Source: Methylobacterium sp.
GTDB taxonomy: Bacteria > Pseudomonadota > Alphaproteobacteria > Rhizobiales > Beijerinckiaceae
NCBI RefSeq assembly: GCF_019745455.1
Contig: NZ_JAIETD010000052.1
Location: 1-64,000, forward strand
Reading direction: 5' to 3'
DNA length: 64,000 nucleotides
How positions within the stretch are numbered: position 1 is the first letter of the stretch; each line of letters opens with the position of its first letter. The notes under the pieces are model-generated. The model did not search any database. It saw only the letters and a program-made list of their open reading frames with translations, and was not told where the DNA came from. This document shows positions 1 to 64,000 of this stretch, piece after piece. The position numbers and the translations under genes were made by a program.

Positions 1-141
1 GAAGGTTTCACCAAGTGGAAGAAGATCGAGGTCGAATCCGACGAGGTCGAGGTCGACGACGCGATTGACGCAAACGGGAAGCAGTTCGATCTCGACCTCG
101 ACCCGAAGACCTTTGCGATCACCAAGCGCAAGGCCGAATAG
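1..141 (+). CDS. 3' end of a small protein, possibly PepSY-like (partial)
   Basis: Frame 1 is open from the first base of the window to a TAG at 139-141 and encodes at least 46 residues. The peptide is acidic and ends in a run of the form G-K-Q-F-D-L-D-L-D-P followed by a basic tail. This pattern (a dG-x-x-hydrophobic strand, then a D-P turn) resembles the end of PepSY-type domains, but the piece is too short to be sure. The gene is upstream of, and in the same orientation as, the SRP RNA and dnaX. Its start lies outside the window, so signal peptide and length cannot be judged. Confidence 0.5.
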   Translation, partial: EGFTKWKKIEVESDEVEVDDAIDANGKQFDLDLDPKTFAITKRKAE

Positions 142-200
142 GCCTCAGGTCGAGGGGCTTGTCGTGCTTGCGTTCCACGAGCGCCCCAGCCATATACGGA

Positions 201-297
201 CCGGGAGGTTGGCGAGGGACGTTTCACTCGCCAACCGGGTCAGGTCCGGAAGGAAGCAGCCCTAACGAGACCGAGCGGGTCTTCGTCCAGCCTCCCA
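201..297 (+). ncRNA. ffs: Small bacterial signal recognition particle RNA (4.5S/SRP RNA)
   Basis: The nearly invariant SRP RNA domain IV core (GGTCAGGTCCGGAAGGAAGC, then AGCC) runs from 238 to about 260. The flanks fold as expected: GGGAGG at 203-208 can pair with CCTCCC at 291-296, and a 5' hairpin pairs 207-216 with 227-236. The RNA binds Ffh and targets nascent membrane proteins. Its position immediately upstream of dnaX is a common alphaproteobacterial arrangement. The exact 5' and 3' ends are estimated from the terminal helix. Confidence 0.93.
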
Positions 298-373
298 CCT
301 TCCATTCTGCCCCGATCCGGGTTGCCCCATGGGGCGGTTGCCCCGCAGGGACCGGCAAACACAACAAGGCGGC

Positions 374-2236
374 ATGGACGCGACCTCCGGCAATCCGAGC
401 GAGGCGCCGGGCCTTCCGGGTTTCGCGCCACAGCAGGCAGCAGCGACACCCTACAGGGTGCTCGCACGCAAGTACCGACCCCAGAATTTCGATGATCTGA
501 TCGGCCAGGGCGCCATGGTGCAAACCCTGGCGAACGCCTTTTCGGCGAACCGGATCCCGCAGGCGTGGATGCTGACGGGTGTCCGTGGCGTCGGGAAGAC
601 GACGACCGCTCGTATCCTTGCTCGCGGCCTCAACTATGTCCGCGACGGCCACACCGATACCGGTCCGACCATCCACATGCCGGAACTCGGGCGGCATTGC
701 CGAGCGATCATGGAATCGCGGCACATGGATGTGCTGGAGATGGACGCCGCCTCGCATACCGGAGTCGACGACATCCGCGCGATCATCGATGGCATCCGCT
801 ATTCGCCGGTCTCGGCGCGCTACAAGGTCTACGTCATCGACGAGGTCCACATGCTCTCCACGAACGCGTTCAACGCGTTCCTGAAGACGCTTGAGGAGCC
901 GCCGCCGCACGCCAAGTTCGTGTTCGCCACCACCGAGATCCGCAAGGTGCCGGTAACCATCCTTTCGCGGTGTCAGCGCTTCGACCTGCGTCGGGTCGAG
1001 GCGGAGACGCTGTCGGCCCATCTCTCGCGCATTTGCGCAGCCGAGAAGGTGGAGGCCGAGGCTGAGGCCCTTGCCGCCATCACCCGCGCGGCCGAAGGTT
1101 CGGTCCGCGATGCGCTCTCGCTCCTCGATCAGGCCATCGCGCATGGGGCTGGTTTCGTCACTGCCGCGAGCGTGCGCGACATGCTTGGGCTCGCCGACCG
1201 CGGCCGCATCGTCGATCTGTTCGAAGCGGCCATGCGCGGCGACATCCCGGCCTGTTTCTCGGAGCTTCGTTCCCAGTACGAATCCGGCGCCGACCCTGCC
1301 GTTGTGATCTCGGATCTTGCGAGCTTCACCCACCTCGTGACGCGGCTGAAGCTCGTACCCGAGGCAGTCGCGGCCGATCCGACTCTGAGCGAAGCCGAGC
1401 GCGGGCGCGGCAGTTCCTTCGCCGGCAAGCTCTCCATACGAACCTTGTCGAGGACGTGGCAGATCCTGCTAAAGGCGATTCCCGAGATACAGGGCGCGAC
1501 ACGGCCACTCGCGGCAGCCGAGATGGCGCTGGTGCGTCTCGCCTATGCCGCCGACCTGCCGACACCGGATGAGGCCTTGCGCAAGCTCAAGGCGGAGAGC
1601 CTGGACGGCGTCGTGGCACCGGCCCTGCGTTCACTGCCGGAGGATCCATCTCCAGCGCCGCAAATCGCCACGCGGCCGCCATTGGCTATCGCGTCGAGCG
1701 GTGGGATCCTGGCGTCCCCTGTGGCGGTACCGGCCGCGCAGGCCTTGCCATCAAGACCTGATCAGGTGGTGGCCTTCGCCGCTCCTGCCCAACCGGCGAC
1801 GGACGCGGGCGGCCCCCGTCTCAGACGCTTCGAGGACGTCGTCGCCCTCGCCGATTCGCGGCGCGACATCGGCCTCAAGATGGCGCTTGAACGATCCATC
1901 CATCTCGTGCGGTTCGAAGAGGGTCACATCGAGTTCCGGCTTGCCGATGGCGGCCGCCAGAGCATCGCCAACGACCTCGCCCGTGCCCTCGACGCCTGGA
2001 CCGGGCGGCGCTGGATCGTCGCCCTCTCCAAGGAGCCTGGCGAGCCGACCCTCGAATCACGCAGCCGCGCTGCCCTTGAAGTCCGCCACCAGGATGCGGC
2101 GGCCCATCCCCTGGTGCGCGAAGTGCTGTCGCGCTTCCCCGGGGCGCAAATCGTCGATGTCCGCGACAAAACCGCGGAGCCGCTGGCCCCACCGGCCCCC
2201 ACCGGCGAGGCAGAGACCGACGCCGACGACGTATAG
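374..2236 (+). CDS. dnaX: DNA polymerase III gamma/tau subunit DnaX
   Basis: Clamp-loader ATPase of the replicative polymerase, 620 residues from the ATG at 374; an upstream in-frame ATG at 329 would add an unconserved, arginine-rich leader. The N-terminal AAA+ domain shows the Walker A G-V-R-G-V-G-K-T-T, the Walker B V-I-D-E-V-H-M-L and the sensor/arginine-finger segment with S-R-C-Q-R-F. The four-cysteine zinc module of E. coli DnaX is not preserved: only one cysteine (H-C-R-A-I) remains in that region, which I believe is usual in Alphaproteobacteria. A proline/alanine-rich linker precedes a C-terminal tau-like domain. I see no obvious slippery run for a gamma frameshift. It lies directly after the SRP RNA and before ybaB. 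Confidence 0.96.
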   Translation: MDATSGNPSEAPGLPGFAPQQAAATPYRVLARKYRPQNFDDLIGQGAMVQTLANAFSANRIPQAWMLTGVRGVGKTTTARILARGLNYVRDGHTDTGPTIHMPELGRHCRAIMESRHMDVLEMDAASHTGVDDIRAIIDGIRYSPVSARYKVYVIDEVHMLSTNAFNAFLKTLEEPPPHAKFVFATTEIRKVPVTILSRCQRFDLRRVEAETLSAHLSRICAAEKVEAEAEALAAITRAAEGSVRDALSLLDQAIAHGAGFVTAASVRDMLGLADRGRIVDLFEAAMRGDIPACFSELRSQYESGADPAVVISDLASFTHLVTRLKLVPEAVAADPTLSEAERGRGSSFAGKLSIRTLSRTWQILLKAIPEIQGATRPLAAAEMALVRLAYAADLPTPDEALRKLKAESLDGVVAPALRSLPEDPSPAPQIATRPPLAIASSGGILASPVAVPAAQALPSRPDQVVAFAAPAQPATDAGGPRLRRFEDVVALADSRRDIGLKMALERSIHLVRFEEGHIEFRLADGGRQSIANDLARALDAWTGRRWIVALSKEPGEPTLESRSRAALEVRHQDAAAHPLVREVLSRFPGAQIVDVRDKTAEPLAPPAPTGEAETDADDV

Positions 2237-2302
2237 CGGCGCTCGTCGGCCTCCCCTACATGCCGTCCTGTCGGACCTCGTAACAAACCGGAGCACGAGA
2301 CC

Positions 2303-2623
2303 ATGCGCGACCTGATGGGAATCATGAAACAGGCCCAGGCCATGCAGGACAAGATGGCCTCGCTTCAGAACGAGCTCGATCAGGTGGAGGTCTCCGGTTC
2401 GTCAGGCGGCGGTGCGGTACGCGTCACCATGACCGCCAAGGGCGCGATGAAGGGCGTGGCGCTCGATCCCGACCTTCTCAAGCCGGACGAGCGCGAGATC
2501 CTCGAAGACCTCATCGTTGCCGCCGTCAACGACGCCCGCACCAAGGCCGAGACCACAATGCAGGAGCGCATGGCGGAGATCACGAAGGATCTGCCGATCC
2601 CGCCCGGTCTCAAGCTGTTCTGA
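2303..2623 (+). CDS. ybaB: YbaB/EbfC-family nucleoid-associated protein
   Basis: A 106-residue DNA-binding protein of the YbaB/EbfC family, which forms dimers that coat the nucleoid. Visible features are the N-terminal amphipathic helix with M-K-Q-A-Q-A-M-Q, the central beta segment G-G-A-V-R-V-T-M, and the C-terminal P-I-P-P-G-L-K-L-F. Full family length. It starts 66 bases after dnaX with a GGAG-type ribosome-binding site, so it is probably co-transcribed. In many bacteria recR follows at once; here recR is about 3.5 kb away, beyond a decayed kinase and pckA. Confidence 0.95.
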   Translation: MRDLMGIMKQAQAMQDKMASLQNELDQVEVSGSSGGGAVRVTMTAKGAMKGVALDPDLLKPDEREILEDLIVAAVNDARTKAETTMQERMAEITKDLPIPPGLKLF

Positions 2624-2826
2624 GATCTTCACGACGATCTGAGATCGTTCGCCTGCCCGTCCAGCAGTATCGGTCGGCCTCATTCTCGGCAGGCGAAGTG
2701 AAGCTCGCAGCATCGCTGCGTTTATCGCGTCGTTCATCAAAATCTCGAAAGCGCGGCTTTTAAAGTTGCGGCTGTTGGATTTGAGTGAATCGACCACGTT
2801 TTTCGACGTGCTTCGACTTTCCCCTG

Positions 2827-4127
2827 ATGAGTGACGACCTCTCGGCAAGTACGCCGACGATCCCCGACTTTCAGTGCCGAGGAGGGATCAGGAGCGCGCT
2901 GCCGATCATCGCGAACCCGATCCTCATCGTCGCCATCGTGGTCGCGACGGCTGCCCTTGTCAGACCACGCGCTCATCGAGCACGTCCCGCCAGCGCGACG
3001 TGCTCGAGGACCAGTTGGGGCAAGCGCAGAAGATGGAAGCGCTCGGCCAATTCACCGGCGGCAGGGCGCACGACTTCAACAACAAGCTGGCGATCGTCAT
3101 TGGGAACCTCGACCCGATGAAGCTCCGGCTCGCAAACGGAGAGACCCGGCTCGACCGCTAGATCGATCATGCCCTCGAAGGCACGGGACTGGCGGCGACG
3201 CTGAAGCGGCGCCTCCTCGCCTTTGCTCGCAAGCAGCCCCTTCAGCCCGAGCCGCCGACTCTCAACCGACTCATCGCCAACATGTCCGAAGTGCTCCGGC
3301 GCAGCCTCGGCGAGGCCGTCATGATGGAGACGGTCCTTGCGGCCGGCCTTCGGCGGACGAAGGCCGTGGGCAATCACCTTGAAAGCGCCATCCTCAACCT
3401 TGCCCTGAATGCTCGCGACGCGATGCCGGAGGGCGGACGCCTCACGATAGAGACGGCGAACGCGCATCTCGACGAGGTCTATGGCGAAGGCTACGCGGAC
3501 GTGGCGTCCGGGCAATACGTGACGATCGCCGTGACCGACATGGGTTCGGGCATGACCTCCGACGTGGTCGAGTGTGCCTTCGATCCCTTCTTCACGAGGA
3601 AGAGCGTCGGCCGCAGCACGGGACCCGGCCTCAGCCAAGTCTACGGCTTCGTGAAGCAGTCCGGCGGGCACGTGAAGATCTATCTCTCACGCCTTGTCGG
3701 TCTCGACCAGCCGGCGAAGCTCCCCGAAGTCGCGCTCGCTGCTCTTCCCGAGAGCAAACGCCGGGAGATCACCGGGGCGGTGGAGGACGACGTCCGCCGG
3801 GTCGCCGTCGAGGCGCTCCGCGACCTTTACTACACCATCGTCCATCCCGACGGCGCGATGGGCGCACTGAGCCTCCTCGACTGCTTCGCCGATGTCTCGC
3901 TGCTGTTCACCGACGCCGTCATGCCCGACTGCGAAGGCCGCAAGCTCGCCGAGGAGACCCGGCGGCGCAGGCCAGACCTGCATGTGCTCTACACGACGGG
4001 CTATTCGCGCAATGCGATCGTCCATAACGGCGGGGTCGATGCCGATGTCAGGCTGCTCGGCAAACCCTATACCCTCGAGCAGCCGGCCGCGACGGTCCGC
4101 CGAGCGATGAGCGAGAAGGCAGCCTGA
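2827..4127 (+). pseudogene. Decayed hybrid sensor histidine kinase/response regulator
   Basis: Remnant of a hybrid histidine kinase. A hydrophobic stretch resembling a membrane segment is read in frame from 2827, but the phosphoacceptor region (A-H-D-F-N-N at about 3066) lies in another frame, implying a frameshift near 2970. That second frame is interrupted by a TAG at 3159-3161 and resumes without shift through R-L-L-A-F-A-R-K-Q-P, the N box, D-M-G-S-G-M (G1), and a C-terminal receiver domain that keeps the F-T-D-A-V-M-P-D phosphorylation loop and the T-T-G-Y and G-K-P-Y motifs. The G2 region between V-K-I-Y and L-S-R-L appears deleted. H-box leucine is replaced by lysine, and the G-L-G-L-S motif is G-P-G-L-S. 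Three independent lesions make a working kinase unlikely. A residual receiver-containing protein starting at 3282 is possible. Confidence 0.78.
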
Positions 4128-4157
4128 GCCTTCGCCCAGGCTGCCATGACAGGTCCG

Positions 4158-5774
<1,617 letters not shown>

Positions 5775-6130
5775 GGTCGTTACTCCTCGGGCACCTGATC
5801 GCGTTTGTCGCATGCCGGCAGAGCCGGCTTGGTGCGATGGAGCGTCCGCGCGGTCGGTCAGGTCCGCCGCACGCAGGTTCTCCGCCCATCGCGTGCTCAT
5901 CGAACTGGGATAGACGGCAAAGACACGCCGTCAATTGATCGGCCGCACGGACGGTAGACGATAGTCTCGAATTGTCAGCCGACCATTTCTTTGATGTTTC
6001 GCGCCTGTCGGAACACTGTACAGGCAGAAGACCGCTTGCTTCGGCCAATGAACGATCGATACGGCAGACCGGTGTCGCCACAGGGCCGGCCACCCTATCT
6101 GAGGGTTTGATCCCTTCCGCCTCCACATGG
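5775..6130. promoter_or_regulatory. Divergent pckA/recR intergenic region with a dyad
   Basis: 356 bases without a convincing gene, separating divergent pckA and recR, so both promoters should lie here. The clearest element is an inverted repeat GCCTGT-N11-ACAGGC at 6003-6025, 106 bases upstream of the recR start and about 230 upstream of pckA. It has operator-like geometry, but I cannot assign a regulator. No sigma-70 hexamers stand out. Confidence 0.4.
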
Positions 6131-6742
6131 ATGACCATGCCGCAAGCCGTCGCCGGCCCCGAGATCGAGCGCCTGATCCAGCTTCTTGCGCGGATGCCCG
6201 GCCTCGGCCCGCGCTCCGCCCGCCGGGCCGCCCTCAGCCTCATCAAGAAGCGTGACACGCTGCTGGCGCCCCTGGCCGAGGCGATGCGCGTCGCGGTCGA
6301 GCGGATCGTCGTCTGCCGGTCTTGCGGCAACGTCGATACCTCGGAGCCCTGCACCATCTGCGCCGATGTCAAACGAGATCCTTCCATACTCGTCGTGGTG
6401 GAGGACGTCTCGGACCTCTGGGCGCTGGAACGGTCGGGGGCGGTGAGCGCGCGCTACCACGTGCTCGGCGGCGTCCTCTCGGCCCTCGATGGCGTCCGCC
6501 CGGAGCACCTCAACATCGAACGTCTCGTCGAGCGGGCGAGCGACCCAGCCGTGAAGGAGATCATCCTGGCGCTCAACGCCACCGTCGACGGCCAAACGAC
6601 AGCCCATTACGTCACGGAATCGCTGCAGCATCTCGGCCTGACGGTGACACGTCTCGCTCACGGCGTGCCGGTGGGCGGCGAACTCGACTACCTCGACGAC
6701 GGCACCCTGTCGGCGGCGATCCGCAGCCGGACGAATTTCTGA
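6131..6742 (+). CDS. recR: Recombination mediator protein RecR
   Basis: DNA-binding ring protein that acts with RecF/RecO to load RecA at gaps. About 203 residues, the family's usual length. Order: N-terminal helix-hairpin-helix ([11 protein letters not shown]), a four-cysteine zinc finger (C-R-S-C through C-T-I-C), then a Toprim domain (V-V-V-E-D-V-S-D-L) and the C-terminal segment with [15 protein letters not shown] codons at 6131 and 6137 are both possible starts; the long open frame upstream is not conserved-looking. recO, its partner, is also in this window (49035). Confidence 0.95.
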
Positions 6743-6879
6743 GCAGGCGTATCCTCCTGGCGAGCCTCGCCGGGATTTGACCGCCTGCATGGCAATCCTT
6801 ATCTGCGGGAGGACGCGACGGCGGCCCCGACCGGCCAGCAATCCGCGTGTATCTTCCCTTTGCGAACACCGGCCGCGTC

Positions 6880-7398
6880 ATGAGCATTCGTCCCCTCGTC
6901 ATCCTGCCGGATTCGCGGCTGCGGCTGGTCTCCGAGCCGGTCGGCGTTGTGATCACGGAAATCCGCGGTCTCGTCTCGGACATGCTGGAGACGATGTACG
7001 ACGCCCCAGGGGTAGGGCTCGCCGCGATCCAGATCGGCGTACCTAAGCGCGTCGTCACGATCGACACTTCGAAGGACGAGAACGCGCGCCAGCCGCAGAT
7101 CTTCCTCGACCCCGAGGTGGTGTGGTCGTCAGAAGAGAAGAGGGTCTACGACGAGGGCTGCCTGTCGATTCCCGAATATTACGGCGAGGTCGAGCGGCCG
7201 GAACGGGTCCGGGTCCGGTTCCGAGACCTCGACGACAAGGAGCAGGAGATCGAGGCCGATGGTCTGCTCGCCACCTGCATCCAGCATGAGATCGATCATC
7301 TGAACGGCATCCTTTTCATCGATCACCTGTCGAAACTGAAGCGTGACCGGGTGACCAAGAAGTTCGCCAAGGCAGCCAAGCGCGGCGAGGCGGCCTGA
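6880..7398 (+). CDS. def: Peptide deformylase
   Basis: Removes the formyl group from the N-terminal methionine of new proteins, using a bound metal. The 172-residue protein carries all three signature motifs: G-V-G-L-A-A, E-G-C-L-S (metal cysteine) and Q-H-E-I-D-H-L (two metal histidines and the catalytic glutamate). The ATG at 6880 matches the usual N-terminus ([10 protein letters not shown]). It is followed 28 bases later by fmt, whose product adds the formyl group that Def removes, and then truA, a common operon. Confidence 0.96.
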
Positions 7399-7426
7399 GC
7401 GTGCGCTTCCTTAGGGGGGATGCCCA

Positions 7427-8359
7427 GTGAGACTCGTGTTCATGGGCACCCCGGATTTCGCGGCGGCGACTCTGGCGCGGCTGTCGGACGACGGCCACGA
7501 CATCGCCGCCGTCTATACCCGCGCGCCTGCCAAGGCAGGCCGCGGCATGGCCCTGACCCCCTCGCCCGTTCATGCCCTCGCCGAGCGCCTCGGATTTACG
7601 GTGCTGACGCCGAACACCTTGCGTGACGCCGAGGCGGCCGAGACCTTTCGCTCGCACGATGCCGATGTCGCCGTGGTGGTCGCCTACGGAATCATCCTGC
7701 CGCAAGTCATCCTCGACGTGCCGCGCCGCGGCTGCCTCAACCTCCACGCCTCCCTGCTTCCGCGCTGGCGCGGCGCGGCGCCGATCCAGCGCGCCGTGAT
7801 GGCGGGCGATTCCGAGACCGGTATCGGCGTGATGCGGATGGAGGCGGGTCTCGATACCGGGCCGGTGGGGATGGAGACGCGGGTTCCGATCGCGCCTGGC
7901 ACCACGGCGGGCGAGTTGCACGACGTGCTGATGCCGCTCGGCGCCGACCTGATGGCGCGGGCCCTCGCGATGCTCGCCGGCAACGGCCTGTCGTTCACGC
8001 CCCAGGCGGAGGACGGCGTGGTCTACGCTCACAAGATCACCAATGGCGAATGCCGGATCGACTGGCACCGCCAGGCGGAAGAGATCGCCCGTCAGGTGAA
8101 CGGGCTCTCCCCTGCCCCCGGCGCCTTCTTCGAGGCCGATCTCGGCAAAGGCCCCGAGCGCGTGAAGGTACTGCGTGCGCTCGCGGTGACCGGCTCCGGA
8201 GCGCCGGGAGCGCTCATCGACGAAGACGGCACGGCGGCCTGCGGCGAAGGCGCCCTGCGTCTCGTCGAGGTCCGCCGGGCCGGCAAGGGCGGGACCGCGA
8301 GCGGCGCGGAATTCGTCCGTGGCGCCCGGCTCGTGCCGGGAGCGCGGCTGGTCCCCTGA
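7427..8359 (+). CDS. fmt: Methionyl-tRNA formyltransferase
   Basis: Transfers a formyl group from 10-formyltetrahydrofolate to initiator methionyl-tRNA. 310 residues. The start is a GTG at 7427, preceded by a GGGGGGA ribosome-binding site, giving the typical N-terminus R-L-V-F-M-G-T-P-D-F-A. The folate-binding core with N-L-H-A-S-L-L-P-R-W-R-G-A-A-P-I-Q is intact, and the C-terminal tRNA-binding domain is present. Its stop codon overlaps the truA start by one base, so the two are translationally coupled. Confidence 0.96.
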   Translation: MRLVFMGTPDFAAATLARLSDDGHDIAAVYTRAPAKAGRGMALTPSPVHALAERLGFTVLTPNTLRDAEAAETFRSHDADVAVVVAYGIILPQVILDVPRRGCLNLHASLLPRWRGAAPIQRAVMAGDSETGIGVMRMEAGLDTGPVGMETRVPIAPGTTAGELHDVLMPLGADLMARALAMLAGNGLSFTPQAEDGVVYAHKITNGECRIDWHRQAEEIARQVNGLSPAPGAFFEADLGKGPERVKVLRALAVTGSGAPGALIDEDGTAACGEGALRLVEVRRAGKGGTASGAEFVRGARLVPGARLVP

Positions 8360-9126
8360 TGCCGCGCTACAAGCTCGTCGTCGAGTATGACGGCGCCCCC
8401 TTCTGCGGCTGGCAGCGCCAGGCCGACGACCCAACCGTGCAGGGCGCGATCGAGACGGCGGTGACGCGCTTCTCCGGCGAGATCGCGCGCCTGACCTGCG
8501 CCGGGCGAACCGATGCCGGCGTCCACGCCACCCATCAGGTCGCTCATCTCGATCTGGAGAAAGCGTGGCGCACCGATACCGTGCGGGACGCCCTGAACGC
8601 CCATCTGCGGCCCCTTCCCGTCTCGATCGTCAGCGCCGAGATCGCTCCCCCCGAGTTCGACGCGCGCCACTCGGCAATCCGGCGGCACTATCGTTACCGC
8701 ATCCTCAACCGGCGCAGTCCGGCGGCGCTGACCCGTGCCCATGTCTGGCATGTGCCCTGGGCGCTCGATCCCGATCTCATGCATGCCGCAGCGCAGCGGC
8801 TCCTGGGCCGCCACGACTTCACCGCCTTCCGCGCCGCCGAATGCCAGGCCGCCAGCCCGATCCGCACCCTTGAAAGCCTCGACGTGGCACGGGTGGAGAT
8901 GGGCTTGATGGAGGAGATCGTGATCGCCACGGCGGCACGCTCGTTCCTGCACCACCAGGTCCGCGCCATGGTCGGAACCCTCATGATGGCCGGCTGCCGG
9001 CGCCTCAGCGCCGACCACGTCGCCGACATCCTCGCTTCACGCGACCGAAGCCGCTGCGGTCCGATGGCGCCCGCGCAGGGACTGACTTTCGTGGGTGTCG
9101 ACTACGACAATTCCGAATCGAAGTAA
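8359..9126 (+). CDS. truA: tRNA pseudouridine(38-40) synthase TruA
   Basis: Isomerises uridines 38-40 in the anticodon stem-loop of many tRNAs. 255 residues, the family's usual length. The catalytic aspartate is in the motif [10 protein letters not shown], and the C-terminal [11 protein letters not shown] motif is intact. The start ATG shares its first base with the last base of the fmt stop codon. The 3' end overlaps the convergent dapE gene by 25 bases. Confidence 0.96.
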
Positions 9127-10286
9127 GTGTCGAGCAATCTGCGGTAGATCGCCGTGAGCCGCTCCAAATCCGCTACCGCCACGCATTCGTCGACCTGATG
9201 CATGGTCTCGCCGACGAGGCCGAACTCGATGACCGGACAGGCATCCTTGATGAAGCGGGCATCCGAGGTGCCGCCGGTGGTGGAGAGCGCCGGCCTCAGA
9301 CCGGTCTCAGCCTCGATGGCGGCGGCGACGAGGTCGGTGAAGGTGTCGGGTTCGGTGAGGAAGGCTGGCGAGTTCGATGGCATCAGATCGAGGGTGAAAC
9401 GCACCGCGTTCCCCGCTGCCGCATCGAGTCGCCGGCGGATCTCCTCTCCCAGGGTTTCGGCAGTCCAACCTTCGTTGAAGCGGATGTTAAATACTGCCTT
9501 GGCCGAGGCCGGGATCACGTTGGTGGCTGGGTTGCCGACGTCGATCGTCGTGAATTCGAGGTTCGAGGCGTCGAAATGCGCAGTGCCGCCATCGATCGGC
9601 GACTCGACGAGGGCGGAGGCGAGGCGCAGCAGGCCCGGGATCGGGTTCTCGGCCTTGTGCGGATAGGCGACGTGGCCCTGGCGGCCGTGGACGGTAAGAC
9701 GGCCGCTGAGTGAGCCGCGTCGGCCGATCTTGATCATCTCCCCGAGCCGGCCGGGATTGGTCGGCTCGCCGAGCATGCAATGGTCGAAGCGCTCGCCGCG
9801 GGCCTTCGCCCATTCGAGCAGCTTCACCGTGCCGTTCACCGCCGGACCCTCCTCGTCTCCGGTGATGAGAAAGCCGATCGAGCCCGCAAAGGCGCTGCCC
9901 CGCGTCTCAAGGAAAGCGAGCGCAGCGGCGAGCATGCAGGCGATGCCGCCCTTCATGTCGACGGCGCCGCGGCCATAGAGCACGCCGTCCTCGACCGCAC
10001 CCTCGAACGGGCCGTGACGCCAAGCCGAGGAGTCGCCGGTAGGAACCACGTCGGTATGGCCGGCAAAGAGCAGGTAGGGCCTGCCGCTGCCGAAGCGCGC
10101 GTAGAGGTTCTCGATGTCCGACGTGCCGGGCTCGGAGAAGACCGGACGCTCCACCTGAAATCCGGCGGCAACGAGAGTCTGGGCCAGCAGGCTAAGCGCA
10201 CCGCCCTCCTCCGGCGTCACGGACGGGCAGCGGATCAGCGCCTGCGCCAGGGCGACGGGTAAACGATCGGACGTCGATTGCGGCAT
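9102..10286 (-). CDS. dapE: Succinyl-diaminopimelate desuccinylase
   Basis: Zinc-dependent hydrolase of the lysine/diaminopimelate pathway; it releases L,L-diaminopimelate and succinate for cell-wall and lysine synthesis. 394 residues from the ATG at 10286. Metal-binding and catalytic motifs of the M20 family are clear: [22 protein letters not shown] and T-G-D-E-E-G-P. A longer open frame runs upstream to 10424 but overlaps the moeB start region and looks unconserved. It is convergent with truA. Confidence 0.95.
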
Positions 10287-10382
10287 GGGGCCAACCTGCG
10301 AGAGCCTTTCTCGCATAGCGCAGGAGCGTACGGCGGCAAACCGGGCCTTCCGGGCGGCGGCGCCAGGGTCTAAGGGGCGCTC

Positions 10383-11159
10383 ATGGCTCTCTCCGGCAAC
10401 GAGATCGAACGCTACGCCCGCCACTTGGTCCTTCGGGAGGTCGGAGGGCCCGGGCAGGCGCGCCTGAAGGCGGCCCGAGTTCTCGTCGTCGGTGCCGGCG
10501 GCCTCGGAGCGCCGCTGATCCAGTATCTCGCGGCGGCGGGCATCGGCACCGTCGGCATCGTCGACGACGACGCCGTCTCTCTATCCAACCTGCAGCGCCA
10601 GGTGATCCACGGCACGCCGGATCTCGGCCGGCTCAAGGTCGAGAGCGCCGCCGATGCGGTCGGCCGCCTCAACCCGCATGTCCGCGTTGAAGGCCATCCG
10701 ATGCGCCTCACGCCCGAGAACGCCGAGACGCTGATCGCCGATTATGACGTCGTCGCCGACGGCTCCGACAACTTCGCGACTCGCTACGCCGTCTCGGACG
10801 CGTGCTTTCGCGCCAAGCGCCCCCTGGTGACGGCGGCTTTGGGTCAGTTCGACGGGACGCTGACGACGATCCGCGCCCATGAGACAACCGCGGATGGCCG
10901 GCCCAACCCGACCTATCGTTGCCTGTTCCCGAGCCCGCCGCCGCCCGGCAGCGTGCCGGCCTGCGCCGAAGCCGGTGTGCTCGGAGCGCTCGCGGGCGTC
11001 ATGGGCTCGCTGATGGCGATGGAGGTGATCCGTGCGGTTGCCGAATTCGGCGAGCCGCTGGTCGGGCGGCTGCTCATGGTCGATGCCCGTGCCATGCGTT
11101 TCGAAACCCTGCACTATGGCTGGGACGAGGCGAACCCACTGACCGGCGCCGCCACGTGA
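10383..11159 (+). CDS. moeB: MoeB/ThiF-type adenylyltransferase
   Basis: E1-like enzyme that adenylates the C-terminal glycine of a ubiquitin-fold sulfur carrier (MoaD or ThiS). 258 residues. The nucleotide-binding loop G-A-G-G-L-G-A-P, the R-Q-V-I-H arginine segment, the [10 protein letters not shown] segment and the cysteine region P-A-C-A-E-A-G-V are present. Unlike E. coli MoeB it lacks the zinc-binding pairs: the first CxxC is T-Y-R-C and the C-terminal pair is missing. No rhodanese domain. The stop overlaps the start of the LRR-kinase gene (GTGA). MoaA and a Mo-cofactor operon lie elsewhere in the window. Confidence 0.88.
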
Positions 11160-12463
11160 CGGCCGCGGCGATCCTCGACCGCTTGGCCGCCCTTCGGTGC
11201 GGCGACCTGGCGGGTGCCCGCGAACTCCGGCTGCCGGATCTCGCCGAATTTCCGCGCGAGGTCTTCGGATTGTCCGACACCCTCGAGGTGCTGGACCTCA
11301 GCGGCGGCACGCTGGCCGAACTTCCCGACGATATCGCGCGCCTACGCAAGCTGCGGGTCCTGTTCTGCTCCGGCAATCGCTTCGAGCGGCTTCCGCCCGC
11401 ACTCGGCGACTGTGCCGCGCTCAGCCAGGTCGGCTTTCGCGGCACCGGGTTGCGGGAGGTGCCTGCCGAAGCCCTGCCGCCGCGCCTGCGCTGGCTCACG
11501 CTCACCGACAACTGGATCGCCGAGCTCCCAGATGCACTCGGCGAGCGCCCCCTCCTCCAGAAGCTGATGCTGTCCGGCAACCGCCTGAAGGCGATCCCGC
11601 AAAACCTCGCTGCTGCACCGAACCTCGAACTGATCCGCTTGGCTGCCAACCTCTTCGACGAGGTGCCCGCCTGGATCGCGACGAATCCGAGCCTCGCCTG
11701 GATCTCCTTGGCCGGGAATCCTTTCGACCAAGGGACGATACCGGGATCGGCGAAGCTGATCCCCTGGCGCGACCTCGACCTTCGCGAGCGGCTCGGCGAA
11801 GGCGCGTCCGGGCTCGTCCATCGCGCTTTATGGCGCTCAGATGGCTCCGAGCGGCCGGTCGCCGTGAAGCTGTTCAAGTGTGCGATGACCAGCGACGGGC
11901 TGCCGGAGCGCGAGATGGCGGCCTGCCTCGCCGCGGGACCGCATCCCAGCCTCACCGGCGCCATCGGCCGGGTGATCGATCATCCCCTCGGCATCGAGGG
12001 TCTGGTCATGCCGCTCCTGCCGGCGGAATGGCGCGTCCTCGCCGGCCCTCCGAGTCTCGAGAGCTGCAGCCGTGATGTCTATGCGCCCGACCTGCGCTTC
12101 CCGCCTGCGACGGCCCTGCGGATCGCCTGCGATGTCGCCTCGGCGGCGGCACATCTGCATGCCCGCGGGCTGCTCCACGGCGACCTCTACGCTCACAACA
12201 TCCTGTGGGACGGCACGAAAGGCGCGGCGGTCCTCAGCGATTTCGGTGCGGCCTCCTCGCTGCCGACGGGCGAGGCAGGTGAAAGCCTGAAACGTCTCGA
12301 CGTGCGTGCCTTCGGCCTGCTGCTCGGCGAGTTGCTGGATCGGTGCGACGTTGAGAGCGACGCGTTGCGCGAGGTGGAACGTGCCTGCCTCCTGCGCGAT
12401 CCAGGGGCTCGGCCGCCCATGGTCGAGGTGGCGGACAGTCTCGGACGGATGCAGGCTGGCTGA
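11156..12463 (+). CDS. Leucine-rich-repeat protein with C-terminal protein kinase domain
   Basis: 435 residues, starting at a GTG that overlaps the moeB stop by four bases. Residues about 41-190 are leucine-rich repeats of about 23 residues of the type L-x-x-L-x-L-S-x-N-x-L-x-x-L-P. Residues about 205-430 are a Hanks-type kinase: glycine loop L-G-E-G-A-S-G-L-V (213-221), lysine in V-A-V-K (238), catalytic loop H-G-D-L-Y-A-H-N (341-348, with G for the usual R) and D-F-G (362-364). There is no membrane segment, so it should be cytosolic. The kinase lacks the arginine before the catalytic aspartate (non-RD type), which argues against activation-loop phosphorylation. Substrate and trigger are unknown. 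Its coupling to moeB may be incidental. Confidence 0.88.
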   Translation: MTAAAILDRLAALRCGDLAGARELRLPDLAEFPREVFGLSDTLEVLDLSGGTLAELPDDIARLRKLRVLFCSGNRFERLPPALGDCAALSQVGFRGTGLREVPAEALPPRLRWLTLTDNWIAELPDALGERPLLQKLMLSGNRLKAIPQNLAAAPNLELIRLAANLFDEVPAWIATNPSLAWISLAGNPFDQGTIPGSAKLIPWRDLDLRERLGEGASGLVHRALWRSDGSERPVAVKLFKCAMTSDGLPEREMAACLAAGPHPSLTGAIGRVIDHPLGIEGLVMPLLPAEWRVLAGPPSLESCSRDVYAPDLRFPPATALRIACDVASAAAHLHARGLLHGDLYAHNILWDGTKGAAVLSDFGAASSLPTGEAGESLKRLDVRAFGLLLGELLDRCDVESDALREVERACLLRDPGARPPMVEVADSLGRMQAG

Positions 12464-13306
12464 TCAGGCCGGCATCGCCCCGAGGCAGCATTTCTTGAAC
12501 TTCTTGCCGCTGCCGCAGGGGCAGGGATCGTTGCGGCCGACATCCTTCAACGGGTTGCGCTGAGGCTGGCCGGCATCCTCCGCTGTCCAGGCGAGCTCCG
12601 CGACCGGATCGTCGAGGGTGCCGTAGCGGCGCGGATCGAAGCGCTCGCGGTCTTCGGGCCTGGCGAGCGCCTGACGCAGGGTCGTCCTGAACCAGGCGGC
12701 GTCGCTGAACTCGTTGGTGATCCTCCCGTCGCGGCGGGCGGCTTCGGCACGGGGCGCGAGGTCGGCAAAGCCGAGAAGCGCAATCGCCTCCTCCCAGCCG
12801 ACCCACCCCATCTCGCCCTCGATCGCAACGCGCTTGTCATCGAACCGTACCAGCAGATCGTGGGACTGATGCCGGTCAACCTGGCCCTCGTGGGTTAGGA
12901 AGACGAGGGCCGTGAAGGCCTCGTAGAAGACGAAGGAATCCGTCGTGCTGTCGAGGAGAAGTCGGTGGAGTGCCGCGACGTCGCCGTCGAACACGCTCGC
13001 GATCACCTTGGCGAGGGTGATCGTCACCGCGTCGCCCAGGATCGCGTCGAGGCTTTCGCCATCGAGGCGTAGCAGCCGCATCAGTGGAGGAAAGGCGCGG
13101 GTTTCGCGTGCCGCCGCCAGGACGTGCAGCCCCCAGAACAGGAGGTCGTAATCTTCGTCCTGGAGCTCAGCCTCGTCGGCCGCCGCCTCAACGACGCGCA
13201 AAACCGGCTCGGCGATGGTCTCCGGTGCCGCCAGCGCACGGCGCAGTGCCGTCACCGGCAAGTGCTTCGCGGCCGAGAGTTCGGCTACGAGGATCGGATC
13301 GATCAT
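12464..13306 (-). CDS. DUF1186 protein with C-terminal SEC-C zinc motif
   Basis: 280 residues. The N-terminal 230 residues are helical and fit the DUF1186 family. The last 25 contain the SEC-C motif (N-D-P-C-P-C-G-S-G-K-K-F-K-K-C-C), a small zinc knuckle best known from the SecA tail, where it binds SecB and ribosomes. The start is 13 bases after the pheT stop on the same strand, so it is probably the last gene of the rpmI-rplT-pheST unit. Its stop codon abuts that of the convergent LRR-kinase with no spacer. Function unknown. Confidence 0.88.
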   Translation of the reverse strand: MIDPILVAELSAAKHLPVTALRRALAAPETIAEPVLRVVEAAADEAELQDEDYDLLFWGLHVLAAARETRAFPPLMRLLRLDGESLDAILGDAVTITLAKVIASVFDGDVAALHRLLLDSTTDSFVFYEAFTALVFLTHEGQVDRHQSHDLLVRFDDKRVAIEGEMGWVGWEEAIALLGFADLAPRAEAARRDGRITNEFSDAAWFRTTLRQALARPEDRERFDPRRYGTLDDPVAELAWTAEDAGQPQRNPLKDVGRNDPCPCGSGKKFKKCCLGAMPA

Positions 13307-13319
13307 GCCGGCTCGCGTC

Positions 13320-15740
13320 TCAAGAGCGCAAAGTCGCGCCGGTCTTGCGCGAGACCTCCGCGACGATGCGGGAGTTCACCTCCTCGATCTCGGCATCCGT
13401 GAGGGTCCGCTCCACCGGCTGAAGCCGGACGGCGATGGCCACTGACTTCGAGCCCTCCGGAATGCCGACGCCCTCGTAGAGGTCGAAGACGGTCACGTCG
13501 GCGATCAGCTTGCGTTCGGCGCCCTGCGCTGCCTTCAGGACATCGCCAGCCGGCACGTCGCGGCCGACGATGAACGCGAAATCGCGCGAAATCGGCTGGA
13601 AATCGGACAGGGCGAGTAGCGGCTTGACCTTGGTCGGCCGGTATTTCGGCAGCGGCACCGCATCGAGGACGATCTCGAAGGCGACGACCTGACCCTTGAG
13701 ATCAAGGGCTTTCATCGTGCGCGGATGGATTTCGCCAAAATGACCGACGATGATCTTAGGTCCGAACTGGAGAGTGCCCGAACGGCCGGGATGGAGCCAG
13801 GACGGACCGCCGGCGACCACCTGCAAGCCACTCGTGGGAACACCGAGGCTGGCGAGCAGGGCCATGGCGTCGGCTTTCGCCGCGAAGACGTCGACGCTTG
13901 GAGCCGCACCGTCCCAGTGGCGACCGGCACCGGCATGTCCCGCGCTGCCCCGCCGGATGGCCGCCGCCCGCATAGTCTGGCCCTCGGGCTGGTCGTCCGC
14001 GAAACATTGGCCGACCTCGAAAAGAGCGACGTCGCCATAACCGCGGTCGGCGTTGCGCTGCGCGGCGCGCAGGAGGCCCGGCACCAGGCTCGGGCGCATG
14101 TCGGAGAGATCGGCGGCGATCGGGTTGGCCAGTGCCAGGTTGGCATTGCCGCCCCCGAACAGGACCGCGTCGTCATGGCCGATGAAAGACCATGTCACCG
14201 CCTCGACGAGGCCGCGGCTGGCGAGGTCTCGCTTGGCGAGCCGGGTGCGCTTCTGCAGCACCGTGAGGGCAGGCTTGCCGACCTCCATGACCTTCGGCAG
14301 GGGCTTCGGGGTGATCTGGTCGAGGCCAGCGATGCGGATGATCTCCTCGACGAGATCGGCCTTGCCGCCGATGTCGGGGCGCCAGGACGGAGGAAGAACC
14401 TTGACGCGATCGCCCGACCCCGAGACGTGGAAGCCGAGGGTCTCCAGGGTGACCTTCATTTCGGCACGCGACAATTCGATCCCGGCGAGGCGACGGGTTT
14501 CGGACCAGGGGAAATCGATAATCCGGTCGATCTCCGGTGGTTCGCCGAACACGAGGGCCTCGCCGGCACTGCCCCCGCAAAGATCGAGGATCATGCGGGT
14601 GGCAAGATCGAGGCCCGGAAGCGCGAAGATCGGATCGACGCCGCGCTCGAAGCGATAGCGCGCATCGGTCGCCACACCGAGCCGACGCCCGGTGCGGGCG
14701 ATGTTCAGGGGATCCCACAGTGCGGATTCCACCAGGACATCGACGGTGCCGGCGTCGCAACCGCTGGCTTCGCCGCCGATGATGCCGGCAATGGATTCCG
14801 GGCCGTCCGCATCGGCGATCACCACCATCTCTGGATCGAGCTGGTAGGTCTTGCCGTCGAGGGCCTTCAGTTCCTCGCCGTCTCGCGCGCGGCGGACCGT
14901 GAGGCCGTCCTTCACTTTGGCGGCATCGAAGACATGGAGCGGCCGGCCCCGATCGAGTGTGATGTAGTTCGTGATGTCGACGAGGGCGTTGATCGGGCGG
15001 AGGCCGACGGCGCGCAGCCGCGCCTGCATCCAGTCCGGCGAGGGGCCGTTGCGGACGCCGCGGACGAGACGCACGGCGAAGAGCGGGCAGAGGTCGCGGT
15101 CTTCGGGGGCGAAGTCGAGCTTCACCGGAACCGTGCAGGCGCCCTCGCCTCTCACCGGGCGCAGCGGCTCGCGCTTGAGGTTGCCGAGGCCGGTGGCAGC
15201 GAGGTCGCGGGCGATGCCGGTGACTGCCGTGCAATCGGGCCGGTTCGGCGTGAGGTTGATCTCGATGACCGGATCGTCGAGGCCGGCATAGAGCGCGTAG
15301 GGCTCGCCGACGGAGGCGTCGTCGGGAAGCTCCATGATGCCGTCGTGATCGTCGCCGAGACCGAGCTCGGCGCCCGAGCACAGCATGCCCCGGCTTTCGA
15401 CGCCGCGGATGGTGCCGACCGACAAGGTGATGTCCTTACCCGGCACGTAGGTACCCGGCGGGGCGAAGACGGAGATCAGGCCGGCCCGGGCGTTGGGCGC
15501 GCCGCAGACCACCTGAACCGGCGTCCCTCCGCCTGCATCGACGCTGCAGACCCGCAGGCGATCGGCATTGGGATGCTGCTCGGCGCTGAGAATGCGCGCG
15601 ACCACATAAGGCTTCAGGTCGGCCGCCTTGTCCTCGATCCCCTCGACCTCCAGGCCGATCCGCGTCAGCGTCTCGGCGACGGTGTCGAGGGAGGCCTCGG
15701 TTTCGAGGTGTTCCTTGAGCCAGGAGAGAGTGAATTTCAT
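13320..15740 (-). CDS. pheT: Phenylalanine-tRNA ligase beta subunit
   Basis: 806-residue beta subunit of the (alpha-beta)2 phenylalanyl-tRNA synthetase. The N-terminus M-K-F-T-L-S-W-L-K, the tRNA-binding EMAP-like domain with [10 protein letters not shown], the B3/B4 editing domain, the B5 domain and the C-terminal anticodon-binding FDX-ACB domain (R-D-F-A-F-I-V) appear in the expected order. Full length. It follows pheS on the minus strand after 166 non-coding bases that contain a hairpin (7-bp stem, 15846-15872). Confidence 0.96.
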
Positions 15741-15906
15741 CGGTTCGACCTTCGGCTCATGGAGCCCAGTTCTCGGCGATCAGCAGAACCGCGAGCAGCT
15801 TGCGATCTTGGAGTTTATCTTTGTCGCTCAACACCCCGGATGAGACGGAAGCTTGAGGGAATTCCGCTTCCGGCGCAGCGGGCAGATCTCCCCCAAAGAT
15901 CGGCTT

Positions 15907-16989
15907 TCAACCCGTCAGCCCGCTCACCAAGCTCGGAATGTCCAACGGACGGAAGCCGTAATGGTCCAGCCAGCGGACGTCGGCCTCGAAGAACGGGCGC
16001 AGGTCCGGCATGCCGTATTTGAGCATTGCGATCCGGTCGATGCCAACGCCGAAGGCGAAGCCCTGGACCGCATCGGGGTCGAGCCCGCAATTCCGCAGCA
16101 CGTTCGGATGGACCATGCCGCAGCCGAGGATCTCGAGCCAATCGGTACCCTCGCCGAAGCGGATCTCGCCGCCCTTGCGCGAACATTGGATGTCGACCTC
16201 CGCCGAGGGCTCGGTGAAGGGGAAGAAGGACGGCCGGAACCGCATCTTGACCGCGTCGACCTCGAAGAAGGCGCGGCAAAACTCTTCAAGCACCCATTTC
16301 AGGTTCGCGATGTTCGCCGCCTTGTCGATGACGAGCCCCTCGACCTGATGGAACATCGGCGTGTGGGTTTGGTCGGAATCGTGGCGATAGGTGCGGCCAG
16401 GGCAGATCACGCGGATCGGCGGCTCCTGCGAGCGCATCGTCCGGATCTGCACCGGCGAGGTATGGGTGCGTAGCACCTTGCGCTGGCCATTGCGGTCGGG
16501 GGCAAGGAAGAAAGTGTCGTGCATCTCGCGGGCCGGATGGCCTGGCGGGAAGTTGAGCGCCGTGAAGTTGTAGTCGTCGGTCTCGATGTCTGGCCCCTCG
16601 GCTACGGAGAAGCCCATATCGGCGAAGATCGCCGTGACCTCGTCCATCACCTGGCTGATCGGATGGATGCGCCCCCTCACCTCTGGCGCCTCGCGCACGG
16701 GCAGGGTGACGTCCACGCGCTCGGTCGAGAGACGAGCTTCGAGCGCCGCTTCCGCCATCGCCTCGCGGCGTTGGCCGATCGCGTTCTGAACCCGGTCTCG
16801 CAGGCCGTTGATAAGGGGCCCACGCTCCTTACGCTCCTCGGGGCTCATGGCGCCTAGGGTCTTGAGCAGTTCGGAGACCGAGCCCTTCTTGCCCAAAGCC
16901 GCCACGCGAACGGCATCCAGAGACGCTTCGTCGGCAGCCGCATCCACCTGGTCGAGAAGGTCGCGTTCAAGGCTATCGAGTTCGGTCAT
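15907..16989 (-). CDS. pheS: Phenylalanine-tRNA ligase alpha subunit
   Basis: Catalytic alpha subunit that activates phenylalanine. 360 residues from the ATG at 16989; the open frame extends upstream to 17079 but through the hairpin region. The class II core is visible: motif 2 with [12 protein letters not shown], the F-H-Q-V-E-G-L-V segment and motif 3 near the C-terminus ([14 protein letters not shown]). Between rplT and this gene is a strong stem-loop at 17059-17095 which may end or attenuate upstream transcription. Confidence 0.96.
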
Positions 16990-17054
16990 CGCGTGAAGCT
17001 CGGCAGGTTCGACGGAACGGGTCCCGGCGCGGGAGTTAAATGACTTGGGCCCAG

Positions 17055-17095
17055 AAAACGAGAAGGCGCGGCACCTCAACGGGCCGCGCCTCTCG
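17055..17095 (-). terminator. Stem-loop between rplT and pheS (terminator or attenuator)
   Basis: Thirteen-base-pair stem with one bulged A: CGAG-A-AGGCGCGGC (17059-17072) pairs with GCCGCGCCTCTCG (17083-17095) around a 10-base loop. On the minus strand it is followed by TTTTCTGGG, a short U-rich tail. It could terminate the rpmI-rplT transcript or partly control read-through into pheST. No leader peptide rich in phenylalanine codons was found, so classical attenuation is not supported. Confidence 0.6.
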
Positions 17096-17124
17096 AAGCA
17101 GACGTCGCGAGGGCGTGAGACGCC

Positions 17125-17493
17125 TCAGGCGGCCTTTGCGGTGATGGCAGCCTTTGCCTTTTCCACCACGGCGGCAAAGTTCGCCGGCTCGTGGATGGCA
17201 AGCTCGGACAGCGCCTTGCGGTCGACGACAATGCCGGACTTCGCCAGGGCGTCGATGAAGCGCGAATAGGTCAGGCCGTGCTCGCGGACAGCCGCGTTGA
17301 GGCGCTGGATCCAGAGAGCGCGGAAGGTGCGCTTCTTATTCTTGCGATCGCGGTAGGCATACTGCATGCCCTTTTCGACCGCCTGCTTGGCGATGCGGAT
17401 TGTATTCTTGCGGCGGCCATAATAGCCGCGGGCTGCCTTCAGGACTTTCTTGTGCTTCGCGTGACTGGTCACGCCGCGTTTGACGCGGGCCAT
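17125..17493 (-). CDS. rplT: 50S ribosomal protein L20
   Basis: 122-residue ribosomal protein needed for early 50S assembly. The very basic N-terminus (M-A-R-V-K-R-G-V-T) and the conserved A-R-G-Y-Y-G-R-R-K and [11 protein letters not shown] motifs are diagnostic. In E. coli L20 represses its own operon by binding a leader RNA; no comparable leader was identified here. It starts 43 bases after rpmI. Confidence 0.98.
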
Positions 17494-17536
17494 GGTCGAT
17501 CTCCTGGATTAGAAAACAGTATCGGCTGGCGAAGAA

Positions 17537-17740
17537 TTACCGGCTGTTGGGCAGGAAATACTTCTTCACGTTGGCGGCATCGCCCTCGAACAGGGTGGTG
17601 GTGCCACGCAGGTTGCGGATCTGCTTCGTCGTCCGCTTGATCATCCCGTGCCGCTTGCCGGCCTGGGCGTACATGACCTTACCGGTCCCGGTGATCTTGA
17701 AGCGCTTCTTGGCGCCCGACTTCGTCTTCAGCTTGGGCAT
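17537..17740 (-). CDS. rpmI: 50S ribosomal protein L35
   Basis: 67-residue basic protein beginning [15 protein letters not shown], the diagnostic start of L35. A GGAG ribosome-binding site lies 6 bases before the ATG at 17740. A longer open frame upstream to 18061 is not real coding. In many related genomes infC precedes rpmI; here infC is about 4.2 kb away, with two carbohydrate genes on the opposite strand in between. Confidence 0.97.
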
Positions 17741-18115
17741 TTGGCTCTCCTGATGCGAATGCCGTCCGGGCCGGGAAGGACCGGAGACACGCGCTCGATT
17801 GATGCTTCTGATGGAGCAGCACGAACCGCCACGGCAGCCCTGATCGGCCGGGCGGTTCAACGCGAGGGGGCGTATGACAGAAAAGGGACGCGCATTCAAT
17901 GCCAGACGCTGAGACCATTCCGGCGCTGGCCGCGTTCCTGCATCGCCGCTCACGATAAAGGCGGGATTTCGGGGACATCGTGGGAGAAAAGTAAAAAGCT
18001 CCTGGCGGTCTGGTGCGGTGCGGAACCATAACCTTGGCTGTCGGTTTCGTTCATGTCCCACTCAGGCCGGATCGCGTTAGGTCGGCGCAACATTCGACCT
18101 CACAGGAGACACTTC
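17741..18115. promoter_or_regulatory. Divergent rpmI / glycosyltransferase intergenic region
   Basis: 375 bases with no supported gene. It must hold the rpmI promoter (minus strand) and the promoter of the glycosyltransferase gene (plus strand). On the plus strand there is a general-stress-type sequence at 18022-18046 and a hairpin AGGTCG-N10-CGACCT at 18079-18100, directly before the AGGAG ribosome-binding site. I see no other structured element. Confidence 0.5.
18022..18046 (+). promoter_or_regulatory. Candidate EcfG-type (general stress) promoter
   Basis: GGAAC at 18022-18026, a 16-base spacer, then GGTT at 18043-18046. The alphaproteobacterial EcfG consensus is GGAAC-N16/17-CGTT, so the -35 element is perfect and the -10 differs at one base. 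It lies about 70 bases before the glycosyltransferase start. A second GGAAC-N16-GGTT copy precedes the DUF892 gene (43445-43469). Confidence 0.4.
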
Positions 18116-19252
18116 GTGCGCATTGCCCAGATCGCTCCGCTCTCGGAGGCAGTCCCTCCGAAGTTCTACGGCGGCACAGAGCGTGTCGTATCATGGATCA
18201 CGGAAGAACTGGTCCGTCAGGGACACGACGTCACCCTGTTCGCCAGCGGTGATTCGGAGACTTCGGCAAAGCTCGCAGCCTGCACTCCGGAAGGCTTGCG
18301 TCTGCTCGGATATCGCGATCATACCGCGAGCCATCTCGCGATGCTGCATCAAGTACGCCGCCGGGCGCACGAGTTCGATGTGCTTCACTTCCACATCGAT
18401 CTGCTTCAGTACCCGATGTTCGAAGATCTGAATCATAAGTGCTTGACCACGATGCACGGCCGTCTTGACGTGCCTGACTTCATGCCGGTCTACCGCACCT
18501 TCACGGGCATGCCGCTGGTGTCGATCTCCGACAATCAGCGCGAGCCGATGCCGCCGACCGTGAATTGGCTCTCGACCATCCATCATGGTCTGCCTTCCGA
18601 GAACTGCCCTTTCCACCCAGAGGCGAAAGGCGGCTACCTCGCCTTCCTCGGCCGCATTTCTCCAGAGAAGCGTCCCGACCGCGCCATCGATATGGCAATT
18701 CGCGCAGGCGTGCCGCTGAAGATCGCCGCCAAGGTCGACAAGGCCGACAAGGATTACTGGGACGAGGTCATCGAACCGATGATCCACAACCCGCTGATCG
18801 AATTCATCGGCGAGATCAACGAGGAGCAGAAGAAGGACTTCCTCGGCAACGCTCTGGCGCTGGCTTTCCCGATCGATTGGCCCGAGCCCTTCGGCCTCGT
18901 GATGATCGAGGCGATGTCTGCCGGAACGCCCGTGATCGCGTTCCGCAACGGATCTGTGCCTGAGGTGATCGCCGACGGCGTCAGCGGCGTGCTGTGCGAT
19001 ACGATGGATGACGCGGTTGCGGCGGTTCACGAAGTGAAAACCATGAGTCGCGCAGGCGTTCGCCGTCACTTCGAGACCCAGTTCACCGCCGAGCGCATGG
19101 TGAAGAAATACGTCGCCGCCTACGAGCAGCTTCTTGCGGGCAAGCCGGACTTTATCACGGTCCCGTCGAGCGTACCGTCCTTCGCGCCCCATTTCGGCGA
19201 GCTCAACGGCTCGTCGCGGCCTTCACTGGCCGCTGCCGCAATGCCGGCCTGA
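18116..19252 (+). CDS. GT4-type glycosyltransferase
   Basis: 378 residues from a GTG at 18116, preceded by AGGAGA. The N-terminal loop (P-P-K-F-Y-G-G-T-E-R-V-V) and the C-terminal donor-binding segment (P-I-D-W-P-E-P-F-G-L-V-M-I-E-A-M-S-A-G-T-P-V-I) with the E-x7-E motif fit a GT-B fold of family GT4. No signal peptide. It is followed 195 bases later by a glycogen-debranching-type enzyme, which suggests a role in making or recycling an intracellular glucan or compatible solute; the donor and acceptor cannot be told from sequence. Confidence 0.88.
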   Translation: MRIAQIAPLSEAVPPKFYGGTERVVSWITEELVRQGHDVTLFASGDSETSAKLAACTPEGLRLLGYRDHTASHLAMLHQVRRRAHEFDVLHFHIDLLQYPMFEDLNHKCLTTMHGRLDVPDFMPVYRTFTGMPLVSISDNQREPMPPTVNWLSTIHHGLPSENCPFHPEAKGGYLAFLGRISPEKRPDRAIDMAIRAGVPLKIAAKVDKADKDYWDEVIEPMIHNPLIEFIGEINEEQKKDFLGNALALAFPIDWPEPFGLVMIEAMSAGTPVIAFRNGSVPEVIADGVSGVLCDTMDDAVAAVHEVKTMSRAGVRRHFETQFTAERMVKKYVAAYEQLLAGKPDFITVPSSVPSFAPHFGELNGSSRPSLAAAAMPA

Positions 19253-19338
19253 CGCTCCCGGCATCGGCCTTGCAACGCCCTTCCCAGACGGGTCGGGGGT
19301 TGCGAAAGTCGTCTCGACGGCTCACTGACACTGCCCTG

Positions 19339-19377
19339 AAGGGCCGCCGCATCGCTCGCAGCGAGGTGGCGGCCTTT
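19339..19377 (+). terminator. Stem-loop after the glycosyltransferase gene
   Basis: AAGGGCCGCC (19339-19348) pairs with GGCGGCCTTT (19368-19377), with a short secondary CGCT/AGCG helix in the loop. It lies about 90 bases after the glycosyltransferase stop. The T-run is short, so it may be a weak terminator or a processing barrier within an operon. Confidence 0.45.
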
Positions 19378-19447
19378 CGATTCGCGACCTTCGACCCAAG
19401 TCCTCGTCCTTCGGGACAAGTCCTCGTTCTTCAGGAGACGCGCGAGC

Positions 19448-21790
19448 ATGGCGGTGGACGACTTCACGGCAACGGCGCTGAGCGCCTCGGACTCGCTTCT
19501 TGACTCCGGTGGCACCAGGGGTTTCCAGGACGCCGACGACGTCCTGCCGCAATATCATATCGAGGCTCAGACCTCGCTCGTCGAGCGTCCGCTCCGTTCG
19601 CTGAAATACGGTGAAGCCTTCGCCGTGCTCGACAGCTACGGCGATATCGGCGTGCTGCCGGGTCCCGAGGGCCTGTACTTTCAGGATACCCGCTACCTCT
19701 CGCGCCTGCACTTCACCATCGAGGACCAGCGCCCATTGCTGCTCTCCTCGGTGATGCAGGACGATAACGGCGCCCTGAGCGTCGATATGACGACGCCGGA
19801 TATCCGGGTCGACGCCCATGACGAAACGACGATCCCGCGCGAGCTCATCGCGATCGAGCGGACCAAGTTTCTCTTCAAGGGCACCTGCTACGACCGCATC
19901 GGCCTGCGCAACTACGATTCGAGGACGCGGCGGCTTCGCATCGCCCTTTCCTTCGATGCCGACTACAGGGACCTGTTCGAGGTCCGCGGCACCGCCCGCA
20001 CCCATCGCGGCAAGCGCAGCGTTCAGGTCGCGAGCGATAGCGAAGTCCAGTTCCGCTATGTCGGACTCGACGAGATGGTGCGGACGACCAGCCTGCATTT
20101 CGGGCCGAAGCCCCAGGAGATCGCACCGGGACGGGTAACGTTTGACGTCACCCTCGCGCCGGGCGGGAGGACGTCCCTGTTCATCCGTACGGTCTTCGAG
20201 TGCCACCGAGCGTTCACCAGCGCTCCAGCGACGCAGCAGGTCGGCGAGGATGCCGCCGCCGGCCTCTCGCGGGCGGCAGGCAGCAATCCCGGTACGCGCC
20301 ATCCGCGGGGCCTCGCGGAGGGCGTCATCTTCGCACGCGCCTACCGCGATTCGCGCCGCGATCTCCGGGCGCTGACCGCCGGCATCACCACCATCATCTC
20401 GTCGAACGACCAGTTCAACGAAGCGGCCTGCCGGGCTACCGCCGACCTCTACATGCTGGCAAGCCGCACGCCGGAGGGCATCTACCCCTTCGCCGGCATC
20501 CCCTGGTACTCAACCGTGTTCGGGCGCGACGGCATCATCACGGCGATGATGGCCCTCTGGATCGACCCGAATTTCGGCAAGGGCGTACTCGGCTACCTCG
20601 CCTCGACCCAGGCGAAGGCGATCGATCCGGCCGCCGACGCGCAGCCCGGCAAGGTGCTGCACGAGACCCGACGCGGCGAGATGGCGATGCTCGGCGAGGT
20701 GCCGTTCCGCCACTATTACGGTACGATCGACGGTACGCCGCTCTTCGTGATGCTTGCCTCGGAGTACTACGCCGTCACAGGCGACCTCGCGACGATCTCG
20801 AACATCTGGCCGGCCCTCGAACTTGCCCTCGAATGGATGGACAAGTTCGGCGACCGCGACGGCGACGGCTTCGTCGAATATGCCCGCGACACCGACAAGG
20901 GTCTGGAGAATCAGGGCTGGAAGGATAGCCACGATTCGATCTTCCACACCGACGGCCAGCTCGCCAAGGGTCCGATCGCGCTTTGCGAGGTCCAGGGCTA
21001 CGTCTATGCCGCCAAGAAAGGCATGGCGAAGCTCGCTTCGCTTCTCGGGCACGACGACATGGCCGAGCGCCTCTCGGCCGAGGCCAAGGCCATTCGGGCG
21101 GCCTTCGACGCCGCGTTCTGGAACGAGGAGATCGGAACCTACGTGCTGGCTCTAGACGGCGAGAAAAAGCAATGCGCCGTGCGCTCGTCCAATGCCGGCC
21201 ACGCGCTCTTCACGGGAATTGCACTGCCGGAACGGGCCGCAAGCGTCGCCGCCAATCTCCTTTCGAAAGATGGCTTCAACGGTTGGGGCGTACGGACCAT
21301 CGCCCGTGGCGAGGCCCGATACAATCCAATGTCGTACCACAACGGCTCGATCTGGCCGCACGACAACGCGATGATCGCCCTGGGGCTGGCACAATATGGC
21401 CTGAAGCGTGAGGCGGCCAGGATCTTCGAGGGTATGTTCGATACCGCCCTCTACCAGGAGCAGAAGCGCCTGCCGGAGCTGTTCTGCGGCTTCATGCGAC
21501 GCAAGCAGCGCGGGCCGGTCTCCTACCCGGTCGCCTGCTCGCCGCAGGCTTGGGCGGCGGCGGCTCCCTTCGCCTTCCTGGCGGCTTGCATCGGCCTCGA
21601 CCTCCAGCACGACCGCAACCGTATCCGACTGAAGAACCCGACGCTGCCGAGCTTCCTCGACGGCGTGTCGATCTTCAACCTGAAGCTCGGAGAGTCGCGG
21701 ATCGATCTGCGCCTGCAGCGCTATGGCGACGACGTCACCGTCAACGTCCTACGCCGCAAGGGCGACGCGCAGGTGTCGGTGGTGAAATGA
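19448..21790 (+). CDS. Amylo-alpha-1,6-glucosidase / glycogen debranching-type protein
   Basis: 780 residues. Residues about 50-230 form the beta-rich N-terminal domain seen in bacterial glycogen-debranching homologues, with S-Y-G-D-I and G-L-Y-F-Q-D-T-R-Y-L-S. Residues about 320-730 form an (alpha/alpha)6 barrel of the amylo-1,6-glucosidase type, with P-W-Y-S-T-V-F-G-R-D-G-I-I-T, G-L-E-N-Q-G-W-K-D-S and Y-H-N-G-S-I-W-P-H-D-N. It probably removes alpha-1,6 branches from glycogen-like polymers in the cytosol, but substrate specificity in this group is poorly known. An AGGAG precedes the ATG. Confidence 0.88.
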   Translation: MAVDDFTATALSASDSLLDSGGTRGFQDADDVLPQYHIEAQTSLVERPLRSLKYGEAFAVLDSYGDIGVLPGPEGLYFQDTRYLSRLHFTIEDQRPLLLSSVMQDDNGALSVDMTTPDIRVDAHDETTIPRELIAIERTKFLFKGTCYDRIGLRNYDSRTRRLRIALSFDADYRDLFEVRGTARTHRGKRSVQVASDSEVQFRYVGLDEMVRTTSLHFGPKPQEIAPGRVTFDVTLAPGGRTSLFIRTVFECHRAFTSAPATQQVGEDAAAGLSRAAGSNPGTRHPRGLAEGVIFARAYRDSRRDLRALTAGITTIISSNDQFNEAACRATADLYMLASRTPEGIYPFAGIPWYSTVFGRDGIITAMMALWIDPNFGKGVLGYLASTQAKAIDPAADAQPGKVLHETRRGEMAMLGEVPFRHYYGTIDGTPLFVMLASEYYAVTGDLATISNIWPALELALEWMDKFGDRDGDGFVEYARDTDKGLENQGWKDSHDSIFHTDGQLAKGPIALCEVQGYVYAAKKGMAKLASLLGHDDMAERLSAEAKAIRAAFDAAFWNEEIGTYVLALDGEKKQCAVRSSNAGHALFTGIALPERAASVAANLLSKDGFNGWGVRTIARGEARYNPMSYHNGSIWPHDNAMIALGLAQYGLKREAARIFEGMFDTALYQEQKRLPELFCGFMRRKQRGPVSYPVACSPQAWAAAAPFAFLAACIGLDLQHDRNRIRLKNPTLPSFLDGVSIFNLKLGESRIDLRLQRYGDDVTVNVLRRKGDAQVSVVK

Positions 21791-21916
21791 CATCCTCTCG
21801 GCCATTGCCTCCTCTGGAGGTGATGGCCTGCCGAACCCTCGATGTGTGAACAAATGAAAATGCCGCATCCGAGAAGGAAGCGGCATGTTTCAACTATACA
21901 CGCTGTCGATCGCGCC

Positions 21917-22459
21917 TCAGCGCGGAGCCAGGATCATGATCATCTGGCGGCCCTCGAGCATCGGCTCGCTTTCGACCTTGGCAATCTCCTGGGTCTCGTT
22001 CTTGACCCGCTCGAGCAGGCGCAGACCGATATCCTGGTGGGCCATCTCGCGGCCACGGAATCGAAGGGTCACCTTGACCTTGTCGCCTTCCTCGAAGAAC
22101 CGCTGAACGGCTTTCATCTTGGTATCGTAATCGTGCTTGTCGATGCCGGGACGGAGCTTGATCTCCTTGACCTCGACCGTCTTCTGCTTCTTGCGGGCCT
22201 CGTTCTGCTTCTTCTGCTCGTTGAAGCGGAAGCGGCCGTAATCAAGGAGCTTGCAGACGGGAGGAACGGAGTTCGGTGCGATCTCGACGAGGTCGAGGCC
22301 TGCCTCCTCGGCCATGGCCAAGGCATCGAAAAAGGCGACGACGCCACGGTTCTGCCCGGTATCGTCGATGAGCTGGACTTCGCGGACACCGCGGATGTCC
22401 CGGTTGGCGCGCGGCCCGTCCTTCTGCGGGGCCGGCATGGCTCTCATTGGTCTACGAAT
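21917..22459 (-). CDS. infC: Translation initiation factor IF-3
   Basis: Binds the 30S subunit and checks start codons. The two IF-3 domains and the basic linker ([17 protein letters not shown]) are clear. I place the start at an ATT (22459) because GGAG lies 9 bases before it, whereas the first ATG candidates (22447 and 22438) are 21 and 30 bases from any Shine-Dalgarno. Use of AUU is a known IF-3 autoregulatory device. This gives 180 residues. It is separated from rpmI by two genes on the opposite strand. Confidence 0.93.
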
Positions 22460-22653
22460 GGCTTCAATCTCCTGATGAAACGACGAAACGGCAGCCGAGG
22501 GACAGGCCCGAGGGCTGGTCCTGGCCACCAATCGCTCCGGTAATCCGGTGCCGTTAGCTTGACTGAGTTCTGCGCCAAGTCAACCGGCTCGCACGGCTTT
22601 CGTTCATCCGATAGCCGATGACGTCTTGATCCTCGCCATGGCGATGAGCTTCC

Positions 22654-23883
22654 TCACACCGATGTCCGAGACCGGCCCAGCAAGCGAGCGTAGACGTCGA
22701 GGGTATCGCCAACCATACCTTCGAGGGAGAAATGCGCCTCGACATGGGCCCGGGCACGGCGAGCCAGGGCATCCCGAGCGCTCGCTCCGAGCCCGAGAAC
22801 CTCGGTGAGGGCATCGGCCAGGGCCGCAGAGTCGCCGGGTGGAACGCGCCAGCCGGTTCGCTGGCCCGACGGCACGTCGGGCGGGGCAAGCACAGTCTCC
22901 GGTACGGCGCCGAGATCCGAAACGACGACGGGTGTTCCAAGGGCTTGCGCCTCGACGGCCGAGCGGCCGAAGGCCTCCGGCTCGATCGACGGCACCGCCA
23001 CGACGGAGGCCGCCCGGAATGCGGCAGGCATGTCGGTGCAATGTCCGACCCGGCGCACGGTGCCGTCGAGGCCGCGGGCCGCGACGAGCCCATCGAGCTC
23101 GCGCTCATAGGTGGCTCGTCCCTGAGGATCCCCGGCAAGGACGAAGGCGACATCGCGCAGGCCCCGGTCGCGCATCAGAGCCGCCGCTTCGATAAGAACG
23201 CGCTGGCCCTTCCAAGCGGTCAGGCGCGCAGCGAGGAGGACGACCCTCTCGTGAGGCGCCACGCCCCATGCCCGGCGCAGTGCTTCCACTCTTGCCGATG
23301 AGACAGCGCCTGGGGAGAACTGAGCGAGATCGGTACCGCGATGGATAACCTGCACTCTGTCGCCCGCCTGGTCCGCGTGCAGGCTCCGAATCAGATCGGC
23401 GGTGTAGTGCGAGTTGGCGATCACGACATCGCCGCGGGCCATCACCGAATTGTAGAGCACTTTCACCCCGGTACGGCCGGAATAGCTGCCGTGATAGGTG
23501 GTGACAAAGGGCACCCTCATCCGCCGCGCCGCGCCAAGGGCGACCCAGGCCGGTGCCCGGGAACGGGCATGAACGAGGTCTACCCCCTCGCGCCGGCACA
23601 ATCTGGCAAGGCGCCCGACGTGCAGAGCCATTCCGAATGGGTTCTTGGAAGCGGCGGGGAACGGCAGCCAAATCCCGCCCTTTGCCTGAAGTTCACCGAC
23701 GAGGCGTCCGCCTTCGGTGGCGACGAGCGCGCGTGCACCGGCCGCGGTGAGGGCGGCTGCGACGTCCACGGTCGTGCGTTCGGCGCCCCCTGCATCGAGT
23801 GCGGGAATGATTTGGAGGATCGTCGCCCCGGCCAGCGGCGTCTTCTCGATCGGAAAGGTGCCGGCGGATCGCGTATCGTTCAT
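22654..23883 (-). CDS. GT4-type glycosyltransferase
   Basis: 409 residues from the ATG at 23883 (N-D-T-R-S-A-G). GT-B fold: N-terminal acceptor domain with P-A-L-D-A-G-G-A-E-R-T-T and the T-T-Y-H-G-S-Y segment, then a donor domain with A-R-L-T-A-W-K-G and the E-P-E-A-F-G-R-S-A-V-E-A-Q-A-L-G-T-P-V-V E-x7-E motif. No membrane anchor. It is most like lipopolysaccharide- or exopolysaccharide-assembling transferases, but no polysaccharide cluster surrounds it. It lies downstream of infC's start, on the same strand, and is divergent from the alpha/beta hydrolase. Confidence 0.87.
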   Translation of the reverse strand: MNDTRSAGTFPIEKTPLAGATILQIIPALDAGGAERTTVDVAAALTAAGARALVATEGGRLVGELQAKGGIWLPFPAASKNPFGMALHVGRLARLCRREGVDLVHARSRAPAWVALGAARRMRVPFVTTYHGSYSGRTGVKVLYNSVMARGDVVIANSHYTADLIRSLHADQAGDRVQVIHRGTDLAQFSPGAVSSARVEALRRAWGVAPHERVVLLAARLTAWKGQRVLIEAAALMRDRGLRDVAFVLAGDPQGRATYERELDGLVAARGLDGTVRRVGHCTDMPAAFRAASVVAVPSIEPEAFGRSAVEAQALGTPVVVSDLGAVPETVLAPPDVPSGQRTGWRVPPGDSAALADALTEVLGLGASARDALARRARAHVEAHFSLEGMVGDTLDVYARLLGRSRTSV

Positions 23884-24076
23884 CGCAACCGACCACGGGA
23901 ACAGGCTTGGCGATTGGAACACAGAAGCAGGCCGAGCGTGCGTTCCGAGCCTCCTACGAGGCAGTCACGTGGCATTTTTGCTATCATACCATACCATCGG
24001 CCCTGCGCTTTACGGTTCGGTAAACGACGTGCGAAGGCTGCCGCTCAATTGCAACCTATCAACGGCGAAACGCAGC

Positions 24077-24859
24077 ATGCCCGCACACCCGAGCGTCGCG
24101 AAGGAAGTCGTGGTCGGTAGCGGCTCTTGCCCGCGGACGCTCGCGGTCAAGGTCCGTGATGGAGCCGGACCGCCGGTGGTGTGGCTCGGGGGGTTCCGCT
24201 CCGATATGGGCGCCACCAAGGCGTTGGCGATTGATGCCTGGGCCGAGGCTACCGCTCGCAGATTCGTACGCTTCGACTATTCCGGCCACGGGCAGTCCGG
24301 CGGACGCTTCGAGGACGCGACGATCTCCACTTGGCTCGAGGATGCCCAAGCCGTCATCTCGGCCTATGCGGAGGAACGCCCGGTTCTCGTCGGCTCGTCG
24401 ATGGGCGGATGGATCGCGGCCCTCGTGGCGCGTGAGCGGCAGCGACGAGGCATGCCCGTTGCGGCCCTAGTCCTGATCGCGCCGGCGTTCGACTTCACAC
24501 AGAGCTTGATGTGGGAGCGCTTCCCGACGGAGATCCGCGACACGCTGGAGCGCGACGGAGTCTGGTTACGCCCGACCGAGTACGGTCCCGACCCGGTTCC
24601 GGTGACCCTCGCGCTGATCGAGGATGGACGCCGCCACAGCATCATGGGTGCGCCATTCGATCCCGGATGCCCGGTCCACATCCTTCAGGGCATGAACGAT
24701 CCAGACGTCCCCTACGAGCACGCGCTGCGAATTGTCGGCCTGCTGCCGAAGGCGGGGACCGTCCTAACCTTGATGGCAGATGGCGACCACCGCCTGTCTC
24801 GCCCCGAGGATATCGCGAGGCTGGTGGCGGCGGTGGCCGAAACCGTCAATGCAGGCTGA
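24077..24859 (+). CDS. Alpha/beta hydrolase
   Basis: 260 residues from the ATG at 24077. Nucleophile elbow G-S-S-M-G-G (serine), acid in M-N-D-P-D-V-P-Y and histidine in D-G-D-H-R-L form a complete triad. F-D-Y-S-G-H-G-Q-S-G matches the loop before the elbow. No signal peptide, so a cytosolic esterase or thioesterase is likely; the substrate is unknown. Hydrolases of this kind often sit next to infC in related genomes (recalled, unchecked), and here only one glycosyltransferase separates them. The 3' end overlaps the convergent DUF1150 gene by 14 bases. Confidence 0.88.
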   Translation: MPAHPSVAKEVVVGSGSCPRTLAVKVRDGAGPPVVWLGGFRSDMGATKALAIDAWAEATARRFVRFDYSGHGQSGGRFEDATISTWLEDAQAVISAYAEERPVLVGSSMGGWIAALVARERQRRGMPVAALVLIAPAFDFTQSLMWERFPTEIRDTLERDGVWLRPTEYGPDPVPVTLALIEDGRRHSIMGAPFDPGCPVHILQGMNDPDVPYEHALRIVGLLPKAGTVLTLMADGDHRLSRPEDIARLVAAVAETVNAG

Positions 24860-25130
24860 CGGTGACGAGGTCCTGAGCGGTGGCGTTGGCAACCACGAGT
24901 TCGCGGGAATCGGCAAGCAGAATCGGCGTGCCGTTAGCCGAGAGCAGGGCGAAGAGGTTGAGCCCGGGCATGAGTTCCGGCGCCTGTGGGAATAACCTCC
25001 GCACTTCGTCCGAGCGGATCGCACGGACATAGGCGATGTGCCCCTCGCCAAGAGCGGCGAGATCGGAGGGATTGAAATCGGCCGGATCGAGTTCGGCCCG
25101 GGTGATCGGGTTCTGGCTGATATCGGACAT
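24846..25130 (-). CDS. DUF1150 family protein
   Basis: 94 residues from the ATG at 25130, which has GGAGGG 4 bases upstream; the longer frame from 25190 is unlikely. The core A-A-L-G-E-G-H-I-A-Y-V-R with I-L-L-A-D-S-R-E and a final short strand is the DUF1150 pattern, found beside small heat-shock genes in Hyphomicrobiales. It starts 83 bases after the hsp20 stop and is presumably co-transcribed. Function unknown; a link to protein quality control is suggested only by position. Confidence 0.85.
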   Translation of the reverse strand: MSDISQNPITRAELDPADFNPSDLAALGEGHIAYVRAIRSDEVRRLFPQAPELMPGLNLFALLSANGTPILLADSRELVVANATAQDLVTVSLH

Positions 25131-25212
25131 GGAGCCCTCCTTTCGAGGCAGAGCAGTCGTTGGGTAAACGCGGCCCGCTTCAGACGGCACCGCGGATGAA
25201 ATACGAGCTGCG

Positions 25213-25647
25213 TTAAAGATCTCGCGAGACGATCGCGATCTTACGAACGATCCGCTCCGGCTCCGGCCGGGTCAGATCGATGGAGAGGAGGCCGTTGGCG
25301 AGGTCCGCTCCAATCACTTCCATGCCGTCGGCCAAAAGGAACGACCTCTGGAATTGACGGGCAGCAATACCGCGATGGAGGAACTGGCGCGACTTGTCGT
25401 CGATCTGTCGTCCCCGCACGACGAGTTGGTTCTCCTCCAGCATCACGTCGAGCTCGTCCTGAGTGAAGCCCGCCACGGCAAGGGTGATGCGAAGGCGCTC
25501 CGGCTCGTCTCCCGACCGGGCGACCCGCTCGATATTATAAGGCGGGTAGCCATCGTTGCCGCCCTTCGAAACCCGGTCCAGGGCCTGCTCGATCTCGTCG
25601 AAGCCGAGCAGGAAAGGATGACCGAACGGAGAGGGGCGTGTCGTCAC
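25213..25647 (-). CDS. Small heat-shock protein (Hsp20 family)
   Basis: ATP-independent chaperone of the alpha-crystallin type that holds unfolding proteins. 144 residues from a GTG at 25647 with GAGG 9 bases upstream. The order is a short N-terminal arm (P-F-L-L-G-F-D-E-I-E-Q-A-L), the alpha-crystallin domain with L-A-V-A-G-F-T and V-V-R-G-R, the A-x-x-x-F-x-R-S-F segment and the strand G-L-L-S-I-D-L, then a C-terminal tail with P-E-R-I-V-R-K-I, similar to the I-x-I/V anchor. A hairpin in its leader is described under the upstream region. Confidence 0.92.
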   Translation of the reverse strand: MTTRPSPFGHPFLLGFDEIEQALDRVSKGGNDGYPPYNIERVARSGDEPERLRITLAVAGFTQDELDVMLEENQLVVRGRQIDDKSRQFLHRGIAARQFQRSFLLADGMEVIGADLANGLLSIDLTRPEPERIVRKIAIVSRDL

Positions 25648-26136
25648 GGGCAAGGTCCTCGGCGAAGCCCCGAACGAGGGGCGCTTCGATGTCGGGGCCC
25701 GCTTAAGGCAGCACCCCTGCCGATGTTTCGCATCGACTGATTGCGATATGGCGGTCGCTCGACACCGCATCAAGGGTCTGGTGCAACTGACGAATAATCA
25801 AGGTTCGACCTGCCGCCACCTCACGGCCCATCGCTGAGTTCGGGAGCATTCGGCAAGGGCATGCGGGAGGTTTCGGCATGTCCACGGCCAGCTATCCGCG
25901 CGACCGGGCATGTCTGTAACAGTTTGGAACTACTCTCATTTTCTGACGCGGGCTTGATCAGCCCCGTACCCTTCGGTTAATCCCCCGGGGACGTCGCGGA
26001 CATCGGCAAGGCATCCAGACTTGGCTGCTGAGTCGATGCGTCGGCGATCCCCGTGCTCGGCTTCGCGGCTTTGCGCCGGGACGAGAAGCCGGTGCCGCGC
26101 GGGCTGCCATTCGCCACCGAGGAAGCCAGGATCGAT
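25648..26136. promoter_or_regulatory. Divergent region upstream of hsp20 and a secreted-protein gene
   Basis: 489 bases without a convincing gene. On the minus strand, CTTG (25771-25774) and CCATAT (25746-25751), 18 bases apart, resemble an alphaproteobacterial heat-shock promoter. Between it and the hsp20 GTG is a stem-loop (25663-25688, CGAAGC-CCC with GGGGCGCTTCG) directly before the GAGG ribosome-binding site, as in some thermosensor leaders. The rest, about 25800-26100, shows no clear element. I rejected the short open frames here because they lack ribosome-binding sites. Confidence 0.35.
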
Positions 26137-26598
26137 ATGTCGAGCGCCGCGTCATCTCAAGGTCGTCCTCGCCGCCGCGATCGATGCTTCATGGCGGTTG
26201 CCAGCACCCTGGCTCTCGTGGGGCCGGCGCTCGCCCAGGACGCATCGCCGACGCCGCTCAAGCTCGAGCTCAACCGGCTGGAGCCTTCGGGCGAGGCCTG
26301 CCGCACTTACCTCGTCGTCGACAACAGCCGAGGCGCAGCGCTGAAATCGCTCAAGGTCGACCTGTTCGCGTTCGATACAGAAGGCGTTGCTCAGAAGCGG
26401 CTCGCCGTCGAGCTTGGGCCGATCCCCGACAAGAAGACGATTGTCCGCCTGTTCGACTTCCCCACCATCGCCTGTCCGAAGATCGGACGCGTCCTCCTCA
26501 ACGACGTCCTCGCTTGCGAGGGCGGTCAGGCCACTCGCGAGACGTGCCTGGAGCGGATCGTGACGGAGAGCAAATCCACGGCCGCCTTCGCGCGCTGA
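26137..26598 (+). CDS. Small secreted protein upstream of exbB
   Basis: 153 residues from the ATG at 26137. An R-R-R-containing n-region and a hydrophobic segment ending G-P-A-L-A-Q predict a signal peptide of about 33 residues, so the mature protein is periplasmic. The mature part is beta-rich and has four cysteines (A-C-R-T-Y, A-C-P-K, A-C-E-G-G and T-C-L-E-R), suggesting two disulfides. No family recognised. It lies 66 bases before exbB on the same strand, so it may be part of the ExbB-ExbD-TonB unit. Confidence 0.75.
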   Translation: MSSAASSQGRPRRRDRCFMAVASTLALVGPALAQDASPTPLKLELNRLEPSGEACRTYLVVDNSRGAALKSLKVDLFAFDTEGVAQKRLAVELGPIPDKKTIVRLFDFPTIACPKIGRVLLNDVLACEGGQATRETCLERIVTESKSTAAFAR

Positions 26599-26664
26599 GC
26601 CGCCAGACCATCCTGCTCGTGGCCTCGCTGCGGGCGTCCTGAACTTTGAACTCGAGGGACCCTC

Positions 26665-27354
<690 letters not shown>

Positions 27355-27400
27355 CCGGTTCCTTCGAAGCACCCGTAGAGACACCCCGAGGAACATCACG

Positions 27401-27868
27401 ATGGCGATGGGTTCTGTCCGCGCCTCCGGCAACGACGACGAAGACGGCTTCGACGCCGCACCGATGTCCGAGATCAACGTCACGCCGATGGTGGACGTGA
27501 TGCTGGTGCTGCTCATCATTTTCATGGTGGCCGCGCCGCTGATGACGACCGGCGTACCTGTGCAATTGCCGAAGACGACGGCCGCCAAGGTGGCGCAGGC
27601 CAAGAAGCCGCTCGAGATCTCGATCGACAAGGACGGCCAGCCATTCCTCGCCAAGGAATCGCTGAGCCCCGAGACGATCCTGCCGAGGCTGCGGGCCCTC
27701 GCCGCCGAGGATCCGAACCAGGTCATGCTGGTTCGTGGCGATCGCGACGTGCCTTACGGCAAGATCATGGAGGTCATGGGCCTCGTGGGACAGGCCGGCT
27801 TCACAAAGGTGTCGCTGATCGCCCAGTCGCCGGGCGGAGCGCAGGCACCGACAGCGGCGCCACGATAG
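27401..27868 (+). CDS. exbD: ExbD/TolR-family protein
   Basis: Partner of ExbB: a single N-terminal membrane helix and a periplasmic domain, 155 residues from the ATG at 27401 (GAGG upstream). The conserved S-E-I-N-V-T-P-M-V-D-V-M-L-V-L-L contains the membrane aspartate essential for proton passage. The periplasmic domain has V-M-L-V-R-G-D-R-D-V-P-Y-G-K-I. It is 4 bases from the tonB start. A role as TolR is possible, but no tolA, tolB or pal follows. Confidence 0.93.
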   Translation: MAMGSVRASGNDDEDGFDAAPMSEINVTPMVDVMLVLLIIFMVAAPLMTTGVPVQLPKTTAAKVAQAKKPLEISIDKDGQPFLAKESLSPETILPRLRALAAEDPNQVMLVRGDRDVPYGKIMEVMGLVGQAGFTKVSLIAQSPGGAQAPTAAPR

Positions 27869-27872
27869 CCCG

Positions 27873-28925
27873 ATGAGCATGTCCACGACAATCGACCAAC
27901 CCGGAGGACCTCCTTCCGGCCTCGGACCGGCGTTTCTCGTGGCGCTGCTCGTCCACGCCGCGGCATTGGCGGGCCTTGCCCTCTACACGCCCGTATCTCC
28001 TGCACCGCCCGGCGAGAACACCATCACGATCGATCTTGCCCCACAGATGACGGAGGCGGATTCCCAAGCGCCAGCTGATCAGGCTCAGGCCGAGCCGCCG
28101 CCGACGGCGACGGAGCCCGTCGAAACACCAGACACCGTAGACGCGGTGCTCCCGCCGGACGTCGCCGCCGTGGCGCCGGAAGACACGACCACGGCGAAGC
28201 CCCCGGAAGCCGAAATCGCCCCTCCGACGGAGGCTGTCGTCGCAGCACCACCGCAGGATCAGATCGTCACCTCCACCGCCGAGCAGGCGGCCTCAATCGA
28301 GGCGCCGCCGGAAGTGGTCGCGGAGACGCCGCCGCCACCCGTCGTTCCGGACCCTCCTAAAGCCGCCGTGGTGCCCAAGCCGGTGAAACCGCAGCCGGAT
28401 CCTGCGAAGCTCGAAGCGGCCCGTCAAGAGGCCAAGCGCGAGGCGAAGCGGATCGCCGAGATCGAAGCGCGTCGCAGAGCGGAGATCGAGGCCAAGCGCG
28501 AGGCCAGAGCCAAGGCAGCACGGGAAGCGGCCAAGGAGGCAGCCAAGCGCAGTGCCGAGACGAACACGGCGAGAGGAGCTCAGAACTCGGCTTCCGCCTC
28601 TCGTCAGAACAGCGCGGGTGCCGCGGCGGGTGGCAATGACCCAAGCGCCTTGAGGGCTTGGCAGGGAGCGCTCAGTTCAGCGATCCATGGCCGCATGGAC
28701 CGTAACGCTGCCGCGGGTACGGCTGGGGGTGTCGCCGTCGTGCGATTCACCGTCTCCCGGTCGGGTCAAGTGACGAGTTCAGGCCTCGCGCGCAGCAGCG
28801 GCATCGGGCCGATCGACAGTGCCGCCCTCGCCACGGTTCGAGGTTCCTTGCCGGCGGCTCCATCAGGTGTCTCGGTAAGCAACCTCTCGGTCACCGTGCC
28901 GCTTCGCTTCAGTCCGGGCCGATAA
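27873..28925 (+). CDS. tonB: TonB-family energy transducer
   Basis: 350 residues. One N-terminal membrane helix (about 20-38), a long proline/alanine/glutamate-rich spacer (about 55-200), a highly charged helical stretch with A-K-R-E-A-K-R repeats (190-240), and a C-terminal TonB-like domain (about 275-350, R-F-T-V-S-R-S-G-Q-V ... L-P-A-A-P). It spans the periplasm to drive outer-membrane TonB-dependent receptors. The spacer and charged helix make the region look low-complexity, yet the frame is intact. It follows exbD by 4 bases. Confidence 0.88.
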   Translation: MSMSTTIDQPGGPPSGLGPAFLVALLVHAAALAGLALYTPVSPAPPGENTITIDLAPQMTEADSQAPADQAQAEPPPTATEPVETPDTVDAVLPPDVAAVAPEDTTTAKPPEAEIAPPTEAVVAAPPQDQIVTSTAEQAASIEAPPEVVAETPPPPVVPDPPKAAVVPKPVKPQPDPAKLEAARQEAKREAKRIAEIEARRRAEIEAKREARAKAAREAAKEAAKRSAETNTARGAQNSASASRQNSAGAAAGGNDPSALRAWQGALSSAIHGRMDRNAAAGTAGGVAVVRFTVSRSGQVTSSGLARSSGIGPIDSAALATVRGSLPAAPSGVSVSNLSVTVPLRFSPGR

Positions 28926-28936
28926 CGGTTCCCGAG

Positions 28937-29464
28937 GTGGCTGTCTGGTTCACCAGCGACACGCATTTCGGCGATCCAAGGATCCTCAGGATCGACAGGC
29001 GGCCGTTCCCGGACCTCCCGCGCCATGACGCGGCCCTGATCGCCAACTGGAACGCGATCGTCGCTCCGGACGACGAGGTCTGGCACCTTGGTGACTTCGC
29101 CCTCGGGCCCTCGGACCAGAGGGTGGCCGAAATCCTGGGGCAACTCCACGGCACCAAGCACCTCATCATCGGCAACAACGACGGCGCCGGCACCCTCGCC
29201 GCCGGCTGGACCTCCATCGCGCATTACGCCGAAATCACAGTCGAGGAACGCCGCCTGGTGCTCTGCCACTACGCTTTCCGCACATGGAACCGGATGGGCA
29301 GCGGGGTGATCAACCTCCATGGTCACTCGCACGGCATGCTGAAGCCTGTCCCCCGGCAGTACGATGTCGGGGTCGATTCCCAGGGGTTCGCTCCGGTTCA
29401 ATTGCCGAGCATCTTGACGTCGCGCAGGCGCAAAATTGCAGTGCACACATCGTCGGAACCATAA
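28937..29464 (+). CDS. Calcineurin-like metallophosphoesterase
   Basis: 175 residues starting at a GTG (28937), 11 bases after tonB. Metal-site motifs are complete: S-D-T-H-F-G-D, H-L-G-D-F, G-N-N-D (family G-N-H-D, histidine replaced by asparagine), C-H-Y-A-F and G-H-S-H-G. No membrane segment, so cytosolic. Family members hydrolyse phosphodiesters or nucleotides; the substrate is not predictable here. It may be the last gene of the exbB operon. The GGAAC found at its 3' end belongs to a possible downstream promoter. Confidence 0.85.
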   Translation: MAVWFTSDTHFGDPRILRIDRRPFPDLPRHDAALIANWNAIVAPDDEVWHLGDFALGPSDQRVAEILGQLHGTKHLIIGNNDGAGTLAAGWTSIAHYAEITVEERRLVLCHYAFRTWNRMGSGVINLHGHSHGMLKPVPRQYDVGVDSQGFAPVQLPSILTSRRRKIAVHTSSEP

Positions 29465-29584
29465 GCTCTGCGTCGATGTTTCATGCCCAGAACGAGCGAT
29501 GACTGGCTCAGCCCTCGGCTCATGAGGGGCGTTCGCGGTCTCGATCAGATCATTTCTTTTACTCGATCCTTAAGGATTGGTCCG

Positions 29585-29896
29585 ATGCGCAATCTGCTGC
29601 ATGCGAAGCTGGCTGCGATCCTCATCCTGAGCGCTGCCAGCCCTGCTTTCGCCCTTCCGACATGTGGTGAGGGACAGCGTAAGCTCGAAGAAGTCAGCGC
29701 ACTCCGTTTCCAAGCCCGTCAGGAGTCCCGAATCGGAGATAGAGATCGGGTTTGCGATACACTCGACGAGATCGGCGACCGTGTAGGCGACGCCCGCGAC
29801 GAGTTCGAAGATTGCGGCGCCACGATGGCTGCGATCGACCTGCGAAGCGAATCCCGTGCTCTGCGGGCAGCGAAAGCTGTCAACCGCTGCAACTAA
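29585..29896 (+). CDS. Small secreted cysteine-containing protein
   Basis: 103 residues from the ATG at 29585. A signal peptide is clear: basic start, hydrophobic A-A-I-L-I-L-S, and A-x-A ending at P-A-F-A. The mature part is helical and charged, with four cysteines (P-T-C, V-C-D, D-C-G, R-C-N) that could form two disulfides. No family recognised. A GGAAC-N17-TGTT sequence (29455-29480) is about 100 bases upstream and might be a weak stress promoter. The neighbouring genes are flagellar regulators, but no functional link is visible. Confidence 0.65.
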   Translation: MRNLLHAKLAAILILSAASPAFALPTCGEGQRKLEEVSALRFQARQESRIGDRDRVCDTLDEIGDRVGDARDEFEDCGATMAAIDLRSESRALRAAKAVNRCN

Positions 29897-29994
29897 ATGG
29901 CTCTCGTGTTGCTGCGCACGCCGGCCGTCACCCGAATCGTTCACACCTTCTCATGAACTGAGCGAACCACCGGCTCATCCGAAAGCTTGCCGTC

Positions 29995-30153
29995 ATGAAA
30001 ACGATGTCCTCGACCAACGACCTTTCGGTATTCCCTGGCCAGATTGACGGAGTCGGCGCCAAAACCGGCCCGTCCTTCGCAGCCGCCCTCTGCGGGTTCG
30101 TCAGCACCACCGTCGCGACGACCATGCTGATGTTCTTGCTGAGTTCCGTCTGA
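29995..30153 (+). CDS. Small membrane peptide, 52 residues
   Basis: An ATG at 29995 opens a 52-codon frame that the automated minimum length misses. Residues about 27-50 are hydrophobic (A-A-A-L-C-G-F-V-S-T-T-V-A-T-T-M-L-M-F-L) and could form one transmembrane helix. No strong ribosome-binding site. It may be a real small protein or chance; its G+C pattern and position in a gap give only modest support. Confidence 0.35.
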   Translation: MKTMSSTNDLSVFPGQIDGVGAKTGPSFAAALCGFVSTTVATTMLMFLLSSV

Positions 30154-30180
30154 GGGGCGAACCCGGCAAGCTGCGTTGTG

Positions 30181-30435
30181 TCAATGCGGCGCCACTGACC
30201 AGAAACGACGCCTGGAGAAGAGCATCTCCGGTTGACCGACGGGGGCATCGACAGACTTTCCGACGCTCAAGCACGGGCATTCCGGGCGAGGTTGGGAAGG
30301 CGCCGCCAAGGTGATCGGCGCTGCCGGTGTCGTGATACCGAGGCGTGATTGCACTTCGGGATGACGGGCAGCGGCGATGATCGCAATGCTGGCGACCAAA
30401 CCGCCGGCGACTGTGCCCAGGATAAAATTCATCAT
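30181..30435 (-). CDS. Small membrane-anchored protein
   Basis: 84 residues (M-M-N-F-I-L-G-T-V-A-G-G). A single hydrophobic segment of about 18 residues is followed by A-A-R-H-P-E-V-Q-S and a proline-rich tail with a C-P-C pair. The glycine-rich start resembles small inner-membrane proteins of unknown role. It converges on the 52-residue ORF and is divergent from flaF. Confidence 0.5.
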   Translation of the reverse strand: MMNFILGTVAGGLVASIAIIAAARHPEVQSRLGITTPAAPITLAAPSQPRPECPCLSVGKSVDAPVGQPEMLFSRRRFWSVAPH

Positions 30436-30564
30436 CCCCGTTTGTCCCGCGCTCCGCTGCCTCTCGTAAGGGCGGCGCGCATTGGTGCGTCATCGAGCTT
30501 ATCGACGCGATTGAGGCAAGATGGCGATTACCCCACGTTAACACATGGATGCCTAGCTTAAGCG

Positions 30565-30611
30565 TCGCGATCCTGAAACAGGATCGCCCTGATTCAACGA
30601 GGATCGCGATG
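30565..30611 (+). promoter_or_regulatory. flaF leader with two competing helices over the ribosome-binding site
   Basis: GCGATCCTG (30567-30575) can pair with CAGGATCGC (30579-30587) across an AAA loop, a 9-bp hairpin. The same 5' arm, extended to TCGCGATCCT (30565-30574), is also perfectly complementary over 10 bases to AGGATCGCGA (30600-30609), which contains the AGG Shine-Dalgarno and the A of the flaF start codon. Only one helix can form, so one state leaves the start exposed and the other masks it. This arrangement is directly visible in the sequence; its regulatory role is an inference. Confidence 0.5.
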
Positions 30612-30968
30612 AGCTACGGGGCCAATGCCTACGCCAGGGTATCCCAGACTGCGCTGACCCCGCGCGAGGCGGAAGCTGCAGTTCTGACCAAAGCCGCCAG
30701 CCGACTGCAAGCCATCCAGGGTGACTGGGCGAACCTCTCGGGCGGGCTCAACGAAGCCCTCAACTTCAATCAAAAAGTCTGGACGATTCTGGCAGGCGCC
30801 GCGACCGCTCCGGAGAGCGCGCTTCCCGCGGATATTAAGGAAAGCATTGCACGGCTTTCGGTATTCGTGTTTCGACGTATGATCGACGTGCTGGTCGAGC
30901 CGCAGGCCGAGAAGCTCTCCGCGCTCATCAACATCAATCATCAGCTCGCCGCAGGCCTCCGGAACTGA
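30609..30968 (+). CDS. flaF: Flagellar biosynthesis regulator FlaF
   Basis: 119 residues from the ATG at 30609; an in-frame ATG at 30549 is too far from a ribosome-binding site. The N-terminus (S-Y-G-A-N-A-Y-A-R-V) and the L-N-F-N-Q-K-V-W-T-I-L core are characteristic of FlaF, which in Alphaproteobacteria promotes flagellin translation and secretion against FlbT. In many relatives flaF is next to flagellin and flbT. Here it is about 4.5 kb from flagellin and 6.7 kb from flbT. See the leader described at 30565-30611. Confidence 0.92.
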   Translation: MSYGANAYARVSQTALTPREAEAAVLTKAASRLQAIQGDWANLSGGLNEALNFNQKVWTILAGAATAPESALPADIKESIARLSVFVFRRMIDVLVEPQAEKLSALININHQLAAGLRN

Positions 30969-31366
30969 ACGTGATGCGAGCGGGCGTCCGCGCATCAACT
31001 GCTCGCTAATCCTTGGAACTGTCTTGAGCATGTCTCGCGAGAGATGCGGTTCCTGCAAGGCAACGTCGGCCGGGCGCTCTGTACCGCAATGACTCCGACT
31101 GATCGCCGCCGATGCCAGCGGTCCGACTTTCGTCGCTCGAACGACCTATGTCAAAGACGTCGAGGCTGCAGGAAAGCCAGCCTTCGGAAACCGACATTGT
31201 AAGCTTTAGACCTGAACTGATTGAAGTACTGCATTCGTTTTTAATCCATATGAATGCATAGCTTCGGTAATATCTTAGGATCGGGATGTCGGAAAGAAAC
31301 GTCCGGCACGGCCTCGCTGGCGTTTTCGATCACCGTCGGCGAGGCCAACCCTTCCGTCGGATGAAA
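30969..31366. other. Intergenic region after flaF
   Basis: 398 bases with no convincing gene. The second half is AT-rich for this genome. An inverted repeat GCATTC-N15-GAATGC (31231-31257) is present. No clear terminator follows flaF, and no promoter is recognised for the convergent hydrolase gene, whose 3' end faces this region. Confidence 0.35.
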
Positions 31367-32203
31367 TCATGGGGTGATGGCGCCGGCCTCACAAGCGATG
31401 CGAGATCTGAATTTCGCCTCGGCCGACCCATCGCGAACGCCAAGGATCGACACGTGGTCGCCTGGCAGGATCTCGACCCGGGCATTCGGCAAGATCGTCG
31501 CCACGAGCTTTTCCGCCAGCCTTGCCGGGATCACCGGATCGGCGTCGCCGTGAACCACCAGGACCGGGCGCGTTTCGTCGGCGATCCGGAGGTCGGAGCG
31601 CCAGGAATCCCGCAACAAGGCCGTCGGCAGGAGCGGGTAGCGAATTCGAACCAGATTCAACAGCGAATCGAACGGTGCTTCGAGGTATAGTCCGAGATGG
31701 GACGTCTTCGATGAGGTCGCGACGGCGACGGCCGCGCCGAGTGAGTGACCGTGCAAGAGAATGGGCGCTGTCGGGGCCGATTGCCGGACGAAGTGCAACG
31801 CTGCGTCTGCATCGGCGATAAGGCCCACTTCGCTCGGCGAGCCCGTGGAGCCCGGATAGCCACGGTAGGCCAACGCAAGCACGCCCCAGCCATGGGCGCG
31901 CCAAGGTCCATCTGCGAAACGCGCAGCGGCCCATTCGGGAAGTGACGCATTGCCGGGGAACGTCAGGACAACCCCGCATCCGGGGCGGGGCGGCTTCCAG
32001 AGAGCGAACAGGCGCTCGCCGTCGGCGGTCTCGATGGTCACCTGGGCGACCCCCGGAACCCTCCGGTCGGCTGGAATAGCGGCCATGTCGAAGGCCAGCG
32101 GATAGATCAGCCGGCGCTGGAACATCACCAAGCCCACGACCATCGATGCGACCGCAAGAACAACGACGGCGGCGATCACGACGAGGAGGCGAATGGTGTC
32201 CAT
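31367..32203 (-). CDS. Membrane-anchored alpha/beta hydrolase
   Basis: 278 residues. An N-terminal hydrophobic helix (about 5-30) can be a signal anchor, and the following A-L-W-K-P-P-R segment begins the hydrolase fold. The nucleophile elbow G-H-S-L-G-A-A-V-A and the histidine in P-G-D-H-V-S are visible, and the acid is probably in H-G-D-A-D-P-V-I-P. It resembles BEM46/YfhR-type proteins of the periplasm or membrane. It is divergent from thiC and its start is 124 bases from the TPP riboswitch. Confidence 0.85.
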   Translation of the reverse strand: MDTIRLLVVIAAVVVLAVASMVVGLVMFQRRLIYPLAFDMAAIPADRRVPGVAQVTIETADGERLFALWKPPRPGCGVVLTFPGNASLPEWAAARFADGPWRAHGWGVLALAYRGYPGSTGSPSEVGLIADADAALHFVRQSAPTAPILLHGHSLGAAVAVATSSKTSHLGLYLEAPFDSLLNLVRIRYPLLPTALLRDSWRSDLRIADETRPVLVVHGDADPVIPARLAEKLVATILPNARVEILPGDHVSILGVRDGSAEAKFRSRIACEAGAITP

Positions 32204-32327
32204 CCAGGCAGGCAGCAGCCCCTGAGGCGTGAAACGGGTTAGCCGGTTGACCCCAGCTTGTCACGGGCGTGGCCGGGTCGAATCAGCCGGCATTTGACAA
32301 AAGCCGAGCGAGGCCCGACCCTGAAGA

Positions 32328-32419
32328 CGTTCCGAGGGGGGCCCGTCCGGGCTGAGATTGGGCTTCTCGCCCTGACCCTTGAACCTGATCCGGTTCGTAC
32401 CGGCGGAGGGACGGGAACG
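32328..32419 (+). promoter_or_regulatory. TPP riboswitch (THI element)
   Basis: The conserved CTGAGA (in the GGGCTGAGATTGGG segment) and ACCTGATCCGGTTCGTACCG then GGCGGAGGGA are present in the right order. P1 can form between CGTTCC (32328-32333) and GGAACG (32414-32419). The start of thiC is 73 bases further. In Alphaproteobacteria this element normally lowers thiC expression when thiamine pyrophosphate is bound, either at translation or termination; no intrinsic terminator is obvious between it and the AGGAG of thiC, which favours translational control. Confidence 0.95.
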
Positions 32420-32447
32420 AGACGGCGCTTGTCGCCGCGCCGCCTGA

Positions 32448-34385
<1,938 letters not shown>

Positions 34386-34406
34386 TCAGGCCGCCGGAAT
34401 GACGAG

Positions 34407-34435
34407 TGGGCGGCCGGAACTCGTCCGGCCGCCCA
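34407..34435 (+). terminator. Stem-loop after thiC
   Basis: A perfect 12-bp stem, TGGGCGGCCGGA (34407-34418) and TCCGGCCGCCCA (34424-34435), with an ACTCG loop, 21 bases after the thiC stop. The tail is CCTTCAAG, not a long T-run, so termination efficiency is uncertain; the stem is strong enough to stabilise the 3' end. Confidence 0.6.
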
Positions 34436-34634
34436 CCTTCAAGTACGTGTAATTCCGAAAATTCGGACATAATCGATCAACACCGACGCGAATACATAAA
34501 AATTGAATTATCGCGTTTTCGCATCCTTCAGGATGCGCGCGTTCAACCGTGGGGCGGACAAAAATCTTAAGATACGATTCACGCGACAGGATGTTTCTGG
34601 TTGCATGCCACGACCAGATCAGAAAGGGCGTGCG

Positions 34635-35018
34635 ATGAGTATCTTGGAACTGTCGGGGGCTTCCCCGATCCGCAACCCGACCCCGGCTCCCGTCCAGGCG
34701 GTCCGGCCCGTCGAAGCGCCGAAGCCCCCTGCCGCACCTCTCGAACCGGCTGTGCGCGTCGATATCCGCTCGGGCGATCGCCCTGCCCCCGCTGTCGAGG
34801 AAGAACGGCCGGTCGAAGCGGCTCCTGTTGACCAGAACGAGCGTCGCGTCAGGATCGACGAGGACACCAAAAGTCTCGTCTACCAGGTCGTCGATCCGGC
34901 ATCCGGCGACATCGTCGTGCAGTTGCCCGATCCCGTGGTGCTGAAGGCCCGCGCCTACGCGGAAGCGGCGGCCGCCAAGCTCCAGTCCAACGAGAGGCCC
35001 CTCGACCGCACGGCCTGA
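34635..35018 (+). CDS. FlaG-like flagellar protein
   Basis: 127 residues from the ATG at 34635. The first 70 residues are proline/alanine-rich and disordered; the rest carries the pattern V-Y-Q-V-V-D-P-A-S-G-D-I-V-V-Q-L-P, matching the beta hairpin and V-D-x-x-T-G-x-x-x-x-Q-I-P of FlaG proteins. FlaG affects filament length in some bacteria. It ends convergently with flagellin, separated by three hairpins. The upstream 249 bases are AT-rich from about 34440. Confidence 0.72.
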   Translation: MSILELSGASPIRNPTPAPVQAVRPVEAPKPPAAPLEPAVRVDIRSGDRPAPAVEEERPVEAAPVDQNERRVRIDEDTKSLVYQVVDPASGDIVVQLPDPVVLKARAYAEAAAAKLQSNERPLDRTA

Positions 35019-35049
35019 GACCTGCGCTCTTCAACCTTGTGCGACGAGA

Positions 35050-35090
35050 CGAGAGAGGCCGGGCAAGAGCCCGGCTTCTCTCGTTTTCGT
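35050..35090 (+). terminator. Intrinsic terminator of the FlaG-like gene
   Basis: A 15-bp stem with one G-U pair: CGAGAGAGGCCGGGC (35050-35064) and GCCCGGCTTCTCTCG (35069-35083), AAGA loop, then TTTTCGTTTG. It lies 31 bases after the stop of the FlaG-like gene. Confidence 0.85.
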
Positions 35091-35211
35091 TTGTCGCACG
35101 GGCAATGATCCCGGCTCCGCAGGATGCGTCAGGCCGCGATATGAGAGGCGCCGAGATCCATGAAGATGACAGCTGCCGGCGAGCGCACCGGCGCCCCCTG
35201 CCCGCGCCACG

Positions 35212-35244
35212 AAAAAGGCCCCCGGAGCCGAAGCCCCGGGAGCC
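35212..35244 (-). terminator. Intrinsic terminator of flagellin
   Basis: On the minus strand, GGCTCCCGGGGC (35244-35233) pairs with GCTCCGGGGGCC (35228-35217) around a TTCG tetraloop and is followed by TTTTT (35216-35212). A 12-bp stem, tetraloop and T-run make a strong terminator about 64-96 bases beyond the flagellin stop. Confidence 0.88.
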
Positions 35245-35276
35245 TGTATCGTGCGAGCGAGACCCGCTGGGTCGAG

Positions 35277-35300
35277 AGCGGCCCCGTCTCCGGGGCCGCT
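35277..35300 (-). other. Perfect hairpin just after the flagellin stop
   Basis: AGCGGCCCCG and CGGGGCCGCT form a perfect 10-bp stem with a TCTC loop, 8 bases after the flagellin stop codon. There is no T-run on either side. It may protect the flagellin mRNA 3' end or be a secondary terminator. Confidence 0.5.
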
Positions 35301-35307
35301 TCCGCCC

Positions 35308-37404
35308 TTAGCGGAGGAGCTGCAGGATGCCCTGGTTCGCCTGATTGGCGAGCGAGAGCGCCGAGATGCCGAGCGACTGGCGGGTCGACAGGGCCTGGGA
35401 GTTGGCGGCTTCCTCGTTGAGGTCCGCGTTCGTCAGGTTGGCCGAGCCGGTGTCGAGGATGTTGATCAGGTTCTTCGAGAAGTCCTGACGGTTCTGCACA
35501 ACCGAGAGGTTGGAGCCGAAGGTCGAGGACTGGGCGCGAAGCTGGCTGGTGGCCGCCGTGATGGCCGTCAGCGTCTTGTTGATCTCGTCGTCGTTCTGGA
35601 AGCCGCCGGTCACGGAGGTGAGGCCGAGGCCGTCGGAGTCGAGCTTGGCGCCCGTGATGGTGATGCTCGACGAACCGGTCTCGTTGAAGGTCACCTTCAG
35701 CGAGTTCTCCTTCTCGTCGGTGCCCGAGCGGTACAGCAGGTTGATGCCGTTGTAGCTCGAGTCCTTGGCCTGCTGGGTGATCTGGTTCAGCAGCTCGTTG
35801 AACTGCTTGGCCAGCGACGTGCGGGTCGAGTTGGTCGAGCCGGTGCTGTCTTTGCCCGTCGAGGACACCTCGACAGCAGCGGCAGTCTTCTTCCCGAAGC
35901 CGATATCAATTTCGTCGGCGCCGGTGGTCGTCTGAGCAGCCTGGATCGTGATTTTCTGGCTCACACCCGTCGCAGTCGAGTTGATCTGGAGCTTACCGGC
36001 GCTGTCGAGGCTAGCCTCGACCTTGCCGCTCAGACCCGTATCGGCCTTGAACTGGGTGTTGATCGACGCCACGATCTCGGCAGGCGTGGCATTGGCGTCG
36101 AGAGTACCGCCAGTGCCGCCCTTGAGGTTGATCGTCTTGGCAGGTGCATCGCCGAGCTTGATCGTGAAGGATGCGTCCTTCGGTGTGGAGAAGTCTGTCG
36201 GACCAACCGGTACGACCACAGAGCCGGTGAGGCTCGCCTTGGCCGAACCGTCCGAAGCGTCAGAACCGGTAGCGGAAAGGCCAACAACTGCCGAACCCGC
36301 AGCTCCCACAACAAGTGCGCCAGTAGCAGCACCAGTCGTCACACCAAACCCAACGTCCACCTGAGTATTGCCGGTGGGCGGGGCTTTGACAGCAACGGTG
36401 ATCGACGCGCTGGAGCCGAGGTCCTCAGACGTAAAGCGCAGGCTACCACCGCTGTTGCTGGCGGTGAGCGTCGAATTTGCAGCCTTGAGCTGGACGTTGA
36501 TTGCGTCGGCCAGGTTGTCAGCGGTCGGGCTCGTTCCCAGGGCCGTTCCGTCGGCCTTCAAGGTCGTGGCGTCCAGGGCGATGTCCGTGTTGTTCACGCC
36601 ATCGCTGACGGTGAGGTAGGATCCGGCCGTAGCACTGAAGGTCGTGACAGCAGAGGCGGCACCTGCTGTGCGCGTCGCTGCGGTCGGAGCTGTCGCCGAC
36701 TTGCCGAAGCCGATGTCGAGCGTTGCGTTGGTCGAACCCGAGACGTTGAGCTTCTGCGTAGCACCAGCAGAAGTGGTCGTGAGGTTGATGCGCCCGTCGC
36801 TGCCGAGAGCGGCGGAGACCTTGCCCTTCAGCGTGCTGCTGCCGCTGATCTGGCTGTTGATGGCCGACACAACCTGCTCGCCCGTTACCTTCGTAAGGTC
36901 GCTGACCGAGCCCTTAAGGGTCGAGGAATCAAGACGGATTGTTGTCTTGCTGAGGCCACCATCGAGCGAGATATCGATCGAGCCGTCCTTGGCAAGCGAA
37001 GAGAAGTCGCGAGTGCCGTCGGTGGTGCCGGACTGGAAGGCAACGCTAGCGCTCACTGCAGCTGCCGAAGCCGGCTTGCCGCTGGAGATCGCGCTCTTGT
37101 CGGCCAGCGCCTGGTTGGCCGTGGACTTAGCAGAGTCGACCAGCTTCTGGATCGAGGTGATGCCCTGGTTGGCGGCCTGGATGGTCTGGACGCCGTTCGA
37201 GATGCCGTTGAGGAGCGCGCCGAGATCGCCGGAGCGGCCCGACAGGGCCTGCGAGGTGAAGAAGCTCGTCGGGTCGTCGAGGGCCGAGTTGACCTTCTTG
37301 CCGGTCGAGAGACGGTTCTGGGTGGTGGCGACGAGATCAGCCGTGCCCTGAAGCGAGAGCAGGTTCTGGCGGGTCGCGGAGGTAAGGGTGACGCCTGAGG
37401 ACAT
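35308..37404 (-). CDS. Large flagellin with three Flagellin_IN-like modules
   Basis: 698 residues from the ATG at 37404, with AAAGGA upstream. Conserved D0/D1 ends are clear: the N-terminus with Q-N-R-L-S-T-G-K-K-V-N-S-A-L-D-D-P and the C-terminus with V-Q-N-R-Q-D-F and S-L-A-N-Q-A-N-Q-G-I-L-Q-L-L-R. Residues about 140-545 hold three related modules of about 120-150 residues, each ending near a D-x-G-F-G motif (230-234, 350-354, 500-504) and containing A-I-N/S-I-N-Q-x-K and G-x-L segments. They resemble Flagellin_IN domains and would form a decorated outer surface. No cysteine. Secreted by the flagellar type III system. The usual 300-500 residue length is exceeded. Confidence 0.9.
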   Translation of the reverse strand: MSSGVTLTSATRQNLLSLQGTADLVATTQNRLSTGKKVNSALDDPTSFFTSQALSGRSGDLGALLNGISNGVQTIQAANQGITSIQKLVDSAKSTANQALADKSAISSGKPASAAAVSASVAFQSGTTDGTRDFSSLAKDGSIDISLDGGLSKTTIRLDSSTLKGSVSDLTKVTGEQVVSAINSQISGSSTLKGKVSAALGSDGRINLTTTSAGATQKLNVSGSTNATLDIGFGKSATAPTAATRTAGAASAVTTFSATAGSYLTVSDGVNNTDIALDATTLKADGTALGTSPTADNLADAINVQLKAANSTLTASNSGGSLRFTSEDLGSSASITVAVKAPPTGNTQVDVGFGVTTGAATGALVVGAAGSAVVGLSATGSDASDGSAKASLTGSVVVPVGPTDFSTPKDASFTIKLGDAPAKTINLKGGTGGTLDANATPAEIVASINTQFKADTGLSGKVEASLDSAGKLQINSTATGVSQKITIQAAQTTTGADEIDIGFGKKTAAAVEVSSTGKDSTGSTNSTRTSLAKQFNELLNQITQQAKDSSYNGINLLYRSGTDEKENSLKVTFNETGSSSITITGAKLDSDGLGLTSVTGGFQNDDEINKTLTAITAATSQLRAQSSTFGSNLSVVQNRQDFSKNLINILDTGSANLTNADLNEEAANSQALSTRQSLGISALSLANQANQGILQLLR

Positions 37405-37596
37405 GGTGGCTGATCCTTTTGATCTGGAAGCCCCCTTTTGGGAGCGTCGCCAAAGAACCATGGAGGCGTTGCGAAGCTCTTAAGCCATGACGTCAACGCA
37501 TCCTTTCAATCATCCGTGATTTTTCGCGTCAACAATCGCCAAACTATATTGTTCAACGACTTAGCCACGACACGACTGTCAATTCTTCACCCTTCA

Positions 37597-37604
37597 TTAA
37601 CCAT
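37597..37604 (+). promoter_or_regulatory. CtrA-like half-site upstream of flbT
   Basis: TTAACCAT, 37 bases upstream of the flbT start. This is the sequence of the Caulobacter CtrA half-site. The window has many flagellar genes, and CtrA controls flagellar synthesis in some Alphaproteobacteria, so this may be real. An eight-base match alone is weak. Confidence 0.3.
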
Positions 37605-37641
37605 AAAACCCGATGGTCCGTTTCCAGCGGAGACGAGAGCC

Positions 37642-38058
37642 ATGCCCCTGAAGATCGAACTGAAGCCGTTCGAGCGGCTGCTCATCGGCAATGCGGCGAT
37701 CCGAAACGGCTCGCGCCGGGCGAGCTTCATCATCGAGACGGTGACGAAGTTCCTGCGCGAGAGCGACGTGATCACCGAGAGCGAGGCGGATACCGCCTGC
37801 AAGCGCCTCTATCTCACGCTCACGGTGATGTACCTGTCCGACGATCCCGCTGCGGCCGAGAACCTGTTCATCGCGCAGGCAAGCGAGCTGATGGCGGCGG
37901 TGCCGAGCACGGCGCCCTTCATCCAGGACATCTACAAGGAGATCGAGGCGAGAGAATTCTATCGTGCAATCAAGCGCGGAAAGGAGCTCGTGCAATACGA
38001 AACGAGCCTCGCCGACCGCCTGAACGCCTTGCCCGGCGAACGCGAGGGACCAGCCTGA
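37642..38058 (+). CDS. flbT: Flagellar biosynthesis repressor FlbT
   Basis: 138 residues from the ATG at 37642. The start M-P-L-K-I-E-L-K-P-F-E-R-L-L-I-G-N-A and the segments T-K-F-L-R-E-S-D and L-Y-L-T-L-T-V-M-Y-L are typical FlbT. FlbT binds flagellin mRNA and represses its translation or lowers stability until secretion can proceed. It is divergent from flagellin with 237 bases between, the arrangement expected for a regulator of the neighbouring filament gene. Confidence 0.94.
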   Translation: MPLKIELKPFERLLIGNAAIRNGSRRASFIIETVTKFLRESDVITESEADTACKRLYLTLTVMYLSDDPAAAENLFIAQASELMAAVPSTAPFIQDIYKEIEAREFYRAIKRGKELVQYETSLADRLNALPGEREGPA

Positions 38059-38094
38059 GCCGCGGCGGCCGTCGACTGGTTTTCAACAATACGT

Positions 38095-38946
38095 ATGCAC
38101 CTAACGTGTGTTGATGCAGCAACGGTCCGTTTCCCGGAACCTCCCGCCATCGCCGGGGAATGGAACGGGGCGGGCCTCGACTCGTCCGACCGTCATCCTT
38201 GGCCCAGTCCGGGAGACGGTCTCATCACACAGTCACGCACCACCGATGCAGAGTTACCGGCGTTCGTCCGGTTTCATCTCGGCGCTTCCCTCAGGGAAGC
38301 CTATACAGACGTGCCCTGGACCCCGTCCGAAAGGGTCACGGAACTTCTCGCGCAGCTCGAAGATGCTCTCGCCCGTGGCGGCGATGCGCAGCTTGCCGCA
38401 GAGATCCGCGTGGGCCTGCAGGAGAACATGACGCTCCTGCACCGCTTTGCCCTGTCGCTGACGAAGAACCCGGGCCGCGCCGAGGATCTCGTCCAGGACA
38501 CGCTGCTGCGGGCTTGGAAGTACAGGCATCAGTTCGTCAGCGGCACCAACTTGCCGGCCTGGCTCAGCGTGATCATGCGCAACACCTTCTATTCGAACCA
38601 GCGCAAGCGCTCCCACGAGGTCGAGGACGGCGACGGCAGCTACGCCGCGCAACTTGTCTCGCTCCCGGCTCAGGGCGGCAGCCTAGACCTGCAGGACATG
38701 AAGGCGGCGATCGCCCGTCTTCCGCCGGAGATGGGTCGAACGCTGACGCTCGTCGCGATCGACAACCTCAGCTACGAGGAAGCCGCCACCGTGATGGGAT
38801 GCAAGATCGGCACGGTGAAGAGCCGGTTGTGGCGCGCCCGCGAGCGCCTCGCCGAGACACTCGGCTACACGGCGGACGATATCGGGCCGGACAAGCTCGC
38901 GCGCTCCGCCCTGTCTCAGGACGGCGATAGCATCCGCGCCGGCTGA
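38095..38946 (+). CDS. EcfG-like sigma factor with N-terminal NepR-like segment
   Basis: 283 residues. Residues about 112-175 are sigma region 2 (L-S-L-T-K-N-P-G-R-A-E-D-L-V-Q-D-T-L-L-R-A-W, then M-R-N-T-F-Y-S-N-Q-R-K-R) and residues about 198-255 are sigma region 4 (L-P-P-E, L-S-Y-E-E-A-A, G-T-V-K-S-R). These are close to the EcfG general-stress sigma family. Residues 60-92 read F-H-L-G-A-S-L-R-E-A-Y-T-D-V, P-S-E-R, then L-L-A-Q-L-E-D, matching the anti-sigma NepR pattern of I-G-x-x-L-R-x-x-Y, V-P-x-R-F and L-L-x-x-L. So this looks like an anti-sigma domain fused to its own sigma. The frame is intact through the junction. The start could be later, but no better codon is seen. Confidence 0.82.
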   Translation: MHLTCVDAATVRFPEPPAIAGEWNGAGLDSSDRHPWPSPGDGLITQSRTTDAELPAFVRFHLGASLREAYTDVPWTPSERVTELLAQLEDALARGGDAQLAAEIRVGLQENMTLLHRFALSLTKNPGRAEDLVQDTLLRAWKYRHQFVSGTNLPAWLSVIMRNTFYSNQRKRSHEVEDGDGSYAAQLVSLPAQGGSLDLQDMKAAIARLPPEMGRTLTLVAIDNLSYEEAATVMGCKIGTVKSRLWRARERLAETLGYTADDIGPDKLARSALSQDGDSIRAG

Positions 38947-39391
38947 CGTCGCATCCGCCCGCGGAGCGTGGCGTCGGGGATCGTCCTCAACGCTTCGGCA
39001 CCCGAAGTCCCACGCGGATGAGCCCGCCTGCCAGCATGGCCCCGAACACCGCGACACGGCCGGCGCAGCGCTCCTCGCAGGCGATCAAGTTTTCGGTCGC
39101 CCTTAGCAGTGCGCAGGCGGCATCGGCGTGCACCGCCTCAGAAAAGTCTGGGCCGCAACTGTCGCATCGGACAGCGAGATGTTCGTGCCGGAAGAGGTCG
39201 TCTGAACCAACGCCGATGCTCGTTTAAGAACATATCAAGAACGAAATGCCCGTAAGATCTGGCGAGCGCGATGGAGCGGTGTGGATAGCGGGGAATTTTG
39301 CCGGCGCGCGCTTGGAAGGCTGGCGAGGTACCGACTCTTGACGCGATTCGTGAGTCATGCTCGCCTCGCGGTGGCACCGGGCGAGGTCGAT
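38947..39391. other. Gap with possible remnant of a small cysteine-rich gene on the minus strand
   Basis: About 445 bases. On the minus strand one frame from 39225 down to a TGA at 38987-38989 reads like protein: R-C-D-S-C-G-P-D-F-S-E-A-V, then A-C-E-E-R-C-A-G-R and G-A-M-L-A-G-G-L-I-R-V-G-L-R-V-P-K-R, with a possible membrane segment. It is preceded by a stop with no start codon except a GTG at 39133. It may be a truncated gene. Nothing else is supported here. Confidence 0.3.
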
Positions 39392-39571
39392 ATGCATTTC
39401 GCGTTGAATCAGGATGGCCCTGGTCAATGGGCATGGTGTCTGTGCGATAACGCGGGGAGCGAGATCGCGCGATCGTCCGTCGCCTATCCAAGCGAGGTCC
39501 AGGCCTCTGCTGCCGCGATGGCGTTCGCCCAGATGGTCGCCCAGGCGGGCCGTCAGATCAGGAGGCGATAG
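39392..39571 (+). CDS. Small DUF1508-like protein
   Basis: 59 residues from the ATG at 39392, with GAGG nearby; an upstream in-frame ATG at 39281 adds an arginine-rich stretch that looks unconserved. The run F-A-L-N-Q-D-G-P-G-Q-W-A-W-C-L followed by G-S-E-I-A-R-S and a helix resembles the YegP/DUF1508 repeat (strand, W-x-W, then I-A-x-S). It ends 5 bases from the convergent gene. Confidence 0.6.
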   Translation: MHFALNQDGPGQWAWCLCDNAGSEIARSSVAYPSEVQASAAAMAFAQMVAQAGRQIRRR

Positions 39572-39575
39572 CGCA

Positions 39576-39890
39576 TCAGGCGCTCGGCGAAACGGCTTCC
39601 ACCTCGACGAGACTCAGAGTCCGAAGGATCGCCAAGGCCACAAGTTCGGCATCGACCTCTCCCTCCGATCCCGCCGCCAGTACGGCGACGGTGCTGACCT
39701 CCATCCCGGAGAGCTTGCCGACCACCACCTTCAGCACGCTGCCTTCCACCGCGTCCTCGTCGCGCACGAGACAGACGCGATAGCCATTCGCCTCGCCGTA
39801 GACGCGCTCGGTGGTGACCTCGACCCTGGAGTCGATCGCGGCCCTCGCCTCACGGGGCTTGCCGAAGGCGGGCCGAATGATGTTGTCCAT
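39576..39890 (-). CDS. Conserved-looking hypothetical protein
   Basis: 104 residues from the ATG at 39890 (M-D-N-I-I-R-P-A-F-G-K-P). A beta-rich acidic protein (E-V-T-T-E-R-V-Y-G-E-A-N-G-Y-R-V-C-L-V) with a short helical C-terminus. No signal peptide, membrane segment or known motif. Codon use matches its neighbours. Confidence 0.6.
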   Translation of the reverse strand: MDNIIRPAFGKPREARAAIDSRVEVTTERVYGEANGYRVCLVRDEDAVEGSVLKVVVGKLSGMEVSTVAVLAAGSEGEVDAELVALAILRTLSLVEVEAVSPSA

Positions 39891-40052
39891 GCAATGCCTA
39901 TTCGCGGGCCGTCTCGGTCTTGGCAGGCGACCACGGCTTTCGAAGCGTCAGTTTTCTAGAGGCGCAAGCGAGTTGCGACAAATCCGAGTCTTTCCTTACC
40001 GCACTCCTTAAACGCATGGCAGGCATGCTGAGGGTGCGAATAGGAATGTCCC

Positions 40053-40295
40053 ATGCTCGAACGTCGCCTCTCACCGCGTCAGCGCATCGACGAGATCGGC
40101 TCTATCGCCGTCGATGAGCACACATCCCTGCCCTGCATCGTCTACGATCTCTCGCAAGGGGGCGTGCGCCTCACGATGCCGGGCACGAGTGCCGTGCCCC
40201 ATACCTTCGTGCTGACATCGCCCTGCCTCGACGGCGCGCGGATCTGCCAGGTCACCTGGCGCGACGACGAGACCATCGGCGCGCAGTTCGGTTGA
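40053..40295 (+). CDS. PilZ-domain protein
   Basis: 80 residues. The cyclic-di-GMP-binding motif is present: R-R-L-S-P-R-Q-R (R-x3-R) near the start and D-L-S-Q-G-G-V-R-L (D/N-x-S-x2-G) at about residue 33-41. A single PilZ domain and nothing else, so it may act as a small c-di-GMP adaptor, perhaps on motility given the flagellar genes nearby. Confidence 0.85.
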   Translation: MLERRLSPRQRIDEIGSIAVDEHTSLPCIVYDLSQGGVRLTMPGTSAVPHTFVLTSPCLDGARICQVTWRDDETIGAQFG

Positions 40296-40570
40296 CTGGT
40301 CCGGGACCCGTCGCCCCAAACCTTTACGCAGACGCCGCTTTTTCGCTCCGTCCTGCAGGCGGGCGCCGAGCCGCCCGACTTCGGCTGCGATCTCAAAGCG
40401 TTGAATTTCAGACGGTTAACGCCCCTTAAACCTGCCGTATTTACCGTGCGGAACCGATGCCGTTTGGCTCGGGGAGCAGGCGCTCGGCGCGTCCCGCCAG
40501 GGTTCCTCCGGCGGGGGTCGCGTAAGGGCGCCCGAGAGCCGGCAGCATCTTCGGGGGACGGCAACGACGC

Positions 40571-42745
40571 ATGGCGAACGGACGCGGGCGCAGCAGCAGG
40601 AACGAACCGAATTTCGATGTGCCCGAGGGGCGCATCGGCGGCGGCTCGAAGCTCGACCTACGCCTGTCGCGGGAGGATCGCGCCGTAAGCCGGCCAACGG
40701 ATAAAGGAGAGCGCGGCATGAAGGCAGCGCCGCGCCGCAGCCCGGCCGTCAAGAAGGGCCGGCGCCGGCGCTCCTTTCTGGGGCGTCTCGTCTATGCCGG
40801 GGTCGTGCTCGGCCTGTGGTGCGTGATCGGCCTCGCCGGTCTCATCGCCTACCATGCCTCGCAACTACCGCCGATCGACCAACTCGCCGTGCCGAAGCGG
40901 CCGCCCAATATCGCGATCCTGGCGAGCGACGGCTCGCTCCTCGCCAACCGTGGTGAGACCGGCGGACGGGTCGTAAGCATCAAGGAATTGCCGCCCTACC
41001 TGCCGCGGGCCTTCGTGGCGATCGAGGATCGGCGATTCTACTCTCATTTCGGCGTCGATCCCGTCGGCATCGCCCGTGCGGCCGCGCAGAACATCACGCG
41101 GCGCGGCGTCTCGCAGGGCGGCTCGACCCTGACGCAGCAGCTCGCCAAGAACCTGTTCCTGACGCCCGAGCGGTCCGCATCCCGAAAGATCCAGGAGGCG
41201 ATCCTGGCCTTGTGGCTGGAGCACACCTATTCGAAGGACGGCATCCTCGAACTCTACCTCAATCGGGTCTATTTCGGCGCCGGCGCCTACGGCGTCGAGG
41301 CCGCGGCCCAGCGCTATTTCGGCAAGCCTGCCAAGGCCGTGACGCTGGCGGAGGCCGCGATGCTCGGCGGCCTCGTCCAGGCGCCCTCGCGCCTCGCCCC
41401 CAACCGCAACCTGCCTGCCGCCCAAGCCCGCGCCGCGCAGGTGCTCGCCGCCATGGAAGAGTTGGGCTTTGCCAAGCCCGCGGACGTCAAAGCGGCGCTG
41501 GCAAACCCCGCCAAGCCCGCCCGCTCGGGCGGCGGCGGCTCGGCCAACTACGTGGCCGATCTCGTGATGGACGTGCTCGACGATTACGTGCCGAAATTCG
41601 AATCCGACATCATCGTGCAGACCACCGTCGATACGGCGCTGCAGGTCGCAGCCGAAAAGGCCCTCGTCGACGAACTGAACCTCAAGGGAGGCCGCTACAA
41701 CGTCGCCCAGGGCGCGGTAGTCTCGATGAAGCCCGACGGCGCCATCCGCGCCCTGATCGGCGGCCGAGACTACGCCCACAGCCAGTTCAACCGCGCCACC
41801 ACGGCCAAGCGCCAGCCGGGCTCGGCCTTCAAGCCCTTCGTCTACCTCGCCGCCGTCGAACGCGGGCTGACGCCCGAGAGCGTCCGCGACGACGCCCCGA
41901 TCAGCATCAAGGGCTGGTCGCCGGAGAACTACTCTCGCGATTACCGCGGCGCCGTCACCCTGCGCGAGGCGTTGGCGTTGTCGCTCAACACGATCGCCGT
42001 TCGGCTTGGCCAGGAAGTCGGCCCCAAGACGGTGGTGCAGACCGCCCAGCGCCTCGGCATCTCCTCGGCCCTCCAGGCCAACGGCTCGATCGCGCTCGGC
42101 ACGTCTGAGGTCACGCCACTCGAACTCGTCGGTGCCTATGCCGCTTTCGCTAACGGCGGCTCGGGCGTCATCCCCTACGTCGTCGCAAGCGTGAAAGGGG
42201 GTGACGGCAAGCTCCTCTACAAGCGGAACGAGGGCGGTCTCGGCCGGGTCGTCGATGCAAACGCCGTTTCGATGATGAACGCGATGATGCACGAGACATT
42301 CGTCTCGGGCACCGCCAAGAAAGCCGAGGTGCCGGGCTGGGATCTCGCGGGTAAAACCGGCACCAGCCAGGATTTCCGCGATGCCTGGTTCATCGGCTTC
42401 TCCTCGACACTCGTGACCGGCGTCTGGCTCGGCAACGACGACGGCGAGCCGACCAAGAAAGTCTCCGGCGGCAACCTGCCGGGCGAGATCTGGAAAACCT
42501 TCATGACGACCGCTCTGAAGGGGCAGACTCCCACCATGCTCCCGGGCGCGGGGCGCTGGCGCCAGCGCGGTCCGGCCGAGGCTCCTGCCGTTACCGGAAG
42601 CACTCCGGGCGGCCTTCTCGGAACGCTCCTGGGCGAGCCACAGCCGGCACCCGGACCGCCGAAGGTCGCCACCAGCCAGCGCGGGCGCGGACCGAGCCAG
42701 GACGACCGGAACTTCCTCGAGAAACTGTTCGGGGTCGGCGAGTAG
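40571..42745 (+). CDS. Class A penicillin-binding protein (PBP1A type)
   Basis: Bifunctional peptidoglycan polymerase, 724 residues. Order: cytoplasmic basic N-terminus, membrane helix at about 72-94, GT51 glycosyltransferase with E-D-R-R-F-Y-S-H-F-G (about 152) and Q-G-G-S-T-L-T-Q-Q-L-A-K-N-L, then transpeptidase with R-Q-P-G-S-A-F-K-P (active serine about 418), S-L-N and G-K-T-G-T-S-Q-D-F. A proline/glycine-rich tail ends the protein. All catalytic motifs intact. A TTAA-N6-TTAA palindrome (40416-40429) lies upstream. Confidence 0.93.
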   Translation: MANGRGRSSRNEPNFDVPEGRIGGGSKLDLRLSREDRAVSRPTDKGERGMKAAPRRSPAVKKGRRRRSFLGRLVYAGVVLGLWCVIGLAGLIAYHASQLPPIDQLAVPKRPPNIAILASDGSLLANRGETGGRVVSIKELPPYLPRAFVAIEDRRFYSHFGVDPVGIARAAAQNITRRGVSQGGSTLTQQLAKNLFLTPERSASRKIQEAILALWLEHTYSKDGILELYLNRVYFGAGAYGVEAAAQRYFGKPAKAVTLAEAAMLGGLVQAPSRLAPNRNLPAAQARAAQVLAAMEELGFAKPADVKAALANPAKPARSGGGGSANYVADLVMDVLDDYVPKFESDIIVQTTVDTALQVAAEKALVDELNLKGGRYNVAQGAVVSMKPDGAIRALIGGRDYAHSQFNRATTAKRQPGSAFKPFVYLAAVERGLTPESVRDDAPISIKGWSPENYSRDYRGAVTLREALALSLNTIAVRLGQEVGPKTVVQTAQRLGISSALQANGSIALGTSEVTPLELVGAYAAFANGGSGVIPYVVASVKGGDGKLLYKRNEGGLGRVVDANAVSMMNAMMHETFVSGTAKKAEVPGWDLAGKTGTSQDFRDAWFIGFSSTLVTGVWLGNDDGEPTKKVSGGNLPGEIWKTFMTTALKGQTPTMLPGAGRWRQRGPAEAPAVTGSTPGGLLGTLLGEPQPAPGPPKVATSQRGRGPSQDDRNFLEKLFGVGE

Positions 42746-42921
42746 GCACGATGGCCTTCGGATCGGCCGCTCACCGCGTCCGCTTTTTGCCTATCGAGAC
42801 CGTCCGCGAGCAGACATGCGTCGCGCCGCTGCAAGGGTCGAGCCCCGCTTGCAGCGGCGTTGCCATAAAGGCGACTGTCTTTGGAAACGCAGAATTCAAC
42901 CCGGTCGGCAAAGCCAGCTGA

Positions 42922-43416
42922 TCAGGCGGCGACCTTCTGCAGGTTCTCTGCGAGGTGGCTGGCGAATTCGTCGGCCTTGTAGATCTCGGAAACGGCCTGC
43001 TTGAGCTTCGCCTCGTCGTCCGACTTGCCCAAGGCCTTGGCGTAGGCCGCAGCCGTGCCGAATCCGGCGAGGCCGTAATGGGCCATGCGCTGGTACTGGG
43101 CGACGATCGTCACGTCCCGAAGCTTGGCATCCTGCGGCGCTTCTTCCAGGACATGCTTGCGTGCTTCCTTGACCAAGCCTTCCATGCCCTTGCAATGCTC
43201 GGGCTCGACTTGACCGCCCGACTGCTCGATCAGGCTCTTGAGCATGCCGGTATGCTTGTTGATGCCTTCGACGGAGCTCTCCAGCATCTGCTTCAGCTTG
43301 CCGTCGCTCGCCTGCTTGGTCAGTTCCTGCGTCGTGCGGGCCATCTGATCGTTGGCCGACCAATTGTCTTTCAGCTCATCGAGATAGACGTCTTTCAGGC
43401 TGCTCGGTGCCGACAT
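42922..43416 (-). CDS. Ferritin-like DUF892 (YciE) family protein
   Basis: 164 residues from the ATG at 43416 with GGGAG upstream. Two helical hairpins with E/H positions (L-K-D-V-Y-L-D-E-L and H-T-G-M-L-K, I-V-A-Q-Y-Q-R-M-A-H-Y) fit the DUF892 four-helix bundle, often stress-induced and probably iron-binding. It has a GGAAC-N16-GGTT sequence in its upstream region (43445-43469), in line with general-stress control. Confidence 0.88.
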   Translation of the reverse strand: MSAPSSLKDVYLDELKDNWSANDQMARTTQELTKQASDGKLKQMLESSVEGINKHTGMLKSLIEQSGGQVEPEHCKGMEGLVKEARKHVLEEAPQDAKLRDVTIVAQYQRMAHYGLAGFGTAAAYAKALGKSDDEAKLKQAVSEIYKADEFASHLAENLQKVAA

Positions 43417-43444
43417 GGGCGATCTCCCTGGTTTTCTCCCCGTC

Positions 43445-43469
43445 AACCTCGCCTTCCCGCCAACGTTCC
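43445..43469 (-). promoter_or_regulatory. Candidate EcfG-type promoter of the DUF892 gene
   Basis: On the minus strand GGAAC (43469-43465), a 16-base spacer, then GGTT (43448-43445). The predicted start is about 20 bases from the DUF892 ATG. It has the same -35/-10 variant and spacing as the candidate before the glycosyltransferase at 18116. Confidence 0.45.
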
Positions 43470-43626
43470 TGCGAGATCAGGCCGCGCACGAACCGGACAT
43501 GATGCCATGCGTGACGCAAAGGTGGGAGGAACAGGCCGCTCCCTCCCGCGGTTTGCGAGGGAGCTAGCTTGAGCCGCGTCCTGGCGTGCCTTCCACGCCA
43601 TGCAGGGTCATCACCAAGGGGACGGC

Positions 43627-44148
43627 ATGGCCGTTAACGCGGAGGCCCAGGATCGCTCCTTCCCTCTGAGTGCGGGCATCCTGTTCGGCCTCGGCCTCGG
43701 CGGCTTCTTCGACGGAATCGTCCTGCATCAGGTGCTTCAATGGCACCACATGCTGAGCAGCTGGTATCCGATCGACTCGATTCCGAACCTCGAGCTCAAC
43801 ACGCTCTGGGATGGCGTGTTTCACAGCGCCACCTACGTGTTCGTCACGGTCGGCCTCTTCATCCTGTGGCGCAGGGCACAGCGGCGCCATTTCACCTGGT
43901 CCGGCAAGCTCATGGCCGGAACCCTCCTCATCGGATGGGGCCTGTTCAACCTCGTCGAGGGTGTCATCGACCACCAGATCCTCGGCGTGCACCACGTCAA
44001 TGAGCGTGTGCCGCGGGAGCAATGGGTCTACTGGGACCTCGCCTTCCTGGCCTGGGGGCTCGCCATGCTCATCGCCGGTTGGCTGCTGGTGAGGGCGGGA
44101 CGTGCCGAGCCTGGACGGAGTGTGGACGACGGGGGACTGGCGCGGTGA
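43627..44148 (+). CDS. DUF2243 membrane protein
   Basis: 173 residues from the ATG at 43627 with AAGGGGAC before it. Four predicted membrane helices, the first with G-L-G-L-G-G-F-F-D-G-I-V-L-H-Q, and later G-L-F-N-L-V-E-G-V-I-D-H-Q-I-L-G-V-H-H-V. The conserved histidines in H-Q and H-H within helices suggest metal or heme contact, but the function is unknown. Its stop overlaps the next small gene by 4 bases. Confidence 0.88.
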   Translation: MAVNAEAQDRSFPLSAGILFGLGLGGFFDGIVLHQVLQWHHMLSSWYPIDSIPNLELNTLWDGVFHSATYVFVTVGLFILWRRAQRRHFTWSGKLMAGTLLIGWGLFNLVEGVIDHQILGVHHVNERVPREQWVYWDLAFLAWGLAMLIAGWLLVRAGRAEPGRSVDDGGLAR

Positions 44149-44312
44149 CGCTCGAGCGCCCGCGCCGCTGGGCCGGCATCAAGGCCGTGCTGCCATGGCT
44201 GGTGCTGTGTCCGGCCCTGGTGCTTGCGACGATGCCGGCGTGGCGCCCGCTGATCTTCGGGATCACGCTGACCCTCGACGATCTCTTGACCCTGCGCTGC
44301 CTGCCTTGGTGA
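44145..44312 (+). CDS. Small membrane protein coupled to DUF2243 gene
   Basis: 55 residues starting at a GTG that overlaps the DUF2243 stop (GTGA). It has one hydrophobic segment (V-L-P-W-L-V-L-C-P-A-L-V-L-A) and a second near F-G-I-T-L-T-L-D-D-L-L. The overlapping start suggests translational coupling and a shared role in the membrane. No family recognised. Confidence 0.5.
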   Translation: MTLERPRRWAGIKAVLPWLVLCPALVLATMPAWRPLIFGITLTLDDLLTLRCLPW

Positions 44313-44396
44313 CCTGCCTGGGATGAGCCGTCGCTGACTTCCCTGCCCTGTCGGCGCAGCCTGGCGAAGGCGAGCCGGCGGCAGATAGCGTCGCTC

Positions 44397-46067
44397 TCAT
44401 GCGGCTCGGACGTCCACCAGGAAGCGGGCGATGGCGGCTTCGAGCGTCTGAGACTGCGCGGCCAGCTCCGATCCTGCGCGCAGCACCTGAGCCGCGGCTT
44501 GATCGGTCGTGCCCGCCGCCGCCTTCACGTTGGCGATGCTGCCCGTCACCTCGTCTGTGCCCCGCGCCGCCTGCGCGATGGAGCGGGCGATCTCGCCCGT
44601 CGCGCTCTGCTGCTGCTCGATCGCCGACGCCACGGCGGTCGCGATCTGGTGCACCTCGGCAATGGTCGCGCCGATCCCCTGGACGGCATCGACCGCCTCA
44701 TGGGTTGCCGCCTGGATCTCGGCGATCTGACCCGAAATCTCCTCCGTGGCTTTGGCGGTCTGGCCCGCGAGGGTCTTCACCTCGGCGGCCACCACTGCAA
44801 AGCCCCGGCCCGCTTCTCCGGCGCGTGCCGCCTCGATGGTGGCATTGAGTGCCAGGAGATTGGTCTGTTCCGCGATCGAGCGAATGAGCTCGACCACGGC
44901 CCCGATCCTGGCGGCGCCGCCGGCCAGGGTCTGAACCTTCGCGTCGGTACGCTGCGCGCCCTCGACGGCCCGGCCTGCGGCGTCGGCCGAGGCTGCAACC
45001 TGGGACGCGATTTCCTTGGCGGTGATGGACAGCTCCTCGGTTGCGGACGCAACGGTCTGGACCGAGGCCGATGTGCTTTGCGCGGCATTCGATGCCTGAC
45101 CGGCCTCCTGATCGGTGCGGTTCGCCACGCCCGCCACCATCCTGGCCGTCTCGGTCAGGTTCTGCGTCGTGCCGGTGACGCATCGCATGGCCTCGCTGGC
45201 CGCCGCGTCGAAGGATCGGATCATGTGCTCGACCGCGCGGGCGCGCTCTTCCTTGCGCCCCTGTTCGGAAAGGGTCTGCGCTGTGAGATGAGTGTTCTCG
45301 ATGGCGTTCTGCTTGAACACCTCCACGGCTTGAGCCATGCCGCCGAGCTCGTCCCGTCTCGAGGCCCCCGGAACCACCACGTCGAGCTCGCCGCTTGAAA
45401 GTCGGCGCATGGCGTCAGTGAGGCGATGCAGGGGCTGAATGGTCTGCCGGATGGTCGTCCAGAGCGCGAAGCAGAGCGTCAGGGCAGCGAGGATCAAAGC
45501 CGCGATGCTCACCCACCGCGTCTGGATCAGAGCGGCTTCAGTGTTGCCGTAGGTGGCCGTCCCGTTCTGGAGCTGCAGGTCGATGAGCTTGCTGACTGCC
45601 TCGCTCACCGGATCGATGCTCTGATAGAGCTCGGTCTTGATCAGGCGCTCGAGCCCGGCAGTGTCGCGCCGGCGCAACATCGAGAGGATCTCGTTGATCG
45701 TCGCGTCCGCATCGGACGAACTGCGCACGACTTCGCGGGCGGAGGCGACTTCAGCGTCCGTGCGGGCGTTGGCGGCGGAGAACGTGCTCCAATGCCGCTC
45801 GATCTTCTGCTTCGCCTCTGTCACTGCGGCGAAACCTTCCTCCCAGGTGAAGTTGCCGTTGCGGACCTTGTGTGAGGCGTCGACGATGTTCACCGCATAC
45901 ATGTCGGCGACGATCTTCAGATCGCGCAGGGCGATGACGCTTTCATCGTGGATCGACGTCAAGCCGACATGCGCCGTACTCGATGCGAAGAAGCCGCTGG
46001 CCGCATTCAGGACGATGCAGAGGAACAATCCGCAGAGGGCGGCGAGCAAGCGGGTGCGGATTGTCAT
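44397..46067 (-). CDS. Methyl-accepting chemotaxis protein
   Basis: 556 residues. First membrane helix (about 7-27), a periplasmic four-helix-bundle sensor (about 30-180, with the 4HB_MCP pattern), second helix (about 187-208), HAMP domain (about 210-260, P-L-H-R-L-T-D-A-M), then the cytoplasmic signalling domain with the hairpin tip [27 protein letters not shown]. It relays a ligand signal to CheA/CheW; no che genes are in the window. The C-terminus lacks a CheR-tethering pentapeptide. Confidence 0.93.
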
Positions 46068-46438
46068 GACGGACTCGGACTGGCGTTTCTCAAGCCCAGA
46101 ATGAATCGAAACTCCAAAACGAACTGCTAATGACGCCGAAATTCCCTAAACCTGATCAACTAACTTTTACGCGACCGTATTTTTCGCTAAATAATTGTTA
46201 TATTCTATCGTTCGCACAACAAATATTGACTTAAGCAGAAGCGTGCGAGCAATTATCAAATATCGCTGAGACAATAGTCGCTATTTTATTTCCGAAAATG
46301 CTTACATTAAAGACAATTATCTTAGCATTTATTCGGCGTTGGGCTTTGTCTGTAGAAAATAAGAAGAGCGGTGTAGTCGGATGCCAGCGGCTATCATTGC
46401 GACGAACCGTTGTTCCATAAACGGGGTCGGGATGTAGG
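46068..46438. other. AT-rich intergenic region upstream of the chemoreceptor
   Basis: 371 bases, of which about 46110-46380 is strikingly AT-rich for this genome. It contains TTGACTTAAG and several A/T tracts but no ORF of note. The chemoreceptor gene starts on its left side (minus strand), so it should contain that promoter. The right side faces the 3' end of the aldo/keto reductase gene. Confidence 0.5.
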
Positions 46439-47278
46439 TCAGATCATCGGCAGCGTGCGAGGCCGCTTTCCCAATGGAAAAGCCGCCTCGATCGCGGCGA
46501 GGTCGCCTGCATCAAGTGTGACCTCGCCGGCCGCCGCGTTCTCGAGGGCCCGCGAGGCGGTCGCGGTCTTCGGGATCGTCAAGGTACCTTCCAGACGCGT
46601 CAGGAAGGCTAGCGCGACGCCGTAAGGCGTTGTGTCATGCCGGGCGGCAATGGCGGCGAGCGCCCGGCCTCCGGTGGTGCGGGGACCTGGAAAATCGCCG
46701 CTGCCGAAGGGCGAGTAGCCGACGACGACGATGCCGTTTCTCCGGCACCAGGGAAGCACCTCGTGCTCGATCGCCCGTTCCTTGAGGTGGTAGGGGACCT
46801 GGTTGCAGGCGATGGCTCCCGGCCCGGCGACCCGCAAAGCCTCTTCGAGATCGGGCACATCGAAATTGCTGACGCCCCAGGACAGGATCTTGCCGACACC
46901 CATCAGGGCCTCGAACCCCGCGATGGTCTCCTCGATCGGATGCTGTCCCGGCCAGTGCAGCAGGTAGCTGTCGAGATGATCGGTGCCGAGGCGCCTGAGC
47001 GAGGCCTCGCAGGCCGCGACGACGCCTCTGCGCGAGGCGTTGCCAGGCACCACTTTCGAGACGAGGAAGACCTCGTCGCGACGGCCGGCGATGGCCTCCG
47101 CAACGACCGCTTTGGCGCCGCCATACATCTCGGCGGTGTCGATGTGTGTGAGCCCGGCATCGAGTCCTGCACGCAGGGCAGCGATCGCATCTTCGTGGGC
47201 GCTGTCGTCGATACGCCATGTACCCTGGCCGATCACCGGCACCGGCGGCCCTTCTTCACCGAAATGCCGTTCGATCAT
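46439..47278 (-). CDS. Aldo/keto reductase
   Basis: 279 residues, a TIM-barrel NADPH-dependent oxidoreductase. The catalytic tetrad is visible: aspartate in H-I-D-T-A-E-M-Y (D and Y), lysine in V-S-K-V, and histidine in L-L-H-W-P. The G-T-W-R-I start and the NADP-contacting I-P-K-T segment near the C-terminus are typical. It probably reduces small aldehydes or ketones. The gene stands alone. Confidence 0.92.
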   Translation of the reverse strand: MIERHFGEEGPPVPVIGQGTWRIDDSAHEDAIAALRAGLDAGLTHIDTAEMYGGAKAVVAEAIAGRRDEVFLVSKVVPGNASRRGVVAACEASLRRLGTDHLDSYLLHWPGQHPIEETIAGFEALMGVGKILSWGVSNFDVPDLEEALRVAGPGAIACNQVPYHLKERAIEHEVLPWCRRNGIVVVGYSPFGSGDFPGPRTTGGRALAAIAARHDTTPYGVALAFLTRLEGTLTIPKTATASRALENAAAGEVTLDAGDLAAIEAAFPLGKRPRTLPMI

Positions 47279-47466
47279 TGCCGATCCCTCGCTGTGCTGC
47301 CGGCCTTATTCACGCCATCATGCGCCGGTGTTCAAGGCTCAGGCCTTGATGCGGCGCGCCGGGCGCCGCAGCGAGGCAGATCTCGAGGTCAGACCGTGCG
47401 AACCGCCGCCTTGCCCCAACGTCGCGCAGGCCGGGCGACGACTGGCGTCACGCGGAGCCTGGTCTG

Positions 47467-48567
47467 ATGCTGCCGCAGCACCGCTGGTTCTGGGTCGTCA
47501 TTCTTCTCGCCTGCGGCGCGGCGGGCCTCCTCTACAACATGCTGTTTGCCGGAGGCGCCACTCCCCTCGCCGGCCTTGCCTATGGGCTCGCCGTCGGCGG
47601 TACGGTGCTCGCCTTCGATCGCGGCATGATCCTGGCCGGACTCCAGAGCCGGATGCGGCGCCTGCCGGCCTGGTTCTACGTGCCGGCCGCCGAACTCGCC
47701 TATGTGCTGATGATCGCGCTCGGCATCGCCGGCGGCGGCGTCGTGGTCTGGGCTCTCGGGCTCACCCAGGACAGCCTCGCCGAGGCGGTGCGGATCACGC
47801 CGCGCGTACTCGCCTATTCCCTCGCGGTCTCGGCGCTCCTCGTCTTCGTGATCCGCATGCGCGACCTCATCGGCGGCGAGGTTTTCGTGAATTTCCTCGT
47901 CGGCCGCTATCATCGCCCGGTCCGCGAGGAACGCATCTTCCTGTTCCTCGACGTCGTCGGCTCCACAGCCTTCGCCGAAGCCCATGGCGACCTGAAGGCC
48001 CAGGCTTATCTCGGGGCGATCTTCGCGGCCCTCTCAGAGCCGGTCCGCCGCAACCTCGGCTCCACCGACGACTATATCGGCGACATGGCGATGATCACCT
48101 GGCCGATGGCACGGGGCCTCAAGAAGGGCCGCTGCGTCACCTGCGTCTTCGACGTCCTCGACCGGCTGGAAGCGGAATCTGAACTCTGGCGCAGCCGCTT
48201 CGGGACTGTGCCGCGCCTGCGCGCCGCCCTCCATGGCGGCTCGGTCGTCACGGCGGAAGTCGGGGTCGACCGGCACAAGATCGCGTATTTCGGCGACACT
48301 GTGAACGTCACCGCTCGGATCGAGGCCCTGTGCCGGCCGCTCGATGCCGGGATCCTGATCTCGGACGACCTCCTGGCTCGGCTCGGTCCGCTGCCGGCGG
48401 GCATCCGCTCGCGGGCGCTCGGCGCCCATGCCCTGCGCGGGCGCGGGCAGCCGTTGAGCGTCTCGACCCTGGAGCGCGGTCCAAGCATCGCCGACAAGCC
48501 TGAAGTGGCGGCCTCGATCGCCATGGATGCGTCTCCGTCCCGCACCGCCGCCGGGGTCGCACGGTGA
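47467..48567 (+). CDS. Membrane-bound class III adenylate/guanylate cyclase
   Basis: 366 residues. Four membrane helices lie in the first 135 residues and a class III cyclase domain follows (about 155-345). Metal aspartates are in F-L-D-V-V-G-S-T and Y-I-G-D-M-A, and the [10 protein letters not shown] motif carries the transition-state N and R residues. It probably makes cAMP, but purine-specifying residues cannot be placed with certainty. Its stop overlaps the yaiI start (GTGA). Confidence 0.88.
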
Positions 48568-49025
48568 CGGGAATCGTCATCTATATCGACGCCGATGCCT
48601 GCCCGGTGAAAGACGAGACCTATCGCGTCGCCGAGCGCTACGGGCTCCATGTGGTCGTCGTCGCCAACAGCTTCATGACCCTGCCTCGCGCCGACTGGAT
48701 CGAGCGGGTGGTGGTATCGGACGGATTTGATGCCGCCGACGACTGGATCGCCGAGCGGGCGCGGCCGGGGACCATCGTCATCACTGCCGACGTGCCGCTG
48801 GCCAGCCGTTGCGTGAAAGCCGGCGCCGAGGTGCTGGCGCCCACCGGCAAGCCATTCAGCGAGAGCGGCATCGGCATGGCCCTCGCCACCCGCAACCTGA
48901 TGCAGGACTTGCGCGAGGCGGGCGCGATCACCGGCGGCCCGAAGCCCTTCTCGGCCCGCGACCGCTCGGCCTATCTCGGGGCGCTCGACCGCACCGTGAT
49001 GCGGCTCAAGCGCGGCGGGTTCTAA
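48564..49025 (+). CDS. UPF0178 (YaiI/YqxD) family protein
   Basis: 153 residues from a GTG overlapping the cyclase stop. The signature I-D-A-D-A-C-P-V-K at the start and A-D-V-P-L-A-S-R-C and [12 protein letters not shown] match UPF0178, a PIN-like fold. No activity is known for the family. recO starts 9 bases later. Confidence 0.92.
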
Positions 49026-49034
49026 GTTTAAGCG

Positions 49035-49775
49035 ATGCAGTGGACCGACGAGGGCCTGGTGCTCGGCCTTAGGCGTCACGGCGAGACCGGGACCGTCCTC
49101 GAACTCATGACGCCCGAGTACGGCCGCCATCTCGGCCTCGTCCATGGCGGGCGCTCGCGGCGGATGCAGCCGGTGCTGCAGCCGGGCAATCATGTCCGGG
49201 CAACCTGGAGAGCGCGGCTCGACGAGAGCCTCGGCTCCTTCACGATCGAGCCCGTAGACCTCGCCGCCTTGCGCCTTCTCGGGTCGGGCTTCGCCCTCTA
49301 CGGCATCGGCCACATGACGGGCCTGCTGCGGCTTCTGCCCGAGCGCGATCCGCACCCTGCGCTCTACGAGGCGGCGCGAGTGCTCCTCGCCCATCTCGGA
49401 GACGCCGGCATCGCTCCCGCCCTGATGGTGCGGTTCGAGCTCGCGATCCTGTCGGAGCTCGGCTTCGGCCTCGATCTCTCCGCCTGCGCCGCCACCGGCG
49501 GCAACGACGCGCTGATCTACGTCTCGCCGAAAAGCGGCCGTGCCGTGAGTGCCTCGGCGGGCGAGCCCTACAAGGACCGCCTGCTGCCGCTCCCGGCATT
49601 CCTGCGCGAGCGCGCAGAGGGCGCCATGAGCGCGCCCCCCGATACCGAGGACGTTACCGCCGGGTTTACCTTGACGGGATACTTCCTCGACCAGCACATC
49701 TGGGAACCACGCGGATTGCGGCCGCCGGAGGAACGCGCGCGATTCGTCGCGCTCGGAAAGGCAGCGGATTCCTGA
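49035..49775 (+). CDS. recO: DNA repair protein RecO
   Basis: 246 residues. The N-terminal OB fold (W-T-D-E-G-L-V-L-G-L-R-R-H-G-E-T-G) and the helical C-terminal domain are recognisable; RecO with RecR helps load RecA. No zinc cysteine cluster is seen. It precedes parC with a 42-base spacer that contains the candidate parS site. Confidence 0.92.
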   Translation: MQWTDEGLVLGLRRHGETGTVLELMTPEYGRHLGLVHGGRSRRMQPVLQPGNHVRATWRARLDESLGSFTIEPVDLAALRLLGSGFALYGIGHMTGLLRLLPERDPHPALYEAARVLLAHLGDAGIAPALMVRFELAILSELGFGLDLSACAATGGNDALIYVSPKSGRAVSASAGEPYKDRLLPLPAFLRERAEGAMSAPPDTEDVTAGFTLTGYFLDQHIWEPRGLRPPEERARFVALGKAADS

Positions 49776-49786
49776 TGTTCATGCTA

Positions 49787-49802
49787 TGTTCCACGTGAAC
49801 CA
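49787..49802. other. Candidate parS (ParB-binding) site
   Basis: TGTTCCACGTGAACCA, in the recO-parC spacer. The ParB consensus TGTTNCACGTGAAACA matches at 15 of 16 positions (the one difference is C for A near the 3' end), including the full CACGTG core. ParB spreads from such sites near the replication origin to segregate the chromosome. Only one site was found in the window. Confidence 0.5.
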
Positions 49803-49817
49803 CCCCCGTCGGAGACC

Positions 49818-52070
49818 ATGATGGACCAGCCCTTCGACCCGGATTCGGGCGACGGCATCGAGAGCGTCGAGCTGAAATCCGCGCTGGAAGAGCGCTACCT
49901 CGCCTATGCGCTATCGACGATCATGCACAGGGCGCTGCCGGATGCACGCGACGGCCTCAAGCCGGTGCACCGGCGTATCCTGTTCGCCATGCGGCTGCTG
50001 AGGCTCGACCCGGCCTCGGCCTTCAAGAAATGCGCCCGCATCGTCGGCGACGTCATCGGCAAGTACCACCCGCACGGAGACACGGCCGCATACGACGCGC
50101 TGGTGCGCATGGCGCAGGACTTCTCGCAGCGTTATCCCCTCGTCGACGGGCAGGGCAATTTCGGCAACATCGACGGCGATAACCCGGCCGCCCAGCGTTA
50201 TACCGAAGCCCGGATGACCGAGGTCGCCCGCCTCCTGATGGAAGGGCTCGACGACGATTCCGTCGACTTCCGGCCGAATTACGACGGCCAGGAGGAGGAG
50301 CCGGTCGTCCTGCCGGCAGCCTTCCCGAATCTTCTTGCCAATGGAAGCCAGGGAATCGCGGTCGGCATGGCGACCTCGATCCCGCCGCACAATGCGGCCG
50401 AGCTCTGCGACGCGGCGCTCTACCTGATCACCCGCCCGGAGGCGACATCCGCTCAGCTCCTTACCTTTGTGAAGGGGCCGGACTTCCCCACCGGCGGCAT
50501 CCTGATCGACAGCGCCGAGTCGATCGCCGAGGCCTACCGCACCGGACGCGGCGGTTTTCGCGTGCGTGCCCGGTGGGCCAAGGAAGATCTCGGGCGCGGG
50601 ACCTGGACCATCGTGGTCACCGAGATCCCGTACGGCGTTCCCAAGGCGAGACTCATCGAGAAGCTCGCCGAGCTGCTTCAGGAGAAGAAGCTGCCGCTGC
50701 TCGCCGATGTACGCGACGAATCGGCCGAGGACGTTCGCGTCGTGCTCGAGCCGCGCTCGCGCAGCGTCGACCCTGTCATCCTGATGGAATCGCTGTTCCG
50801 GCTCACCGAGCTCGAAGCGCGCATTCCGCTCAACATGAACGTGCTGGTCGGCGGGCTGGTGCCGCGGGTCATCGGCCTCGCCGAAGCCCTGCGCGAATGG
50901 CTCGACCACCGCCGCGTGGTGCTGCAGCGCCGCTCGCGCCATCGCCTCGGGCAGATCGAGCGGCGCCTCGAGATCCTCGGTGGCCTCCTCATCGTCTATC
51001 TCGACCTCGACGAGGTCATCCGCATCATCCGCGAGGAGGACGAGCCCAAACCCGCCCTGATGGCGCGGTTCGAGCTCACCGAGATCCAGGCCAACGCCAT
51101 CCTCGACACCCGCCTGCGCTCGCTGCGCAAGCTCGAGGAGATGGAGCTGAAGCGCGAGCTCGATGCGCTGACGACGGAGAAGACCGGGATCGAAGAGCTG
51201 CTCGGCTCCGACAAGCTGCAATGGGCCGAGATCACCAAGCAGATCAGGGCGGTGAAGAAGACCTTCGGCCCCGAGACCAAGATCGGCGCCCGCCGCACCA
51301 CCCTGGAGAATCCGCCCGATACAGCCGGAATCGACTTCACCGCCGCGATGGTCGAGCGCGAGCCGATCACCGTCATCGTCTCGACCAAGGGCTGGATCCG
51401 GGCCCTGAAGGGCCATGTCGCCGATCTCTCCGGGGTCGCCTTCAAGGGCGACGACGCGCTGAAGATCAGCTTCCTCACCGAGACCACGGCCAAGATCCTG
51501 GTGCTGGCCTCGAACGGCAAGGTCTTCACCCTGGAGGCGGCCAAGCTCCCAGGCGGGCGCGGCTTCGGCGATCCGATCCGCCTGATGGTCGATTTCGACG
51601 ACGGCACCGAGATCGTCGCCGCCCTACCCTACCAGCCTGGCGGCAAGCTCCTGGCGGCGGGAACCGACGGGCGCGGCTTCCTCGCACCGGCGGATTCGCT
51701 CATCGCCAACACCCGGAAGGGCAAGGGCGTCATCGGTCTCGACGAGCCGGCGAAGGCGACGCTGCTGGTCCCGGCGACGGTCGGCGACCATGTCGTCGTC
51801 TGCAGCGCCGACCGCCTGCTCCTCGTATTCCCGATCACCGAGTTGCCCGAACTCGTCCGCGGCAAGGGCGTGCGCCTGCAGCGCTGCCGCCAGAGCACGC
51901 TGACCGATGCCTACGTGTTCACCCTGAGCCAGGGTTTGCCGTGGCGGGACAGCGCCGGACAGGTCCGACTCGCCAATGCGGCGCTCCTGGAGCGCTGGAT
52001 GGGCCACCGCGCCGATGCCGGCACGCTGATGACCCGGAGTTTCCCGAAATTCGAGCGGTTCGGGAAGTGA
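49818..52070 (+). CDS. parC: DNA topoisomerase IV subunit A
   Basis: Type II topoisomerase subunit that decatenates daughter chromosomes. 750 residues, shorter than GyrA and lacking a GyrA box, favouring ParC. N-terminal breakage-reunion domain with [14 protein letters not shown] and the catalytic tyrosine in [10 protein letters not shown] (Y128). The quinolone-binding loop reads [10 protein letters not shown], with Thr89 and Asp93 at the E. coli Ser80/Glu84 positions. A beta-propeller C-terminal domain follows. ATG codons at 49818 and 49821 are both usable. Confidence 0.93.
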
Positions 52071-52112
52071 GGGCGGTTCGGCTGCCTGATCTAAATTGTC
52101 ACCACGATCGTC

Positions 52113-52141
52113 ATTCCGGGCGCCATAGGCGAGCCCGGAAT
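52113..52141. repeat. REP-like intergenic palindrome
   Basis: ATTCCGGGC (52113-52121) is mirrored by GCCCGGAAT (52133-52141), and the interior GCC-ATA-GGC also pairs. Such palindromes with an ATTCC/GGAAT end are scattered through Hyphomicrobiales genomes as REP-like elements. It lies about 43 bases after the parC stop and could act as a terminator, although there is no T-run. Confidence 0.5.
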
Positions 52142-52259
52142 CCATAGCCGCCGACCTCGCCATGCTTGGCACGCGGCGCGGAAAATCTCTTGAAGCTTCT
52201 GCAGCCCGCCAAGAAACAAATAACTCTGTTCGTCCACGAAATGGAAATCGACGCGCCAC

Positions 52260-52532
52260 TCAGCGCCGGCGGAACTGACCGCGGATCGGCGGGCGCGGAC
52301 CGGCGGAACGCTCGTCCTTGTGGCGGAACACGAGGCGGCCCTTCTCAAGATCGTAGGGCGACATCTCGACGGTGACGCGGTCCCCGGCCAGGGTCTTGAT
52401 GCGGTTCTTCTTCATCTTGCCGGCCGTGTAGGCCACGATCTCGTGACCCTGGTCGAGCTGCACGCGGTAGCGCGCATCCGGCAGGATCTCGATCACGAGA
52501 CCGTCGAACTGCATCAACTCTTCTTTCGCCAT
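52260..52532 (-). CDS. infA: Translation initiation factor IF-1
   Basis: 90 residues: a single S1-type OB fold starting [11 protein letters not shown] and containing [17 protein letters not shown]. The last about 18 residues form a basic glycine/proline/arginine tail (R-G-Q-F-R-R-R) that E. coli IF-1 lacks; similar tails occur in this order. GGAG precedes the ATG at 52532. Confidence 0.96.
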
Positions 52533-52786
52533 TCACCATCTCCAGCCGGACGCCTGAACGAGGCGATCCGGGACACCACAATCGACCCGTTCAGCAAAAC
52601 GCTGGAGGCGGCGGGTCCGATCGGATCGGATGCGCATCACCGGCAAGCGTGACCCGGACATAATGTTCGCGGCGTATCCACGCAAGCTTTTACCGCCTTC
52701 ATCCCCTGACACGTGCCTGAACTGCCCGTGAAGAGACGGTGTTTCGAAAGTTCGATGCCGATGGACTGTTCGGCGGCCCCGTCGCC

Positions 52787-53908
52787 TCAGGGGCTGACCT
52801 GATTGCCGAGATAGTCGATGCGCCCGTCGGCAGTGCGGCGCCAGGCATAAAGCGCGTAGGCCGAAGGGCGAAGGTCGCCGCCGGCATCGAAGGCGAGATC
52901 GCCGATCAGCGTCCTCACAGTCCGGCCGCCATGCAGGACAGCGGCGATGGCGCGGCCCTCCGTCGATTTCGCCTGCTCGGCCGCCCGCGCCATAACCTCG
53001 ATGGCGGCGTAGGTCTGGCCGGCGATCGAGTCCGATTCCGGCGTGCGGGAGAGCTTCGGGGGGGCTCCTCTGGCGTCCGGAGCTCTGACCTCGGGCAGCT
53101 TTCGCGGTTCGAGCTGCGCCGTGATCACGGTTCCCTCGGCCTCGGCGACGAAATCCTTGTCGATCAGCCCGTCGCTGCCGACGAGGGGCGCGGACAAGCC
53201 GGCAGCCCGCATCGCTCTTACAAGCGCCGCCGCATCCCCGGCGAGGCCGCCGAGATAGACGACCTCCACTCGGGCGCGGACGAGCCGGTCGACGAGGCGC
53301 GAGAGGTCGCGCTCGCCCCGGTCGAAGCCTTCGAACGCCGCCTCCGACTCACCGGCGGCCTTGAGCGTCCGGCTAACCTCGTCGGCGAGACCGCGCCCGA
53401 AAGCGGTCTTATCGTGGACGATGCCGATGCGCCGCCCCCGATGCGCCTTCGCCAGATAGGCGCCAGCCAGACGCCCCTGGTCCGCGTCGCTGCCGCAGAT
53501 ACGGAAGACGTTCCAAAGACCGCGAGCGGTGAGCGGCGCCCACGAAGCCCCCGGCGTGACCACGACGATGCCGGCGGCCTCGTAGGACGGGAGGACGGCC
53601 GAGGCCACGGAGGGCGCCAGAGGCCCGACCACGAGGCGAACCTTCTCGGAGACGAAGCGCCTGGCGGCGGCCAGCCCCTGCTTGGCATCGCTTGAATCGT
53701 CGGCGACCACCAGGGCGAGCCTCTGCCCGTTGATTCCGCCGGCGCGATTGATGTCGGCGACCGCCTGCTCGGCGCCCATCCGCATACCCTGGCCGTACGG
53801 CGCGTCCGGTCCGGTCAGCGGCGCCGACAGCCCGATCTTGATCTGCGCCTCCGCGACTCCGCCAGAGGCGAGCACCAGACCCAGGGCGACCAACGACAGG
53901 ACTTTCAC
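52787..53908 (-). CDS. ABC transporter substrate-binding protein (branched-chain amino acid type)
   Basis: 373 residues. Signal peptide with hydrophobic core V-L-S-L-V-A-L-G-L-V-L-A-S-G-G ending at V-A-E-A. The mature protein has the type I periplasmic-binding fold of LivJ/LivK-like proteins, with I-G-L-S-A-P-L-T-G-P-D-A and the segment G-L-A-A-A-R-R-F. I favour the GTG at 53908, which has GGAGG 6 bases before it; the ATG at 53914 touches the GGAGG directly. No permease or ATPase gene is nearby, so it is an orphan. It is divergent from the XdhC operon. Confidence 0.88.
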   Translation of the reverse strand: MKVLSLVALGLVLASGGVAEAQIKIGLSAPLTGPDAPYGQGMRMGAEQAVADINRAGGINGQRLALVVADDSSDAKQGLAAARRFVSEKVRLVVGPLAPSVASAVLPSYEAAGIVVVTPGASWAPLTARGLWNVFRICGSDADQGRLAGAYLAKAHRGRRIGIVHDKTAFGRGLADEVSRTLKAAGESEAAFEGFDRGERDLSRLVDRLVRARVEVVYLGGLAGDAAALVRAMRAAGLSAPLVGSDGLIDKDFVAEAEGTVITAQLEPRKLPEVRAPDARGAPPKLSRTPESDSIAGQTYAAIEVMARAAEQAKSTEGRAIAAVLHGGRTVRTLIGDLAFDAGGDLRPSAYALYAWRRTADGRIDYLGNQVSP

Positions 53909-54080
53909 CGCCATCCTCCGTGCCTTCGATGCTTCGACCGATACCCTCGGCTTAGCCGGGGTGAAAGCGATCTTCTGCGCGCCGACGCTACAACCGGAAT
54001 CATTCCGCATGGATTGTTCTGCGGCGCCGACAGCCTACCTTGAGAAGAGCCGCCACGTGCGGAATGCACGGAGGTTTCCC

Positions 54081-54404
54081 ATGCTCTCGGCCGAGACCGA
54101 TATCCTGAAGGCCGCCGAATCCTGGCGCCGGGCCGGACGGCGAGTGGCTTTGGCCACCGTCGTCGAGACCTGGGGCTCGGCTCCGCGCCCGGTCGGCAGC
54201 CACCTCGTCGTCGACGAGGATGGCAGCTTCCTCGGTTCGGTCTCCGGCGGCTGCGTCGAGGGTGCGGTCATCACCGAGGGACTGGAAGCCATCGCCGACG
54301 GCCGGCCTCGCGTCGTCGAATTCGGCGTCGCCGACGAGACCGCCTGGCGGGTCGGGTTGTCCTGCGGCGGGCGCATCCGCGTCTTCGTCGAACGGATCGA
54401 TTGA
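54081..54404 (+). CDS. XdhC/CoxI-family protein, N-terminal domain
   Basis: 107 residues from the ATG at 54081 with GGAGG 6 bases upstream. The segment G-S-A-P-R-P-V-G-S and S-G-G-C-V-E-G-A-V is the XdhC/CoxI N-terminal domain, which in XDH chaperones helps insert sulfurated Mo cofactor. The C-terminal Rossmann domain is a separate gene just downstream. Its TGA overlaps the next start. Confidence 0.88.
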   Translation: MLSAETDILKAAESWRRAGRRVALATVVETWGSAPRPVGSHLVVDEDGSFLGSVSGGCVEGAVITEGLEAIADGRPRVVEFGVADETAWRVGLSCGGRIRVFVERID

Positions 54405-55105
54405 GCCGCGACGCCATGCAACTCGACAGCCTCACGGTGCTCAACGCGGAACGGGCCGCCCGCCGCGCCTGCATCCTGGTCACCGACCTCGACGACGGCA
54501 CCCAGCGCGTGGTGCGCGAGGATGAAGTCGCCGCCGATCCCCTCGCCGACCTGCTGAAAAGCCGTCTACTGTCGGGAAAGAGCGGCCTCGTCGAGCTGGA
54601 GGGCCGGCAGGTCTTTCTCACCGTGCAGGTCCCGCCGGTGCGGCTCGTGGTGATCGGGGCGGTGCATATCAGCCAGGCCCTCTGCCCGATGGCCGCCGCC
54701 CTCGATCTTTCCGTCAGCGTCATCGATCCGCGCACCGCCTTCGCGACGCCGGATCGCTTTCCGGGCACCGTCCTCGTCACGCAATGGCCCGACGAGGCCT
54801 TCGCCTCGGCGGTGCCGCCGCTCGATCGCTACTGCGCCCTCCTCGCCCTCACGCACGACCCGAAGATCGACGATCCGGCCCTCGTCGCGGCGCTGAAAGC
54901 GGAGTGCTTCTATGTCGGCGCCCTCGGCTCGCGGAAGACGCATGCTGCCCGCGTCGAGCGCCTGGCGCAGGCCGGCCTGTCGCCTCAGCAGATCGGCAGG
55001 ATCGCGGCGCCGATCGGCCTCGATATCGGCGCCGTCAGCCCGGCCGAAATCGCGGTCTCGATCCTGGCCGAGATCGTCGCCCGCCAGCGCAAGAGCGCCC
55101 CGTGA
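54401..55105 (+). CDS. XdhC-family Rossmann protein
   Basis: 234 residues from a TTG at 54401 overlapping the previous stop (an ATG at 54416 is the alternative). The Rossmann fold shows V-V-I-G-A-V-H-I-S-Q-A-L and Y-V-G-A-L-G-S-R-K-T-H-A-A-R. Together with the previous gene it makes a complete XdhC/CoxI chaperone, split in two. The stop overlaps the next start by 4 bases. Confidence 0.87.
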   Translation: MSRDAMQLDSLTVLNAERAARRACILVTDLDDGTQRVVREDEVAADPLADLLKSRLLSGKSGLVELEGRQVFLTVQVPPVRLVVIGAVHISQALCPMAAALDLSVSVIDPRTAFATPDRFPGTVLVTQWPDEAFASAVPPLDRYCALLALTHDPKIDDPALVAALKAECFYVGALGSRKTHAARVERLAQAGLSPQQIGRIAAPIGLDIGAVSPAEIAVSILAEIVARQRKSAP

Positions 55106-56127
55106 AGTTCGGCCGCGTGCCGACGGCCCAGGCCGCCGGGGTGATCTCCGCCCACACGATCCGCGCCGGGTCGCTGATCGTCAAGAAGGGTCACCGGATC
55201 GGGCCTGAGGAACTGCGCCTGCTCGATGAAGCGGGCCTTCCCGACCTCGTTGCGGCGAGGCTGGAGCCTGGCGATATCGGCGAGGACGAAGCTGCGGCGC
55301 GCCTCGCCGAACGTATTGCCGGCGCTGGCCTGCGCCGCGAGGCCCCCTTCACCGGCCGCTGCAATCTCGTCGCCGAGACCACCGGCCTCCTCATGGTCGA
55401 CCGGCGTTGCGTCGATGCGATCAACGCCGTCGACGAGGCGATCACCCTCGCGACCCTTGCGCCGTTCCGGCCGGTGGCCGCGGGCGAGATGGTGGCGACG
55501 GTCAAGATCATTCCCTACGCCGTACCGGGCGAAGCTATTGCCCGCGCCTGCGCCTCGGCGCCCGAGCCGGCCATTCGAATCGCCCCCTATGCGCGGCAGC
55601 GCGTCGGCGTGATCTCGACCATGCTTCCGGGGCTCAAGCCCAGGACCATCGAGAAGACGTTGCGCAACCTGCAGCATCGGCTCGATCCGGCCGGCGCAGC
55701 GATCGTCTCCGAGCTTCGGGTCGCCCACGAATCGGATGCCGTTTCAACGGCCCTGGCGAGGCTCACCGGGACGGATGGCGCCGACCTCGTGGTGATCTTC
55801 GGCGCATCGGCCATTGCTGACCGGCGCGACGTCATCCCGGCCGGGATCGAGGCGGCTGGCGGCCATGTCGAGCATCTCGGCATGCCGGTGGACCCCGGCA
55901 ACCTGCTCCTCGTCGGCTCCTTAAGAGACGTACCGGTGATCGGCGCTCCGGGCTGCGCCCGCTCGCCCAAGGAGAACGGATTCGACTGGGTGCTTCAGCG
56001 CGAACTCGCCGGCCTCGCCGTGCGGCGCGCCGACATCGTGGCCCTCGGGGTCGGCGGCCTCCTTACCGAGATCGTCTCCCGGCCCCAGCCCCGGGAAGGC
56101 GGGACGAGCGCCGACGACGATGACTGA
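55102..56127 (+). CDS. Molybdopterin-binding protein (MoeA/CinA-like)
   Basis: 341 residues starting at a GTG overlapping the previous stop. N-terminal part with A-H-T-I-R-A-G-S-L-I-V-K-K-G-H-R-I-G; C-terminal MoCF-biosynthesis domain with G-V-I-S-T-M-L-P-G, the D-L-V-V-I-F-G-A-S segment and the P-V-D-P-G-N-L-L segment. It resembles the MoeA/MogA fold and is probably used in Mo-cofactor handling, in line with its neighbours. The 3' end overlaps mocA by 8 bases. Confidence 0.83.
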   Translation: MKFGRVPTAQAAGVISAHTIRAGSLIVKKGHRIGPEELRLLDEAGLPDLVAARLEPGDIGEDEAAARLAERIAGAGLRREAPFTGRCNLVAETTGLLMVDRRCVDAINAVDEAITLATLAPFRPVAAGEMVATVKIIPYAVPGEAIARACASAPEPAIRIAPYARQRVGVISTMLPGLKPRTIEKTLRNLQHRLDPAGAAIVSELRVAHESDAVSTALARLTGTDGADLVVIFGASAIADRRDVIPAGIEAAGGHVEHLGMPVDPGNLLLVGSLRDVPVIGAPGCARSPKENGFDWVLQRELAGLAVRRADIVALGVGGLLTEIVSRPQPREGGTSADDDD

Positions 56128-56737
56128 CAATGTCGGCATCGTCCTCCTCGCCGCAGGGCGCGGCAGCCGTTTCGGGGCCGAACCGAAGCTTCTCTCGCTC
56201 CTGGACGGCAAGCCGCTCGTGCGGCATGCCGCCGAAGCGGCGCTGGCGAGCGGCCTACAGCCCGTCGTCGTGGTTCTCGGCGCCCATGCGGGGCGCGTCC
56301 GAAAAGCCCTCGACGACCTCGGCGTGACCTTCATGCAGAATGCCGACCATGCCGCCGGCCTCTCCACCTCGCTGAAGGCCGGACTCGAGGCGCTGCCCTC
56401 GGCCTGCATCGGTGCCGTCGTGATGCTCGGGGACATGCCGCGCATCAGCGCCGACCATCTCGTCGCCCTCGCGGCGGCCTTCGTGGCGTCGGAACGCCGG
56501 GCTTCGGCCGTCGTGCCGATCCACGATGGCCAGCGCGGTAACCCGGTGCTCCTGAACCGCAACGCACTCGAGGAAGGCTTGGCGCGACTGACAGGCGATC
56601 GCGGCGCGGGGCCGTTGCTGGCAGGGCGCACGGACGTCATCGAAATCGCGATGGACGATGCCGTCCTTCAGGACGTGGACACGCCGGATGCTCTCGCCGC
56701 TCTCGACTTGGCCCATCAGGGCCCGAGGAGCGTCTAG
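56120..56737 (+). CDS. MobA/MocA-like nucleotidyltransferase
   Basis: 205 residues, a Rossmann-like nucleotidyltransferase with the signature L-L-A-A-G-R-G-S-R-F-G and G-D-M-P-R-I. MocA adds CMP to molybdopterin to give the cytosine dinucleotide used by CO dehydrogenase and aldehyde or xanthine oxidase types. Its operon with XdhC and the MoeA-like gene fits a molybdopterin-cytosine-dinucleotide route. The target oxidoreductase is not in the window. Confidence 0.88.
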   Translation: MTDNVGIVLLAAGRGSRFGAEPKLLSLLDGKPLVRHAAEAALASGLQPVVVVLGAHAGRVRKALDDLGVTFMQNADHAAGLSTSLKAGLEALPSACIGAVVMLGDMPRISADHLVALAAAFVASERRASAVVPIHDGQRGNPVLLNRNALEEGLARLTGDRGAGPLLAGRTDVIEIAMDDAVLQDVDTPDALAALDLAHQGPRSV

Positions 56738-56916
56738 GGTCTGAACTTGACAAGCTCGATCGTGGGAAGGGCTGGTGAGGGTGGCAACCGGGCATTGGCC
56801 GTTCGCCCGGAAGCGGACGCCCCGCCCCCAACCCACCTTCATCCTAGAAGCCAGTCTAAGCCTCGCCTGAAGCGCCCATGCTCATAGTCCGGATTACGTC
56901 GAGCGGCGGACGTACG

Positions 56917-57498
56917 CTATGATACGGCTGCGAGGGGTGGTGCGTGGCGCAGGTCGGGCGGCGTCTTGAAATCTCGAGCTGCACCGCGGGATGCTTGGAC
57001 ACCACGCGGGAAGCCGCTGCGGTCCCGATACGATCGTCTCCGACCCACGCCGCGGCTGTGCCGCATCGTGGTGGCTTGGGCATCAATCAGGTCGATGGCC
57101 GTGATGCCGAGCAGCAGGGCCAGAGCGATCACGACATTGTCGCGCTTCGGGTTGTTCGGGCGCAGGGCCGTCATCACGGTCGCGATGTCGAGGCCATCTC
57201 CAGCGACCCGGCTCCAGAGCCCGAGCTTTTTGTCGATCGACAGCGAGAGAATACCGCTGCCGATCTCACGGGCTCCGTAGGCACGCACCAAGGCCTCCTT
57301 GCCCTCCATCCCGAGTGCGCTGGTGATGCGCCTGGGCGCCAGGAGCTCAGTGAGACCGAGGCCGAGGCTGAACCAGCCGAGCCCTTTGGCGATGCTGTCC
57401 GGTATGCCGCGCGAACTCGGCCCGGAGCGAAGAACCTTCGGATCGCCCTCAGATCGCGCGATGTTCGAGAGGCCCGGAATGAGTGAGATGTTCGTCAT
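56917..57498 (-). CDS. Membrane protein next to alcohol dehydrogenase (cyclase/dehydrase-annotated type)
   Basis: 193 residues from the ATG at 57498 with GGAGGG upstream. Predicted membrane helices at about 38-55 (G-W-F-S-L-G-L-G-L-T-E-L-L) and about 122-140, the loop with G-A-R-E-I-G-S-G-I-L-S-L, then a basic arginine-rich tail. Homologues are often called cyclase/dehydrase in Methylobacterium, but no enzyme motif is seen. It lies 17 bases after the alcohol dehydrogenase stop on the same strand. Confidence 0.72.
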   Translation of the reverse strand: MTNISLIPGLSNIARSEGDPKVLRSGPSSRGIPDSIAKGLGWFSLGLGLTELLAPRRITSALGMEGKEALVRAYGAREIGSGILSLSIDKKLGLWSRVAGDGLDIATVMTALRPNNPKRDNVVIALALLLGITAIDLIDAQATTMRHSRGVGRRRSYRDRSGFPRGVQASRGAARDFKTPPDLRHAPPLAAVS

Positions 57499-57515
57499 GG
57501 TCCCTCCACACAGTG

Positions 57516-58691
57516 TCAGGGTTTGAGAACGACCTTGATGCAGCTGTCCTGCTTGTCCCGGAACGTCCGGTACATCTCGGGGCCCATGTCGAGCGGGGCC
57601 TCGTGCGTGATGACGAAGGAGGGGTCGATCTGCTCCTCCTCGATCCGGCGAAGGAGATCGCCGGTCCAGCGCTGAACGTGGGTCTGCCCCATCCGGAAGG
57701 TCAGGCCCTTGTTCATCGCCGCGCCCATCGGGATCTTGTCGGACAAACCGCCATAGACTCCTGGGATCGAGATCAGGCCGCCAGGCCGGCAGACGTAGAT
57801 CATCTCACGCAGCACGTGCGGGCGATCGCTCTCGGCCATGAAGATCTGCTTGGCCCGGTCATAAACCGTATCCGGCATGGAGAGGCTGACATGGCTTTCC
57901 ATGCCGATGCAGTCGATGCACTTCTCGGGACCCTCGCCCCCGGTCAGCTCGTTCAGCCGTTCGACCACATTCTCTTCCTCGAAATTGATGGTGATGGCGC
58001 CTGCTGCCTCGGCCATCTCCAGCCGCTCCGGCAGATGGTCGATGGCGACGACCTGCTCGGCACCAAGCAGGATGGCCGAGCGGATCGTCATCTGGCCGAC
58101 CGGCCCGCAGCCCCAGACCGCCACGGTGTCGGTCGGCTGGATGTCGGCCTGGACCGCCGCCTGCCACCCGGTCGGGAAGATGTCCGAGAGGAAGAGCAGC
58201 TTCTCGTCGGGAATGCCGTCAGGCACCTTCTGGACGGTGGAATCGGCGAACGGAACGCGCAGATACTCGGCCTGACCGCCAGGGTATCCACCGGTGAGAT
58301 GCGAGTACCCGAACAGGCCGGCGGTGCCGTGGCCGAAGACCTTGTCGGCGAGGTACTTCTTGCGGTTGCTCTTCTGGCAGACAGAAAAGTAGCCACGCTT
58401 GCACTGGTCGCACTCACCGCAGACGATCGTGAAGGGGACGACAACCCGGTCGCCCTTCTTGAGCTTGCCGTTGAGCCCGCGCCCTGTCTCGACGACCTCG
58501 CCCATGGTCTCATGACCCATGACGTCGCCGGGAAGCATGGCGGGGATCAGGTTGTGAAACAGGTGCAGGTCCGAGCCGCAGATCGCACAGCTTGTGACTT
58601 TGACAATGACGTCGCGCCCGTCTTCGATCTCCGGATCGGTAACGGTATCGCAGCGGATGTCTTCTTTCCCGTGCCAGACTAAAGCGCGCAT
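57516..58691 (-). CDS. Zinc-dependent alcohol dehydrogenase (formaldehyde dehydrogenase-like)
   Basis: 391 residues from the ATG at 58691 with GGGAG upstream. Medium-chain dehydrogenase fold: catalytic-zinc motifs C-G-S-D-L and G-H-E-T-M-G-E-V, structural-zinc cysteines [15 protein letters not shown], and the NAD-binding loop W-G-C-G-P-V-G. Length and the long zinc loop match the glutathione-independent formaldehyde dehydrogenase group, but the substrate is not certain. Transcribed with the membrane-protein gene after it. Confidence 0.9.
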
Positions 58692-59161
58692 CGATTTCTC
58701 CCACCATCTAAGTGCGGAGGCCAATCAATAAGCTTCAAATCTAATTTGCTTAGAAACTCCGCGACCTTAAAGGCTAAGCTTGCATCTAGGATGCTTCACG
58801 CTTCCACACGGGTGCGTCAAATAAGCAGAGGCATGCATCCTGAAGCCTCAACCTCATCATGGCCTGATTGTTTCTTATCAAATTGCTTCTTTTTCAGGCA
58901 ATGAATACAGACCTAACGAGGACATCATTCTCATGGCGCCATTGCTAGAAAGTAACATGCTCAAATATATCGATTTTCATCCAGGTTAATTTAGCTATGC
59001 CGCAGACAACCACAGACGGGCTTAAAGCCACCCCTTCCAGCTACAGGTCTCTGGCTCATCAATAGCCCGAAAGCAGACCTCGCCAGGGTCTGCAGCAGTC
59101 CCCGAAAGGCCCGCTGACAAATTCAAAGCCTCGGACAGGAGCTGATCCCCCTGAAGCTCTC
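58692..59161. other. AT-rich region upstream of alcohol dehydrogenase
   Basis: 470 bases without a gene. It is relatively AT-rich between about 58730 and 59000 and includes an inverted repeat GCTTAG-N20-CTAAGC near 58750-58781 and a near-palindrome GCATCTAGGATGC around 58780-58795. The dehydrogenase promoter should lie near its left end; the DUF971 gene faces it with its 3' end. Very short open frames (for example at 58933) were rejected. Confidence 0.4.
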
Positions 59162-59593
59162 TCAATGGCACCCGCAGCCGCTGCCGCAGCTCCCCTCGGG
59201 CTTCGCTGCCGGTTTGGCGGCGGACCGGCGCAAAGGCTCGCGGCTGAGGCCGCGCTCGGAGAGTTCCTCCAGGTAGGTCCGCCAGCGCTTCCGGTATTCG
59301 CGGCCGAGATCGTAGAGGTAGCTCCAGCCGTAGAGGCCGGTATCGTGCAAGTCGTCGAAGGTGAGCTTCACGGCGTAGTTGCCGACCGGCTCGACCTTGA
59401 TGATCGCTACGTCTTCCTTGCCGCCGATCACCTTGCGCTCGGATGGCGAATGGCCCTGGACCTCGGCCGAAGGGCTCGACACCCGAAGGTACTCGGCGGG
59501 CAACTCGAAGCGGCCGCCATCGTCGAAGGCCACCGTCAGGGTCCGCTTGTCGCCCGATAGCCGGATCTCGGTGGGCCAGCGCTCGTCGCTCAT
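59162..59593 (-). CDS. DUF971 protein with cysteine-rich tail
   Basis: 143 residues from the ATG at 59593. Residues about 1-105 are a DUF971 domain ([10 protein letters not shown] and [26 protein letters not shown]), the N-terminal fold of gamma-butyrobetaine hydroxylase-like proteins and of some Mrp/ApbC iron-sulfur proteins. The C-terminus is [10 protein letters not shown]: three cysteines and a histidine that could bind metal. Divergent from moaA, 146 bases apart. Confidence 0.85.
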
Positions 59594-59739
59594 CGTCGAT
59601 CCCCGCTCGTGGTGAAACCTTGCCCTGCGCGCGAGCGAACTTGCCCAGTGCGCGGCAAACCCTCATATGGATTGGAATGCCAGGTTCGTCACGCGATCCC
59701 GTCCTAGAATTCCTCCACGAGTCGAGTTCAGTCGCCCCC

Positions 59740-60759
59740 ATGGTGGCCTTTCGTACCGACGTCCCGGCTCCGCTCGTCGATCCGTTCCAGCGCGCGATCA
59801 CATATTTGCGCATCTCGGTGACGGATCGCTGCGATCTGCGCTGCGTCTATTGCATGTCCGACGACATGCAGTTCCTGCCGAAGGGGGACCTGCTCTCCCT
59901 CGAGGAACTCGACCGGCTCTGTGCCGTCTTCATCGCCCGCGGCGTGCGCAAGCTCCGGATCACCGGCGGTGAGCCGCTGGTGCGCCGCGACATCATGCAC
60001 CTGTTCCGGCGTCTCTCGCGCCACCTCGACACCGGCGCCCTCGAAGAGCTAACGCTGACGACCAACGGGACGCAGCTCGGCCGCTTCGCCGGCGAACTCG
60101 CGGCGATGGGGGTGAAGCGCGTCAACGTCTCCCTCGATACCCTCGACCCCGCCAAGTTCCGGGCCGTGACGCGGCGCGGCGACCTCAAGATCGTGCTCGA
60201 CGGCATCGAGACGGCGCGCCGCGCCGGCCTCAAGGTCAAGATCAACGCGGTGGCGCTGAAGGGCGTCAACGAGGACGAGCTCGCCGACATGATCGCTTGG
60301 GCTCATGGCGACGGCATGGACATGACCCTGATCGAGGTGATGCCGCTCGGCGAGATCGAGGGCGACCGCACCGACCAGTTCCTGCCGCTCTCGGTGGCCC
60401 GCGCCCGTCTCGAACAGCGCTATACCATGGTGCCGCTCCCCGACCGCACTGGCGGCCCGGCCCGCTACGTGCGGATCGCCGAAACCAGCGGCCGCCTCGG
60501 CTTCATCACGCCGCTGACCCACAATTTCTGCGAGAGCTGCAACCGCGTACGCCTCACCTGCACGGGCAAGCTCTACATGTGCCTGGGACAGGAGGATGCG
60601 GCGGATCTGCGCTCTGTCCTGCGCGCATCGCCCGATGACGCTCTCGTCACGCAAGCCGTGATCGACGCCATCGCCAGGAAGCCCAAGGGCCACGACTTCG
60701 TCATCGAGCGGGCGCGGCCCGCAGCGGTGCCGCGCCACATGAGCGTCACCGGCGGCTGA
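59740..60759 (+). CDS. moaA: GTP 3',8-cyclase MoaA
   Basis: Radical SAM enzyme that starts molybdopterin synthesis. 339 residues from the ATG at 59740; longer frames upstream overlap the divergent DUF971 gene. The SAM cluster motif C-D-L-R-C-V-Y-C, the substrate-side cluster cysteines C-E-S-C-N-R-V-R and the downstream C-L-G, and the C-terminal G-G are all present. moaC, moaE and moaD are not in the window. Confidence 0.95.
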
Positions 60760-60834
60760 ATCCCCCCTTCGACCGTTTGACGGTATGCGACTTCGATCCT
60801 AGACGGGATTGGATACACAGTTTGGGGGTTGGTC

Positions 60835-61701
60835 ATGGCGAAGGTCGCGTTCCTGGGTCTCGGCGTCATGGGTGCCCCGATGGCCGGGCACCTCGCCAGG
60901 AAAGGCCACGAGGTCACGGTCTATAATCGCACCGGCTCGAAAGCGGAGGCTTGGGTGGCCCAGCATGGCGGCCGCTCGGCGCCGACGCCCTACGAGGCGG
61001 CGCAGGGCCAGGAGATCGTTTTCGCCTGCGTCGGCAACGACCTCGACCTGCGCGGCGTAACCCTTGGTGACGACGGTGCCTTCTCTGGCATGCAGAAGGG
61101 GGCGATCTTCGTCGACCACACCACGGCTTCGGCCGAGATCGCCCGTGCGCTGGCGGCCGTGGCGGAGAAATCCGGGATCGGCTTCATCGACGCCCCCGTT
61201 TCCGGCGGTCAAGCCGGCGCCGAGAACGGCGCGTTGACGGTCATGTGCGGCGGCGAGGAGGCGACCTATGGCGCCGTCGAGGCTGCGATCATGTCCTACG
61301 CCAAGGCATCGCGCTTGATGGGGGCGGTCGGATCGGGCCAGCTCACCAAGATGGTCAACCAGATCGCCATCGCGGGTGTCGTTCAAGGTCTCGCCGAGGC
61401 GATCCACTTCGCCAAGCACGCCGAGCTTGACGTCGAGGCGGTGCTCGAGGTCATCTCCAAGGGTGCCGCCGGTTCCTGGCAGATGGAGAATCGCGGCAAG
61501 ACCATGAACGCCGACAAGTTCGATTTCGGCTTCGCTGTCGATTGGATGCGGAAAGACCTCGGCATCCTCCTCGCCGAAGCCCGCCGCAACGGCGCCCGGT
61601 TGCCGGTAGCCGCCCTCGTCGACCAGTTCTACGCCGAGGTGCAGGGGATGGGCGGAAGTCGTTGGGACACGTCGAGCCTCATCGCCCGGCTGCAGCGCTG
61701 A
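60835..61701 (+). CDS. 3-hydroxyisobutyrate dehydrogenase family oxidoreductase
   Basis: 288 residues from the ATG at 60835 with GGGGG upstream. Rossmann nucleotide loop [12 protein letters not shown], the substrate segment [11 protein letters not shown], and catalytic lysine in [11 protein letters not shown]. The family includes tartronate semialdehyde reductase and 3-hydroxyisobutyrate dehydrogenase; the exact substrate is not clear. The 3' end overlaps miaA by 23 bases. Confidence 0.9.
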
Positions 61702-62653
61702 GGCGCGAGAGGGCGAGGTCCAGCGCCTCGTCCGGAGCTGCCCAGAGCCAATCCTCCCCCATCTGGTGGCGGAACCAGGTGAACTGGCGCTTGGCATAGC
61801 GTCGCGTATCGGCCTGACCGCGCCGGATCGCCTCGTCGAGGCCGATCTGTCCGTGGAGATGGGCGATCAGGCCGGGTACCCCATGCGCCCGCATGATCGG
61901 CAGGAGAGGATCGAGCCGGCGCTCCGCCAGCCTTGCGACCTCGTAGAGGGCACCCTTATCCATCATTGTGACGAAACGGGCATCGATGCGGGCTCGAAGC
62001 AGGTCGCGTTCTGGCGCGAGGAAGAGCTTCAGAAGTGGGCGGCCGGCGAGCGGGCCGGGCCGGCGGGAGCCGTGAAAAGCCGCGATCGGACGACCGGTGG
62101 CGGCGAAGACCTCGATGGCCCGCATCACCCTTGCGCGGTCACTCGGACGTAGAGCGGCGGCCCCTTCCGGGTCATGGAGGCTGAGTTCGGCGTGCAGCGC
62201 CTCAGTTGGCCGGCCCTCGGCCTCATATCGGACCTGCGACCGTACCGCGTCGGGAACAGGAGGCAGGTCGGACAAGCCCTCTTCCAGCGCCCGGAAATAC
62301 AGCCCCGTGCCGCCGACGAAGATCGGTATTCCTTCCGTCCCACCCCACTTCTCTATCAAAGCCGAAGCGTCGCGGGCGAAATGCCCTGCCGAGTAGTTCA
62401 CCGCCCCGTCGACATGCCCATAAAGCCTGTGCGGCGCCTGAGCCTCTTCACCAAGGCTCGGGCGCGCAGAAAGGCGATGGAGGTCGGCATAGACCTGCAT
62501 CGAATCGGTATTGACGACGACACCGCCGAGCCGGCACGCCAGTGCCAGCGCCAGACCCGACTTGCCCGATGCAGTCGGCCCTGCGATGAGGATCGCCGCC
62601 GGCGCTCCCTCTGGGCGCGGCGGCGCGAGCCGTTCCTCGTCGAGCGGCGGCAA
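61679..62653 (-). CDS. miaA: tRNA dimethylallyltransferase MiaA
   Basis: Adds dimethylallyl to A37 of tRNAs that read UNN codons. 324 residues. The P-loop G-P-T-A-S-G-K-S and the D-S-M-Q-V-Y and [10 protein letters not shown] segments are diagnostic. I favour a TTG start at 62653, which has AAGGAG about 10 bases before it and does not run into serB; an ATG at 62698 would add 15 residues but overlap the serB start. Confidence 0.93.
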
Positions 62654-62670
62654 GATGGGCAGGCTCCTTG

Positions 62671-63567
62671 ATGACCCTCGTCGCCACCCTGATAGCAAAC
62701 GAGCGCGTCCCCGCCATCACGGATGCGGTGCTGGCGGAAGCACGGGCCGTGCTCGCGACCGATCACCAGCCGCGGATCCTGCACGGTGAGGTCGCGGCCG
62801 AGCTCCTGGTTCCGGGGGAAGACGCCGCCGCAGAAGCCTTCTCGAGGCGGCTCAGGGCCGCCTTCGCGGCGGAGCCGATCGACGTCGCAGTACTCCCCGC
62901 CGATCGCCACCGGCGCAAGCGGCTGTTCCTCGCCGACATGGATTCGACCATGATCGAGCAGGAATGCATTGACGAGCTCGCCGATACGATCGGGCTGCGC
63001 GAACAGGTTTCCGCCATCACCGAGCGCGCCATGCGCGGCGAGATTGCCTTCGAGCCGGCTTTGCGAGAACGCGTGGCGCTGCTGCGCGATCTGCCGGTCG
63101 GAATCGTCGACGACCTCGTCCGCGATCGGATCACCCTCACGCCAGGAGGGCGCACTCTTGTCGCAACCCTGAAGGCGAATGGCTGCCACACCTGCCTGAT
63201 CTCAGGCGGGTTCACCCTATTCACGGGGCCGATCTCCACCATGATCGGCTTCGACGAGGCCCATGCTACCACGCTCGGAGTTCGCGACGGGCGCCTCACC
63301 GGAATGGTCGAAGAGCCGATCGTCGGCAGCGAAACGAAGCGGGCAACGCTGATCGCGCTACGCTCGCGGCTCGGCCTCGAAGCTGCCGAAACCCTGGCGG
63401 TTGGCGACGGCGCCAACGACCTCGGCATGCTGGGTGAGGCGGGGCTCGGCGTCGCCTTCCGCGCCAAGCCGAAGGTGGCTGCGGCAGCAAAGGTCCAGGT
63501 CGAGCACGGCGATCTCACCGCACTGCTTTATCTGCAGGGCTATTCGGCGAGCGAGTTCGTCCGATAA
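62671..63567 (+). CDS. serB: Phosphoserine phosphatase SerB
   Basis: 298 residues from the ATG at 62671. An N-terminal ACT-like region is followed by the HAD core: [10 protein letters not shown] (nucleophile), S-G-G-F-T-L-F, and [10 protein letters not shown] (metal-binding). Final step of serine biosynthesis. It starts almost opposite miaA, with a very short divergent spacer. Confidence 0.95.
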
Positions 63568-63694
63568 CGCAGGGATACAGCTTTTGGTGATGAGAACTGG
63601 CTTCTCTGGCTAAGCTCGGACCGGCTCGCCCGCCCCGACTTTCCGGGCGCCGCTGGCGGACCCGGAACTACGCGACCAGGATGGTGGCTTCCGC

Positions 63695-64000
63695 CTACTC
63701 CAGGCTGATCGCCACGAAGCGCACGTCGCCAGTGGCGCTAGCGACGAGAAGCAGAACGGACTTCCGGCCTTCCTTCTTGATCTGGTCGACACGCTTAGTG
63801 ACGTCAGCCGGCGTGCTAACCGCCTCCTGGCCGACCTCGACAACGACCTCGCCGGGCTTGATCTGCTTGTCGCTCGCCGTCGAGTTGGGATCGACCTTGG
63901 TGACGACGACGCCCTTCAGTGTATCCTTGATGCCGTAGCGGCGGCGCAATTCGTCGGTGATGCCCGACAGGCTCAGGCCCAGCGCCTGTCGCATCGCGCT
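63695..64000 (-). CDS. C-terminal end of a DegP/DegQ-type serine protease (partial)
   Basis: The frame is open to the right window edge, with 101 residues visible. It contains a PDZ domain: the conserved G-L-S-L-S-G, G-V-V-V-T-K-V-D-P-N-S, I-K-P-G-E-V-V-V-E-V-G and V-T-K-R-V-D-Q-I. This is the last PDZ domain of a periplasmic trypsin-like Deg protease; the catalytic domain is outside the window. Confidence 0.85.
   Translation of the reverse strand, partial: SAMRQALGLSLSGITDELRRRYGIKDTLKGVVVTKVDPNSTASDKQIKPGEVVVEVGQEAVSTPADVTKRVDQIKKEGRKSVLLLVASATGDVRFVAISLE

Follow-up and report, generated by a model that had tools for sequence, protein, structure and literature searches.

A divergent NepR-extended EcfG-type sigma factor of Methylobacterium, and a candidate role for its extension as a NepR mimic in cis

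NepR is a small protein that normally restrains EcfG-type stress sigma factors, and PhyR is a sigma mimic; the EcfG (ECF15) sigma factors control stress genes via GGAAC-type promoters. Francez-Charlot et al. (2016; PMC4814048) describe a NepR-like N-terminal extension of about 55 residues on the EcfG proteins of Methylobacterium extorquens AM1, propose that it goes back to an ancient ecfG-nepR fusion confined to Methylobacteriaceae, and state that whether the extension adds a feature is “currently not known”. In their work, NepR was bound in vitro solely by EcfG1 lacking the extension, and two-hybrid binding to NepR was limited to truncated EcfG1 (strong) and EcfG5 (weak). Two isoforms of EcfG1, the full-length protein and one without the first 14 residues, both retain most of the extension; each complemented a sextuple mutant, and in vivo each was pulled down together with NepR. 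A mutant of AM1 without any of its six ecfG genes was used in that study. The same paper reports that the four minor EcfG paralogues of AM1 contribute less and that most EcfGs showed no binding to NepR. Two NepR paralogues of AM1 bind PhyR, showed no binding to EcfG and may be anti-anti-anti-sigma factors; a role as PhyR sponge was proposed there for free NepR paralogues. The reviews PMC8103513 and PMC8999054 treat ECF sigma factors more widely and describe regulatory extensions on them, some of which they ascribe to fusion with anti-sigma factors.

The window analysed here is a stretch of 64,000 nucleotides from Methylobacterium sp. (GCF_019745455.1, contig NZ_JAIETD010000052.1). A preliminary description had placed at 38095-38946 a protein whose NepR-like residues 60-92 are followed in the same frame by sigma regions 2 and 4. 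Its coordinates, strand and frame were correct, both sigma regions were found behind the NepR-like segment in the same frame, and the NepR homologue spans residues about 54-92. The features are given below.

38095..38946, forward strand: gene for a NepR-extended EcfG-type ECF sigma factor, 283 residues, ATG at 38095, stop codon ending at 38946
38095..38241, forward strand: N-terminal tail, residues 1-49, unconserved, predicted disordered, pLDDT about 40
38254..38370, forward strand: NepR-like segment, residues 54-92, marked by profiles, conservation and predicted helices 56-71 and 79-94
38419..38613, forward strand: sigma-70 region 2, residues 109-173, PF04542, 53.5 bits, above the Pfam cut-off
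38695..38850, forward strand: sigma-70 region 4, residues 201-252, PF08281, 48.4 bits, above the Pfam cut-off

The open reading frame encodes an EcfG-type ECF sigma factor with a NepR homologue at residues about 54-92. This is a further case of an already published arrangement and not a new one: the fusion seen in the preliminary description stands, and its doubt that such a fusion had been described is answered by the AM1 report (PMC4814048). Like the NepR-extended EcfGs of AM1 described there, the window protein has an ECF15-type core, a NepR-like N-terminal extension of about 55 residues and several paralogues per genome. It is 42.3% identical to the one shown of two places on the AM1 megaplasmid, the replicon covered by the comparison, and it differs from the AM1 proteins in having a longer N-terminal tail. 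In the window protein, 53 residues precede the column of L54; in 59 relatives, with starts set at the last ATG, the median is 20 and the range 1-39. Alignments of the listed relatives to the window protein mostly begin at about residue 33-58.

The sigma core has the EcfG/ECF15 layout, since the Pfam scan placed regions 2 and 4 above their cut-offs and listed no region 3 family. The PhyR sigma2 domain family, PF22029, was also matched, barely (27.8 bits versus a cut-off of 27). In NCBIfam, the top-scoring models were those for ECF-type RNA polymerase sigma factors, whose equivalog cut-offs were not reached (best 181.4 versus 270). Among solved structures, 5uxx_A was by far the best match (140.6 bits versus 70.3 for the next; phmmer E 6.3e-40), and 5uxx, titled RpoE in complex with NepR, was also rank 1 in Foldseek for the window model. 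Thus, by sequence and by Foldseek, the closest solved core is that of Bartonella quintana EcfG/RpoE with NepR. In 5uxx, in contrast to the window protein, NepR forms a chain of its own; since the match already starts at residue 17 of a chain of 164 residues, the construct has no room for a NepR-like extension. The window sigma has its closest relatives among the EcfG proteins and not in another ECF group; the 48-sequence tree described below contains only EcfG-type relatives and is therefore no test of this point.

The sigma gene lies directly downstream of a gene for the flagellar regulator FlbT (37438-38058, forward strand, 115.2 bits), and a 717-residue flagellin-like protein, recognized as flagellin by eye, is encoded on the opposite strand at 35308-37461. 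A search of the 80 named loci for flbT and the flagellin-like gene gave no match at E<=1e-5, and no shared neighbourhood was found; these loci hold up to 4 kb per side, 12 of the 80 being shorter than 8.5 kb, and the same queries do match the window as a positive control. Autoregulation by an EcfG-type promoter was considered and rejected, as GGAAC-N15-18-SGTT does not occur upstream of the sigma gene. The motif occurs five times in the window versus 2.73 expected, and a count this high or higher arises in 15 of 100 shuffles. With regard to horizontal transfer, a search of a plasmid collection gave best places that were all below 60% identity.

Residues 54-92 differ from NepR proper in two respects: they fall below the PF18557 cut-off, and they stand in frame with a sigma factor and so are not a free small protein. 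The Pfam NepR model (PF18557) did not match the whole window protein or residues 1-111 at E<=10, and the window frame was absent from the eight places that it found at E<=10 in the own genome. Residues 46-112 alone gave 12.4 bits (E=0.13), short of the curated cut-off of 25.7. A profile built on 28 NepRs of related genomes gave these residues 13.4 bits and the whole protein 9.4; the profile comprises the canonical 28 of 31 NepR loci, L056, L059 and L066 having been dropped because they failed the motif pattern used for segment cutting. None of 20,000 shuffles of the segment reached 13.4 bits (16,502 scored, best 11.7), nor did any of 2,777 decoys of the same length from the six frames of the window (1,914 scored, best 8.6). 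The profile check on which the preliminary description had staked its claim was therefore better than random, and chance resemblance is rejected on this profile. For 110 other fused sigmas, many of them redundant, the median score on the same profile is 25.45 bits, the lowest being 5.5.

Comparison of the extensions of 59 relatives, excluding the window, with the NepR alignment gave a profile-profile probability of 98.7% (E 2.8e-16, one comparison). When a profile of 31 extensions, including the window, was compared with the PDB, the top three matches were the solved NepR chains 5uxx_B, 4qic_B and 2lfw_B (E 0.0098 to 0.026), followed by unrelated matches at E 0.38 and above; a free NepR of the own genome matches 3t0y_B. 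Pairwise alignment gave a weaker signal than the profiles: shuffles equalled the score against the 5uxx_B fragment in 55 of 5,000 cases, against the own NepRs L001 and L002 in 10 and 1 of 5,000, respectively, and against the own fused sigma L003 in 0 of 5,000. The alignments comprised 24 of 31 relatives (A1), 59 of 79 usable named loci (A2), and 30 of those 59 plus the window (A4); one of the 80 named loci, L146, was left out as an empty protein.

As in NepR (PF18557; 3t0y_B, 4qic_B, 5uxx_B, 2lfw_B), the segment contains two predicted helices and the pattern L-G-x-x-L-R-x-x-Y ... R-x-x-x-L-L-x-x-L-E. It differs from NepR in being part of a sigma factor, in scoring below the Pfam cut-off and in having V81 for the usual F. 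L62, G63, L66, Y70 and L88 are invariant in all 60 aligned fused sigmas, the window protein included, and position 81 is F in 55 of the 59 others. The window protein keeps seven of the eight conserved extension columns, missing F81; of the conserved columns of region 2 it deviates at 4 of 31, and of those of region 4 at 5 of 31. The sequence statistics, the profile-profile comparison and the presence across the genus support a real NepR-EcfG fusion.

This presence was found with two kinds of query. Among the matches listed, the window protein matched all 36 other Methylobacterium genomes from residue 58 or earlier into region 4, and the extension profile matched all 37 genomes of the genus, the own genome included, at E<=1.5e-21 in a frame of at least 252 residues. 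In other families of the order, the profile matched 6 of 24 genomes at E 5.3e-9 or weaker, and we take these matches to be free NepRs. Of the nine Microvirga plasmid records among those listed, seven match from residue 44-58 and two only from residue 115-118. These matches agree with the published limit of the fusion to Methylobacteriaceae if Microvirga is counted in that family.

A maximum-likelihood tree was built from 48 sequences, namely 44 of 79 named loci and four from the own genome; according to a warning from the program, long rows are placed unsurely. The window sigma groups with L077-L081, which are Methylobacterium sp. Leaf117, Leaf125, J-078 and Leaf465 and M. goesingense (support 100/99). 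It stands on a long branch (1.04), and its place in the tree is therefore unsure. These nearest named relatives are 55-61% identical to it over the best segment and 55-56% over the alignment, while identity to the fused sigma L003 of the own genome is 48%. L003 falls in another clade of 14 rows (support 89/86), which we infer to be EcfG1, so that L003 is likelier to be EcfG1 than the window sigma is. The window sigma is a divergent paralogue, and fused paralogues diverge fast. Within L077-L081, the window not included, pN and pS were 0.087 and 0.296 in the extension, compared with 0.016 and 0.262 in region 2 and with 0.024 and 0.316 in region 4; the extension is constrained in this clade, but less than the sigma core.

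The own genome also encodes the partners of the system. PhyR is encoded at the L001 locus (PhyR sigma2 83.9 bits, receiver 43.6 bits), and two free NepRs score 60.3 and 46.5 bits with the Pfam model. At least three sigmas are fused, namely the window protein, L003 and L004, and the sigma search lists at least seven places. L003 and L004 gave 32.3 and 27.9 bits with Pfam NepR in the genome search and 29.2 and 25.7 in a separate scan (cut-off 25.7). On contig C4, a free NepR (L002:1483-1725, reverse strand) has a stop codon that overlaps the likely start of an unextended EcfG-like sigma (L002:923-1486, reverse strand). This sigma, encoded directly after NepR, has no NepR match of its own. The overlap indicates that the own genome keeps an unfused nepR-ecfG pair beside the fused sigmas, on a contig other than that of phyR.

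In the AlphaFold model of the window protein, the extension forms helices 56-71 and 79-94 within stretches of pLDDT 79-90, the sigma helices follow from residue 98 on, and the first 50 residues are below pLDDT 50. Two helices (26-45 and 48-65) also occupy this position in the model of L092, an EcfG1-like relative. Against NepR-bound 5uxx, the window model showed an rmsd of 14.9 Å over about 155 columns (pTM 0.46), and the L092 model was 17.3 Å from the NepR-bound sigma (pTM 0.42). Region 2 alone fits 5uxx_C (1.7 Å over 82 residues, Z 11.4). A PDB comparison of residues 86-258 listed no NepR chain, and that range says nothing about the extension. The single domains are modelled with confidence, while their placement relative to one another (extension, region 2, region 4) cannot be trusted at these pTM values. 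Because of this, and of the lack of fit to the NepR-bound sigma over both domains, the models neither support nor exclude autoinhibition.

The likeliest role of the extension, to which we give an even chance, is that of a NepR mimic in cis that tunes a NepR-extended EcfG paralogue; its docking, competition and tuning steps are conjectural. The window sigma is a paralogue of the NepR-extended EcfG (ECF15) sigmas of Methylobacteriaceae, descended from an old nepR-ecfG fusion. Its two NepR-like helices would cover the surface of regions 2 and 4 that free NepR would otherwise bind, so that the extension would serve as an intramolecular mimic at the face used by free NepR in trans. Free NepR would compete with it for this face, and the extension would tune the sigma rather than block it permanently; in the general stress response, the window paralogue itself may play a minor or a specialised part. 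This reading is favored by the PhyR, the pair of free NepRs and the at least two other fused sigmas that the own genome encodes, by a closest solved core that is bound to NepR, and by the two predicted helices of the extension; against it, the window extension is among the weaker ones (13.4 bits versus the median of 25.45), selection on the extension in L077-L081 is looser than on the core, and the models are not in the NepR-bound form.

An extension lying at the NepR site in cis would explain the hindered NepR binding of the extended AM1 form in vitro and in the two-hybrid assay (PMC4814048). It does not explain the pull-down in vivo reported there, nor does it prove the same for the divergent window copy. 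On the autoinhibited state suggested in the preliminary description, the published AM1 results are mixed. Since both EcfG1 isoforms complemented the mutant and were pulled down with NepR, permanent autoinhibition or a complete block of NepR is unlikely for EcfG1, and the pull-down in vivo further indicates that the extension does not simply exclude NepR.

The cis mimic has to be weighed against other explanations of the same segment. That the NepR resemblance is a matter of chance or of a wrong start, with translation beginning near residue 106, we consider very improbable. The Pfam NepR score is under the cut-off, and by eye no ribosome-binding site is visible in the 40 bases upstream of ATG1, for which reason the exact start of the window sigma is not proven. 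ATG1 is the sole in-frame ATG, GTG or TTG before GTG73; the next are GTG106 and ATG112, and a start after residue 105, which the preliminary description had named as fatal to its reading, would need one of these two available codons. Such a start is opposed by the retention of the extension in relatives, with a homologous extension in 37 of 37 genus genomes, and by purifying selection on it in the nearest clade, while chance is opposed by the 0 of 20,000 shuffles and 0 of 2,777 decoys; moreover, the extension is published for AM1 (PMC4814048). The main rival to the cis NepR mimic is instead that the extension is a functionless or decaying remnant in the window paralogue, whose sigma works, or no longer works, without its regulation. 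The low NepR scores of the segment point this way. In the nearest clade the extension is under looser constraint than the core, and it may therefore be decaying; in AM1, according to PMC4814048, the four minor paralogues contribute less and most EcfGs showed no binding to NepR. We nevertheless regard a remnant as rather unlikely: none of the 60 aligned fused sigmas lacks any of the five invariant residues (L62, G63, L66, Y70 and L88), the extension of the nearest clade has a pN far lower than its pS, and the window protein departs from the conserved columns of the extension at one of eight, compared with 4 of 31 for region 2 and 5 of 31 for region 4.

A different partner is also conceivable. 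The extension might bind phosphorylated PhyR in trans, so that the sigma would be opened directly by PhyR or would act as a PhyR sponge. Such a role is suggested by the NepR homology of the extension, by the two AM1 NepR paralogues that bind PhyR but showed no binding to EcfG (PMC4814048), and by a PhyR encoded in the own genome. The divergence of the window segment speaks against it, and the sections of PMC4814048 considered here report no PhyR binding by a fused extension; we judge this explanation to be distinctly unlikely.

NepR-like segments were also found on other proteins. Among the matches listed, a NepR-like front followed by a receiver, about 200-250 residues in all, occurs in the own genome (L005:1060-1812, contig C14) and in L071, L072 and L073; as whole proteins, L005, L071 and L073 score 22.4-25.2 bits with Pfam NepR (cut-off 25.7). 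The L005 receiver as query matched 32 of 37 genus genomes at E<=1.7e-22 among the matches listed, the NepR part having been read in four. L074 and L075, from related genomes, are about 210 residues long; they begin with a NepR-like segment and continue with a receiver-like region, which by eye looks degenerate. Three hybrid histidine kinases of related genomes, with the order PAS-PAS-HisKA-HATPase-REC-REC, carry a NepR-like C-terminal tail (L068:97-2316; L069:2275-4491, reverse strand; L070:102-2489). They were read as 739-796 residues, and the tail scores 22.4-25.7 bits; scanned as whole proteins, only L068 among these receiver and kinase fusions reaches the cut-off of 25.7. The kinase tail had no match in the plasmid collection. 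Titles and the beginnings of abstracts from a literature search contained no NepR-receiver or kinase-NepR fusion, and a search for the phrase “NepR domain” found it in no paper; we make no claim that these fusions are unpublished. The passages of PMC4814048 considered here make no mention of a receiver.

The NepR tail could tether PhyR to the hybrid kinase. A wider reading, which we hold to be doubtful, is that NepR in Methylobacterium is a mobile docking module on sigmas, receivers and hybrid kinases that docks either on EcfG or on PhyR at its sigma-like domain, with PhyR as the hub and the window sigma as a node opened by PhyR via its own extension. If this were true, PhyR would be read and written by tethered partners, for example by a kinase that holds its substrate PhyR by a NepR tail.

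Our analysis provides statistical backing for a fusion that was earlier noted from alignments, and finds it in every sampled genome of the genus (37/37). The divergent window sigma and the near-consensus L003 of the same genome form a natural pair for asking whether the loss of NepR character frees a sigma factor from the PhyR switch.
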